Positions 1 through 55,579 of a stretch of DNA of 55,579 bases are shown here, in pieces. This DNA is from Sandaracinus sp. (GTDB lineage: Bacteria; Myxococcota_A; Polyangia; Polyangiales; Houyiibacteriaceae): positions 1-55,579 of the forward strand of contig PABA01000216.1 in the NCBI GenBank assembly GCA_002699025.1. Reading direction: 5' to 3'. The notes under the pieces were generated by a model. That model saw only the letters and a list, made by a program, of their open reading frames with translations, made no database searches and was not told the origin of the DNA. A program made the position numbers and the translations under genes. Numbering within the stretch: the first letter of the stretch is position 1; every line of letters starts with the position of its first letter.

Positions 1-137
1 GGGACGGAGGCGCCGTACCTGGGACGGAGGCGCGTACCCGGGACGGAGGCGCCGTACCTGGGACGGAGGCGCGTACCCGGGACGGAGGCGCCGTACCCGG
101 GACGGAGGCGCCGTACCTGGGACGGAGGCGCGTACCC
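1..137. repeat. Tandem minisatellite, 19-20 bp unit, at the window edge
   Basis: Seven units alternate between 20 bp (GGGACGGAGGCGCCGTACCT) and 19 bp (GGGACGGAGGCGCGTACCC), and the array evidently continues beyond the left edge. Two shorter related units (GGGACGGCTCCGCCG) follow at about 190-220, so the whole stretch 1-252 holds no gene that can be supported. The core GTACCCGGGACGG is the same as in the large array near 38.6-39.25 kb. Confidence 0.95.
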
Positions 138-252
138 GGGACGGCTCTACAGGGCCGGGTCTCTTGGGATCGCTCGGCCAGGCCCTACCCGGGACGGCTC
201 CGCCGGGACGGCTCCGCCGGGATGGTGCGACGGGCTGGAGGCGCTTCGAAGC

Positions 253-1014
253 TCAGCGTCGTTCGTCTGCGGCCGCGGCGCTCAGCTCGGCGATGGGGGT
301 GCCTCCGGCGGCGGCCCAGGCCTTCTCGAAATCGGCCGGGACGCGGGCGCGGAAGAGGTGCTCGCCGTCGCCGGCGATTCGCGGCACGCGGACCTCGGCG
401 CAGTGGAGCATCACGCGGCGGGCGCTGACGACGCGGCCGCTCGCCAGCGTGAGGCGCTTCGGGCCACCGTATGGGGCGTCGCCGAAGAGGGGGGCGCTGG
501 CCGCGGCGGCGTGCACGCGGAGCTGGTGAGTCCGGCCCGTCTCCGGGAAGAGGCGGAGCAGCGCGAGCTCCCCCTCGACCAGCGGGCGGCGCTCGGCGAC
601 CTCGAAGCGCGTGGCGGCCTGCCGGGCGCCCTCCCCGTCCCCGGCGCGACGCCGGCGCGGATCCCGCGGGTCGAGAGCGATGGACGCGTCCCAGCGCCCG
701 GCATCCGGGGTCGGGCCGGGGCTGGCGAGGCCGAGATAGAGGCGCCGGTAGAGGCCGGCCTTTCGCGCCTCGAGGAGCGCCTTGGTGGCGCGGCGCGTCC
801 GCGCGAACGTGACGACGCCCGTGACCTCGGCGTCCAGGCGCGAGCTCGGGTGGAGCCGCGGCGCCTCCGGATCGAGCTCCCGCGCGAGCTTCACCAGGCA
901 CGGCCCCTCGTCGGGGGCGGTGGTCGGCAGGTGCGGCGGCTTGATCAGCACGAGCAGGTGCGCATCCCGGTGGACCACGCGCACGGCCTCCACCCCGGGC
1001 GTCGGGCGCGCCAT
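253..1014 (-). CDS. RluA-family RNA pseudouridine synthase
   Basis: A 253-residue protein predicted to isomerise uridine to pseudouridine in rRNA or tRNA in the cytoplasm. The family's catalytic Asp motif appears as SRLDAEVTG near residue 60 (usual form H-R-L-D-x-x-T-S-G), and the RluA C-terminal signature GRTHQLRVH is intact at about two thirds of the length. There is no S4 domain, so it is the short single-domain form. The ATG overlaps the TGA of the upstream PEP-utilising gene by four bases (ATGA), indicating translational coupling; reading further upstream in this frame enters that gene's sequence, which fixes the start. It is the last gene of a minus-strand group tyrA, PEP enzyme, pseudouridine synthase. 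The exact RNA site modified cannot be told from sequence. Confidence 0.88.
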   Translation of the reverse strand: MARPTPGVEAVRVVHRDAHLLVLIKPPHLPTTAPDEGPCLVKLARELDPEAPRLHPSSRLDAEVTGVVTFARTRRATKALLEARKAGLYRRLYLGLASPGPTPDAGRWDASIALDPRDPRRRRAGDGEGARQAATRFEVAERRPLVEGELALLRLFPETGRTHQLRVHAAAASAPLFGDAPYGGPKRLTLASGRVVSARRVMLHCAEVRVPRIAGDGEHLFRARVPADFEKAWAAAGGTPIAELSAAAADERR

Positions 1015-3731
1015 CAGCCCCCCCGCGGCGCGCGCGCCTCGGCCGCCGCCTCGCGCTCGGCCACGCTCTCCAAGATCCGCACCGTGCCCGCGTCCCCGTC
1101 GACCCGCAGCCGGTCGCCAGTCCGGATGACCCGCGTGCCGACCTTCACGTTCACGACCGCCGGCACACCGTACTCGCGGAGCACGATGGAGGCGTGGCTC
1201 AGCGGCCCGCCGAGATCGGTCACGACGGCGCCGGCGACCAGGAAGAGCGGCGCCCAGCCCACGTCCGCACACGACGCCACGAGGATCTCGCCCCGCTCGA
1301 AGGCCGCCACGTCCGCCGGCGTCTCCACCCGCCGCGCGAGCCCCTCGTGCACCCCGCTGCTCGCCGCCAGCCCGCTGAGCGCGTCCGTGTCCGGCGGCGC
1401 CGCCTGCACGGGCGGCGGGTAGCCGACGAACGTATCGGGCGGGTCGGGGAGCGCCCGGTCGCGCTCCACCTGCCGACGCCGCTGCCGCACCCGCGTCGCC
1501 ACCCGCATGCGCGCCGGCTGCCTCAGCAGCTGGTGGAGCTCGTCGAGCGTCAGGTAGAACGCCGCGTCGCCGGCCTCCGCCGCGTCCGCCTCGGGCTCGA
1601 GCAGCGCGATGCGCCGCGACGCGTCGAGGGCCACCACCCGGAACATGCCGAGCACCTCGGTCACGTAGCCCCGCAGCCGCTCCCGGAGGCGCATGAAGCG
1701 CTGCACGAGCGCGAGCAGGTGCCGGAAGGCGCTCCGCACGAAGACCGGCACGAGCTGCTCGAGCTCCGCCTCCGCCGCCTCGCGCACGGCCCGCTGCCGC
1801 CGCTCCAGATCGATCGGCCGCTCCGCCCCGGCCCCATCGCCGCGCAGGTGGATCTGCAGCGTCGCGAAGAGCAGCGTCGGGTCCTCGCGCCAGCGGGGCG
1901 CCGCGATCTCCGCCTCCCGCGTGCCCCGGTGCCCGTGCGCCTTGAGGAAGGTCTGCAGCGCGCGCCGCAGCGGTCCCTCCGGCAGGTCCTCGGGGCGCAT
2001 CGTCTGCGGGTCCCCGGCGAGCAGCGCCTCGCGCCCGGCGGCGTCCTCCCGCGCCATCTCGGCGATGTACCAGAGCCGGATCCCCGGCGCCGCGCTGTCG
2101 AGGTCGGCGAGCCCGGTCAGCAGATCCCGCTGGAGCATCTCGGCGCGCTCCTTCGCGACCAGGTTCAGGAGCGTCGTCAGCACGACCACGCTCCCGAGGA
2201 GGTTGCCGTAGACGGTCAGCATGATCGCGCCGGACTCGTCGAGCAGCCGCTCCACGTCCGAGAGCATCCGGTCGAGCCCCGAAGGCGCCAGCACGCGCGG
2301 GTCCATGGAGCCGAGCCGCGCGCGCTCGGCCGCGAAGGTCGCCTCGAACTCGGCGACCCGCTCCGAGAGCGCGTAGTTCTCCCGCGCGAAGCGCGCCGCC
2401 GTCACGGGCAGGCGCGAGAGGAAGCCCAGCGAGCTCCGCCGCTCCACGTCGGACTCGAGCCGCTCGACCTCGCCCCCACCGCCGAGCGCCAGGAGCGTCT
2501 TCGGACGCAGGCCCGGGACCTGCGTCATGATGCTCATGAACTCGCTCATGTTGAGGTAGATGCGCCCGCGGAAGGAGCCCACGAGCTCGGCGTCCTTCGG
2601 CACGGTGCAGCCGAGCGAGCCGAAGGCGCGGCGGAACCCGAGCTCGCTGAAGCTCGAGAGGATCGACCAGGTGAGCGGCGTCGCCACCCCGGGCAGCGCC
2701 TCGCCGACGTTCACGTTCGACCAGACGATGCGCGAGCGCGCGTCCGGGTCGACCTTCTTCTTCTGCCAGCGGCGGGTCCCCGGGAGCACGGCGGTCGTCA
2801 CCGGCCGCGCCTGGAGCACGTAGAGCGTGCCCTGATGGATCGCCCACTCGATGTCCCGCGGGCCGTGGAAGTGGGCCTCGACGCGGAGCGCGAGCTGCGT
2901 GAGCTGCTCGACCTGCTCCTCGCTCAAGCAGAGCCGCGCGGCCTCGTCCTCCGCCACCGGCTCGTCGCGCACACCCCCGTTCGGGTCGAGCACCGCCCGG
3001 AGCGCCTTCTCGCCGACCACCCGATCGCGCGGCCCCCCAGTCGCCTTGTCGATGCGAAGCGTGTCCGGCGACACGCGCCCATCGACCACGCTGCTCCCGA
3101 GCCCCCAGGCGGCGCTGAGGACGATCTCGCCCGCGTCCCCCGTGAGCGGGTTCACCGTGAACATCACACCGGCCACGTCCGCCGGCACCATCGCCTGCAG
3201 CACCACGCCGACGGCCGCGTCCACGTCCCCGCCGGGGCCGATCTTGCGGAGGTAAGCGATGACGCGCGGCGCGAAGAGGCTCGCCCAGCAATCCTTCACG
3301 GCGCGCAGGAGCCGAAGCTCGTCGCGCACGTGGAGGAAGGTCTCGTGGAGGCCCGCCGCCGAGGCCTCGTCCTGGTCCTCCCGCGTGCTGCTCGAGCGCA
3401 CGGCCACGCTCTGCGCCCCCTCGCGGATCAGCGCCGCGAAGGCGTCCCGGAGCGACCGCTCGAGCTCCGGCGGCAGGGGCGCGGCGCGCACCTTCTCGCG
3501 GATCGCCTCGAGCTTCGCCGCCGTCGTCGACGCCTCCAGGAGCGCGCTCGGGAGCTCGTCCGGCTCGAGCACGTCCCGGAGGAACGCGGCGCAGCTCTCG
3601 CCGGAGAGCGCGTAAGCGGCGGGCACGGGGAAACCCGCTCGGGCGAGCGCCGCGAGGTTCTTCGCCTTGCCGCCATACCCGGCGGCCCGGCGGGGGACGA
3701 GCGTCTCGACGCGGCGAAGCAAGCGAGCCAT
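1014..3731 (-). CDS. PEP/pyruvate-binding phosphotransferase, rifampicin phosphotransferase-like
   Basis: This 905-residue enzyme has the PPDK/PEP-synthase architecture: an N-terminal ATP-grasp domain (GYGGKAKNL near residue 20, VAVRSSSTREDQDEAS near 110, GVMFTVNPLTGD near 190), a long helical middle part and a C-terminal swivelling phosphohistidine domain with GGPLSHASIVLREYG near 840. The His in S-H-A is the phosphate carrier. Family members take the beta-phosphate of ATP on that His and pass it to a substrate. The length and the middle region fit rifampicin phosphotransferase (about 870 residues) better than PEP synthase, which has a C-terminal PEP-binding barrel that is missing here. It lies 10 bp after the tyrA-like gene and overlaps the pseudouridine synthase by ATGA. 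The acceptor substrate is unknown; antibiotic inactivation is only one possibility. Confidence 0.85.
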   Translation of the reverse strand: MARLLRRVETLVPRRAAGYGGKAKNLAALARAGFPVPAAYALSGESCAAFLRDVLEPDELPSALLEASTTAAKLEAIREKVRAAPLPPELERSLRDAFAALIREGAQSVAVRSSSTREDQDEASAAGLHETFLHVRDELRLLRAVKDCWASLFAPRVIAYLRKIGPGGDVDAAVGVVLQAMVPADVAGVMFTVNPLTGDAGEIVLSAAWGLGSSVVDGRVSPDTLRIDKATGGPRDRVVGEKALRAVLDPNGGVRDEPVAEDEAARLCLSEEQVEQLTQLALRVEAHFHGPRDIEWAIHQGTLYVLQARPVTTAVLPGTRRWQKKKVDPDARSRIVWSNVNVGEALPGVATPLTWSILSSFSELGFRRAFGSLGCTVPKDAELVGSFRGRIYLNMSEFMSIMTQVPGLRPKTLLALGGGGEVERLESDVERRSSLGFLSRLPVTAARFARENYALSERVAEFEATFAAERARLGSMDPRVLAPSGLDRMLSDVERLLDESGAIMLTVYGNLLGSVVVLTTLLNLVAKERAEMLQRDLLTGLADLDSAAPGIRLWYIAEMAREDAAGREALLAGDPQTMRPEDLPEGPLRRALQTFLKAHGHRGTREAEIAAPRWREDPTLLFATLQIHLRGDGAGAERPIDLERRQRAVREAAEAELEQLVPVFVRSAFRHLLALVQRFMRLRERLRGYVTEVLGMFRVVALDASRRIALLEPEADAAEAGDAAFYLTLDELHQLLRQPARMRVATRVRQRRRQVERDRALPDPPDTFVGYPPPVQAAPPDTDALSGLAASSGVHEGLARRVETPADVAAFERGEILVASCADVGWAPLFLVAGAVVTDLGGPLSHASIVLREYGVPAVVNVKVGTRVIRTGDRLRVDGDAGTVRILESVAEREAAAEARAPRGG

Positions 3732-3741
3732 GGCCGCGAGT

Positions 3742-4947
3742 CTACTTCGTCGGGGCCGGTGTGCTCGCCGCTTCGCTCGCCCGGCCGGCCGTGAGCTCCA
3801 CGAGGCGGTCGACGAGGAAGCGCGACTGCTCGAGCGCCTCGGCCGTGAACTCGGCGCCCATGAAGGCGCGGACCTCCTCGAAGGCGGCGTCGAAGCGCGC
3901 CTGGTCGCCCGAGGTCAGCACCTCCCCGAGCTCCTCGGCGGCCTCCCGGAAGACGCGCGTCACCTTCTCCGTCTCCGGGTTCAGCATCTCGATCGGCCCG
4001 TAGAGCGCCGGCGATTGCGCGAAGTGCCGCCCGACCACGTAGGCCTCGAGGAGATAGGCCGGCGAGGTATAGGCGAGCGTCCGCGCGAGGGGCACGCCCA
4101 CGCGGCTCAGCGCGAGCCCCATGACCTGCGTCTGGAAGTGGTTGAGCACCTGCACGACGCTCATCACCCGGTCGTGCTCCTCGGCGCTCGCGTCGGTCAC
4201 GACCATGCCCCGCGAGCGGAAGGTCTCGCGCGCCCACGCGAGCCAGCCGTCGCCACGGCCCGGGCAGACGACGACCCGCTGCCCGGTGAAGCTGTGCACG
4301 CCCGGCCCGAACATCGGGTGCGTGCCCACGACGCTCGCGCCGCTCTTCTCGGTCGCCGCGAGCATGGCCGCGAGCGGGGCCTGCTTCACGCTCGTGACGT
4401 CCATGAGGAGCGCGTCCTCGCGCACGTGCGGCCCGACCTCGCGGATGACCTCCTCGGTCACGCGGATGGGCACGCTGACGACCACCACGTCGGCGATCTT
4501 CGCGGCCTCCACGGGCCGCAGCGCCGTGTCGAGATCGCTCACGAGCACGGCGTGGCCGAGATCCCCGAACATGCGCGCGAGGCTCTGGCCCATGCCGCCC
4601 TCGCCGCCGAGGATGGCCACCGTGCGCGGCTCGAGATCCTCGGGGACCTCCGCGCGGAGCTCGGCCTGCCGGTCGCGACTCGCGAGCAGGAGCATGCGGT
4701 AGACGGACTCGATGGGGCCCGGCGGGAGGCCCAGCTTCTCGGCGCGGGAGGCCCGGTCCGCGAGCACCTCGCGCTCGCGCTTCAGATCCCGGATGGGCAC
4801 GCGCGCGTGCCGCTTGTAGCTCGCGATCTCGGCGACGATGCCCATGCGCCGCGAGAGCAGCTGGAGCACGTCGCGATCGATCGCGTCGAGGAGGGCGCGG
4901 AGCACGGCGAGGGGCCGGCGGCCGGGGGCGGGCTCTTCGTTCGACAT
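3742..4947 (-). CDS. tyrA: Bifunctional chorismate mutase / prephenate dehydrogenase (T-protein)
   Basis: A 401-residue cytoplasmic enzyme of tyrosine synthesis that rearranges chorismate to prephenate and then oxidises it to 4-hydroxyphenylpyruvate. Residues about 12-92 form an AroQ-type chorismate mutase (LLDAIDRDVLQLLSRRM, then a basic helix with SYKRHARVPIRD and REREVL). From about 107 a Rossmann domain begins with AILGGEGGMGQSLARMF, followed by VVVSVPIRVTEEVI and the conserved GTHPMFGPGV. This domain order is that of enterobacterial TyrA. It is the first gene of a tight minus-strand group (10 bp to the next gene) and is divergent from the symporter gene, with 173 bp between the two starts that must hold both promoters. 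Confidence 0.93.
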   Translation of the reverse strand: MSNEEPAPGRRPLAVLRALLDAIDRDVLQLLSRRMGIVAEIASYKRHARVPIRDLKREREVLADRASRAEKLGLPPGPIESVYRMLLLASRDRQAELRAEVPEDLEPRTVAILGGEGGMGQSLARMFGDLGHAVLVSDLDTALRPVEAAKIADVVVVSVPIRVTEEVIREVGPHVREDALLMDVTSVKQAPLAAMLAATEKSGASVVGTHPMFGPGVHSFTGQRVVVCPGRGDGWLAWARETFRSRGMVVTDASAEEHDRVMSVVQVLNHFQTQVMGLALSRVGVPLARTLAYTSPAYLLEAYVVGRHFAQSPALYGPIEMLNPETEKVTRVFREAAEELGEVLTSGDQARFDAAFEEVRAFMGAEFTAEALEQSRFLVDRLVELTAGRASEAASTPAPTK

Positions 4948-5120
4948 CGCAGGTGGCGCTCACCATACTGCCCCGCGTTTCGCGAGGCGAACGCCCCGTC
5001 CCCGCGGCGAGAGGGAGCCCGGCGCGCCGAGCGCCCATCGACACGCAGCCCGCCAGCACGCAGCCTGCGCCCGCCCGTCGCCCGCCTGTCCTCGCCCGCC
5101 CCTTCGACCGAGCCCGACGC

Positions 5121-6497
5121 ATGCGCCGACTCAAGCTGCACCACTGGATCCTCATCTCCATGGCCCTCGGCGCCGCCGTCGGCCTGCCGATGAACTGGCT
5201 GGGCGAGCGCGGCGACCTCGACCCGGAGCTCGTGCGGAGCATCGCCGCCGGCGGCAAGGAGCTCGGCGGGATCTTCCTGCGCCTCCTCCAGATGCTGGTC
5301 GTGCCGCTGATCGTCTCGTCGCTGATCAGCGGCGTCACGGGCATGGGCGACCTGCGCGCCCTGGGGCGCCTCGGCGGGCGCACGATCGTCTTCTATCTCT
5401 CGACGAGCGCCCTCGCGATCCTCACCGGCGTGCTCCTCGTCAACCTCCTGAACCCGGGCGCGGGGGCGGACCTCGGGCTCCTCGAGGCGGGCGCCGGAGC
5501 GCACGCGGCGCCGGAGGTCGCGGCGAGCGACCACGGCCTCGGAGCGATGCTCTGGGAACAGCTCACGAGCATGATCCCGAAGAACCCGCTCCAGGCCGCG
5601 GCCGAGGGCGACATGCTCGGCATCATCTTCTTCTCGATCGTGCTCGGCGTGTTCATCAGCTTCGTCGAGCACGGCAAGGAGGCCGAGGGCGAGGAGGGCG
5701 AGGGGCCCTACCGGGAGAGCGACGCGCCGCGGGACGACGAGGACGCGCGCCACCGGAAGAACGCGGCCCTCGTGCGGCGCTTCTGGGAGGGCTTCTTCGA
5801 GGTGATGATGCGGATGACGCTCGCCGTCATCCAGCTCGCCCCGATCGGCGTCTTCGGCTTCATGCTCTACGCCGCGGCCGGGCACGGGCTCTCGGCCTTC
5901 GAGGCGCTCGGCATGTACGCGCTGACGGTCTTCATCGCGCTCTGCGTGCACGCCTTCGTCACCCTGCCGCTCATCCTGCGCGTCTTCGGAGGGCACTCGC
6001 CGCTGGCCCACGCGAAGGCGATGACGCCGGCGCTGCTGACGGCGTTCAGCACGGCCTCGTCGAACGGCACGCTGCCGCTGACCATGCGCTGCGTCGAGGA
6101 GAGCGGCGTGCCGAGCCGCGTCGGGAGCTTCGTCCTGCCGCTCGGGGCGACGATCAACATGGACGGGACGGCGCTCTACGAGGTCGTGGCCGTGCTCTTC
6201 ATCGCGCAGGTCTACGGGATGGACCTCGACCTCTCGCAGCAGCTCGTGGTGGCGACGACGGCGCTCCTCGCCAGCGTGGGCGCCGCGGGCATCCCCCACG
6301 CGGGCACGGTGATGATGGTCGTCGTGCTCAGCGCGGTCGGGCTGCCGACGACGGCGGTCGGGCTCATCCTCGCCGTCGACCGGATCCTCGACATGTGCCG
6401 GACCACCGTGAACGTGTGGTCCGACTCGGCGGCCGCCGTCGTCGTCGCGCGCCACGCCGGCGAGCTCCCCGCCGAGGGGCCCGCCGACCCGGAGTGA
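5121..6497 (+). CDS. Dicarboxylate/amino acid:cation symporter (DAACS family)
   Basis: A 458-residue inner-membrane secondary transporter of the GltP/DctA family, taking up glutamate, aspartate or C4-dicarboxylates with Na+ or H+. The family hallmarks are visible: the serine-rich re-entrant loop (STASSNGTLPLTMRC), GATINMDGTALYE containing NMDGT, the second hairpin VGAAGIPHAGTVMM, and DRILDMCRTTVNVWSDS at the C-terminus, whose Asp and Asn residues bind substrate in this family. An unusual hydrophilic insert rich in Glu/Asp/Arg sits in the middle (around 5680-5765). A GTG-started reading frame extends to 4953, but the family-like hydrophobic start (LHHWILISMALGAAVG) follows directly on the ATG at 5121, and the upstream part looks like leader DNA. 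Substrate is not determinable. Confidence 0.92.
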   Translation: MRRLKLHHWILISMALGAAVGLPMNWLGERGDLDPELVRSIAAGGKELGGIFLRLLQMLVVPLIVSSLISGVTGMGDLRALGRLGGRTIVFYLSTSALAILTGVLLVNLLNPGAGADLGLLEAGAGAHAAPEVAASDHGLGAMLWEQLTSMIPKNPLQAAAEGDMLGIIFFSIVLGVFISFVEHGKEAEGEEGEGPYRESDAPRDDEDARHRKNAALVRRFWEGFFEVMMRMTLAVIQLAPIGVFGFMLYAAAGHGLSAFEALGMYALTVFIALCVHAFVTLPLILRVFGGHSPLAHAKAMTPALLTAFSTASSNGTLPLTMRCVEESGVPSRVGSFVLPLGATINMDGTALYEVVAVLFIAQVYGMDLDLSQQLVVATTALLASVGAAGIPHAGTVMMVVVLSAVGLPTTAVGLILAVDRILDMCRTTVNVWSDSAAAVVVARHAGELPAEGPADPE

Positions 6498-6577
6498 CGC
6501 CGACGACGCCGCTGGGCCACGCCGAGCCAGGCTGAACGCGCCTCACGCCCGACCGCCGACGGTGTACGCTCGCGGGC

Positions 6578-7066
6578 GTGAACGCGGACTCCCCTCCCCC
6601 GCCGCCCTCGATCACGCCGCCCGACGCCGCGCGCGTGTCCTGGCGCCTCCCCGGCCCGCTCCGCCGCACGGCCCGCGCCTTCGCCGAGGCCCTCTTCGCC
6701 GACGACGCCGGCCCGCCTCCGCCCGACCGGCTCGACTGGCTCCTCGACGACGTCGAGGACTTCCTCGGCCGGAGCGGCGCGCGCGCCCAGGGCGTCTTCC
6801 AGGCGAGCATGCTCGCCCTCGCCACGCTGGCGCCGCTCGCCGTCGGCCGCCCGCTCCCGCTCTGGGCCCTCGACTGGGAGACGCGCGTGAAGGCCGTCGA
6901 GCGCTTCGAGCAGACGCCCCTCGGCCTGGCCGTCCTCGGCGCCAAGGCCATGCTCTGCATCGTCTGGTACGAGCACCCGGCCGCCCAGGCGGAGATCGGC
7001 TACGACCGGGGCTGCCTCGGCCCCGCCGGTGCCGAAGGCGCGGCCGACGCGAAGGGGGAGCGATGA
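6578..7066 (+). CDS. Small partner protein of GMC oxidoreductase
   Basis: A 162-residue protein with a GTG start and no obvious signal peptide. It overlaps the following GMC oxidoreductase gene by ATGA, so the two are almost certainly co-translated. Its second half (ERFEQTPLGLAVLGAKAMLC, then WYEHPAAQAEIGYDRG) resembles the helical N-terminal region fused to long-chain alcohol oxidase-type GMC enzymes, and also the gluconate 2-dehydrogenase subunit 3-like family. The likely role is a small subunit that packs on or helps fold the flavoprotein. This assignment rests mainly on context and a weak pattern match. The N-terminal 20 residues are proline-rich and may be disordered. Confidence 0.7.
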   Translation: MNADSPPPPPSITPPDAARVSWRLPGPLRRTARAFAEALFADDAGPPPPDRLDWLLDDVEDFLGRSGARAQGVFQASMLALATLAPLAVGRPLPLWALDWETRVKAVERFEQTPLGLAVLGAKAMLCIVWYEHPAAQAEIGYDRGCLGPAGAEGAADAKGER

Positions 7067-8571
7067 GCTTCGAGAGCGCCCGCGATCGGACGGCGCCGCT
7101 GACCCTCTCGACGGACGTCGTGGTGGTCGGCTCGGGCGCCGGCGGCGCGACCGTGGCGACCGAGCTCGCCCAGAGCGGCTGGCGCGTCGTCGTGCTCGAA
7201 GAAGGCGCGCGCGTCGACGCCACGGACCACGGCCGCATGCGTCCGAGCGAGTCGCTGCGGCACGTGTGGCGCGACGGCGGCTTCACGGCGACGATCCCCG
7301 TCGGCGACTCGCCGGTGATCAACGTGACCATGGGCAAGGTCGTCGGCGGCTCGTCGATGGTCACGGGCGGCGTCTGCTTCCGGACGCCCGACGCGGTGCT
7401 CGACGAGTGGGCCCGCGAGCACGGCCTCCCGGAGTACGCGCCGGCGAAGATGGCGCCCTACTTCGATCACGTGGAGCAGCACCTCCGCGTCGAGACGGTG
7501 ACGCCGGACCGCTGGTCGCGCTCGACGCACCTCTTCGACGAGGGCGCGGCGAAGAGCGGCTTTCGGCTGAAGTCGCTCCGGCGCAACACGGAGGGCTGCC
7601 AGGGCTGCGGCCAGTGCAACTTCGGCTGCCCCGAGAAGGCGAAGATGAGCGTCGACCTGAGCTACCTCCCGCGGGCGGTGGCGAAGGGGGCGGAGGTCTG
7701 GTCGCACTGCCGCGTCGAGAAGGTGCGCATGCGCGGCGGGCGGGCCGTCGGCGTCGAGGGGCGCCTCCTCAGCGGCCCGAACGGGCGGCCCGGCGCGAAG
7801 CTGATCGTGCACGCGAAGAAGGTCGTCCTGGCCTGCAGCGCCTGGTACACGCCGCTGCTCCTGCGACGGAGCGGCGTGCGCCACCGCGCGCTCGGCAAGC
7901 GCATGACGCTCCACCCCGGCTTCCGCATGCTCGCGCGCTTCGACGAAGAGGTGGAGGGCTGGAAGGGCGCGATGCAGAGCGCCTTCAGCGACGCCTTCGA
8001 GGAGGAGGGACTCACGCTCGTGAGCCTCTTCATCCCCGTCTCGGTGATCGGCGCGACCATGCCCGGCATCGGCCCGGCGCACGTGCGGAACGCGCGGCGC
8101 ATGCGGCACATCGCGATGTTCGGCGGGATGATCCACGACGAGGGCGGCGGCGTGGTGATGCGCGGGCCCGGGCGCGAGCCCTTCGTGCGCTACCGCATGG
8201 CGAAGCGCGACCGGGCGCGGATCCCGAGGATCGTCCGGCGGCTCGGCGAGACCTTCCTCGCGGCGGGCGCGCGGGAGGTCTACCCGCCGGTGCTCGGGCT
8301 CGAGGCCGGGCTCGACGCGGACGCCTTCCGGCGCTTCGACTTCGAGGGGCTGGCGGCGCGGCGCTTCGAGTGCAGCTCCCAGCACCCGCTCGGCACGGCG
8401 CGCATCGGCGGGGACGAGCGGCAGAGCGTCTGCGACGCGGACGGGCGCGTCTGGGGCGTCGACGGGCTCCACGTGGCGGACGGGTCGGTGCTGCCGACGA
8501 GCCTCGGGGTGAACCCGCAGGAGTCGATCATGGCGGTGGCGACGCGCATCGCCTGGCGCATGCGCGGCTGA
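7063..8571 (+). CDS. GMC-family FAD oxidoreductase with a CxxCxxCxxxCP cluster
   Basis: A 502-residue flavoenzyme. The FAD-binding GSGAGG sits at residues 23-28, followed by the GMC pattern around the flavin (KVVGGSSMVTGGVCFR). Near the C-terminus are CSSQHPLGTARIGG and the GMC_oxred_C segment SLGVNPQESIMAVATRIAWR, which supply the catalytic His and Asn. Cys179, 182, 185 and 189 (CQGCGQCNFGCP) have the spacing of a 4Fe-4S ferredoxin motif; the same pattern is common in this GMC subgroup and may bind a cluster or be structural. Substrates of relatives are long-chain or sterol-like alcohols, but none can be assigned here. No signal peptide is seen. It is coupled by a 4-base overlap to the small gene upstream and followed by strong hairpins. 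Confidence 0.9.
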   Translation: MSFESARDRTAPLTLSTDVVVVGSGAGGATVATELAQSGWRVVVLEEGARVDATDHGRMRPSESLRHVWRDGGFTATIPVGDSPVINVTMGKVVGGSSMVTGGVCFRTPDAVLDEWAREHGLPEYAPAKMAPYFDHVEQHLRVETVTPDRWSRSTHLFDEGAAKSGFRLKSLRRNTEGCQGCGQCNFGCPEKAKMSVDLSYLPRAVAKGAEVWSHCRVEKVRMRGGRAVGVEGRLLSGPNGRPGAKLIVHAKKVVLACSAWYTPLLLRRSGVRHRALGKRMTLHPGFRMLARFDEEVEGWKGAMQSAFSDAFEEEGLTLVSLFIPVSVIGATMPGIGPAHVRNARRMRHIAMFGGMIHDEGGGVVMRGPGREPFVRYRMAKRDRARIPRIVRRLGETFLAAGAREVYPPVLGLEAGLDADAFRRFDFEGLAARRFECSSQHPLGTARIGGDERQSVCDADGRVWGVDGLHVADGSVLPTSLGVNPQESIMAVATRIAWRMRG

Positions 8572-8577
8572 GCACGA

Positions 8578-8725
8578 CCCGCCTGCGGCGGGGGATCGGG
8601 GGTTCGCCGCCTTCGGCGACGACCGCCTCCGGCGGGGGGATCGGGGAAGCCGGGCCCTGGACGACCCGTGGAGGGCCCGGATCGCCCCTGGAACGACTCG
8701 CGACGACCCCGATCCCGCCGGAGGG
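8578..8725. terminator. Hairpin-rich 3' region after the GMC gene, nested inverted repeats
   Basis: A perfect 6-bp stem with a 3-nt loop (CCCGCC TGC GGCGGG, 8578-8592) begins six bases after the stop codon. A second similar hairpin lies near 8629. The motif CTCCGGCGGGGGGATCGGGG near 8630-8646 recurs in reverse orientation near 8707-8725, enclosing a perfect 9-bp pair CCGGGCCCT (8650-8658) / AGGGCCCGG (8672-8680). There is no U-run, which is usual for very GC-rich genomes. Most likely a transcription end or mRNA-stabilising structure between the GMC and mutM genes. Confidence 0.5.
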
Positions 8726-8817
8726 GCTCGCCCGGAGAGGTGGAGGGAAGGTGGAGGGAAGGCGGACGGGAGGCGTGCGGGCTCGACCGCGGGGGCTCGC
8801 CGCCCCATATCCTGCGC

Positions 8818-9636
8818 GTGCCGGAGCTGCCGGAGGTCGAGATCGCCGGGCGCAACCTGCGCCGCTGGTGCGAGGGGGAGCGGGTCGAGCGGGCCCGCGT
8901 GCACGACGCGCGCATCCTCGCGGACGGCCGCCCGCGCGCCTTCACGACCCGGCTGAAGGGGCGCCGCGTCGGACCCTTCACGCGCCTCGGCAAGCACCTG
9001 CTCGTGGACCTCGACGACGGCCAGCGCCTCTGGCTGCACCTCGGCATGAGCGGCAAGCTCCTCTGGCGCGCCCCCGGCGAGGCCCTCGCGCCCCACACGC
9101 GCGTCGAGCTCCGCTTCGCCCACGGCACGCTCTGTTTCCGCGACCCGCGCCTCTTCGGCGGCGCCTTCGTCGGCGCGCCCGAGGAGGTCGCCGCGCAGGC
9201 GCACCTCGAGCGCCTCGGGCCCGACTTCATGGCGCTGCGCGACGCCGAGGCCCTGCGCGAGGCCCTCGAAGGTCGCCGCCCCCGCCCGCTCAAGGTCGCG
9301 CTGATGGATCAGGCCCGCGTCGCCGGCCTCGGCAACATCCAGGTCGCCGAGGGGCTCTTCCGCGCCGGCCTCCACCCGAGCACGCCCACGCACGACCTGG
9401 ACGCCGCCGGTTGGCGGGCGCTCTTCGACGGGCTCCATGCCACCCTCGCCCACACGCTCGCCGCGACCGAAGCCGACGAGGTCGCCTACGTCAGCGACGG
9501 CGCCCACGTGGAGAGCCCCTTCCTCGTCTACGGTCGCGAAGACGAGCCCTGCCCCCGCTGCGCGACCCCCCTCGTCCGCACCAAGCACGCGGGACGCAGC
9601 ACCTTCCTCTGCCCCACCTGCCAACCGGAGCCCTGA
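8818..9636 (+). CDS. mutM: Formamidopyrimidine-DNA glycosylase (Fpg)
   Basis: A 272-residue DNA repair glycosylase/AP lyase that removes 8-oxoguanine and ring-opened purines. The GTG start is chosen because the mature family N-terminus P-E-L-P-E-V-E follows it directly; Pro2 is the catalytic nucleophile and Glu3 the helper acid. LHLGMSGKL in the N-terminal domain, the H2TH region (LMDQARVAGLGNIQVAEGLF, with the N-I pair) and the C-terminal zinc finger with two CxxC pairs (EPCPRC and FLCPTC, last 30 residues) are all present, so the enzyme looks complete. It may be co-transcribed with the lipoprotein gene that starts one base after its stop codon. Confidence 0.95.
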   Translation: MPELPEVEIAGRNLRRWCEGERVERARVHDARILADGRPRAFTTRLKGRRVGPFTRLGKHLLVDLDDGQRLWLHLGMSGKLLWRAPGEALAPHTRVELRFAHGTLCFRDPRLFGGAFVGAPEEVAAQAHLERLGPDFMALRDAEALREALEGRRPRPLKVALMDQARVAGLGNIQVAEGLFRAGLHPSTPTHDLDAAGWRALFDGLHATLAHTLAATEADEVAYVSDGAHVESPFLVYGREDEPCPRCATPLVRTKHAGRSTFLCPTCQPEP

Positions 9637-9637
9637 G

Positions 9638-10576
9638 ATGCGCGCCGCGCCCTTCCTCCTCGCTCTCGCCCTCGCCGCCGCCGCCGGCTGCTCCCCCCTC
9701 CCCGAGCAGCGCGCCGTCCGCGGCCTCTACCAGGACCTGCGCAAGACCGTGCAGTTCCGCGAGAGCAACGACTGGGTCGTCGACGAGCTCGAGGTCGAGG
9801 ACGCGGCCGAGACCGTCATGCACAGCGTCTGCAAGACGGACCGGGAGACGCGCGAGGATCTGCGCATGTGGCTCGAGCAGCAGATCGAGGCCGAGGGCGG
9901 GCCCTCCCGGGCGCAGTACGAGGCCGAGGGCGAGATGAACGGGCAGATCCGCGAGGCCCGGCGCCTCGAGCGGGTGCGGGCGCTCCTCGACCGGGTCGAG
10001 GACGCGGCCTCCGAGTGCCCCTACTGGGTCGAGCGCGACGAGCGCTACGCGGGGCTCGAGGGCGACGAGGGACGCTTCGTCGTCTTCCTCGAGAGCCGGG
10101 GCGGCGGGGCCATGCTGCTCTCCAAGACCGACGAGGGCGAGCACGAGGTGCGGATCGGCGGCGGCGGCGGCGGGCGGCTGATGCCGGGCTTCGGGATCTC
10201 GCGGCGGCTCACGCTGGCGATCGGCTTCGAGGTGGGCGTCGACGGGCGCCTGCCGGAGAACGCGGGGGGCAGCCGGAGCTTCGAGGCGGTCTTCGCGACG
10301 GCCGTGCCGCTGCTCCTGCGCATCACGGACATGAACCGGGTGGTCGACCTCGAGATCTCGCTGACGAGCCGCTACGAGGACGACACGCGCCACGGCTTCC
10401 GCGTCGGCATCGGCTACGGGCTGACGACGCCGCGGGTGGCCGGGTTGATGCCCTACGGCGTGGCCTGGATCGGCTACCAGCAGATGCCCTCGGCGTACGG
10501 GCTGCCGACCGAGCACACCATCTGGCTGGGCACGCGGGTCGGCTTCGACTGGGCCCCGGGCAGCCGCGCGCGTTAG
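9638..10576 (+). CDS. Hypothetical lipoprotein
   Basis: A 312-residue protein whose ATG follows the mutM stop by one base. The N-terminus is a lipoprotein signal (hydrophobic run ending AAAAGC, Cys near residue 17), so it should be lipid-anchored on the periplasmic side of a membrane. The first half is charged and helical (for example DRETREDLRMWLEQQIEAEG). The second half alternates short strands with Gly and aromatic residues and ends in a strand-like WLGTRVGFDW, which looks like a small beta-sandwich or barrel portion. No known family is recognised. The link to DNA repair is positional only. Confidence 0.82.
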   Translation: MRAAPFLLALALAAAAGCSPLPEQRAVRGLYQDLRKTVQFRESNDWVVDELEVEDAAETVMHSVCKTDRETREDLRMWLEQQIEAEGGPSRAQYEAEGEMNGQIREARRLERVRALLDRVEDAASECPYWVERDERYAGLEGDEGRFVVFLESRGGGAMLLSKTDEGEHEVRIGGGGGGRLMPGFGISRRLTLAIGFEVGVDGRLPENAGGSRSFEAVFATAVPLLLRITDMNRVVDLEISLTSRYEDDTRHGFRVGIGYGLTTPRVAGLMPYGVAWIGYQQMPSAYGLPTEHTIWLGTRVGFDWAPGSRAR

Positions 10577-10637
10577 AGACCGGCCCCTGGCCGCCCGATC
10601 GGGCCGAATCCCGGGAGATACCGCCGCTGGGTCTCGC

Positions 10638-10774
10638 GCTCCACGCTCGGGCTCGAGCTCCTCCCTCGGGCTCCCAGCTCCACGCTCGGGCTCGAGCTGG
10701 GCTCCACGCTCGAGCTGGGCTCCACGCTCGAGCTGGGCTCCACGCTCGGGCTGGGCTCCACGCTCGGGCTCTCC
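10638..10774. repeat. Tandem repeat, 18-bp unit (CTCCACGCTCGAGCTGGG)
   Basis: Five copies of an 18-bp unit begin near 10678, 10702, 10720, 10738 and 10756, with degenerate copies before them. The rest of the intergenic stretch 10577-11013, between two converging genes, shows no further gene: reading frames through it are low-complexity Ser/Pro/Glu or Ala/Arg strings produced by the repeat. The core CGCTCGGGCTC also dominates the array at 30.8-31.2 kb. Confidence 0.9.
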
Positions 10775-11013
10775 CGCCTCGTCGAAAGAGGCCCGCCCCG
10801 CACGCCCGTGGGGGGTCGGCGCGCGAGGCGGACCGGGCTCCCGTGCTGCAGGAGCCGGGCCACGCGACGGGGTCGGCCACGAACGCGGCGACGGGGCGTC
10901 GAACGTGGGCCCTCCCCGACGAGCGTGGGCGGCACACCACGCTCCCCGCGGCGACACCGCGAACGCGGCGCGGTCCCGACGCGGAACGGAGCGCAGCTTC
11001 GCCTCGCCCCCCT

Positions 11014-13458
11014 TCACCGCTCGGGCGGATCCGCGAAGTGCCAGCGCTCGAGGCCGGCGCCGAAGCGCTCGGTCGGGCCGAAGTCCCAGCCCTGGAGCGC
11101 CGGGTCCGCGAGGATGCGCTCCGCCGCGAAGAGGAGCGGCAGGTTGGGCAGCCGCTCGGAGGTCAGCGCGAGGAGCGCATCCCGCAGCTGGGCCCGCCGC
11201 TCCGGATAGAGCGCGTGCTTCTCCCGCTCGACCAGCGCGTCCACCTCGTCGTCGTAGGCGTCGTGGCGCGCGCTCGCCGAGTAGGTCCCCTGCACGATGG
11301 GGAGGTTCCAGTAGCGCCGCGGCGGCGCGTCCCGCAGCCCGCGCACGATGTGGAGCAGCAGCCCGCCATGCCCGCGCGCCAGGTAGGCCCGATGGCTGCT
11401 CGGCACCTCGCGGAGGTCCACGGTCACGCCCGCCTCCTGCAGGTCCCGCGCGAGGTGCGTCGCGATCTCCCGATCGGTCGCGGACGGGCCGTGGAGCAGC
11501 GGGAGCGCCGTCTCGGTCGCGCCGAGCTCCTCCAGCGCCGCCCGGGCCGCCTCGCGATCGTGCGCGACCCGCTCCGTGCCCGGCGGCGGCTCGCCGGGCA
11601 CCGGCACGTGCGCCACCCGCCCCGCCTCGCCGTACACCTCGGCGGCGAGGATCTCCCGGTCGATGGCCTGGAGCAGCGCCCGGCGCACGGCCCGGCGCCG
11701 GAGGAGCGGGTGCTCGAGGTCCGGGTGGAGGAAGATGAACCCCGAGCCCGGCCGGATGCGCACGGCCTCGGGGCGCTCCCGCGCGATCTGCCGGGCCTGC
11801 TCCATGGTGATCGCGTTGGGGATCGTGATGTCCACCTCGCCCGCGAGGAACGCGGCGATGAGCGCGTCGACCTCCATGCGCCGCTCGACGACGCGCCCGA
11901 TGGCCGGCGCCGATCCGACGAAGTGCGGGTTCGGCTCGAGCACGACCTCCTCGCCGTCCGCGTACGAGGCGACCCGGTAGGGCCCGAGGGCGGGCACGGG
12001 GTGGGCGCGGCGGTGGTCGCGGATCGCGTCGTAGCTGCCCTCCTCGAAGACCGCATCGAGCACGTGGCTCGGCCAGGCCAGCGGCGACTCGAGCGCCTGG
12101 GCGAGGCGCCCGTCCCAGGTCACGACCAGCGTGCGGTCGTCGGGCGCCTCCCAGCGGAGCGCGTGCTCGGGCTCGAAGGCGTCCCAGGGGAGCGTGAGGT
12201 CCCGCGCGACGAGCGGGCGTCCGTCCGACCACATCAGCCCCTCGCGGAGGCGCCAGGTCACCTCCACCTCGCCGCTCGCGGCGAAACGCACGAGCTCGTT
12301 GTCGATGCCGGGCACGCGCTCGATGGCGAGCGGGAGCGGCTCCTCCGCGCCCGGCGGCGTCGGCATCAGCGACCAGCCCACCCCCTGCCAGGCGGTGCTC
12401 GCGAGGAGCGTGGAGATGCGGTTGGCGCCGATGACGAGCTCGCCGCGGGTCGAGGTGGGGCGCGGCCGCGCCGGCACGGGCGCGGGCTCGGGCGCGGGTG
12501 GGCTCGCCGGCTCGGGGATGGCGAGGGCGACGGCGACCCCGGCAGCCAGGGGGAGGACGACCCGGGCGCCGCGATCGAGGAGGAGCGCCCGGTCGGCCCG
12601 GCCCCGGCGCTGGAGCGCGTGGGCGGCGATGGTGACGATCAGCGCCGCCGAGCTGAGGACGTAGGCGATGAGGAAGAGGAGGTCGGCGAGCGTGAGGTAG
12701 GTGACCGAGGGGAGGTTGCCCGCGACCGTGAACTGGAAGGCGAAGCAGCTCAGGAGCGCCGTGACGCCGATGGAGCTCCGGGGCGCGACGGTCTCGGCGG
12801 GAAGGAAGAGCGCGACCAGCGCGACCAGCGCGATGATCGCCAGCGGCAGGAAGAGCTTCAGGGCGACCGTGAGGATCGGGCGCTGGAGGCGCACCTCGTA
12901 GGCGACGTGATGGACCGTCGTCGGGAGGCCCTCGCGGGAGAGCAGGCCGAGGTCCGAGCTGACCGTGCGGCGCTCCACGCGCGGGTGGAACTCGGGCTCG
13001 TAGAGCCAATCGGTGAGGCTGAAGCGCTCGGCCATGCCGCTTCCGGCCGCGTCCGGGACCAGGCGCCCGTGCTCCTCGGGCAGCTCGAGGACGACGGCGA
13101 CGACCTGCTCGTCGTAGGGGAAGCGCTGCATGGGGAACTCGCCCCGGAGCGTGCCGCGGACGCGCCAGCGGGCCGTGTGCCAGTCGCGGTCCGACTCCTG
13201 GCCGAGGGAGGTGCGGCGGAGCTCGGCGGCGTTCGCGACCTGGAGCTGGGTCGGGTCGAAGTCGCCGCGCCACTTCGCCCAGAGGTCGAAGTCCACGTCG
13301 ACCATGCCGTCCTTGAGGGCGAGGCGGGTGACGTCGTGGAGGTAGACGCCGACGTAGACGTCGCGGCGGGGGGCCGGATCGGCGCGCGCGGAAGACGCGG
13401 CGGCGGCGACGAGCAGCAGCGCGGGGAGGAAGGCGCGGAGGTGCCGGCCGGAGGCCAT
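11014..13458 (-). CDS. Pentameric ligand-gated ion channel fused to a peptide-type substrate-binding protein
   Basis: An 814-residue two-part envelope protein. Residues 1-26 are a signal peptide. Residues about 32-194 resemble the pLGIC extracellular beta-sandwich: LWAKWRGDFDP near 59 (loop D-like) and the Pro-loop F-P-Y-D-E-Q at 113-118, with no Cys pair, as in prokaryotic members. Four membrane segments follow: M1 about 197-219, M2 226-248 (pore; SSIGVTALLSC), M3 254-281 beginning LPSVTYLTLADLL, which matches the LPxxxYxT start of M3, and M4 299-315. In pLGICs the chain after M4 leaves on the outer face. Here a Pro/Ala linker (315-336) leads to a complete SBP_bac_5 domain (338-814) with TWRLREGLMWSDGRPL, EPNPHFVG and RRALLQAIDREILAAEVYG, as in DppA/OppA. 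Both halves are uninterrupted in one frame with uniform codon use. No peptide-transporter genes lie nearby. Likely a peptide-responsive channel; ligand and ion are unknown. Confidence 0.9.
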   Translation of the reverse strand: MASGRHLRAFLPALLLVAAAASSARADPAPRRDVYVGVYLHDVTRLALKDGMVDVDFDLWAKWRGDFDPTQLQVANAAELRRTSLGQESDRDWHTARWRVRGTLRGEFPMQRFPYDEQVVAVVLELPEEHGRLVPDAAGSGMAERFSLTDWLYEPEFHPRVERRTVSSDLGLLSREGLPTTVHHVAYEVRLQRPILTVALKLFLPLAIIALVALVALFLPAETVAPRSSIGVTALLSCFAFQFTVAGNLPSVTYLTLADLLFLIAYVLSSAALIVTIAAHALQRRGRADRALLLDRGARVVLPLAAGVAVALAIPEPASPPAPEPAPVPARPRPTSTRGELVIGANRISTLLASTAWQGVGWSLMPTPPGAEEPLPLAIERVPGIDNELVRFAASGEVEVTWRLREGLMWSDGRPLVARDLTLPWDAFEPEHALRWEAPDDRTLVVTWDGRLAQALESPLAWPSHVLDAVFEEGSYDAIRDHRRAHPVPALGPYRVASYADGEEVVLEPNPHFVGSAPAIGRVVERRMEVDALIAAFLAGEVDITIPNAITMEQARQIARERPEAVRIRPGSGFIFLHPDLEHPLLRRRAVRRALLQAIDREILAAEVYGEAGRVAHVPVPGEPPPGTERVAHDREAARAALEELGATETALPLLHGPSATDREIATHLARDLQEAGVTVDLREVPSSHRAYLARGHGGLLLHIVRGLRDAPPRRYWNLPIVQGTYSASARHDAYDDEVDALVEREKHALYPERRAQLRDALLALTSERLPNLPLLFAAERILADPALQGWDFGPTERFGAGLERWHFADPPER

Positions 13459-13571
13459 CGGACGCGAGCCTACCGCGGCGTGGGCGATGGCGAGGCGGCG
13501 ATCGGACCGCAGGAGAACGCAGGCAAGCGGGGTGAGAGCACCGCGAGAACGGAATTCACCCACAGCGGAGC

Positions 13572-13600
13572 TTGTCTGACTGAAATTTTGCGTCTACATT
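13572..13600 (+). promoter_or_regulatory. Promoter-like element for the candidate RNA
   Basis: TTGTCT (13572-13577) and TACATT (13595-13600) are separated by exactly 17 bases and lie in a conspicuous AT-rich island (about 13570-13610). Each matches the sigma-70 consensus at four of six positions. Transcription would start near 13607 on the plus strand, away from the ion-channel gene whose start is at 13458. Confidence 0.4.
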
Positions 13601-13606
13601 GTTTGT

Positions 13607-13917
13607 GCCGATGGACGAGAACGCGACCGAGTGGGGGCGAGCGGGCTGCGACCCGCGACCTGGGGGGGGCGCCCCGACCCGCTCGCGTCTCGGCCGTCGG
13701 TGTCCAACGGCTCGACGTGGGTTCCGATCGCGTCGACCGCCGTTCGCTGCTCCGAGCCCAGCGTGGCCGCGACCCCTCGGCATCCGCCGACCCGGCGTGG
13801 CGACCGACGGGCGGCGAGGAGCGAGCGGCATGTGAGGGGGGTGGCCCGCGTGGTGTGCGGGGAAGAGGCGGCTCGTCCGCCCGTGAGGCTCGGCCATGCG
13901 CCGGGCCTCACGTTTTT
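13607..13917 (+). ncRNA. Candidate structured non-coding RNA of about 310 nt
   Basis: The 501-bp gap 13459-13959 has no convincing protein gene: the plus-strand frame from 13611 is Arg-rich and has many A/T third positions, unlike the genes around it. It does contain a promoter-like element at 13572-13600 and a strong plus-strand intrinsic terminator at 13883-13917. Between them lie several perfect short stems, for example CGAGCGGG/CCCGCTCG around 13640-13683, GCCGT/ACGGC near 13693-13711, TCGACG/CGTCGA at 13712-13736 and GGCGG/CCGCC near 13868-13882. No match to tmRNA, RNase P, SRP or 6S RNA signatures was seen. The exact 5' end is a guess. GC-rich DNA folds easily, so the stems alone prove little; the terminator is the strongest evidence. 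Confidence 0.45.
13883..13917 (+). terminator. Rho-independent terminator, plus strand
   Basis: An 11-bp stem (GTGAGGCTCGG 13883-13893 with CCGGGCCTCAC 13901-13911, one G-T pair) with a 7-nt loop is followed at once by GTTTTT. It was the only T5 tract found behind a stem anywhere in the window. The T-run lies on the plus strand only, so it cannot serve the flanking minus-strand genes and implies a plus-strand transcript. Confidence 0.75.
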
Positions 13918-13959
13918 CTGGGGGAGGGACCGTGTGCGGCGCTCGCAGGAAGCGACGCC

Positions 13960-15096
13960 TCAGGCGTCGACACCGACCGCGTCCACGACCCGCTCGAAGC
14001 CCTCCGCCCGGGCCCGCTCGGCCAGGCCCAGGGCCAGCCGCCGCGGCAAGGTCGGCCCCTCGTAGACGAACGCCGTGTAGAGCTGCACCAGTGTCGCCCC
14101 GGCCCGGATGCGCGCCCAGGCGTCGTCCACGCTCTCGATGCCGCCCACGCCCACGAGCACCAGCCGCTCGCCCACGCGCCGCCGGAGCCGACGCATCACC
14201 TCGAGGGCCCGCGCCTTCAAGGGCGCCCCGCTCAGCCCGCCGGCGCCGATGCGCTCCAGCGCCGCCGCCCCCGTCTGCAGCCCGCTCCGCGCGATGGTCG
14301 TGTTCGTCGCGATGATCCCCTCGAGGCCGAGCTCCAGCGCGAGCTCCGCCACCGCGTCCACGTCCGCGTCCGCGAGGTCCGGCGCGATCTTCACCAGCAG
14401 CGGTACCCGCCGCGGCGCCCGGTAACGACGCCCGCGCGTCTCGGGCCCGCTCGCCGGCGCCGGCGGCGCGACCTCGTCGAGCGTCGCGCGCACCGCCGCG
14501 AGGAGCGGGCGCAGCTTCTCGACCGCCTGCAGATCGCGCAGGCCCGGCGTGTTCGGCGAGGAGACGTTCACCACGAAGTAGTCCGCCGAGGCCCCGAGCC
14601 GCCGCGTGGACGCCACGTAGTCCTCGATGGCCCGCTCCTCGGGCACGACCTTGGTCTTGCCCACGTTCACGCCGACGATCGTCCGCCGCCGCCCCGCGAG
14701 CCGCGGCGCCGCCGCCGCCGAGCCGTGGTTGTTGAAGCCCATGCGGTTGATCAGGGCCCGGTCCGCCGGGAGCCGGAAGAGCCGCGGCTGCGGGTTGCCG
14801 ACCTGCCCCTCGCCGGTGAGCGTGCCCACCTCGACGAAGCCGAAGCCGAGGGCGCCGAGCGCCTCGAAGGCGACCGCGTCCTTGTCGAAGCCCGCCGCGA
14901 GCCCGACCGGCGTCGGGAAGCGCAGGCCGAGCGCCTGGACCTCGAGCGCCGGATCGTCGGGGAGGCTGCGGGCGCGGAGCGCGTCGAGGGCGCCGGGCGT
15001 GGCCTCGAGGGCGCGGAGCCCGGCGAAGGCCAGGTGGTGGGCGCGCTCGGGGTCGAGGCGCGCGAGCAGGGGCCAGGCGAGGCGCCGGTAGAGCAT
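13960..15096 (-). CDS. pyrD: Dihydroorotate dehydrogenase (quinone), class 2
   Basis: A 378-residue FMN enzyme oxidising dihydroorotate to orotate in pyrimidine synthesis, passing electrons to the membrane quinone pool. The class 2 N-terminal membrane-associating helix ([20 protein letters not shown]) is present. The barrel shows [51 protein letters not shown] (Ser at the catalytic-base position that marks class 2), [10 protein letters not shown], and [14 protein letters not shown] near the FMN phosphate site. An extra stretch (about residues 205-220, rich in Arg and Gly) lengthens the protein over typical members. It is divergent from the TlpA-like gene (50 bp between starts). Confidence 0.95.
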
Positions 15097-15146
15097 CGGC
15101 GCTGCTCTACCACGTTTGTACGCGGCTTCGACGCGCTGCTACCGTG

Positions 15147-15734
15147 ATGGCCATGCGCGGCGCCCCCGATCGTCGCGGCTCCCGCACGGCGCGCCGCCCC
15201 CTCCGTCCCCTCCGCGCGGCGCTCTGGGCCCTCGGGCTGAGCGCGCTCGTCGCGCTCCCGGCCGCCGCCGCGCCCACCCCCGGCGGCCCCGGCCGAACCC
15301 CGGTCGTCGGCGACGTGGCCCCGGCCATCGGCGGCCAGCGCGTGAGCGGCGGCGACCCGGTCAGCCTCGAGCAGCTCGGCGGGCGCGTCGTCATCCTCGA
15401 CTTCTGGGCCACCTGGTGCGGGCCCTGCCGGGCCATGTCGCCGATCCTCGATCTGATGCACCGGCGCCACCACGACCAGGGCCTCTCGGTCGTGGGCCTG
15501 ACGGACGAGCCGGGCGCCCACGTGCGCGCGCACCTCCAGCGGCATCCGGTGGCCTACACGATCGCCAGCGACGCCCGCGGCACGCTCCGGCGCTACGCCA
15601 TCTCGGGCATCCCGACGCTCATCGTCGTCGACCGGGCCGGGAAGGTCCGGCACGTCGCCCAGGGCGTGGACCCCTCGGCGATCACCCAGCTCGAGACCGT
15701 CGTCCGGCAGCTCCTCGCCGAACCCGCCCCGTAG
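15147..15734 (+). CDS. TlpA-like periplasmic thioredoxin
   Basis: A protein of about 195 residues with an N-terminal hydrophobic export signal (WALGLSALVALPAAAAP) and a thioredoxin fold of the TlpA/ResA/AhpC-TSA type. The redox motif is WCGPC (residues about 90-94) in LDFWATWCGPCR, followed by the cis-Pro loop SGIPTLIVVD, which is conserved in thioredoxins. Likely a periplasmic disulfide reductase, for example for cytochrome c maturation or repair of oxidised Cys. Three possible starts (GTG 15144, ATG 15147, ATG 15153) differ by only a few residues. The partner protein cannot be deduced from the neighbours. Confidence 0.88.
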   Translation: MAMRGAPDRRGSRTARRPLRPLRAALWALGLSALVALPAAAAPTPGGPGRTPVVGDVAPAIGGQRVSGGDPVSLEQLGGRVVILDFWATWCGPCRAMSPILDLMHRRHHDQGLSVVGLTDEPGAHVRAHLQRHPVAYTIASDARGTLRRYAISGIPTLIVVDRAGKVRHVAQGVDPSAITQLETVVRQLLAEPAP

Positions 15735-15937
15735 CGCGCGACCTTCGGCCGCACCGCCTCCGCCCACCGCTCACCGCACTCGACTTCCGCCGGCTTCGAT
15801 CGACGAATCCGCGGCGGCCGCTTCGCGGAGCAGGGCCCGAAGCCAGCGATCCCACGTCGGATCGTCGGCCAGGCGCACGACGACCGCTCCGCGGATCGGC
15901 TCGCGAGGCGCTCGACAGCCCGACCGGTGGCCCGCGC

Positions 15938-16954
15938 TCAGCCGCGGGCGCGGCGGAGGCCGTTCTTCACGATGCGATCGAGGAGCGCCTCGTAGTCGAG
16001 CCCGGCGGCCTCGGCCGCGCTCGCGAACTCCTCCCCCCAGGCCACGTCCGGGTTCGGGTTCGCCTCGAGGAAGTAGAGCTTGCCCTCCGGCGTCAGCCGG
16101 AAGTCGATGCGCACGTAGCCGTCCACGTTCAGCGCCCGGCAGATGCGCCGCGCGAGCTTCGGGAGCTTCCGCTCGACCTCCTCGGGGAGCGGCCGCGCCG
16201 GCCCGATGTCGATGCCGTGCTTCTTCTGGTAGCCGACGTCCCACTTCACCTTCCGCGTCGCGATCCGCGGCGCGTCGGCGGGCAGCCCGTCGAGGAAGAG
16301 CTCCCAGGTCGGCAGGACGCGCAGCCGGTGGTTGCCCAGCACGGCCACGTAGAGCTCGCGCCCGTCGATGAACTGCTCGGCCACGGCGTCGGTCCCGACC
16401 GTCCGGTGCACGAAGGCGACCCGCTCGGCCAGCGCCTCGTCGCTCGTCACCACCGAGGCCTGCGCGATCCCCTCGGACCCCTCCGCCACCAGGCTCTTCA
16501 CGATCACCGGGAAGGCCAGCGACTTCGGCCGCCGCACCTTTCGCCCCCGCGGGAAGACCGCGAAGCGCGGCACGGGGATCCGGTGGTACGCGAGCACCTT
16601 CTTCGAGAGCGCCTTGTCGCGCGCGAGGATCAGCCCGCGCGGGTTGCAGCCCGTGTAGGCCACGCGCTTCAGCTCGAGGTAGCTCGCCACGTAGGCGTCG
16701 TAGAGCACCTCCCCGTGGAACTCCTCGAGGAGGTTGAAGACGACGTCCGGCTCCCAGTCGTCGATCGCCCGCCGCAGCGGCGCGAGCTCGTCCCGCAGGC
16801 CGAGCGGCATGACCGTGTGGCCGAGCTCCTCGAGCCCGGTCTTCACGTCCCACTCGGTCTTCACCTCGAGGAACTCCTCCTCCGGGAGCCCCTCGATGGT
16901 CGGCGGGGGCACGAGCGTCTCGTGGACGATCTGGAGGACGCGGAGCTTGGGCAT
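15938..16954 (-). CDS. ATP-grasp ligase, D-Ala-D-Ala ligase-like
   Basis: A 338-residue cytoplasmic ATP-grasp enzyme forming an amide bond through an acyl-phosphate. Motifs include CNPRGLILARDKALSKKVL (pre-ATP-grasp/lid start), FPVIVKSLVAEGSEGI, FIDGRELYVAVLG, and the Mg-binding VDGYVRIDFR with FLEANPNPDVAW near residue 296. The nearest known family is Ddl/carboxylate-amine ligase. The N-terminal domain (LRVLQIVHETLVPPPTIEG) is not that of housekeeping Ddl. The gene follows the zinc peptidase gene with a 10-bp gap, so a joint role in making or processing a small peptide or a modified peptidoglycan piece is plausible but unproven. The 203 bp after its stop (15735-15937) contain no supported gene. 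Confidence 0.85.
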   Translation of the reverse strand: MPKLRVLQIVHETLVPPPTIEGLPEEEFLEVKTEWDVKTGLEELGHTVMPLGLRDELAPLRRAIDDWEPDVVFNLLEEFHGEVLYDAYVASYLELKRVAYTGCNPRGLILARDKALSKKVLAYHRIPVPRFAVFPRGRKVRRPKSLAFPVIVKSLVAEGSEGIAQASVVTSDEALAERVAFVHRTVGTDAVAEQFIDGRELYVAVLGNHRLRVLPTWELFLDGLPADAPRIATRKVKWDVGYQKKHGIDIGPARPLPEEVERKLPKLARRICRALNVDGYVRIDFRLTPEGKLYFLEANPNPDVAWGEEFASAAEAAGLDYEALLDRIVKNGLRRARG

Positions 16955-16964
16955 GGACCTTCCG

Positions 16965-17975
16965 TCAGACCGCGTGCCACTCGCCGCGGCGGTGCAGCGT
17001 ATGCACGGTGTGGGCGGCGAGCACCAGCGCGAAGTCGAGCTTCGTGTCCTCCTCGCTCTGGCGGAGGCGCAGCTTCAGCTCCTTGCAGCGGCCGATCATC
17101 TCCTTGAGCACCTGGTCCACGTTGAAGACGTGCTCGCCGCCGTAGCGCGCGACGCGCTGCCGGAGATCGCTGCGGTGGCGGCGGAGGAAGGCGTCCGCGC
17201 GCTCTCCCTCGGCCTCGTCGGGGCGCGCGAAGACGCGGAGCAGCTCGCGATCGTACTGATCCGAGTAGCCGACGCGGTAGTGCTCGCGCCGCCGGGCGTA
17301 GTGCTCGCGGAGCGTGTGCTTGAGCGTGCGGAGCGCGTAGGGCTTGGCCTTCGAGCGCACCGGCGGGCGCTTGCCCGCGAGCTCCTCCACCAGCTCGTCG
17401 ACGTACTCGAGCTTCTTCAGGGCCGGCCAGCCGGCGTAGCGCTTGCGCCAGCCCGATCGGGGCGCGAGCCAGACGGCGAAGGTCTCGGCGAAGTCCTCCA
17501 CCGGGTGGGCCTGCGCGTACCAGCCATCGAGGTGCACGACGTGGCTCCGGGAGGAGGGGCGCGGGCGATAGTAGTCCGGGTAGCGCACGGAGGCGACGCC
17601 GAAGTGGGCCTGCCACTTCTTGCGGCGATGGAGGCGGAAGGCGTGCTGCATCGCATGCCCGAGCTCGTGCCGGAGCAGCTGCAGGCACTCCTTGCGGGTG
17701 CCGCCCTCGACCTCGAGCATCATCTGGCGCTCGAGGCGCATCAGGCGCGGATGGGCGAGGTAGAAGGGGATGGCGACGCCGGGGATGTTCTCCGGGGAGA
17801 ACCACTCGTCGGCGAGCCAGAAGTGGGGCCGGAGGCGCAGGTCGTGCTGCTCGAGCTCGCCGAGCACCTTCTCGACGTGGGGCTCGACCCAGCTCCCCTC
17901 GATCGCGAGGTCGAGGTCGCACAGGCGCAGGTCGAGCAGGGCGTCTCGGTCGAGGCTCTCCCAGTCGACGGGCAC
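16965..17975 (-). CDS. Putative zinc-binding metallopeptidase
   Basis: A 336-residue protein without signal peptide. The gluzincin/Peptidase_Mx-like motif LLRHELGHAMQHAF (HExxH near residue 103) and a downstream VEDFAETFAVWL near 158 give two His, the catalytic Glu and a third Glu ligand. Preceding text such as FSPENIPGVAIPFYLAHPRL also fits the putative zinc-binding metallopeptidase family (PF15887-like). The C-terminal third is highly basic (for example HTLREHYARRREHYR), possibly for binding nucleic acid or an acidic partner. It is translated just ahead of the ATP-grasp gene (10-bp gap) and after the MpaB-like gene (55-bp gap), all on the minus strand. Substrate unknown. Confidence 0.82.
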   Translation of the reverse strand: MPVDWESLDRDALLDLRLCDLDLAIEGSWVEPHVEKVLGELEQHDLRLRPHFWLADEWFSPENIPGVAIPFYLAHPRLMRLERQMMLEVEGGTRKECLQLLRHELGHAMQHAFRLHRRKKWQAHFGVASVRYPDYYRPRPSSRSHVVHLDGWYAQAHPVEDFAETFAVWLAPRSGWRKRYAGWPALKKLEYVDELVEELAGKRPPVRSKAKPYALRTLKHTLREHYARRREHYRVGYSDQYDRELLRVFARPDEAEGERADAFLRRHRSDLRQRVARYGGEHVFNVDQVLKEMIGRCKELKLRLRQSEEDTKLDFALVLAAHTVHTLHRRGEWHAV

Positions 17976-18030
17976 GGTGGAGAACCATAGCAGACGCCCG
18001 CGGAGCGCCGGACGCCCCCCCGGCGCCGGC

Positions 18031-18981
18031 TCAGGCGGGCTTGGGCTCGAGGGCGCGCAGGACGGCCTGCTCCACGGCGCGGCCGAAGCGGTCCGGGCCC
18101 TCCTGGCCGGCCAGCCGGCGCCGCGCCTCCACGTAGGCCGGCACGTAGCGGAGCCGCGCCGGGAGCGCCGGGTGGGCGGCTCGAACGGCGCCCATGGAGG
18201 CCTCGAAGAGGCGCGCGTCGCGGGCGCTCCACCGCAGGCCGAACGCCTCCCGGAGCCGCGGCGGCAGGAGCCCCGCCGTGACGCGCCGGTACCACCAGGA
18301 GAAGGGCGCCATCGCCCGGCGCGGCGGCTTCAGCAAGAAGCCCGCGATCTCCCGCGCCGGCCGCCCGACCGCGATCGCCGGCCCCGCGAGCATGCCCTCC
18401 CACCAGCGCAGGAACGCCGGCCAGTCCGCCGGGAGCACCTCGTCCGGCACCCCGAAGAGGCGCGCGAAGTCCTTCGACTCCTCCCAATAGCGGTCCTTCT
18501 CCTCCTCCCGGAGCGGCCGCACGGTGCGCTCGAAGACCTGCACCGCCGTGTGGATCAGCGTCGCGTGCACCCAGAGGAGCGCCTCGGCGTCGTTCGCCGC
18601 GTAGGCCTGCCCGGCCCGGCACGCGCCCACGTCCTCGTCGACGGTCCCGACGATGCCCTCGTGGATGCGCCGCACGCGCCGCGAGCTCGCGAGCGCGCCC
18701 TCGAGGTCGCCGAAGAGGATCGCGTAGACGTGCCGGAAGGTCCGGTTGAAGCGCCCGACCGGGTCGCGGCGCGTCTCCGAGTGCTGGTCCACGGCGTGCG
18801 CCACGAAGGGGTGCGCGAGCTGCAAGAGCGCCGCCGCGCCCCCGCCGAGGAAGACCACCGCCTCCCGCGCCACCATCCAGCTCGTCGAGCCGGGCCCGTG
18901 CAGCCCCTCGTGCGGCCGACCGACCCCGCGCCGCACCCGCGCCACCGAGCGCTCGTAGGACTCCCGCGAAACCCACCCCAT
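18031..18981 (-). CDS. MpaB/rubber-oxygenase family protein (DUF2236)
   Basis: A 316-residue protein of the DUF2236 family, which includes the heme-binding latex-clearing protein and the fungal MpaB oxygenase. Visible family features are GGGAAALLQLAHPFVAHAVD, RFNRTFRHVYAILFGD, the RRIHEGI helix and YAANDAEALLWVHATLIHTA; conserved His residues in these segments are candidates for heme ligation. An ATG nine codons upstream (19008) is possible, but the chosen ATG (18981) is followed by the usual N-terminal region. It is divergent from the WD40-like lipoprotein gene and heads the minus-strand group with the zinc peptidase and ATP-grasp genes. Substrate unknown. Confidence 0.85.
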   Translation of the reverse strand: MGWVSRESYERSVARVRRGVGRPHEGLHGPGSTSWMVAREAVVFLGGGAAALLQLAHPFVAHAVDQHSETRRDPVGRFNRTFRHVYAILFGDLEGALASSRRVRRIHEGIVGTVDEDVGACRAGQAYAANDAEALLWVHATLIHTAVQVFERTVRPLREEEKDRYWEESKDFARLFGVPDEVLPADWPAFLRWWEGMLAGPAIAVGRPAREIAGFLLKPPRRAMAPFSWWYRRVTAGLLPPRLREAFGLRWSARDARLFEASMGAVRAAHPALPARLRYVPAYVEARRRLAGQEGPDRFGRAVEQAVLRALEPKPA

Positions 18982-19093
18982 GCCCCCAGCCTCGCGGCCA
19001 TTCACCATCTGGTCAATAGCCGGCCACCTCCTGCCCGGCTCCCCCGGGCGTGGCGCGACGGAACTTCTCGGCGCCCGGTACCCTCTGAACGCC

Positions 19094-21703
19094 ATGCGCC
19101 CGCGCCCGCTCGCCCTCGCCCTGCTCCTCGCCGCCTGCGGCCCGGCGACGCCGCCGCCGGAGGCCCCGCGCGCCGAGGCCCCGCCTCCCGAGCCCGCGCC
19201 GCCGCCCACCTACCTCGCGACCGACGACACCGTCCCGCCGCAGGCCGAGCCGAGCGAAGCCGCCCTCCCCGCGCCCGGCGCCCTCGTCTTCCAGGGCGCC
19301 CACCGGCGCGCGATCCAGGACCTCCGCTTCTCGCCGGACGGCGCGCTCGTCGCCGCCGCCAGCGCCGACGGCGCCGTCTCCCTCGTCGACGCCGAGACGG
19401 GCGCCGTGCGGGCGACGCGCCGGGCCTTCATCCGCACGGCCCAGCGGCGCGTGATCTTCGAGCGGAGCGGCGCCGGCGTCCTCGTCGTCTCCTCGAGCGG
19501 CTTCCAGGGCGTGGGCGGGGCGCTCCGCTGGGATCTCCGCTCGGCGCTCTGGTCCGTGCGCGTGGGCCCCGGCGAGATGTACGACGCGAACCGCTTCGCC
19601 CTCTTCCCGGACGACCGCGCCCTGGCCTTCGTCCGCGTCGGCGAGGACGGCGCCGCGCTGCTCCTGCGCGAGGACTCGGGCGATACGCTCCTCGCGCCCG
19701 GCGAGGCCATCACCCGGCTCTCGGTCGCCCCGAGCGGCGCGACCGTCCTGGCGCAGGAGGGAAACACGCTCCGCCTCCTCGATCCCCAGGCGCCGGAGGA
19801 CGATCACCTCGGGCTCGCCGGCGAGGGGATGGCCTGGGCCTACCGGCCGACCGGCGGCGCGCTCGCCGTGGTGTCCCGCGAGGGGCCGCTGCGTCTGCTC
19901 GATCCGCGCGACGGGCGGACGCTCCACGAGCTCGAGCTCCCGACCGCCGAGCCGGCGGCGCGCCGCGGCATCGGGCGCCTCCGCTGGAGCGCCGACGGCC
20001 GCCTGCTCCTGGTCGAGCGCGACGGGAGCTTCCACCTCGTCGACGGCTGGACCGGCCGCCTCCGCGGCACCCTCCCCCGCCCCGAGGAGCTCTACGGCCT
20101 CGCCCTGGCCCCCGACGGCAGCGCCCTCTACCTCTCGACCGGCGACGCCCTCCTCCCGATCCCCGTCCCCACCGCGCCGCACGAGGGGCCGCCCGGCGAG
20201 CTCGAGGCGGGCGAGCCCATCGCGCTTCCCCGGGGCAGGTCCCTCGGCCTCCTCGCCGTCGGCCCGGGCGGCCGCCTCGCCGGCGCGAGCGGGGCCGACA
20301 TCCACGTCCGTCCCGCGGGCCCGGGCGCCGAGTGGCGCACCGTCTCCGGCGGCGCCGGCGAGACCTCCGTCTGGGGCGTGCGCTGGGCGCCCGACGGACG
20401 GACGCTGGCGACCTGGGGCCGGGCCGGGGTCGAGCTCTGGGGCGCCGAAGGCGTCCGCAGCACGGGCTGCGACGGGACCGGCGTCATCCACTTCCCCCGG
20501 GCCGCGAGCGGGGACGAGGGGGACGACGGGGACGGCGCGGGCGAAGGGGACCCCTCGCCCGGGGCCGGCCTCTACCTGCAAGGCGCGGGCGTCTGCGACC
20601 TCGGCGATGGGAGCCGCCACGCCACGGGGACGCTCCTCGCCGCGAGCGCCGACGGCCGGCGCCTCCTCGTCGACCGCGACGGCACCCTCGGGACCCTCGC
20701 CGCGAGCGACCTCGAGGCCGAGCCGGCGCCGCTCCGTCTCCCGCGCCGCGGGCGCGAGGCCTGCCGCTACGGCGCCTGCCTCCAGCGCCACGCGCTCGAC
20801 GCGGACGGGGATCGCGTCGCGCTCCCCATCGGCGACGACGTCTGGATCCTCGACGCCGATCGGGGGCGGCGCGTCGGGCGGATCCGGGGGCGCGACGCCG
20901 GCGAGCTCCTCGAGGTGGCGCTCTCCCCGGACGGCGAGCGCGTGCTCCTGCTGCGCCGCGACCCGAACGCGAGCCAGGACGTGGTCGTCGAGCTCCACGA
21001 CGTGCGCGGGCGGCGGAAGCTCCGCGCCTCGATGGGCATGGGCCCCGTGCGCCACGCCTTCTCCGAGGACGGCACGCTCCTCGCCGCCGCGACCGCGCGG
21101 GAGGTCCAGCTCTTCGGCACGGGCGCCGGCCAGGCGCGGGGCACGGGCCCCTCCGTCAGCGCCGTCGCGAGCGTGCACGTGGGCACCGGCGAGGTCGTCG
21201 TCCGCGGCCCGGAGGCGCTCCGCATCCTCGAGCTCGACGGGAGCGAGCGGCAGAGCCTCACCCTCCCGCTCCAGTTCGACGTGACCCCCGACGGCCAGCG
21301 CGTCGCCGCCTGCCACGAGGGGCAGCTCGAGGTACGCGACCTGCTCGCCGGGCGGCGCGAGGCGCGGGGCCCCTGCCGGGCGAGCGACGAGCTTCGCTGG
21401 GCCCCCGGGGGCGCCCTGCTCGCGCACCGGCAGGGCGCGCTCACGCGCGTGCACCGCCCCTTCTCGCCCGACACGCTCACGCTCCGCACCTACCGCGAGA
21501 GCACGCCCGGCGGGGTGCGGAGCATGCCCGCGGCGCACGATGAGGAGGGTCGCTTCCTGGTCGCCGTGAGCGCCCTCGACCGCTTCCGCTACCGCGCGCC
21601 CGGGCCCCTCGCGACGGCCGAGCTGCGGCCCGCCATCACGGGCCCGCGGACGGCGAGCCTGGTCGCCGACTTCTTCGGTGGCGCGACCGCGACCCGCCGC
21701 TGA
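19094..21703 (+). CDS. WD40-like beta-propeller lipoprotein
   Basis: An 869-residue protein with a lipoprotein signal (LALALLLAACG, Cys near residue 16) and a Pro/Ala/Glu-rich linker, then many degenerate WD40/YVTN-like blades: HRRAIQDLRFSPDGALVAAA, RLRWSADGRLLLVE, YGLALAPDGSALYL, VRWAPDGRTLATW and VALSPDGERVLLL. It is probably anchored at a membrane and used as a scaffold or binding surface. The ATG is chosen because the lipobox falls in the right place; the frame stays open further upstream but that part lacks a signal. Catalytic motifs are absent. It is divergent from the MpaB-like gene and converges on the DUF420 gene. Confidence 0.85.
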   Translation: MRPRPLALALLLAACGPATPPPEAPRAEAPPPEPAPPPTYLATDDTVPPQAEPSEAALPAPGALVFQGAHRRAIQDLRFSPDGALVAAASADGAVSLVDAETGAVRATRRAFIRTAQRRVIFERSGAGVLVVSSSGFQGVGGALRWDLRSALWSVRVGPGEMYDANRFALFPDDRALAFVRVGEDGAALLLREDSGDTLLAPGEAITRLSVAPSGATVLAQEGNTLRLLDPQAPEDDHLGLAGEGMAWAYRPTGGALAVVSREGPLRLLDPRDGRTLHELELPTAEPAARRGIGRLRWSADGRLLLVERDGSFHLVDGWTGRLRGTLPRPEELYGLALAPDGSALYLSTGDALLPIPVPTAPHEGPPGELEAGEPIALPRGRSLGLLAVGPGGRLAGASGADIHVRPAGPGAEWRTVSGGAGETSVWGVRWAPDGRTLATWGRAGVELWGAEGVRSTGCDGTGVIHFPRAASGDEGDDGDGAGEGDPSPGAGLYLQGAGVCDLGDGSRHATGTLLAASADGRRLLVDRDGTLGTLAASDLEAEPAPLRLPRRGREACRYGACLQRHALDADGDRVALPIGDDVWILDADRGRRVGRIRGRDAGELLEVALSPDGERVLLLRRDPNASQDVVVELHDVRGRRKLRASMGMGPVRHAFSEDGTLLAAATAREVQLFGTGAGQARGTGPSVSAVASVHVGTGEVVVRGPEALRILELDGSERQSLTLPLQFDVTPDGQRVAACHEGQLEVRDLLAGRREARGPCRASDELRWAPGGALLAHRQGALTRVHRPFSPDTLTLRTYRESTPGGVRSMPAAHDEEGRFLVAVSALDRFRYRAPGPLATAELRPAITGPRTASLVADFFGGATATRR

Positions 21704-21748
21704 CCGGGACCTTCCTCGGCGCCGGGAAGCCGCCGCCGTGGCCGGCGC

Positions 21749-22300
21749 TCAGCGGAGGAAGAAGTACACGGCCACGCCCGTGATCGAGACGTAGACCCAG
21801 ATCGGCGCGAGGATGCGCGTGACCTTGCGGTGCGTCGCGAAGCGCTTCTTCCAGGCGAAGTAGAAGGCGCTCAGGGCCATGGGCACGATGGGGATCGAGA
21901 GCAGCACGTGGCTGATGAGGAGCGGGAAGTAGATGGCGCCCCACTCGCCCTCGTACTTCGTGTCGCCGTGCACGTAGTGGTAGGCGAGGTAGCCGACGAG
22001 GAAGAAGGTCGAGGCCACGAAGCTCGCCACCATCAGCCGCTTGTGGAGGCCGATTCGCTTCTTCCGGATGGCGATCCAGCCGGCCGTCAGCATGATCGCC
22101 GCCGCGCCGTTCAAGCTCGCGTTCACGGCGGGCATGAAGCTCAGGTCGAGCTCGCCCGCGTCACCCCCGTCCCGGAGGAGGAGGAGCCACGCGAGGATGG
22201 AGAGCGCGACCACGGAGACGATCGCGTTGAAGACGAAGAACCCGCGGTCGCTGCCGCCGAGCTCGTCGGGGGAGGGGTCGTGAGCGGTCGCCGAGGCCAT
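21749..22300 (-). CDS. DUF420 family membrane protein
   Basis: A 183-residue integral membrane protein with about five transmembrane helices. The DUF420 pattern includes MPAVNASLNGAAAIML, the basic loop with HKRLM, FLVGYLAYHYVHGD, ISHVLLSIPIVPMALSA and THRKVTRILAPIWVYVSITG; the scattered His residues are conserved in the family and may bind metal or heme. Relatives (YozB/CtaM type) are linked to cytochrome oxidase biogenesis, but no oxidase gene is in this window. The ATG at 22300 lies just before the charged N-terminus; upstream sequence in the same frame is low-complexity and repeat-like. Confidence 0.88.
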   Translation of the reverse strand: MASATAHDPSPDELGGSDRGFFVFNAIVSVVALSILAWLLLLRDGGDAGELDLSFMPAVNASLNGAAAIMLTAGWIAIRKKRIGLHKRLMVASFVASTFFLVGYLAYHYVHGDTKYEGEWGAIYFPLLISHVLLSIPIVPMALSAFYFAWKKRFATHRKVTRILAPIWVYVSITGVAVYFFLR

Positions 22301-22589
22301 GCGGAGGGGTATGGGTCCGCTCGCCCGCCCCCGCAATCCGGAGGCGAGCCCCACGCCCTTCCGCCGGCCCGCCCGCGCGGCCGACCCGAGGAGGAGCTCC
22401 GAGGAGAGAGGGTGGCATCCGAGCGCCGGCGGGCCGCACGGCCTCGAGCGCGCGGCCTCGAGCGCCCCCTCCCCGAACGCATCCCCGATCGCATCCCCGA
22501 TGGCCGACTCCGCGAGCGCCGCCTCGAGCGACGCCTCGAGCGCCGCCTTGAGCGCGGGGGGCGTTTGGGCTACCCCCGCTCCCCTCCGC

Positions 22590-23435
22590 ATGCGCTACGA
22601 CCTGATTCTGCTCGACTTCGACGGCACCTTCACCGACGTGGAGAAAGAGGCCGACCCCTTCTTCGCGTCCTACAAGGCGGAGGTCCGCGAGCTGATCGGC
22701 GGCGACGTGGACGGGGACTGGGCCGAGGCGGTCGCCACGCTGGAGCAGAACCCGGGCGAGTTCGGCTGGGTCTTCGAGGGCCAGGTGGTCGCCCCCGGCA
22801 ACGCCGACCCCTACCTCCGCGCGACGGTCATCCTGAACATGATCTTCGACCGCCGCGGCCTCTACCCGAACGAGGCCGAGCGCACGGAGCTCCTCCAGGG
22901 CCTCTACTTCCGCAACTACCCGAAGGCCGACACGGTCTTCCGCGCGAACGCCAAGCAGGTCGTCGAGACGCTCCTCGCCTCCCCCGTGCCCACCATGGTC
23001 GTGACGAACTCGGCGACCGACGACGTCGAGGCGAAGATCGATCGCATGGCGCCGACCGGGCGCGAGCGCCTGAAGGTCTACGGCAACGCCAAGAAGTACA
23101 TCGTCGCCGAGCCCGACGAGAGCGACGCCTGCTTCGAGCGCGTCCCCGAGACCATGCGCGCGGAGGGGCTCGAGCGCGACATCCTCCTGCGCCGGGGCCG
23201 CTACTACGAGCTGCTGCGCACGCTCTGGAAGGAGACCGGCGTGAAGCCCGAGCGGACGCTCGTCGCCGGCGACATCTTCGAGCTCGACCTCGCCCTCCCC
23301 GGGCACCTCGGCGCCGACGTGCACCTCGTCCTCAAGGACAAGACCCAGCCCTTCGAGCGTGCCGCCGTGAAGGCCATGGAGGGCGGCGCCGAGAGCCCCG
23401 GGCTCGAGGGCATCCTCGAGCGCGCCGGCCTCTGA
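22590..23435 (+). CDS. HAD-superfamily hydrolase
   Basis: A 281-residue soluble protein. HAD motif I is LILLDFDGTFTD (nucleophile Asp9, acid Asp11), motif II is MVVTNSATDD (Thr/Ser after the strand), and motif III/IV is provided by the Lys region of LKVYGNAKKY and VAGDIFELDLALPGHLGADV. A large insert between motifs I and II (about residues 25-120) forms a helical cap. It is likely a phosphatase acting on a small phosphorylated metabolite. The upstream stretch to the divergent DUF420 start (22301-22589) is made of degenerate CCTCGAGCG-like repeats and shows no gene. The cstA-like gene begins 97 bp after its stop, so the two could be co-transcribed. Confidence 0.85.
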   Translation: MRYDLILLDFDGTFTDVEKEADPFFASYKAEVRELIGGDVDGDWAEAVATLEQNPGEFGWVFEGQVVAPGNADPYLRATVILNMIFDRRGLYPNEAERTELLQGLYFRNYPKADTVFRANAKQVVETLLASPVPTMVVTNSATDDVEAKIDRMAPTGRERLKVYGNAKKYIVAEPDESDACFERVPETMRAEGLERDILLRRGRYYELLRTLWKETGVKPERTLVAGDIFELDLALPGHLGADVHLVLKDKTQPFERAAVKAMEGGAESPGLEGILERAGL

Positions 23436-23531
23436 CGCCCGAGTGAGGCGCCGAGGCCAGGGCGCGTAGCCACCGCCGCGCGCAGCCGCCGCTTCCCTCG
23501 AGCCCACCATCCGCGCGAGCATCCCCGGCCC

Positions 23532-25244
23532 ATGGCCGCCCTCGCCGCCGTCGTCGTCCTCACCGCCTTCGCCCTCGGCTACCGCTTCTACGCGCGCTTC
23601 ATCGGCGAGCGCGTCTACGAGGACCGGGACGACGAGCTCATCACGCCCGCCCACGCCCGGGAGGACGGCCGCGACTTCGTCCCCACCTCGCCGCACGTCC
23701 TCTTCGGCCACCACTTCACCTCCATCGCCGGCGCCGCCCCCATCGTCGGCCCCTGCGTCGCCGCCTACTGGGGCTGGGCCCCGGCCCTCGCCTGGGTCGT
23801 CCTCGGCACCCTCTTCATGGGCGCCGTCCACGACTTCGGCGCGCTCGTGGTCTCGGTCCGCGAGGGCGGCCGCTCCATCGCCGACGTCACCGCCGACGTC
23901 GGCGGCCGCGCGCGCCTGCTCTTCCTCTCCTTCGTCCTCGTCCTCGTCTGGCTGGTGCTCGCCGTCTTCGCGATGGTGATCGCCGGCCTCTTCGTCTCCC
24001 AGCCGGCGAGCGTGCTCCCCATCCAGAGCGAGATCCTCCTCGCCCTCGGGGTCGGCTGGTGGGTCACGAAGAAGAAGCGGAGCCCCCTCGTCCCCTCCCT
24101 CCTCGCCCTGGTCGCGCTCTACGCGCTCGTCTGGGCCGGGACGAAGGCGCCGCTCGATCTGCAGGCGCTCGGCCTCGACGCCGCCGACGCCCGCACCGCC
24201 TGGATCCTCTTCCTCTTCGCCTACTCGGCCGTCGCCAGCCTCCTCCCGGTCTGGCTCCTCCTGCAGCCGCGCGACTTCATCAACAGCCACCAGCTCTTCG
24301 TCGGCCTGGCGCTCCTCTTCGGCGGCCTCTTCGTCGCCCAGCCGGCCCTCGACGCGCCCGCCTTCCGCGCCCCCGGCGACGACGCGCCCTCCCTCTTCCC
24401 GCTCCTCTTCGTCACCATCGCCTGCGGCGCCATCAGCGGCTTCCACGGCCTCGTCAGCTCGGGCACGACCTCCAAGCAGCTCGACCGGCTCCCGGACGCG
24501 CGCCCCATCGGCTACGGCGCCATGCTCGGCGAAGGCACGCTCGCGCTCGCCAGCACGCTCGCGGCCGTCGCCGGCATCGGCCTCGTCGGCGCGTGCACGC
24601 TCCCCGGCCAGGGCGCCGTCGCCGATCTCAGCTGGGCCGGCTACTACGACAGCTGGGCCCACGCCGGGCAGAACAAGGCCGCCGCGTTCGTCCTCGGCGG
24701 CGGCGCCTTCCTCGAGGCCCTCGGGCTGCCGACGGAGCTCGCGCGCACGCTCATGGCCGTGCTGGTCATCAGCTTCGCCGCCACCACCCTCGACACGGCG
24801 ACCCGCATCCAGCGCTTCATCGTCGCCGAGCTCGGCCAGGCCACGGGCGCGCGCCCGCTCGAAAACCCCTTCGTCGGCACGGCGCTCGCCGTCCTGCCGG
24901 CCATGGCCCTGGCCTTCGGCGAGACGACCGACGCGAGCGGCGCGACCCGCGAGGTGGGCTGGGTGCTCTGGCCCATCTTCGGCGCGAGCAACCAGCTCCT
25001 CGCCGCGCTCACGCTCCTCGTGCTCGCCCTCTACTTCGCGATCCGCAAGCGCCCGGTCTGGCCGCTCGTCGTGCCCATGGTGCTCGTCACCGTCGTCGCC
25101 GTCCTGGCGCTGATCGGCAAGCTCCGGCAGTTCGTCGCCCAGGGCGACGCGCTCCTCGCCACCGTCGCCGGCGGCCTGCTCGCGCTGGCCATCTGGATGC
25201 TCGTGGAGGCAGCCCTCGCCATCCGCGCCCGCCGCCACGCCTGA
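23532..25244 (+). CDS. cstA: Carbon starvation protein CstA family transporter
   Basis: A 570-residue polytopic inner-membrane protein of the CstA/BtsT family, which imports pyruvate or peptides. Family signatures are visible: YRFYARFIGERVYE, DFVPTSPHVLFGHHFTSIAGAAPIVGP written in two halves (FGHHFTSIAGAAPIVGP near residue 58), GAVHDFGALVVSVREGG, GFHGLVSSGTTSKQLD and FAATTLDTATRIQRF, plus more than a dozen hydrophobic segments. It is shorter than E. coli CstA (about 700 residues) but similar to the compact CstA form. No BtsS/R-type two-component genes lie nearby. Substrate inference comes from the family only. Confidence 0.92.
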   Translation: MAALAAVVVLTAFALGYRFYARFIGERVYEDRDDELITPAHAREDGRDFVPTSPHVLFGHHFTSIAGAAPIVGPCVAAYWGWAPALAWVVLGTLFMGAVHDFGALVVSVREGGRSIADVTADVGGRARLLFLSFVLVLVWLVLAVFAMVIAGLFVSQPASVLPIQSEILLALGVGWWVTKKKRSPLVPSLLALVALYALVWAGTKAPLDLQALGLDAADARTAWILFLFAYSAVASLLPVWLLLQPRDFINSHQLFVGLALLFGGLFVAQPALDAPAFRAPGDDAPSLFPLLFVTIACGAISGFHGLVSSGTTSKQLDRLPDARPIGYGAMLGEGTLALASTLAAVAGIGLVGACTLPGQGAVADLSWAGYYDSWAHAGQNKAAAFVLGGGAFLEALGLPTELARTLMAVLVISFAATTLDTATRIQRFIVAELGQATGARPLENPFVGTALAVLPAMALAFGETTDASGATREVGWVLWPIFGASNQLLAALTLLVLALYFAIRKRPVWPLVVPMVLVTVVAVLALIGKLRQFVAQGDALLATVAGGLLALAIWMLVEAALAIRARRHA

Positions 25245-25274
25245 GCTCGGCCGAGCCCGTGCTACCGCGCCGCG

Positions 25275-25317
25275 TCACCGAGCGGGACGCCTCGCATCAC
25301 CGAGCGGGACGCCTCGC
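25275..25317. repeat. Two-copy direct repeat, 22-bp period
   Basis: TCACCGAGCGGGACGCCTCG occurs at 25275 and again at 25297, exactly 22 bp apart, between the converging cstA and aminotransferase genes. The remainder of 25245-25475 shows no gene. Confidence 0.85.
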
Positions 25318-25475
25318 CCGGGCGACCTCCGGCCACGGCGCGGGCAGAGCGTCTCCATCACCGGGACCCCGCGCTGCTCGGAGAAGAGCCGCGGACGCGC
25401 GCCGATCTCGCGCGTCGGTCTCGCCGCGGCCGGTCGAGGAGCCACCCATCCCCGGCGCGACTCGCAGAGCCCGCG

Positions 25476-26687
25476 TCAGCGCGTGCCGGAGCCCATCGCC
25501 CCGTCGACCGCCTCGACCACCCACTCCACCTCCTCGAGCGCGTTCGGCCAGTGGGGCGCGAAGCGGAGGTGGCCGTCGGGCATGGTGACGTCGACGCCCT
25601 GCTCGACGAGGGCCGCCTTCAGCGCGCCGAGCTCCACGCCCTCGGGCGGCAGGACGCAGAGCGAGCCGCTCCGGGCGCGCGGGTCGGCGGCGCGCTTCGA
25701 CGTGAAGCCGCGCTCGACGAGCTGGGGCTCGAGCCGATCGTGGAAGGCGCTCACGTGCGCGAAGATGGCCTCGACGCCGAGCTGCTGGATGAGATCCACG
25801 CTGGCCTCGAGCGCCGCGAGCCCCACGTGGTTCGGCGCGCCCTGCTCCACGACGCTCGCCTCGTGGCGCAGCGGCCGGTCGTAGCGGAGGTGGCCGGCGC
25901 CTTGGAAGAGGAAGCTCAGCGCGTCCTCGTGACCGAGCCAGCCCGCGAGCCGCGGCACCATCCGCGCCGCCGCCGCCGGGTCGACGTAGAGGAAGCCGGC
26001 CCCCTCGAGCCCCATCAGCCACTTGTGCCCTCCGCAGGCCACATAGTCGACCTCGGCCACGTCGAGGGGCACGACGCCAAGCCCCTGGATCGCGTCGACG
26101 AAGAGCTCCGCGCCGTGCCGATGCGCGAGCCCCCCGAGCGCCTCCACCGGCATGCGCAGGCCCGTCTGGAACTCGACGGCGCTCACGGCCACGAGCCGCG
26201 CGCCCCCCGCGAGCGCGCGCTCGGTCGCCGCCAGGCCCGCCTCCACGCTCTCGTAGAAGGGCGCGAGCGGCACCCAGACCAGCTCGAGCCCGAAGAGCTC
26301 GGCCGCCTGCTGCCAGGGCGTCACGTTCGCCGGGAACTCGCCCTCGAAGAGCACCACCCGATCGCCCCGCTCCCACGGCAGCGAGAAGGCGACCTGCACC
26401 ACGCCGGCCGTCGTGTTCGGCACGAAGCCGAGATCCTCGCCGCGGACGCCCCCGCCGAGGAGCGCCGCCAGCGTCTCCTTCAGGCGCGCCTTCTGCGGCA
26501 GCCAGGCCTCGAGGCCGGCGAGGCCCCCGCGAGCGTAGTCGTCGAGCACGGCCTTCGCCTGCTCGCGGACGGCGAGCGAGGCGGGCGAGATGGCGGCGTG
26601 GTTCAGGTAGCTCCGCGCCGCGAGGTCCGGGAAGAGCGCGCGGCTCCCGAGCTCGGCGCGGTGGGTCGTGCGGGGCGGGGCGTCCAT
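25476..26687 (-). CDS. Class V aminotransferase / cysteine desulfurase-like PLP enzyme
   Basis: A 403-residue fold-type I PLP enzyme. The N-terminal SYLNHAAISPASLAVREQA matches the class V start; FVPNTTAGVVQVAFSLPW binds cofactor phosphate; LFVDAIQGLGVVPLDV contains the Asp that pairs with the pyridine nitrogen, and YVACGGHKWLMGLEGAGFLY has the Schiff-base Lys. There is no Cys loop in the position used by cysteine desulfurases, so an aminotransferase, isopenicillin epimerase-like or lyase activity is more likely. The next minus-strand gene upstream is separated by a 15-bp minisatellite. Substrate unknown. Confidence 0.88.
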   Translation of the reverse strand: MDAPPRTTHRAELGSRALFPDLAARSYLNHAAISPASLAVREQAKAVLDDYARGGLAGLEAWLPQKARLKETLAALLGGGVRGEDLGFVPNTTAGVVQVAFSLPWERGDRVVLFEGEFPANVTPWQQAAELFGLELVWVPLAPFYESVEAGLAATERALAGGARLVAVSAVEFQTGLRMPVEALGGLAHRHGAELFVDAIQGLGVVPLDVAEVDYVACGGHKWLMGLEGAGFLYVDPAAAARMVPRLAGWLGHEDALSFLFQGAGHLRYDRPLRHEASVVEQGAPNHVGLAALEASVDLIQQLGVEAIFAHVSAFHDRLEPQLVERGFTSKRAADPRARSGSLCVLPPEGVELGALKAALVEQGVDVTMPDGHLRFAPHWPNALEEVEWVVEAVDGAMGSGTR

Positions 26688-26805
26688 GGGCCGCTTGTGC
26701 CCCAGGGCGGCGCCCGGCCGCAAGGACGGCGGCGCTCGACCGGCGAGTCGCGCGCCCGCGTCCTCGCGGGCGCGGATGGCGACGCGCGGATGGCGGACGC
26801 GCGGA

Positions 26806-26928
26806 GAGCTCGGAGGCGGGGCGCTCGGAAGCGGGGCGCTCGGAAGCGGGGCGCTCGGAAGCGGAGCGCTCGGAAGCGGGCCGCTCGGAAGCGGGCGCCG
26901 GGAAAGGGGGCGCCGGGAAAGGGGGCGA
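26806..26928. repeat. Tandem repeat, 15-bp unit (GCGCTCGGAAGCGGG)
   Basis: About six head-to-tail copies of a 15-bp unit (26806-26895) are followed by two copies of GCGCCGGGAAAGGGG. The array fills most of the space between the aminotransferase start and the end of the small HPF-like gene, both on the minus strand. Confidence 0.92.
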
Positions 26929-26933
26929 GCCGC

Positions 26934-27200
26934 TCAGCTCGCGAGCTGGGCGCGCAGCGTGTCGAAGGCGTCCTCGACCGCGCGCTCGGCGTCCGGGGCG
27001 GCCGAACGCACGCGCCGCTCGCCGCCGCCGAGGCGCCGCGCGATGCGGGCCGCCACGCCGCGCTCGCTCTTCTCGAGCGCCACGTGCCAGTGGGCCTCTT
27101 CGTGCGGGTCGAGCGCGCGGCACCAGCGCTGCACGGTCTTCAGGAGCGTGTCGTCCGGCAAGAGCTGCCGGAAGACGACTTCGACGTTCGTCATGGTCAT
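26934..27200 (-). CDS. Small HPF/RaiA-like protein
   Basis: An 88-residue protein, MTMTNVEVVFRQLLPDD at its start. The order of elements (a beta strand, an amphipathic helix, a charged strand HWHVALEKS, a short strand, then a helix DAERAVEDAFDTLRAQL) recalls the ribosome hibernation promoting factor/S30AE fold, whose last helix has the pattern D-x-x-x-A-I-D-x-x-x-D-K-L. The match is weak and it could be another small alpha/beta domain. A longer open frame runs up to 27344, but that part is low-complexity and Ser/Pro/Arg-rich, so the ATG at 27200 is preferred. If it is HPF-like, starvation-type regulation would be expected; the upstream region carries repeated GTGAGTGAGA motifs. Confidence 0.55.
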   Translation of the reverse strand: MTMTNVEVVFRQLLPDDTLLKTVQRWCRALDPHEEAHWHVALEKSERGVAARIARRLGGGERRVRSAAPDAERAVEDAFDTLRAQLAS

Positions 27201-27351
27201 GGGGGGCTTTCGCGCGCTCGCCGAGAGCGAACGCGGGGACGGCGGCTGGGCCGACGGTGCATCGCGCGAGGGCGTGTTCTTCCGTCGCAGGAGCCCGGCC
27301 TCCGTTGCGCGAACACTTCTAAGAACGAAGAGAGTCCGCGTCAAAGATCGC

Positions 27352-27410
27352 GTGAGTGAGATCGCTCACACCAACGCCACAGGCGAGCCGATGGGTTCGT
27401 GTGAGTGAGA
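27352..27410. promoter_or_regulatory. Repeated GTGAGTGAGA motifs, possible operator
   Basis: The 10-mer GTGAGTGAGA occurs at 27352-27361 and 27401-27410. An inverted relative (GCTCACAC, complement GTGTGAGC) lies between them at 27364-27371, so the first copy plus the inverted one form GTGAG...CTCAC. The stretch 27201-27531 between the HPF-like start and the MopE-like gene's end is otherwise free of genes, and part of it (27311-27350) is relatively AT-rich. A regulator site for the HPF-like gene is plausible. Confidence 0.35.
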
Positions 27411-27480
27411 CGAAAGAACGGCGCCCGGCCGCATCCCCGATCGCCCCGAGTCGCGCACGAGCGCCGCCCTCGGAAACGAC

Positions 27481-27515
27481 GGCGCCGGCGCCCGGAGAGC
27501 CCGGACGCCGGCGCC
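27481..27515 (-). terminator. Strong hairpin after the MopE-like gene
   Basis: Perfect 10-bp arms GGCGCCGGCG (27481-27490) and CGCCGGCGCC (27506-27515) enclose 15 nt that can pair further (CCGG/CCGG). It lies 16 bases past the stop codon of the minus-strand lipoprotein gene and is followed on that strand only by a short T3 run, so it would be a U-poor terminator or a 3' stabiliser. Confidence 0.55.
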
Positions 27516-27531
27516 ATCGAATCGGCGTCGC

Positions 27532-30603
<3,072 letters not shown>

Positions 30604-30785
30604 GAGCTCCCTTCGCGCCCCGGTGGAGGGCACCGCCCCTCCCCGTACGGGAGCCCCGGAAGACTTCTTCCTCCCGCGCCGTGCGCGCTCTCCCACGCTC
30701 CCCCGGACGGGTGGGACCCCCTCCCCGCCGTCGCGCCGGTGCGAGCAGCGGTGCGCCAGAAGCCCCGCGAGCTCAGGCCATGCCC

Positions 30786-31200
30786 CCGCTCCAGCTCTCG
30801 CTCGCCGCTCGGGCTCCCACTCCCCGCTCGGGCTCGGGCTCCGCTCTCGCTCCCACTCTCGCTCCCCGCTCTTCGCTCGGGCTCGTGGCTCCCGCTCGGG
30901 CTCGGGCTCCCGCTTCCCGCACCACGCTCGGGCTCGGGCTTCCCGCTCGGGCTCCTGCTCTCGCTCGGCGCTCGGGCTCCGCGCTCGAGCTCCCGCTCCC
31001 CGCTCGAGCTCCCGCTCCCCGCTCGGGCTCCCGCTCCCCCCTCGGGCTCCTGCTCTCGCCCGCTCGGGCTCCTGCTCGGCGCTCGGGCTCCCGCTCTCGC
31101 TCCCCGCTCGGGCTCCTGCTCTCGCCCGCTCGGGCTCCCGCTCCCCGCTCGGGCTCGGGCTCGGGCTCCTGCTCTCGCCCGCTCGGGCCTGGCTTCAGCT
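30786..31200. repeat. Degenerate low-complexity array of CGCTCGGGCTCC-type units
   Basis: About 400 bp consist almost entirely of variants of (GCTCGGGCTCCC)(GCTCTCGCTCCC). Together with the leader of the MopE-like gene this fills 30604-31216; every frame through it is low-complexity. The same CGCTCGGGCTC core is present at 10.6-10.8 kb, and its complement (GAGCCCGAGCG) is close to the core of the array at the right end of the window. Confidence 0.92.
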
Positions 31201-31216
31201 CCCCACCCGCGCTCCC

Positions 31217-31993
31217 TCAGCGCCGCCCGAGCGCGATCACCCCGGGCTCCCGCGGCTCGCTCGGGCTCGTGTCCTCGTACGACAGCCCGTCGTCATCCAC
31301 GCAGTAGGCCCACCGCTTGCCCGAGCTCGTCGACACGATCTCGTTCCCCTCGAGCGCATAGAAGTCCGTGTCGTCGATGGTCGTCGCCACCAGCCCCGTG
31401 CACGTGCAGCTCCCGTCCATCTCCGCGGGGCAGCTCACCTCGTCGAAGCCCATCGCGAGCGCCTCCTCGAGCATCCCGCAGTCGAAGAAGCCCGCACAGA
31501 ACGCCGGCCAGAACACGTCGATCTCCGTCTCGGACTGGGCGACCCGGCGCGCCACGCCGTCGCCCCCGAACTCCACCCGGCCTCGCACTCGCCCCGCGTA
31601 GCGCGTCGCCATCGCCCCGGGGCAGCGCGCGAGCTGGCTGTCGATGTCGACCTCGACGCAGCCCCCCTCGACGTCCCAGGTGCCCACCACGTCGCCGCCG
31701 CACGCCACGAAGGGCGCGCAGGTCCCCGGCGGCCCCACGTCCAGCTCCACCCACGTGGGCGGGCCGAGCGCCCCGGCGTCGCCGAAGGGGTTGCCCGCGT
31801 CGCGCGGCCCCGAGTCCACGCGGGCGCTGCCGCCGTCCTCCCCCGCGTCCAGGGCGCCGGCATCCGGAGTGGCGGCGGCGTCGCGCCCGCCCGCGTCGAC
31901 TCCCTCCGCGGCGTCCGCCCCCGCGTCCACCGGCGCCTCGCTGCTCTCCCCGCAGGCGAGCGCCGAGACCAGCGCCGCCATCCCCCACGCCAT
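31217..31993 (-). CDS. Hypothetical Cys-rich lipoprotein
   Basis: A 258-residue protein with lipobox LVSALAC (Cys15) and a long Asp-Ala-Gly-rich linker (about residues 20-75), then a compact domain with a dozen Cys residues (CAPFVACGGDVVGTWDVEGGC, split by GTWDVEGG; FCAGFFDCGMLEEAL; SCPAEMDGSCTCTG). The pattern GDVVGTWDVEGGC resembles the start of lipocalin-like or META-type domains, but no family is confirmed. It sits alone between the repeat array and the divergent kynureninase-like gene (58 bp between starts). Confidence 0.82.
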   Translation of the reverse strand: MAWGMAALVSALACGESSEAPVDAGADAAEGVDAGGRDAAATPDAGALDAGEDGGSARVDSGPRDAGNPFGDAGALGPPTWVELDVGPPGTCAPFVACGGDVVGTWDVEGGCVEVDIDSQLARCPGAMATRYAGRVRGRVEFGGDGVARRVAQSETEIDVFWPAFCAGFFDCGMLEEALAMGFDEVSCPAEMDGSCTCTGLVATTIDDTDFYALEGNEIVSTSSGKRWAYCVDDDGLSYEDTSPSEPREPGVIALGRR

Positions 31994-32051
31994 CCGTCCC
32001 ACGCGCTCAGCATACACCCGCGGCCGTTGGTCGCGCCCGCCCGCTCCCCCT

Positions 32052-33221
32052 ATGCTCCGCGCCGTGCCCGCCCTCGACCCCGCCACCCTGCGCGCCTCCT
32101 ACGCGGCCTTCCTCGCCCCCGGCCGCGTGCTGCTGACCGGCCACTCGCACCAGGCCTGGCCCGACGCCGCGCGCGCGGGCCTGCTCCGCGCCTGGGACGA
32201 CGCCGCGCGCCTCGCGGACGACAAGTGGGGCCCCGCCATGGAGGCCGCCGACGCCGTCCGCGCGAACGTCGCGGCGCGCCTCGGCGGCGACCCGGCCGAC
32301 GTCGCCCTCGCCGCCAACACGCATGAGCTCGTCACCCGCTTCCTCTCGGCCCTCGACTGGTCGCGCGGCAAGCACCTCGTCACCACCGCCGGTGAGTTCC
32401 ACTCCATCCGCCGCCAGCTCGGCCGCCTCGCCGAGGAGGGCGTCGAGGTCGAGGCCGTGCCGGTGCAGCCCCTCGACACGCTCGCCGCGCGCCTCGCCGA
32501 GGCCGTGCGCGACGACACGGTGGCGCTCCTCGCGAGCACCGTGCTCTTCGAGACCTCGTCGGTCGTCCCCGGCCTGAAGACCGCCTGCGAGGCGGCCCAC
32601 GCGAGGGGCGCGGCCGTGCTCCTCGACAGCTACCACGACGTCGGCGCCCTCCCCTGGCGGCCGGTCGACCCGGAGGCCTTCGTCGTCGGCGGCGGCTACA
32701 AGTACCTCCAGTGGGGCGAGGGCTGCTGCTTCATGCGCGTCCCCGCGGGCTGCGCGCTCCGCCCGGTCTACACGGGCTGGTTCGCCGACTTCGCGCACCT
32801 CGCCGCGCCCCAAGGGGGCCGGATCGGCTACGGCGAGCGCGGCGGCGAGCGCTTCGCCGGGAGCACCTACGACCCCATCAGCCACTACCGCGCGCGGGCG
32901 GTGATCGACTTCTTCCGCGACCAGGGCATGACCCCCGAGGCGCTCCGCGCGCTCTCGCTCGCGCAGACGGAGCACCTCATGAACGGCCTCGAGGGCTACG
33001 AGGTGCTCACGCCCCGCGCCGACGAGGCCCGCGGCGGCTTCGTCACCGTGCGGGTCACCGACGCCAGCGCCGTCGTGAAGGCGCTCCGCGAGGAGGACGT
33101 GGTGGTCGACGCCCGCGGGGACAAGCTCCGCTTCGGGCCGGCCCCCTACGTGACCGAGGACGAGCTCGATCGCGCCCTCGCCGCCTTCCGCCGCGTCTGC
33201 CCGCCCGACCGCGCCCGATGA
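32052..33221 (+). CDS. Kynureninase-like / class V aminotransferase PLP enzyme
   Basis: A 389-residue PLP enzyme. The phosphate-binding region ALAANTHELVTRFLSAL, the Asp of AVLLDSYHDVGALPW and the Schiff-base Lys in GGGYKYLQWGEGCCFMRVP match kynureninase and relatives (G-x-Y-K-Y-L). It also has the substrate-side Arg/Tyr region (VYTGWFADF, FAGSTYDPISHYRA). Whether it cleaves kynurenine or acts on another amino acid is not clear; no other tryptophan-degradation genes are in the window. Its stop overlaps the start of the methyltransferase gene (ATGA), so the two are co-translated. Confidence 0.87.
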   Translation: MLRAVPALDPATLRASYAAFLAPGRVLLTGHSHQAWPDAARAGLLRAWDDAARLADDKWGPAMEAADAVRANVAARLGGDPADVALAANTHELVTRFLSALDWSRGKHLVTTAGEFHSIRRQLGRLAEEGVEVEAVPVQPLDTLAARLAEAVRDDTVALLASTVLFETSSVVPGLKTACEAAHARGAAVLLDSYHDVGALPWRPVDPEAFVVGGGYKYLQWGEGCCFMRVPAGCALRPVYTGWFADFAHLAAPQGGRIGYGERGGERFAGSTYDPISHYRARAVIDFFRDQGMTPEALRALSLAQTEHLMNGLEGYEVLTPRADEARGGFVTVRVTDASAVVKALREEDVVVDARGDKLRFGPAPYVTEDELDRALAAFRRVCPPDRAR

Positions 33222-34423
33222 GCCGCGCCACGCCGCGCCGGCGCGCCGAGCTCACCTTCCAGGCCAACCGGAGCGCCGGGCGCCACGGCTGGCTCCGCCT
33301 CACGCCGGCCTACGCGCGCCGGGTCGTCGCCGAGCTCCTCGACGCCCACGCCGGCGAGCGCGTCCTCGACCCCTTCAGCGGCACCGGCACCACCGCCCTC
33401 TGCGCCGCCGAGCGCGGCCGCCACGGCACGGGCGTCGAGCTGAACCCTTTCCTCGTCGAGCTCGGGCGGCTGAAGCTCCGGCGCTTCGCCCGGGCGACCC
33501 CCCGGCGCACGACCGAGGCCGCCGAGCGCGTCCTGGAGGCCGTCGCGGCGAAGGACGCCGTCCGCGCGCCGGCGCCGCCCATCCACAACATCGCGCGCTG
33601 GTGGGCGGCCCCGGTCCTCGACTGGCTCCAGCGCCTCCGCGCGGCCGTCGACGCCGAGAAGGGCGTCGCCCGCGAGCTCCTCGGCGTGGCCTTCTGCCGC
33701 ACCATGATCGCGCTGAGCGGCGCCGCCTTCGACCACGTCTCCATGTCCTTCAAGGAGCCGGCCCTCCCCGCCGACGTCGAGGCCGCCGGAGCCGAGCGCT
33801 TCCGGGCCGACGTCGAGGCCGTGCGGGCCGGCGCCGCCGAGAACCCGCCGGGCCGGGGCGCGCTCCTCCGCGGCGACGCCCGCACCCTCGCGCCCCTCGA
33901 GGGCGAGCACGACCTCGTCGTCACCTCGCCGCCCTACCCCAACCGCGTCTCCTACGTCCGCGAGCTCCGCCCGTACATGTACTGGACCGGCCACCTCCAC
34001 GAGGCGCGCGAGGCCGGCGAGCTCGACTGGCGCGCCATCGGCGGGACCTGGGGGGTCGCGACGAGCCGCCTGGCGAGCTGGACCCCGCGCGCCGCCGCCG
34101 CACGCCCGAGCGCCCTCGAAGCGCTGCTGCCGCGCGTCCGCGAGGCGCACCCGAAGAACGGCCCGCTCCTCGCCGCCTACGTGGACCGCTACTTCGAGGA
34201 CATGGCCACGCACCTCGACGCGCTCCGCCCCCACGTTCGCCGCGGCGGCTCGCTCCACTACGTGATCGGCAACGCGAGCTTCTACGGCGAGCTCGTCCCC
34301 GCCGAGGCGCTCCTCGCCGAGCTCATGGAGCGCGCCGGGTTCGTGGCGCCCGAGGTCGAGCTCCTCCGCAAGCGCAACTCGAAGAAGGAGCTCTTCGAGT
34401 TCGTCGTCCACGCGCGCGGCTGA
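33218..34423 (+). CDS. DNA (N4-cytosine/N6-adenine)-type methyltransferase, no restriction partner
   Basis: A 401-residue SAM-dependent enzyme. Motif I DPFSGTGTTALCAAERG (residues about 51-67) binds SAM, ELNPFLVELGRLKL follows, and the catalytic motif IV TSPPYPNRVSY lies at about 236-246; SPPY is typical of exocyclic-amine DNA methyltransferases. Motif I before motif IV is the alpha/gamma-type order. A 170-residue region between them, with HNIARWWAAPVLDWLQRL and DHVSMSFKEP, could be target recognition. No restriction gene is adjacent: the upstream gene is a PLP enzyme and the downstream space is a repeat, so this is an orphan enzyme. A non-DNA substrate cannot be excluded. Confidence 0.85.
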   Translation: MSRATPRRRAELTFQANRSAGRHGWLRLTPAYARRVVAELLDAHAGERVLDPFSGTGTTALCAAERGRHGTGVELNPFLVELGRLKLRRFARATPRRTTEAAERVLEAVAAKDAVRAPAPPIHNIARWWAAPVLDWLQRLRAAVDAEKGVARELLGVAFCRTMIALSGAAFDHVSMSFKEPALPADVEAAGAERFRADVEAVRAGAAENPPGRGALLRGDARTLAPLEGEHDLVVTSPPYPNRVSYVRELRPYMYWTGHLHEAREAGELDWRAIGGTWGVATSRLASWTPRAAAARPSALEALLPRVREAHPKNGPLLAAYVDRYFEDMATHLDALRPHVRRGGSLHYVIGNASFYGELVPAEALLAELMERAGFVAPEVELLRKRNSKKELFEFVVHARG

Positions 34424-34459
34424 GGCCCGGGGCGGGAGCCACGGCCGTGCGCCAGGTCG

Positions 34460-34575
34460 CCCTTCGTGAACCGGTGCTCCTCGTGAACCGGTGTGAACCG
34501 GTGCCCTTCGCGAACCGGGGCCCTTCGTGAGCCGGGGCTCTTCATGAGCCGGGGCGTTCGCGAGCCGCAGCCGTC
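34460..34575. repeat. Degenerate tandem repeat, 17-bp unit (CCCTTCGTGAACCGGTG)
   Basis: Six to seven imperfect copies of a 17-bp unit, drifting from GAACCGGTG to GAGCCGGGG. It lies between the methyltransferase stop and the start of the next operon; nothing else is recognised in 34424-34718 apart from a strong Shine-Dalgarno sequence (GGAGGAGG, 34707-34714) for the gene at 34719. Confidence 0.88.
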
Positions 34576-34718
34576 GTCGCGAGATCTCATCGCGCGCTCC
34601 CGGACGAGGGGCGGCGGAAGCTCCGGCAGGGCCCAGGCGTAGAAGGGGGCGGTCGTCGGGCGTCGCGGGGGTCTGGTACCTTCGGCGGCGTTCACGCGAA
34701 CGGATCCGGAGGAGGCCC

Positions 34719-35327
34719 ATGGCCCGGCAGATCGTGGTGTCGCTCGATGGGGAGCAGAGCACCTTCGACATCAAGAAGCTCTCGCGCTCGAAGCTCTACG
34801 GGCGGCGCAAGCGCGTGCCCCTCGACCCGCAGGGGCATGCCTGCACGCGCGCGTCGCTCACGGAGGACGGCTCGCTGCTCATCCAGAGCGGGATGACGGC
34901 CCAGGGCTACTTCACGGACGACGGCTACTGGGTCCCGAACAAGGAGCTGGTCGGCCTCGACGAGGAAGGCCACGAGGTGGAGAAGATCCCCTCGACGCTC
35001 GGCGAGGAGCAGCCCCTGAAGGGGCCCGTCGACCCGAGCCGCGTCCTCGATCTGCGCCTGCAGTCGGTCTACATGCTCGACCCGGCGGAGGTCGGCGAGG
35101 CGCTGAAGAAGGCGCTCGCGGACGGCGCCATGTACGAGCTGAAGTTCAACTACCGGGCGGACTTCCAGGCGGAGACGGCGTTCCTGCTCATGAACGGGGA
35201 CGGCGACGTCTTCGCGCTCATCGGTCGCCTGACCGAGCCGGCCTGGCGTGACCCGGAGGAGATGCTCCCGACCTTCGAGGAGGCGGACGACGACGACGAC
35301 GACGAGCTGGACTTCGAGATGTTCTAA
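34719..35327 (+). CDS. Conserved-looking acidic protein of unknown function (ligase cluster, gene 1)
   Basis: A 202-residue soluble protein, starting ATG behind a near-perfect Shine-Dalgarno sequence. The N-terminal part is basic (KKLSRSKLYGRRKRVPLD), the middle part contains a YFTDDGYWVPNKELVGLDEEG segment (best read as YFTDDGYWV plus KELVGLDEEGHE), and the C-terminus is extremely acidic (EEADDDDDDELDFEMF). A comparable segment, YLSAEGEVL then KLVEVILDPEGEE, occurs in the product of gene 2 at 35594, so the two may share a domain. No known family is recognised. It is probably part of a plus-strand unit with the ligase-like gene. Confidence 0.82.
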   Translation: MARQIVVSLDGEQSTFDIKKLSRSKLYGRRKRVPLDPQGHACTRASLTEDGSLLIQSGMTAQGYFTDDGYWVPNKELVGLDEEGHEVEKIPSTLGEEQPLKGPVDPSRVLDLRLQSVYMLDPAEVGEALKKALADGAMYELKFNYRADFQAETAFLLMNGDGDVFALIGRLTEPAWRDPEEMLPTFEEADDDDDDELDFEMF

Positions 35328-35329
35328 AG

Positions 35330-35378
35330 GGGGAGGCGGCCGGGGAGGCCGCCGGGGAGGCCGCCGGGGAGGCCGCCG
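35330..35378. repeat. Tandem repeat, 12-bp unit (GGGGAGGCCGCC)
   Basis: Four copies of a 12-bp unit start right after the stop codon of the gene at 34719. The rest of the gap to 35593 shows no gene. The unit can form GGCGGCC-type hairpins, so it may weaken read-through into the next gene. Confidence 0.85.
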
Positions 35379-35593
35379 GCTCGCCAGCGTGGGCGGGGCC
35401 GCCGACCTCTTGGGCCACTCCACACCACACCGACCCATCTTCGAGCGCGCCTGAAGCTCTGCCGCTCGGGCTCCGCGGCACCGCTTCGAGCCCCACTTCG
35501 AGCCCCACACGGACCCCCGAACCATCTCCGCTGGCGCCCGCGGCTTCGCTGCTCCGGCGCGGCGCCGCACGAAGACACACTCCGAGAACCACG

Positions 35594-36319
35594 ATGGCTG
35601 CACCGCAACGGAAGCTTCACCTCACCAACTCGAAGGGACGGAACGCGACGGTCGTGTTCGGCTCCCTCAAGCCGGCGCCCGGGCCGCAGCTCGGGCTGCC
35701 GAGCAAGCCGGTCCACTTCGAGCGCTACCTCGCCTCCACGCCGGAGGGGCTGCACGAGCAGATGCAGAAGGCGCACGGCGAGGACTACGGCCAGGCGCTC
35801 ATCGACGGGGACCCGGAGGTGGACCTCGAGCAGGTCGGCCGGGCCATCGGCGAGACGAGCCAGGTCTACCTCAGCGCCGAGGGCGAGGTGCTCCACGCGC
35901 CGCCGAAGCTCGTCGAGGTCATCCTCGACCCCGAGGGGGAGGAGAAGGAGCGCCGCGACTGGGAGGACAAGCAGGCGAACGTCAACGACGAGCTGCCCGT
36001 CCGCTGGACCGGGCGGAAGATGAAGAAGGAGGACGCCCTCCACCGCTTCGTCTTCTCGCGCACCATCCAGATCGCCCACTCGGACGGCCTCACCTACGAC
36101 TACCTCTATGGCATCGCCTCGGAGCTCGCGGAGTCGGGCGAGATGGTGCTCATGGGCGGTGGGCCGAAGGGCAAGGACCCGCTCGTCTTCCAGACCAACG
36201 GCACGCCCTACCGCGGCTTCCTCGAGGGGCGCGTGGACGGCAAGCGTTACCAGCTCCTGCTCCACCTCTCGAACATGGAGCTCAAGCGGCCGGCCCCGGC
36301 CGAGGAGGAGGGGAAGTGA
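35594..36319 (+). CDS. Conserved-looking charged protein of unknown function (ligase cluster, gene 2)
   Basis: A 241-residue soluble protein without signal or membrane segment. A central segment (YLSAEGEVLHAPPKLVEVIL, then DPEGEEKERRD) resembles part of the neighbour encoded at 34719. A C-terminal half with HRFVFSRTIQIAHSDGLTYD and a last strand YQLLLHLSNMEL looks alpha/beta. Its TGA overlaps the GTG of the ligase-like gene (GTGA), so the two proteins are made together and probably interact. No family was recognised and no catalytic motif is evident. Confidence 0.82.
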   Translation: MAAPQRKLHLTNSKGRNATVVFGSLKPAPGPQLGLPSKPVHFERYLASTPEGLHEQMQKAHGEDYGQALIDGDPEVDLEQVGRAIGETSQVYLSAEGEVLHAPPKLVEVILDPEGEEKERRDWEDKQANVNDELPVRWTGRKMKKEDALHRFVFSRTIQIAHSDGLTYDYLYGIASELAESGEMVLMGGGPKGKDPLVFQTNGTPYRGFLEGRVDGKRYQLLLHLSNMELKRPAPAEEEGK

Positions 36320-37773
36320 GCCTCTTCGATCTGTCTCAGGCCTCGCCGCTCGGCGAGGGTCAGCTCGCGCCGGCCGGCAGCATCGCCGACCCGGAGCTCG
36401 CGAAGCTCGTCAGCGGCTACAAGCGCACCATCGCGAGCCGCTACCGCTCCCTCGCTCCCGACGAGATCGACGTGCTGCCGAAGGGCGGCCTCTGGGTCTC
36501 GCCGAAGATCGACGGGGAGATCTGGTTCCTCGTCGTGGACGGGGACGAGGTCGGTCTGGTCGCGCCGAACGGCAAGGTGATCGTCGGCGACCTGCCCGTG
36601 CTGAAGGAGGCGAAGAAGCTCGCCGTGCCGCGCGCCCGCGGGCGCCTGGTGCTCGCCGGCGAGCTCTTCGCGCTCCGCAAGGGCGGCCGGCCGCGCGTCG
36701 GCGACCTCGCCAAGGCCATGGGCGGCGGCAAGGACGCCGAGGTGCAGCGCATCGGCTTCCACGTCTTCGACCTGCTCACGGGCGGCGACGCGGAGAACGA
36801 GGGGCCGATGCCGAACTACGGCGACCGGCTCGCGGCGATGCAGCGCCTGATGGACGGCGGCAAGCGGCTGCAGTGCATCAAGACCGAGGAGGTCGAGGAC
36901 GCCGACGCGGTGAAGAAGCTCTTCGCCGAGTGGGTGGAGGGCGGCAAGGGCGAGGGCATCGTCGCCCGCTCCAAGGAGATCGGCCGCATCTACAAGATCA
37001 AGCCGATCTTCACCATCGACGCGGCGGTGATCGCCTTCACCGAGCGCGCCGACGAGCCCGAGCAGGTGCGCTCGATGCTGCTCGCCGTGATGAAGGAGAA
37101 CGGCCAGTTCCAGATCATCGGCAGCTGCGGGAACATGGGCACGGGCGAGTTCCGCAAGGAGATGCACGAGGAGCTCGCGCCGCACGCCATCCCCTCGAGC
37201 TACTCCTACGCCTCGAGCTCGGGCGCGCTCTTCAAGTTCGTGAAGCCGACCATCGTGGTCGAGGTGAAGGTCACGGACGTCCAGGCGGAGGACTCGGACG
37301 GCAAGCCCATCAAGCGGATGGTGCTCGAGATGCAGGACGAGCGCTGGGTGCCCATCGCGCCCATGCGCGGGGTCTCGATCCTCCACCCGGTGCTCGAGCG
37401 GGTGCGCGACGACAAGGACGTGAACACGACGGACGTGCGCGCGGCGCAGGTGCTCGAGCGCGTCTACATCGAGGACGTCGACGCGCAGGCGGAGCGGATC
37501 GAGCGACCGAAGAGCGAGCTGGTGCGGCGCGAGGTCTGGGCGAAGACCACGAAGGGCAACACGGCCGTGCGCAAGCTGCTCGTGTGGAAGACGAACAAGG
37601 AGAAGCTCGCCGAGGGCTGGCCGGCCTGGGTGGTCCACTGGACCGACTACTCGCCGGGGCGGAAGGACCCGCTCAAGCGCGAGGTGCGCCTGGCGCCCGA
37701 TGAGGAGGCGGCCGCGGCCATCGCCGACGAGATGATCGAGAAGGGCGTGAAGCGAGGCTGGAAGCCGGCCTGA
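36316..37773 (+). CDS. ATP-dependent DNA ligase-like nucleotidyltransferase with extra C-terminal domain
   Basis: A 485-residue protein with a GTG start overlapping the previous stop. Nucleotidyltransferase motifs are visible: motif I KIDGE (Lys64, the AMP-accepting Lys), motif III LVLAGELFA (Glu116), motif IIIa GFHVFDLL (about 147-154), motif IV KGEGIVAR (about 211-218) and motif V YKIKP (226-230). An OB-fold-like part follows (FQIIGSCGNMGTGEF, TIVVEVKVTD), then a motif VI-like RVRDDKD. Motif I reads K-I-D-G-E-I rather than the ligase form K-x-D-G-x-R, so the usual Arg is missing. About 90 residues remain at the C-terminus (VRREVWAKTT ... IEKGVKRGWKPA) of unknown type. It could seal DNA or RNA nicks, or be an adenylyltransferase of another kind. 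The two upstream genes are likely partners. Confidence 0.83.
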   Translation: MSLFDLSQASPLGEGQLAPAGSIADPELAKLVSGYKRTIASRYRSLAPDEIDVLPKGGLWVSPKIDGEIWFLVVDGDEVGLVAPNGKVIVGDLPVLKEAKKLAVPRARGRLVLAGELFALRKGGRPRVGDLAKAMGGGKDAEVQRIGFHVFDLLTGGDAENEGPMPNYGDRLAAMQRLMDGGKRLQCIKTEEVEDADAVKKLFAEWVEGGKGEGIVARSKEIGRIYKIKPIFTIDAAVIAFTERADEPEQVRSMLLAVMKENGQFQIIGSCGNMGTGEFRKEMHEELAPHAIPSSYSYASSSGALFKFVKPTIVVEVKVTDVQAEDSDGKPIKRMVLEMQDERWVPIAPMRGVSILHPVLERVRDDKDVNTTDVRAAQVLERVYIEDVDAQAERIERPKSELVRREVWAKTTKGNTAVRKLLVWKTNKEKLAEGWPAWVVHWTDYSPGRKDPLKREVRLAPDEEAAAAIADEMIEKGVKRGWKPA

Positions 37774-37903
37774 GGGGCGGGCGCCCGGCGTGCCTCCCGC
37801 GCGCCCTCCCGCCGCGCCTGCCTCCCTCGCCGACCCGAGACGACTCGGCTCTTCGGGTCCGATCCCCCGCTCGTCGCTGGACGTCCTCCGGTATGCTCCG
37901 CGC

Positions 37904-38539
37904 ATGTTCTTCGGCCTCAGTCACGTCGACGTCCCCGTTCGGCAGCTCGCCCGCGCACGCACCCTCTACGAGTCCGTGCTGGGCTTCCCCGTGGCCGAGG
38001 AGGGCGAGGGGTTCGTCGACCTCGACGCGGCCTCGGCGCGCATCCGGCTCGTGGAGAGCCCGGCGCCGGAGAAGCTGGCGTCGCTCCGCGTCGAGGCGCC
38101 GGACGTGGAGGCGGCCGTGGGAGCGCTGGCCGAGGCAGGCGCCACCGTGCTCTATGCGCCGACGCGGACCGACCAGCTCACCATCGAGGGGGTCGTACGC
38201 GACGCGGACGGCAACACGATCACGGTCTGGCGCGCGCTGACCGAGGACGAGTACGACTTCGTCCCCGAGCTGCCCAAGGAGAAGGGCTGGAGCCCGGAGG
38301 CCGAGGAGCTGGTGAAGTCGCTCCTCAAGACCGTGCCCGCGCTCTTCCGGGGCCTCGCGCGGCGCAAGGTCGTCAAGGAGGCCGAGGAGCGCGCCGGGGC
38401 CGACGGACACATCGATCGGGACCTGGCCATCCGCGCCTTCATCAGCGCCCAGTCGCCGCCGAACCGCAAGCGCCTGCTCGAGCCGCTGCGCGCGCACGGG
38501 ATCGAGCCAGCGGCGTACCAGGACGAGTTCGACGCCTGA
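37904..38539 (+). CDS. VOC (glyoxalase-like) domain fused to a PCP_red-like domain
   Basis: A 211-residue protein. Residues about 3-115 form a glyoxalase/bleomycin resistance (VOC) module: LSHVDVPVRQLARARTLYES, GFVDLDAASARIRLVES and VVRDADGNTITVW. The C-terminal part, GWSPEAEELVKSLLKTVPAL then RRKVVKEAEERAG and IDRDLAIRAF, resembles the PCP_red domain found at the end of light-independent protochlorophyllide reductase subunit B and in unrelated proteins. The role of that tail is unknown. The ATG at 37904 is where the VOC strand begins; the frame upstream is low-complexity. The enzyme's substrate is unknown. Confidence 0.85.
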   Translation: MFFGLSHVDVPVRQLARARTLYESVLGFPVAEEGEGFVDLDAASARIRLVESPAPEKLASLRVEAPDVEAAVGALAEAGATVLYAPTRTDQLTIEGVVRDADGNTITVWRALTEDEYDFVPELPKEKGWSPEAEELVKSLLKTVPALFRGLARRKVVKEAEERAGADGHIDRDLAIRAFISAQSPPNRKRLLEPLRAHGIEPAAYQDEFDA

Positions 38540-38594
38540 GCGCGCCGCTCGGGCACATCGGACTGGCGCCGTCCCCGGGGCGCCCCCTCCTCCC

Positions 38595-39250
38595 GTACCC
38601 GGGACGACCTAGCGTACCCGGCACGACCTGTCGTACCCGGGACGACCCCCCGTACCCGGGACGGACGGCCGTACCCGGGACGACCCGCCCTACCCGGGAC
38701 GCCCCCCCCGGGACGGCCCGCCGTACCCGGGACGACCCCCCGTACCCGGGACGACCTGCCGTACCCGGGACGGACGGCCGTACCCGGGACAACCACCCGT
38801 ACCCGAACCCGGGACGACCCCCCGTACCCGGGACGACCCCCCGTACCCGGGACGGCCCGCCGTACCCGGGACGGCCCGCCGTACCCGGGACGACCCGCCG
38901 TACCCGGGACGACCTGCCGTACCCGGGACGACCTGCCGTACCCGGGACGACCTGCCGTACCCGGGGACGCCCCCCCGTACCCGGGACGACCTGCCGTACC
39001 CGGGACGGCCTGCCGTACCCGGGACGGCCTGCCGTACCCGGGCCGGCCCCTCCCGCACCCGGGACGACCCCCCGTACCCGGACGACCTGCCGTACCCGGA
39101 CGACCTGCCGTACCCGGGACGGCTGCCGTACCCGGGACGACCTGCGTACCCGGGACGACCTGCGTACCCGGGACGGCTGTCGTACCCGGGACGACCTCTC
39201 GTACCCGGGACGACCTACCGTACCCGGGACGGCCTGCCGTACCCGGGACC
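38595..39250. repeat. Large minisatellite, 19-20 bp unit (CGTACCCGGGACGACCTGC)
   Basis: Roughly thirty imperfect copies built on GTACCCGGGACG with a variable 5-7 bp spacer. The core contains the palindrome CCCGGG and is nearly self-complementary (GTACCCGGGAC). It fills the gap 38540-39290 between two converging genes and carries no gene of its own; frames through it are monotonous Pro/Gly/Arg/Val strings. The same core forms the array at the left end of the window. Confidence 0.96.
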
Positions 39251-39290
39251 GTGGCTCAGTGAGCGGCGCCCCCCCGCGCCGTTCATGGCG

Positions 39291-39695
39291 TCAGAGCGCC
39301 GCTTCGAGCTCGCCCGCGGCCAGCCGCGCCTTGGTCAGCGCCATGCCGATGTTCACCTTGGCCCGGCAGACGAAGACGGCCGCGTGGTCGTGGTACTTCT
39401 TCCCGCGCAGGAAGACGTGCAGCAGGTTCTCGGAGAACACCATGATCTCGCGGAAGTAGTGCCGCCCGTCCTCCGCCTGGCCGCGGCTCTTGCGGAAGAG
39501 CTGCTCGATCGTCGTCACGCTCTGACCCTGGAAGAGGTCGGCCGTGGCGGCAGCGACGAGGTCGAGGACCTCCTGCGGGTGCGAGTCGACCGTGGCGACG
39601 CTCAGCAGCATGCCGGTGCTCATGTCGACATAGCCGACGGCCACGCACTCCGGGACCTCGCCCCGTACCTTCGCGAGAGACTTATCGAGAGACAT
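39291..39695 (-). CDS. Roadblock/LC7-like small protein
   Basis: A 134-residue soluble protein. The start (VPECVAVGYVDMSTGMLLSV) and the end (NLLHVFLRGKKYHDHAAVFV, then NIGMALTKARL) have the strand-helix-strand pattern of Roadblock/LC7 domains such as MglB, which act as GTPase-regulating or scaffolding dimers in myxobacteria. The homology is a pattern judgment. A purine-rich ribosome site (GGTGGGAAA) precedes the ATG. It lies 42 bp after the ABC-ATPase/phosphatase gene on the same strand, so the two form a likely operon. No Ras-like GTPase gene is in the window. Confidence 0.75.
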   Translation of the reverse strand: MSLDKSLAKVRGEVPECVAVGYVDMSTGMLLSVATVDSHPQEVLDLVAAATADLFQGQSVTTIEQLFRKSRGQAEDGRHYFREIMVFSENLLHVFLRGKKYHDHAAVFVCRAKVNIGMALTKARLAAGELEAAL

Positions 39696-39737
39696 TTTCC
39701 CACCCTTCGAACGATGTGACTTGAATCGAGCTCTGGT

Positions 39738-41081
39738 TCACCGGTGTGCCTCCATGCACTCGCCGGTGACTCGGAGGCGTCGGCGCTCGTCTTCCAACGC
39801 CTCCAAAAACGCGAACTGCTCCTGGGACTGGATCCACCGCGGGTGGACCGCCCGGGCCGTCTCGATGGCCTCGACGGCGCCCTGCCCCCGCCAGATCAGG
39901 ACGGCAGCGAGCAGGGTGCCCGTGCGACCGAGCCCCGCCCGGCAGTGGAAGGCGAGGACACGGCCATCCCGCAGCCACCCCTCCACCCGCTCGAGGAAGC
40001 GAACGGCGTCCTCCATGGCGGGCGCGGCCATGTCCACCACCGGGAAGTGGAAGCTGACGATGCCGCGGGCGGCGAGCGCATCCAGGGGGACGGTCGGCTC
40101 CTCCTCGAGCGTGACCAGCAGCTCGACACCGATCTCCCGGAGCCGGTCGAGATCCTCGTCGAGCTCGGTCATCAGCCCGGGCCGCGGGAGCCCGCCGAGG
40201 GCTCCGGAGAGAAGCCAGCGGAAGTCGCGCGGACCCCGCGCGGCCCGCGGCGGAGGCGGGGGACGGGTGGGCAGCTCGTCGGGATCGGCGACCTCCTCGG
40301 CGGTCGCGTTCGGGCTGGCGACCGGGCAGCCGCCGGTCTGGACGAAGTGCGCGACCAGCTCGGAGGGGGGCGAGTCGAAGAAGCGCTCCGTGTCCTCGCA
40401 GGCGAGGATGCGCCCCCCGGCGAGGAGCCCGGTCCGCCCGCCGAGCGCGCGCGCGTGGCGCTGGTTGTGCGTGATGTGGAGGAGCGCCCGGTCCTCGGCG
40501 GCCCGGGCGAGCAGGGCGAGGAAGCGCTCCGCCTCGTCGTCGGAGAGGCCCGCCGTGGGCTCGTCCGCGAAGAAGAGCGGCGGGTCGGCGAGGAGCGCCC
40601 GACCGAGGAAGAGCGTGCGCTGGACGCCGAGCGGGAGGGAGGGAACCGGGGCGTCGAGGCCGAGCGAGTCGAGGCCCAGAGCGTCGAGCATCGCCCGCAC
40701 GCGCTCGCGCTGCTCGAGCTTGGTGAGCGCGGAGCGGTCGGCGAACCCCGTGGCCAGGAGCTCGACGACGGTCCCGGCCAGGAGCCGCGCGCCCTGGCGG
40801 AGCGTGCGCGGGCGGTCGGGGGCCTCCTCGAGGGGCACACCACGGTAGAAGGCCTGGCCGCGGGTGCGGAGGCGCGGCTGGCAGTCGTTCAGGCCCGCCA
40901 GCGTGCGGAGGAGGGTCGACTTCCCGCTCCCGCCGGGGCCCATGAGGGTCACCACGCCCCGGGTCGGCACGTCGAGGTGTACGTTCGACAAGACCACACG
41001 CTCGCCGAAAGACACGCCATAGCGCCTCAGCGACAGCACATGCGAGCCCTCCTGAGCCACACCGACCACCACGACTGCCAT
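39738..41081 (-). CDS. ABC-type ATPase fused to a dual-specificity (Cys-based) protein phosphatase
   Basis: A 447-residue soluble protein with two catalytic modules. Residues about 14-250 are an ABC ATPase, nearest to PstB-type domains: Walker A GPGGSGKST (48-56), Q-loop Gln96, Walker B LFFADEP (169-175) and H-loop LHITHN (His205). The ABC signature is degenerate, LPLGVQ near 149-154 instead of LSGGQ. A Pro-rich linker (about 271-278) joins it to a DSP/CDKN3-type phosphatase (about 284-447) with general acid Asp350 in FPVVD and the loop HCRAGLGRTGT (Cys380, Arg386), fully matching HCx5R(S/T). No permease gene is adjacent, so a signalling or regulatory ATPase is more likely than a transporter. 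The following gene is Roadblock-like. Confidence 0.92.
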   Translation of the reverse strand: MAVVVVGVAQEGSHVLSLRRYGVSFGERVVLSNVHLDVPTRGVVTLMGPGGSGKSTLLRTLAGLNDCQPRLRTRGQAFYRGVPLEEAPDRPRTLRQGARLLAGTVVELLATGFADRSALTKLEQRERVRAMLDALGLDSLGLDAPVPSLPLGVQRTLFLGRALLADPPLFFADEPTAGLSDDEAERFLALLARAAEDRALLHITHNQRHARALGGRTGLLAGGRILACEDTERFFDSPPSELVAHFVQTGGCPVASPNATAEEVADPDELPTRPPPPPRAARGPRDFRWLLSGALGGLPRPGLMTELDEDLDRLREIGVELLVTLEEEPTVPLDALAARGIVSFHFPVVDMAAPAMEDAVRFLERVEGWLRDGRVLAFHCRAGLGRTGTLLAAVLIWRGQGAVEAIETARAVHPRWIQSQEQFAFLEALEDERRRLRVTGECMEAHR

Positions 41082-41112
41082 CCTGCACCCTCACCGGAAT
41101 CGACGTCAACGC

Positions 41113-41137
41113 TTTCCATCGCGAAAACTCGTTTCCA
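41113..41137. promoter_or_regulatory. Paired TTTCCA half-sites upstream of the ABC-phosphatase gene
   Basis: TTTCCATCG (41113) and TTTCCAATCGG (41132) are direct repeats 19 bp apart, about two helical turns, in the leader of the gene starting at 41081. They lie downstream of the proposed promoter and could bind a repressor. The whole stretch 41082-41345 is clearly less GC-rich than the rest of the window; 41346-41553 is GC-rich and shows no supported gene. Confidence 0.3.
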
Positions 41138-41197
41138 ATCGGACGGTTAGCGAGAAACACAAAGGATCGTCCCGAGGCGAGCTCGCGATCGCGCGCC

Positions 41198-41226
41198 ATT
41201 ACACCATCACCCATACACGTGAACAA
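41198..41226 (-). promoter_or_regulatory. Sigma-70-like promoter for the ABC-phosphatase/Roadblock operon
   Basis: On the minus strand TTGTTC (41226-41221) and TGTAAT (41203-41198) are 17 bp apart; the -10 matches TATAAT at five of six positions. Transcription would start near 41191, giving a leader of about 110 nt before the ATG at 41081. Confidence 0.4.
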
Positions 41227-41553
41227 TTTTCGAACACACGCAGTTCTTCACTTGGAGTCGCCATCCGCCACATCACCCTCATGGGTTAGTCCCATGTCGA
41301 GATCGACTAGTGCGGAAGGACTACAACCATTTGATCATGCCGAAACGTCGGATCCGCGATGCCCACGAGCTCCAGCGGGCGCGAGCGTCCGCCGCGTCGT
41401 CTGGGCGAGGGGGACGTGTCGTCCGGGCCACGAAAGCCCCCGACCGAGGCCGCCAGCCCCGGGTCGTGCTGCGCGGCACGGCTCCTGCTGCCCGAGACCG
41501 TGCTGGCGTCCGAGGACCCGCCCAGTAGGCTGGGCGCCGGGAGGGAGACAGAG

Positions 41554-41994
41554 ATGAAGACCACGACATGCCGCTCCATCGCCGCGACGCTGGCGGCCCT
41601 GGCCCTCGGGCTCGCGACCTGGCCGGCGGCCTCCGACGCGCAGGACGCCGAGCCGAGCGGGGGCTTCGAGGTGTACGAGCTCGTGCTCTCGAAGGCGCTC
41701 GAGGACGGCCGCCCCGTCGACCCGGGTACGAGCTTCTCGCGGCGCGACGGACGCATCTACGCGACCATCCGCGTCCGCAACCCCGAGCGGGACGCGACCA
41801 CGATCCGCGTCACCTGGGAGCGCGCGGAGGGCCCGGCCTCGAGCGGCGGCATCGAGCTCGACATTCCCGCCCGGCCTCGCTACCGGACCGTCGCCCGCAC
41901 GGGCACGGGCCGCGCCCCCGGCCGCTACAAGTGCGTCGTCTACGACGCCGAGGGCCGGGAGCTCGCCAGCCGGGAGTTCGAGCTCATCGAGTGA
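41554..41994 (+). CDS. DUF2914-like exported protein
   Basis: A 146-residue protein with a signal peptide (TLAALALGLATWPAASDAQ), preceded by a purine-rich ribosome site (GGGAGGGAGA). The mature part is an Ig-like sandwich: FEVYELVLSKALEDGRPVDP, IYATIRVRNPERDATTIRVTW, RYRTVARTGTGRAPGRYKCV and a final strand ASREFELIE. This order (strand, W-containing strand, R-x-x-x basic strand, G-x-Y-x-V strand) is that of DUF2914, a family often found fused or next to envelope proteins. Function unknown. The upstream frame has no signal, which fixes the ATG. Confidence 0.8.
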   Translation: MKTTTCRSIAATLAALALGLATWPAASDAQDAEPSGGFEVYELVLSKALEDGRPVDPGTSFSRRDGRIYATIRVRNPERDATTIRVTWERAEGPASSGGIELDIPARPRYRTVARTGTGRAPGRYKCVVYDAEGRELASREFELIE

Positions 41995-42104
41995 GCGCGT
42001 CCGGAGCTTGCGCGCGGCGCGGCGTCGCCGGCAGCACGCGGTGACGCTCCGCCGATCGGGTTCGGTCTCGCGCCGTCCGGGCTCGGCTGGGCGGCGGCCT
42101 CCCC

Positions 42105-42490
42105 GGCCGCGGGCGACTCACGGCGCGGCGATGGCCACTCCGGCCGCGGGCGACTCACGGCGCCGCGGAGGCCACTCCGGCCGCGGGCGACTCACGGCGC
42201 GGCGATGGCCACTCGGGCGGGACCCGACCGGGCTCGCGATCCCCGCTCGGGGTCTTGCCGGGCTTGGGCTCGGGGACGAGCTTCGGCTTTCGCTCCAGTC
42301 TGGGCTTGGGCTGCTTGCCCGGGCTGGGCTCGGGCTTTTGCTTGGGCCTGCTCGGGCTCGGGCTGAGTCTCGCTCGCTCTTGCTTTGGTCCGGGCTCGGG
42401 CTTTCGCTTCGGCTGGGGCTCTCGATCGCCTCCTCCCGATCCTCCTCGACCTGCGGGCACGGGCACGGGCATGGGCACGGGCACGGATGG
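42105..42490. repeat. 37-bp direct repeat followed by low-complexity G/C-rich sequence
   Basis: Three copies of a 37-bp unit containing GCGACTCACGGCGC are spaced exactly 37 bp (GACTCA at 42115, 42152, 42189). They run into imperfect CTCGGGCTTGGG-type sequence and a GGGCAC hexamer microsatellite (about 42456-42490). On the minus strand the low-complexity part would read as a Lys/Pro/Glu string, but it has no start context and is not called as a gene. Confidence 0.9.
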
Positions 42491-42576
42491 GCACGGACAC
42501 GGGTCTGTCGGCGTTTCGATCTCGTTGCCCGCGCGATGCGCCCGGGTCGCTCCGCGGGCTCAGCTTGCTCCCCGTC

Positions 42577-43395
42577 ATGCTCGACGCCGTCCTCGAATAC
42601 GAGCTGGTCGGGGCCCGCTTCCGCCCGATCGTGCGCCTCATCACCGCCGAGCGCGTCGCGCATCGTCTTGAGCGCGCGGCCCACACGGATCTCTTCCCCG
42701 GTTGGCCGGCCATCGGCGCCGACCAGCTCCTCGCCCTGGCGCGGGACGTCGGGCGCTGGGCGTGTCTGGAGCGGCTCTGGCAGAAGGCGTCCATCGAGGC
42801 CGTCGCCCGACGCGGGACGCGCGGCGTGCCCGTGCTGATGCCCGTCGACCCGGTGGCCTTCGACGCGGGCTGGCGCCCCCACCAGCTCGCCAAGCTCGCC
42901 CGCGCCCACGGCATGCTCGAGAGCGTCGTGCCGCTCCTCGACCTCGAGGACGCGCGCGTCGACGTCGCCCGCGCCGAAGAGCTCGCGGCGGAGCTCCGCA
43001 TCGCCGGCTTCCGCATCGCCGCGCGGGCTTCACGAAGCGGTGACCTCTGGCGCGCGGCCAAGCCGCACTGGCTCGTCGTCGGCGTCGACGCCATCGACCG
43101 CGCCGCCCTCCTCGCCGCCGAGGCCTTCGTGGGCGACGCCCGCGTGCTCGTCGACGACGCCCGCGCGCTCCGCCAGGTCGAGCAGGTCGTCCGCGCCGGC
43201 GTGGGCCTGGCGGCCGGCCCGGCCTTCGGCGCACCGACGGAGCGCCCCGAGCCCCTCGACCCGAGCTTCTCCGCCGGCCTCGCGCGGAAGGTCGACGGCT
43301 GGCTCCTCACGGAGCCCACGGCACCCCACCCGGCCGTGCCCGCGAGCTTTTGGGACTCCCGCGTCCCGACCCCGGCTCACGGCCTGCCGGCCTAG
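42577..43395 (+). CDS. Degenerate EAL-domain protein
   Basis: A 272-residue soluble protein with the EAL phosphodiesterase layout: YELVGARFRPIVRL at the start (like F-Q-P-I-V), a block with helices, VPVLMPVDPVAFDAG in place of the N-V-S-P strand, VPLLDLEDARVDVARAEEL (E-x-T-E region), ELRIAGFRIAARASRSGDLW (in place of D-D-F-G-S-G) and HWLVVGVDAIDRAALL (K-I-D region). The E-A/V-L-x-R motif is replaced by HRLERA and the metal-binding Asp pair is missing, so it should not cleave cyclic di-GMP; it may bind it or a protein instead. Its stop lies only 11 bases from the end of the converging biotin carrier gene. Confidence 0.68.
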   Translation: MLDAVLEYELVGARFRPIVRLITAERVAHRLERAAHTDLFPGWPAIGADQLLALARDVGRWACLERLWQKASIEAVARRGTRGVPVLMPVDPVAFDAGWRPHQLAKLARAHGMLESVVPLLDLEDARVDVARAEELAAELRIAGFRIAARASRSGDLWRAAKPHWLVVGVDAIDRAALLAAEAFVGDARVLVDDARALRQVEQVVRAGVGLAAGPAFGAPTERPEPLDPSFSAGLARKVDGWLLTEPTAPHPAVPASFWDSRVPTPAHGLPA

Positions 43396-43406
43396 GCCCT
43401 ACAGCC

Positions 43407-43975
43407 CTACAGCGCCTCGAGCTCGAGGATCGGGTCGCCGCGGTTCAGGTCGGCGCCGTCGTCCGGGTGCACCTTCACCACCTTCGCGCGCTCGGGCAGG
43501 CCCTCGCCGCCGTACTGCACGCGGTTGAAGGTCTTCATCACCTCGAGCAGGCAGACGGCGTCGCCCACGGCGATCTCCTGGCCCTCCTCCACGAAGGCGG
43601 GCTTGTCCGGCGCGGGCTTCCGATAGAAGCGCCCGCCCATGGGCGCGGCGAAGACCAGCGCCCCCTCGGCGACCCCACCGGCCGCGGCGAGCTCGGCCTG
43701 GGCCACCTCGCCGGCAGCGTTCGGGTCGAGGCGCAGGAGCACGGTCTCGAAGTCGACGGCGCTCCGCGCGCTGCCCCCCTCGAAGACCTCCACGACGATG
43801 CCCGCCGCGCCCTTCGGCGCCACCAGCGGCTCGAGCGCACCGAGCACCTCGATCACGCCGATCGACGCGCCGGGCGTGATCAGCGCTCCCTTCCGCGGCG
43901 CCTCGCGCCAGTAGCCCGGCCCGGGCGCGAGCACCTCGACGATGCCGTCCTCGCCCGCCTTCGCGCGCACGCCCT

Positions 43976-43979
<4 letters not shown>
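43407..43979 (-). CDS. Biotin carboxyl carrier protein with two biotinyl-like halves
   Basis: A 190-residue protein that carries the activated carboxyl group for the carboxylase encoded upstream. The second half is a biotinyl domain with the attachment site EVMKTFN (Lys149; family form EAMKM or EVMK) between strands VCLL and RVQY. The first half (residues about 14-85) looks like a second, degenerate biotinyl/lipoyl domain in which the Lys loop reads EVLGALEPL, without the Lys. Its ATG overlaps the stop of the carboxyltransferase gene (ATGA). It is the last gene of the acyl-CoA carboxylase operon. Confidence 0.85.
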
Positions 43980-47088
<3,109 letters not shown>

Positions 47089-47178
47089 GGGGCGCGGACG
47101 CTAACACGAAGGGCCCCCCGGCGGGGGACGGGGACGTGAGGCGGCTCGCGCGTGTATGCTCGGCCGCCGGAGGCGCGC

Positions 47179-48168
47179 GTGGCGACGGACGAGTACACGG
47201 CCCCCACGCCGGAGGGCGCGGGGCGTGCGGTGGAGGAGCTGCTGGGGCACGAGGTCGTGCGCGTGGAGCTTCCGCGGCGCCGGCGCGGCCTCCCGGCCGA
47301 GTCCTTCCGCTGCTGGCTCGACGACGGACGCACGGCGATCGCCACCTGCCGCCCGACGGCGACGCGCACGGCCTACGAGGCGCACGTGCTCCGGCAGCTC
47401 TTCGCGCGGGGCGCGCCGGTGCCGCGGGTGCTGGCGGCCGAGGGGGCCTGGCTCGTGCAGGAGGATCTCGGGAGCCTGCGCGTCTCGCAGCGGCTCGCCG
47501 AGCTCGGGCCGCGGGACGCGGAGCCGCTCCTGCACGCGGCGGCGCGGGCGCTGGTCTCGGTGCACGAGGCAGGGCGCGACGCGGGGCTCGCGCAGGACGC
47601 CCCGCCTCCGGAGAAGGCGACGCGGCTGCTCGAGGCGCCGGGCGCGCTGGCGGCGCGGGCTGGGATCGGGCCGCCGCGCTTCGACGCCGAGGCGCTCGGG
47701 CGGGCGCTCGCGGCCGGCGTCGGCGACGCCTTCGTGAAGACGGACGCGCGACCGGCGCGGGCGGTGGTGCGGCGCGAGGGCGTGGTGGTCTGGTTCGACT
47801 GGGCGCGCTGCGGGCGCGGGCATCGGGTGCGCGACCTCGTCTGGCTCCTCGGGGACGAGGCCGTGCCCGAGTGGCCGGAGGTCGAGGAGGCCGTGCTGGA
47901 CGCGCGCCTGGCGAGCTTCATCGAGGGGCTCGACGCCGGGCGGACGCACTTCGCCGTGTACGGCGTGCTCCACCTCTGCCGGCGCCTCGAGGCCATCCTG
48001 CGCTTCAAGGGCGAGGGCGACTGGTGGCCGCGGGAGGAGTGCCTGGACGCGGACCACCCGATCGTGACCGAGGAGGCCTATCGCACGCTCGCGCGGCGGG
48101 GCGCCCGCTGGGCCACGCGCCACGCGCTGGTCGAGGGGTTCGAGCCCTTCTTCCGCCAGCTCGCGTAG
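47179..48168 (+). CDS. APH/choline-kinase-fold protein with altered catalytic loop
   Basis: A 329-residue soluble protein. The GTG at 47179 is chosen because GGAGG precedes it at the right distance; a GTG at 47152 would add nine residues. The kinase fold is suggested by TAYEAHVLRQLFARGAPVPRVL (N-lobe helix and hinge), WLVQEDLGSL, and VVVWFDWARCGRGHRVRDLV (Mg-binding Asp in FDWA). The catalytic loop, usually H-G-D-x-x-x-x-N, reads VKTDARPARAVV: the Asp remains but His and Asn are changed to Lys and Arg. It may be a weak or inactive kinase, or act on an unusual substrate. It is divergent from the carboxylase operon. Confidence 0.68.
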   Translation: MATDEYTAPTPEGAGRAVEELLGHEVVRVELPRRRRGLPAESFRCWLDDGRTAIATCRPTATRTAYEAHVLRQLFARGAPVPRVLAAEGAWLVQEDLGSLRVSQRLAELGPRDAEPLLHAAARALVSVHEAGRDAGLAQDAPPPEKATRLLEAPGALAARAGIGPPRFDAEALGRALAAGVGDAFVKTDARPARAVVRREGVVVWFDWARCGRGHRVRDLVWLLGDEAVPEWPEVEEAVLDARLASFIEGLDAGRTHFAVYGVLHLCRRLEAILRFKGEGDWWPREECLDADHPIVTEEAYRTLARRGARWATRHALVEGFEPFFRQLA

Positions 48169-48173
48169 CTTCG

Positions 48174-48330
48174 GCTCGCTCCCTTCGGTCGCGAGGCGAT
48201 CCGCGCTCCGCTTTCCGCTGTCCGTGCTGGCGCTCGTCGTCGCGGTCCATGCCGCTTCGCGGAGATGCGCACCGTGGAGCGGCGGCGGGGGTGGCTCGCT
48301 CCCTCCGTCGCGTTGCGATCCGCTCGCCAT
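48174..48330. repeat. Imperfect direct repeat of about 45 bp, two copies
   Basis: GGCTCGCTCCCTTCGGTCGC at 48174 and its close match GGCTCGCTCCCTCCGTCGCG at 48293 begin two imperfect copies (each continuing through GCGATCCGC...), 119 bp apart, between the converging kinase-fold and membrane-protein genes. No gene is seen in 48169-48367. Confidence 0.7.
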
Positions 48331-48367
48331 GCCGGCGCTCGACGCCGCTTCCCGCCGTCCGCGACGG

Positions 48368-49279
48368 CTATGAGAGCTCGGTGCGCGCCCCCTTCAGCCA
48401 GCCCGCGAGGGCGCTGGCCACGGCCGCCGAGTCGAGCGTCACCTCACGGCGGAGCGCTTCGCCCTCGCGCTCGGGGGCCTCGAGCTCGAGGGTGGCGCCG
48501 TCGAAGTGGAGCACGCGGGTGTGCCCGACGGGCAGCGCGAGCAGCGCCGCGCCCTCCCGGATCACGAGCCACTCCGGGGTCGCGCCGACCTGCCCGCCCG
48601 GGGCCCAGGCGACGGCGCCGGCGAGGCCCCGCTCCTCCGACTCCTCGTCGCCCTCGCGGCGGTAGGCGCCACCTCGCTCCGTGCCCTCCGCGAGCGCTTC
48701 GCGGACGGTGTGCTCGACGAGCGGCGGCGTGGCCTCCCGCGGGATCCAGGCGAAGGGCGCCAGCGCCGCGTTGAGCTCGGCGTGCGCCTCGAGGCGCGCG
48801 AGGAGCGCCCGGGCGAAGCGCTCGGCCTGCGCGTTCCATCGCCGTCGCTGCCAGATCGGATCGGCGAGCTCGGCTTCGGCGGGGCGTGGGCGGAGCGCTT
48901 CGGGGATCGGCACGGGGGGGAGCGGGAACACGAAGGCCTCGCCCTCGCCGGGCACCACGCGGACGAGGGGGCCGTGCTCGTCCACGAGCACCTCGGCGCG
49001 ATGCGGGGCGTCGAGGCGCACGGGGCGCGGCCCGACGAGGAGGTCGCCCCGGAGGTGGAGGGCGAGGACGGTGCCGACGGGCCGGGAGAAGAGGCCGAAG
49101 AGGGCGAAGCCGAGGACGGACGCCCCGATGAAGCCCGGCACGGCGAGGAGGGCGACGGACTCCCAGTCCTTCAGGATGCCGATCTCGCGAGCGGCGACCA
49201 GGGCGACGGCGAGGAGCACCCAGCAGGCGACGAACCAGGGGAGGACGCGCAGGCGCGCCTGGACGTGCAGCCGCTCCAC
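48368..49279 (-). CDS. Hypothetical membrane-anchored protein
   Basis: A 303-residue protein with two N-terminal transmembrane helices (VLPWFVACWVLLAVALVAA and LLAVPGFIGASVLGFALFG) separated by a short loop, then a soluble domain. The soluble part has beta-rich stretches (RAEVLVDEHGPLVRVV, TRVLHFDGATLELEAPE) and a helical centre. This resembles PH-like or DUF-type cytoplasmic domains attached to double-TM anchors, but no family is confirmed. Upstream (49280-49380) lies a small GGGCGCGCGAGCAT direct repeat. Function unknown. Confidence 0.8.
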   Translation of the reverse strand: MERLHVQARLRVLPWFVACWVLLAVALVAAREIGILKDWESVALLAVPGFIGASVLGFALFGLFSRPVGTVLALHLRGDLLVGPRPVRLDAPHRAEVLVDEHGPLVRVVPGEGEAFVFPLPPVPIPEALRPRPAEAELADPIWQRRRWNAQAERFARALLARLEAHAELNAALAPFAWIPREATPPLVEHTVREALAEGTERGGAYRREGDEESEERGLAGAVAWAPGGQVGATPEWLVIREGAALLALPVGHTRVLHFDGATLELEAPEREGEALRREVTLDSAAVASALAGWLKGARTELS

Positions 49280-49380
49280 GGCGCGATGTTACCAGGCGGC
49301 GCGGGGACGGGCGCGCGAGCATGGGCGCGCGAGCATGAGAGCGCGAGGACGGTGCGCCTGGATGGGGCGCGCGAACCTCC

Positions 49381-50691
49381 TCAGGTGGCGGCGGGCTCGG
49401 AGGGCGCACGGGTCTTCGCGAGGAAGTAGGCGAGGCTGAAGGCGAGGAGCGCGAGGGCGCCGACGCTCATCAGGTAGGTGAAGCGGCGGAAGAAGACGAG
49501 GCGCGTCGCGTCGCTCTCGGCGAGGTCGCGATAGAGCTGCACGCCGACGGATCCCGTGTAGCCGAGGGCGTCGGCGACGTAGATGGTGAAGACGGCCGTC
49601 GCGGCGACCCCGGTGGTGGCGATGAGGCGGTCGAAGAGGACCGAACCGAAGGGGACGTAGACGAGGTAGGAGCCGAGGCCCGTGAGGATCATCCAGGTGG
49701 CGCCGTCGACCTGGCCGGCGTCGAAGAGGAGCGTGCCCCCGCCGAGGAGGGCCGCGCCGCCGAGCATGATCGCGTAGGCGCCGGCCAGGCCGCGGCGGTT
49801 GTCGCGGATGAGCACGAGGAGGCCGAGGGCGAGGAGGACGCCGAAGGCGACCGGGAGCTCGGTCCGGGTGAAGATGGTCGGGGCCTCGCCGTAGCCGAGC
49901 TCGCGGAAGATCTCGACGCCGTAGTTGTCGCGGAAGTCGCGGTAGGCGGTGAGGAAGAAGTAGACGACGAAGAGGAGGACGAGGCCCGGGAGGAAGCGGC
50001 GCAGGAAGGCGCGGCGCTCGGGGCCCGTCATCGGCGGGCGCTCGACGCGGGCGGCGACGTCCTCCGGGGTCGGCGGGGGGAGCTGGTCGAGGAGCCAGAC
50101 GGCGAGGAGGAAGGCCGGGGCGAAGAGGAGGCCCGTGGCGAAGGGCATCCAGGCTTCGGAGAGGCCGTGGTCGCTCATGAGCCAGCGGCCGACGTCTTTG
50201 ACCACGCCGGAGGCGACGATGAAGGAGGTGCTCAGGCCGGCGAGGAGGAGCTCGGAGGAGCGGCGCCCCTCGAGGTAGCGGACGACCATGCCCCAGACCA
50301 TCCCGAGGGGGAGGCCGTTGGCGAAGATGGCGAGGGCCTTCCAGGGGCCGGGGAGGAGGGCGAAGAGGAGGAGGGCGAGCTCGGCGGAGCCGACGAGGGC
50401 GAAGAGCGCGAGGCGGCGGCGGCCGGGGCGGACCTCGGAGACGAGCTTGATGCCGAGGTACTTGCTGAGCGTGTAGCCGACGACCTGCGCGATGACGAAG
50501 GCCGTCTTGAGGGCGACGCCCGTGCCGAGGAAGGTCTCGCCCTCGAAGCTCGCGGCAGCGAAGGGCTTCCGGAAGGCGTACATCGCGAAGTAGGTCGCGA
50601 AGGCCGTGAGGGTGGCGTAGGCGACGAAGGCCGGAGCCGGGGCCCGGGCGAGCCAGCGGCTCAGGGGGCGGGCGTCGCGCGCGGAGGTCAC
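49381..50691 (-). CDS. DUF5690/MFS-like membrane transporter
   Basis: A 436-residue protein with about twelve hydrophobic segments. The start AFATYFAMYAFRKPFAA, LGIKLVSEVRPGRRRLALFA, FANGLPLGMVWGMVVRYLEG and VYFFLTAYRDFRDNYGVEIF fit the DUF5690 family, which has the layout of a major facilitator transporter. The conserved AYRDFRDNYG loop lies after the sixth or seventh helix. Substrate unknown. The 207 bp upstream (50692-50898) contain a pair of GGCGCCGGCGCCG palindromes but no gene. Confidence 0.85.
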   Translation of the reverse strand: MTSARDARPLSRWLARAPAPAFVAYATLTAFATYFAMYAFRKPFAAASFEGETFLGTGVALKTAFVIAQVVGYTLSKYLGIKLVSEVRPGRRRLALFALVGSAELALLLFALLPGPWKALAIFANGLPLGMVWGMVVRYLEGRRSSELLLAGLSTSFIVASGVVKDVGRWLMSDHGLSEAWMPFATGLLFAPAFLLAVWLLDQLPPPTPEDVAARVERPPMTGPERRAFLRRFLPGLVLLFVVYFFLTAYRDFRDNYGVEIFRELGYGEAPTIFTRTELPVAFGVLLALGLLVLIRDNRRGLAGAYAIMLGGAALLGGGTLLFDAGQVDGATWMILTGLGSYLVYVPFGSVLFDRLIATTGVAATAVFTIYVADALGYTGSVGVQLYRDLAESDATRLVFFRRFTYLMSVGALALLAFSLAYFLAKTRAPSEPAAT

Positions 50692-50753
50692 GGGCGGCGA
50701 GCGTAGCGGGTGGCGGGGGTCGGTCGAGCGGGGCGCAGCGGAGACACGGCTTC

Positions 50754-50840
50754 GTCACGCGCGGGGCGCCGGCGCCGCGGCGGGTCCGTGGTTCGCGACC
50801 ATCGCCGACAGCTACGTCACGCGCGCGGCGCCGGCGCCGC
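50754..50840. repeat. Two-copy repeat with GGCGCCGGCGCC palindromes
   Basis: Two copies of CGTCACGCGCGGGGCGCCGG-like sequence, each ending in the self-complementary GGCGCCGGCGCC, lie 61 bp apart between the DUF5690 start (50691) and the stop of the second MopE-like gene (50899). They may serve as a terminator for that gene or as a regulator site for DUF5690. Confidence 0.6.
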
Positions 50841-50898
50841 CCTCCCCTCACGCAGACCTCTCACGCAGCCGGCCGGCAGGCCTCCGCGTGTCGACGTC

Positions 50899-53598
<2,700 letters not shown>

Positions 53599-53620
53599 CG
53601 AGGGGACAGACTGACACCGG

Positions 53621-53669
53621 GTCTGGCGCGGTTCCAGCCGCACATCTCCGCCAGACGTGCAAAGATGTG
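53621..53669 (+). promoter_or_regulatory. Interlocked inverted repeats before the phosphoesterase gene
   Basis: GTCTGGCG (53621-53628) pairs perfectly with CGCCAGAC (53649-53656), and CACATCT (53641-53647) with AGATGTG (53663-53669). The arms interleave, so in RNA they could make an H-type pseudoknot of 8 and 7 bp ending three bases before the ATG at 53672, over the place of the missing Shine-Dalgarno sequence. In DNA they could be two overlapping operators for the divergent genes. The gap between the two starts is only 73 bp. Confidence 0.35.
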
Positions 53670-53671
53670 AC

Positions 53672-55384
53672 ATGCGCGTAACGGGAACGTGTCTGCTCGT
53701 CGTCGGCCTCGGTCTCCTCCTGGCGTGCGGAGGCGGAGGGGGCGGCGGTGAGGACGACGCGGGCACCGCCCCGGATGGCGCGATGGACGCCGGCATGGAC
53801 GCGCCCATGGCCGACGCCGGGCCGCTCTGGCGGGCCTGCGAGGAGACCGAGCCCGCGGGGACGAGCTCGCTGCCTTTCGTGCCCTCGACCCTGGTCGCGA
53901 CCATCGCGCCGATGGAGGCGTCCCTCGCCGAGCCCGGCGAGCTGAACCCGGTGACGCTCGAGGGGGAGCTCGCCTACGCGGCGATGGGCTTCGGCGAGTA
54001 CGCCGCCGGGCCGGGGCAGCCTCGCGTTCAGCGCACCGATCTCGGTGGGGAGACCGCGTTCGGCGCGCGCCGCAGCCTGACCTTCTTCACGCACCTCGCC
54101 GACTCGCAGCTCGTCGACGACGAGAGCCCGGCGCGCATCGCGAACCTCGACTCGCCCGAGGGCTCGGGGGCCATCCGCGCGCAGGAGGCCTACGTGCCGC
54201 GCGCGCTCTCGGCCATGGCCCGCACGCTCGGGCAGGTGGAGGAAGCCGCGCGCCCGCTCGACTTCGGCGTCGTCAGCGGCGACTGCACGGACAACGGGCA
54301 GCTCAACGAGCTCCGCTGGTTCATCGACACGCTGGACGGGCGGACCGTGGACTACGACTCGGGGGAGGACGACGACCCGCTCCCCGGGCCGGACAACGAC
54401 CCGAAGGACCCCTTCGACGCCGTCGCCTTCCCGGCGCCCTGGCTCTTCGTGCCGGGCAACCACGACGTGGAGGTGGTGGGCATCTTCCCGCCGACGATGG
54501 CGCAGATCGATCGCGCCCTCGGCACGCGCGCGACGCTCGGCGCGCGGGACTACCGGCGCCCGCACGGCGCGATCACCCGGGGCACGGTGCCGGCCGACCC
54601 GATGCGCCTGCCGCTCCAGCGCGAGGAGATCGTCGCCGAGCTGCGCGACTCGCCGGCGACGCCCGGGCCGGTGGGGCACGGCTACCCGGAGGACGCCGAC
54701 CTCACGCACGGGGCGAGCTACGTCTACGACGCCGTGCCGGGGCTCCTGCGCATCGTCGGCTTCGACACGAACGACCTCACCGGCGGGAGCATCGGGATGG
54801 TGCTCCGCTCGACGGTGGAGGAGTGGCTCGAGCCGGCGCTGGCCCAGGCGGAGGAGGACGGCGTGCTGGTGATCCTGGCGTCGCACCATTCGACGCTCGA
54901 GATCGACACGGTGGAGGGCGAGGCCGGGGACGTGCGCGAGGACGCGGTGCCCGGCGCGGAGCTCGAGGCGATCGTGGCGGCGCATCCGCAGGTGATCGCG
55001 TGGATGGTGGGGCACGAGCACTTCAACCGGGTGCGCGCGATCCCCGGGGCGGAGGGGACGCCGGGCTACTGGGAGATCATGACCAGCAGCCTCGTGGATT
55101 GGCCGCAGCAGATGCGGCTGATGGAGCTGGTCGACAACGGGAACGGGACGCTGAGCCTCTTCGCGACGCTGCTCGACTACGCGACCGAGAGCTGCATGGA
55201 GCGGCGCTACCGGCGGCTCGGGTTGATGGAGTTCCAGAGCGGCTGGGGGGACAGCTACTCGGACGATCCGAACGACCTGAACGTGGAGCTGGTGGTGCCG
55301 ACGCCGGCGAGCGCGGCGGACGCGGTGGCGGCGGCGAGCGCGGGGGCGCGCATCGAGAGCCTGACGAGCCTGGCGGGCGAGTAG
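53672..55384 (+). CDS. Metallophosphoesterase lipoprotein
   Basis: A 570-residue exported protein with lipobox LGLLLACG (Cys near residue 16) followed by a Gly/Asp/Ala-rich linker. The calcineurin-like phosphoesterase motifs are in order: FFTHLADSQLV (D-x-[HQ]-like first site), FGVVSGDCTDN (G-D-x-x-D-N), LFVPGNHDVEV (G-N-H-D), LASHHSTLEI and WMVGHEHFNRV (G-H-x-H-like). A cyan-like insertion of Asp-rich sequence (SGEDDDPLPGPDNDPKDP) lies between motifs two and three and may bind Ca2+. It is probably a surface or periplasmic phosphatase or phosphodiesterase. The ATG at 53672 is chosen for its signal peptide; a start five codons upstream is possible. Confidence 0.9.
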   Translation: MRVTGTCLLVVGLGLLLACGGGGGGGEDDAGTAPDGAMDAGMDAPMADAGPLWRACEETEPAGTSSLPFVPSTLVATIAPMEASLAEPGELNPVTLEGELAYAAMGFGEYAAGPGQPRVQRTDLGGETAFGARRSLTFFTHLADSQLVDDESPARIANLDSPEGSGAIRAQEAYVPRALSAMARTLGQVEEAARPLDFGVVSGDCTDNGQLNELRWFIDTLDGRTVDYDSGEDDDPLPGPDNDPKDPFDAVAFPAPWLFVPGNHDVEVVGIFPPTMAQIDRALGTRATLGARDYRRPHGAITRGTVPADPMRLPLQREEIVAELRDSPATPGPVGHGYPEDADLTHGASYVYDAVPGLLRIVGFDTNDLTGGSIGMVLRSTVEEWLEPALAQAEEDGVLVILASHHSTLEIDTVEGEAGDVREDAVPGAELEAIVAAHPQVIAWMVGHEHFNRVRAIPGAEGTPGYWEIMTSSLVDWPQQMRLMELVDNGNGTLSLFATLLDYATESCMERRYRRLGLMEFQSGWGDSYSDDPNDLNVELVVPTPASAADAVAAASAGARIESLTSLAGE

Positions 55385-55430
55385 GCGGCGCAGGGCCGGC
55401 GAGCGGCGAGCCCGCGCGCGGGGGCGCGAG

Positions 55431-55579
55431 CGCCGAGCACCGGCAGGCAGCCCGAGCGCCGAGCACCAGCAGGCAGCGCGAGCGCCGAGCACCAGCAGGC
55501 AGCCCGAGCGCCGAGCACCAGCGGGCAGCCCGAGCGCCGAGCACCAGCGGGCAGCCCGAGCGCCGAGCACCAGCGGGCA
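55431..55579. repeat. Tandem repeat, 26-bp unit, at the right window edge
   Basis: Six copies of a 26-bp unit (CGCCGAGCACCAGCGGGCAG plus CCCGAG) begin at 55431, 55457, 55483, 55509, 55535 and 55561, and the array runs off the window. The first three show CGGCAGG/CAGCAGG variants. The shared AGCCCGAGCG is the complement of the CGCTCGGGCT core in other arrays. Confidence 0.95.

Follow-up and report, generated by a model that had tools for sequence, protein, structure and literature searches.

Bacterial pLGICs with an additional extracytoplasmic ligand-binding module have been known since 2004, when N-terminal fusions of PBP-I domains to these channels, together with PBP-II genes lying beside pLGIC genes, were described (Tasneem et al., 2004; PMC549065). 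Cache and MCP-N domains occupy the same N-terminal position in other members (PMC549065), and the structure of DeCLIC shows an N-terminal domain as well (PMC9897478). Sequence past the pLGIC core sometimes follows M4 too, as observed by Jaiteh et al., who discarded the termini before alignment and urged work on domain architecture (PMC4795631). The natural ligand or role is unknown for most bacterial pLGICs, and a channel with its own solute-binding protein (SBP) gives a direct handle on the physiological ligand, because the SBP domain lends itself to purification and screening on its own. The end of the chain after M4 is a known allosteric site in the pLGIC superfamily, so that a sensor attached there would be a natural experiment on the control of gating through M4, and such a fusion would also offer a template for building biosensors. 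The protein described here, from Sandaracinus sp., is of this kind, and is best read, with somewhat more confidence than doubt, as a pLGIC subunit with its own tethered clamshell, through which a probably acidic solute would modulate the gating of a homopentamer.

The gene lies in a window of 55,579 nucleotides, the whole stretch of contig PABA01000216.1 that was analysed, and runs on the minus strand from an ATG at 13458 to a stop ending at 11014. It encodes 814 aa comprising, in this order, a signal peptide, a pLGIC β-sandwich, four membrane helices, a Pro-rich linker and a complete SBP_bac_5 (cluster C) domain (Table 1). The preliminary description of the locus had proposed one uninterrupted frame with both parts, and this is borne out on the minus strand, as are the motifs that it had placed at residues 113-118 (FPYDEQ) and 249-256 (LPxxxYxT). 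Third-position G+C is 0.96-0.99 in each 100-codon window of the gene and keeps to this range across the junction; this uniformity indicates that the whole fusion frame is coding. The plus strand of 11014-13458 holds a long open frame of no relation to the fusion, a common occurrence at 75% G+C, and a promoter scan of the high-GC fusion-gene region found nothing.

Table 1. Features of the pLGIC-SBP fusion gene and its product, in window coordinates.
Feature	Residues	Coordinates	Strand	Basis
Whole gene, pLGIC-SBP fusion protein	814 aa	11014..13458	-	reading frame, Pfam, NCBIfam LGIC_1, codon G+C
Signal peptide, ends ...SARA-D	about 1-26	13381..13458	-	read from sequence
Extracytoplasmic ligand-binding β-sandwich	33-192	12883..13362	-	core model pLDDT 94; GLIC Z 24.9
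Pro-loop motif FPYDEQ	113-118	13105..13122	-	conservation in aligned relatives
M1	195-218	12805..12876	-	core model and M2/topology tabulation
M2, pore-lining helix (R0' = residue 227)	224-246	12721..12789	-	core model and tabulation
M3	257-284	12607..12690	-	core model and tabulation
M4	288-312	12523..12597	-	core model and tabulation
Pro-rich linker	314-339	12442..12519	-	alignment of homologs
SBP_bac_5 / cluster C solute-binding clamshell	338-810	11029..12447	-	Pfam and AppA structure match
R709, at position of OppA peptide-anchoring Asp (D419)	709	11332..11334	-	HMM alignment, near-invariant

The assignment of the first ~315 residues to a pLGIC holds, since pLGIC profiles match them. NCBIfam LGIC_1 gives E 4e-13, well below its own full-length cut-off, and Pfam Neur_chan_memb gives E 7e-6 (26.9 bits, just below the cut-off of 28.1), while a profile of the core and its relatives matches GLIC at E 2e-45, covering positions 2-287 of the 290 in the profile and extending from the first strand through all of M4. 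The structure-match list of the full-length model consisted entirely of SBPs, and the channel part was hence modelled and searched on its own. The resulting core model (pLDDT 94.2, pTM 0.84) matches GLIC with Z 24.9 (275 residues, rmsd 1.9) and reaches Z about 24 against GluCl and against glycine receptors, so that the β-sandwich and the four membrane helices have the pLGIC fold in the model. With GLIC and the plain bacterial pLGICs the protein also shares the Pro-loop, in which F113, P114, D116 and Q118, which include the FPxD core, are invariant among 12 aligned relatives, and a short M3-M4 loop.

The pore-lining helix of 13 of the 14 tabulated fusion-family members has the residues usual in a pLGIC pore: arginine at 0', threonine at 6', leucine or valine at 9', proline at 23', and at 2' a residue that is small or polar. 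The M2 entry of the window protein reads A-2' P-1' R0', resembling the P-A-R of anion channels, and lacks the acidic residue (E or D) found at -2' in many fusion members and in most plain relatives; given this variation, charge selectivity may differ within the family. The fourteenth member, from genome G081 (L036, G081:C101), has a degenerate M2 (V1' L2' ... F6') that has lost the usual polar pore residues and is hydrophobic at 2' and 6'. This helix is the argument for regarding the fusion proteins as receptors that no longer conduct, in which the pLGIC part serves solely to pass on a conformational change, but the pattern retained by the other 13 makes that reading very improbable. The G081 protein itself, whose linker is of 32 instead of 26 residues, is possibly a non-conducting branch.

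Behind M4, the linker varies in sequence but hardly in length, with exactly 26 residues in 11 of the 12 homologs aligned. The signal peptide and the four membrane helices place both ends of the mature protein outside, and the M3-M4 loop carries four positive charges in ten residues. A kinase relative with the same SBP (see below), whose segment after its membrane helix should lie outside, supports the same position for the segment after M4. Topology as predicted from these features thus strongly points to a periplasmic clamshell, as had been proposed, and away from a cytoplasmic one. The full-length model has a pLDDT of 78.9 and a pTM of 0.59, a value at which the relative placement of channel and SBP is not to be trusted.

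The SBP_bac_5 domain claimed at the C-terminus is complete. Pfam matches it at E 1.3e-40 over residues 400-692 (140.2 bits against a cut-off of 32.4), and in the full-length model residues 332-810 are covered by AppA (1xoc) with Z 27.7 over 446 residues; AppA, AapF, a sialic-acid-binding protein and DppA all match the tail with Z about 27. It therefore has the complete clamshell fold of the cluster C SBPs AppA, DppA, OppA, AapF and NikA (Z about 25-28), from which it differs in being anchored on a channel, in the lack of an ABC partner nearby and in an Arg where the peptide-anchoring Asp would stand. Fold similarity alone does not prove ligand binding. In OppA, D419 binds the α-amino group of the peptide. 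The HMM alignment to OppA puts R709, near-invariant among the aligned fusion relatives, at this position, with a posterior of about 0.5-0.6 there and higher beyond, that is, with moderate local reliability. The DppA-like protein of the same genome, whose gene adjoins a permease gene, reads GWNMDFPDPSNF at that site and keeps the Asp. Three more arginines, R731, R754 and R781, are near-invariant in the SBP subfamily, and at the first of these positions free-standing relatives have Asn. The expectation that the ligand is a peptide is therefore not borne out, as the anchoring Asp of OppA and DppA is replaced by a near-invariant Arg; together with the other arginines, this makes a ligand with a carboxylate or phosphate probably likelier than one held by a peptide amino terminus, although so few residues allow no more than a guess.

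The fusion gene sits between a hypothetical gene (9641-10573), itself adjoining an fpg/mutM-like gene, and pyrD, and among the 29 window genes scanned there is no permease or other component of a peptide importer, as the preliminary description had stated. No conserved neighbour or operon partner of the fusion gene was found beyond close relatives, and no shared ABC genes were recognised. That the clamshell works for an ABC importer and is merely parked on the channel, as might be expected of a cluster C family that usually partners ABC permeases, is hardly credible: the window genes scanned include no ABC permease, gene neighbours are conserved among close relatives only, and the genome has the separate DppA-like protein with its permease. 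Above the cut-off the genome has two SBP_bac_5 proteins, the fusion protein included, and its only pLGIC is the fusion protein. The single ABC ATPase domain of the window, 26 kb off, belongs to an unrelated fusion on the minus strand (39741-41081), which unusually pairs it (PF00005) with a phosphatase domain of DSP-PTPase-like type (PF22785). An 18-base tandem repeat (10638-10771; where cleanest, 4.5 copies with 98% identity) lies just past the hypothetical gene and downstream of the stop of the fusion gene.

Homologs were searched for in 184 genomes of the order, 290 of the class and 379 of the phylum, the sets overlapping. The preliminary description had called for a search for other proteins joining a channel to SBP_bac_5, and more were found: there are 16 intact fusion genes, that of the window included, with both parts in one frame and in seven Myxococcota families (genomes G000, G002, G008, G013, G015, G040, G058, G059, G064, G065, G066, G081, G235, G359, G307 and G467), those of G467 and G307 starting at a contig edge. 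It had also considered that close relatives might always have the two parts as separate genes, and no relative split in this way occurs in the order, class or phylum searches. An assembly artefact or chimera is ruled out, because homologs in seven families join both parts in frame with a near-constant linker. A further copy, in G050 (L123, G050:C138:17464-31765), is broken by frameshifts into several frames, being either a pseudogene or an assembly error; its sister copy in G081 is intact.

The window protein is 36-59% identical over its full length to 11 aligned homologs. Scored against a profile of the clade, channel parts fall into a bimodal distribution: those below 1e-79 all come from fusion genes, and among those weaker than 1e-44 no intact channel has the SBP, the single fusion-derived hit there being a fragment of the frame-broken G050 copy; in plain channels above 1e-44, GLIC-like relatives included, the chain mostly ends 2-20 residues after M4, whereas the fusion protein continues for about 500 residues. 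The fusion channels form one clade (support 97/98), and in the genomes searched the SBP is carried by every pLGIC of this clade and by none outside it. The two halves have been inherited together, their pairwise distances being correlated (r 0.955, Mantel p 0.0002) and their trees congruent, and both are under purifying selection, dN/dS in close pairs being about 0.2-0.43 in the channel part and 0.28-0.49 in the SBP. Of the two, the SBP diverges more quickly (mean distance 0.553 vs 0.458). This faster divergence, and structural matches that include MppA and DppE, binders of murein tripeptide, would fit a structural or anchoring part, holding peptidoglycan or offering a clustering surface without sensing any solute; such a role is nevertheless distinctly improbable, as the clamshell core motifs WSDG, GPY, N510 and AIDR are kept in 16-18 of the 18 fused or kinase sequences. 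The gene of G013 (L006, G013:C197), a genome of the window's own family, groups with genes of family f29 in the channel tree and in the SBP tree alike, which suggests horizontal transfer as one unit, or misbinning. A scan of 84,980 species with two short conserved peptides, which diverged fusions elsewhere could escape, gave 14 loci, titled as Myxococcota, old-style Deltaproteobacteria or uncultured bacterium. The named fusion records are all MAGs, most of them titled Myxococcales, Myxococcaceae, Sandaracinaceae or Deltaproteobacteria.

The same SBP module is found on a second kind of membrane protein. Against a profile of the SBP subfamily, intact members score 1e-54 or better and the best ordinary SBPs about 1e-28, and no free-standing member was found in the order, class or phylum searches; in the genomes searched the subfamily occurs only on membrane-anchored proteins. 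Two carriers, both in the order, are not channels. In G135 (L119:9726-12440, minus strand, G135:C33), a Pkinase domain (PF00069, residues 18-277, with HRD and DFG) is followed by one membrane helix and then by the SBP, while the G089 gene, at a contig edge, shows only the membrane helix and SBP. The G135 protein, the nearest relative that is not a channel, has an SBP of the same subfamily, about 37% identical and likewise placed after a membrane helix, and differs in having a cytoplasmic Ser/Thr kinase where the fusion protein has a channel. In a tree rooted on free-standing SBPs the kinase SBPs nest within the channel SBPs (92/96; inner forks are weak), which suggests that the kinase acquired its module from a channel.

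The reading preferred here, a clamshell tethered to and modulating its own channel, would work as follows. Five identical subunits would form the pore, in a pentamer that we infer, and M4 would end at the outer membrane face and run through the fixed 26-residue linker into the periplasmic clamshell. The ligand, probably a solute that bears an acidic group and not one presenting a free peptide N-terminus, would bring about closure of the clamshell, and closure would be passed on through the short tether and a contact with the extracytoplasmic domain, raising or lowering the open probability of an ion-conducting channel. Counting against it are the low confidence of the interdomain arrangement (see pTM above), the degenerate M2 of G081, the faster divergence of the SBP half and the exclusive origin of named carriers from MAGs. 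Tasneem et al. proposed that PBP and Cache domains, whether part of a pLGIC or the product of an adjacent gene, collect ligand (PMC549065), and a clamshell that concentrates or passes agonist to the ordinary inter-subunit site, with no allosteric contact of its own, would account for the strong conservation of the clade's extracytoplasmic domain, as though it still bound something. This alternative is unlikely, since a loose tether would not need a linker of constant length and the kinase has no pLGIC domain to deliver to. In the more specific form of the tethered-sensor reading, the chances of which appear evenly balanced, a cluster C clamshell behind M4 would gate or tune the pore from a membrane-proximal position, and the same sensor on a Ser/Thr kinase would serve a second output, phosphorylation beside ion flux.

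Ionotropic glutamate receptors resemble this arrangement in logic only, clamshells being attached to a pore. Their pore belongs to a different family, a re-entrant P-loop inserted within a bilobed PBP-II, and their clamshell to a different class; the fusion has a four-helix pLGIC pore with an SBP continuous behind M4 and not split around it. DeCLIC and the pLGICs that bear a PBP-I, Cache or MCP-N domain have in common with the fusion an extra extracytoplasmic ligand-binding module, which in them is N-terminal and of other classes. The novelty first claimed for the C-terminal clamshell has accordingly been trimmed: PBP modules on pLGICs are long known, while no earlier description of a C-terminal SBP_bac_5-pLGIC fusion was found in the open-access literature searched, and the VIA-align and Foldseek lists contain no single chain spanning both parts. 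The features that seem to be new are that the module sits at the C-terminus, that it is of the SBP_bac_5 class and that a kinase shares it. A different pLGIC, L121:4656-7856 on the minus strand (G456:C8), carries a PBP-I domain at its N-terminus (Peripla_BP_6, Pfam E 3.5e-29) and also a separate post-M4 tail of about 300 residues, for which a Pfam search named no family and in which DCSG and THVGV recall NlpC/P60 hydrolases; with this tail in mind, C-terminal additions to pLGICs may have arisen more than once.
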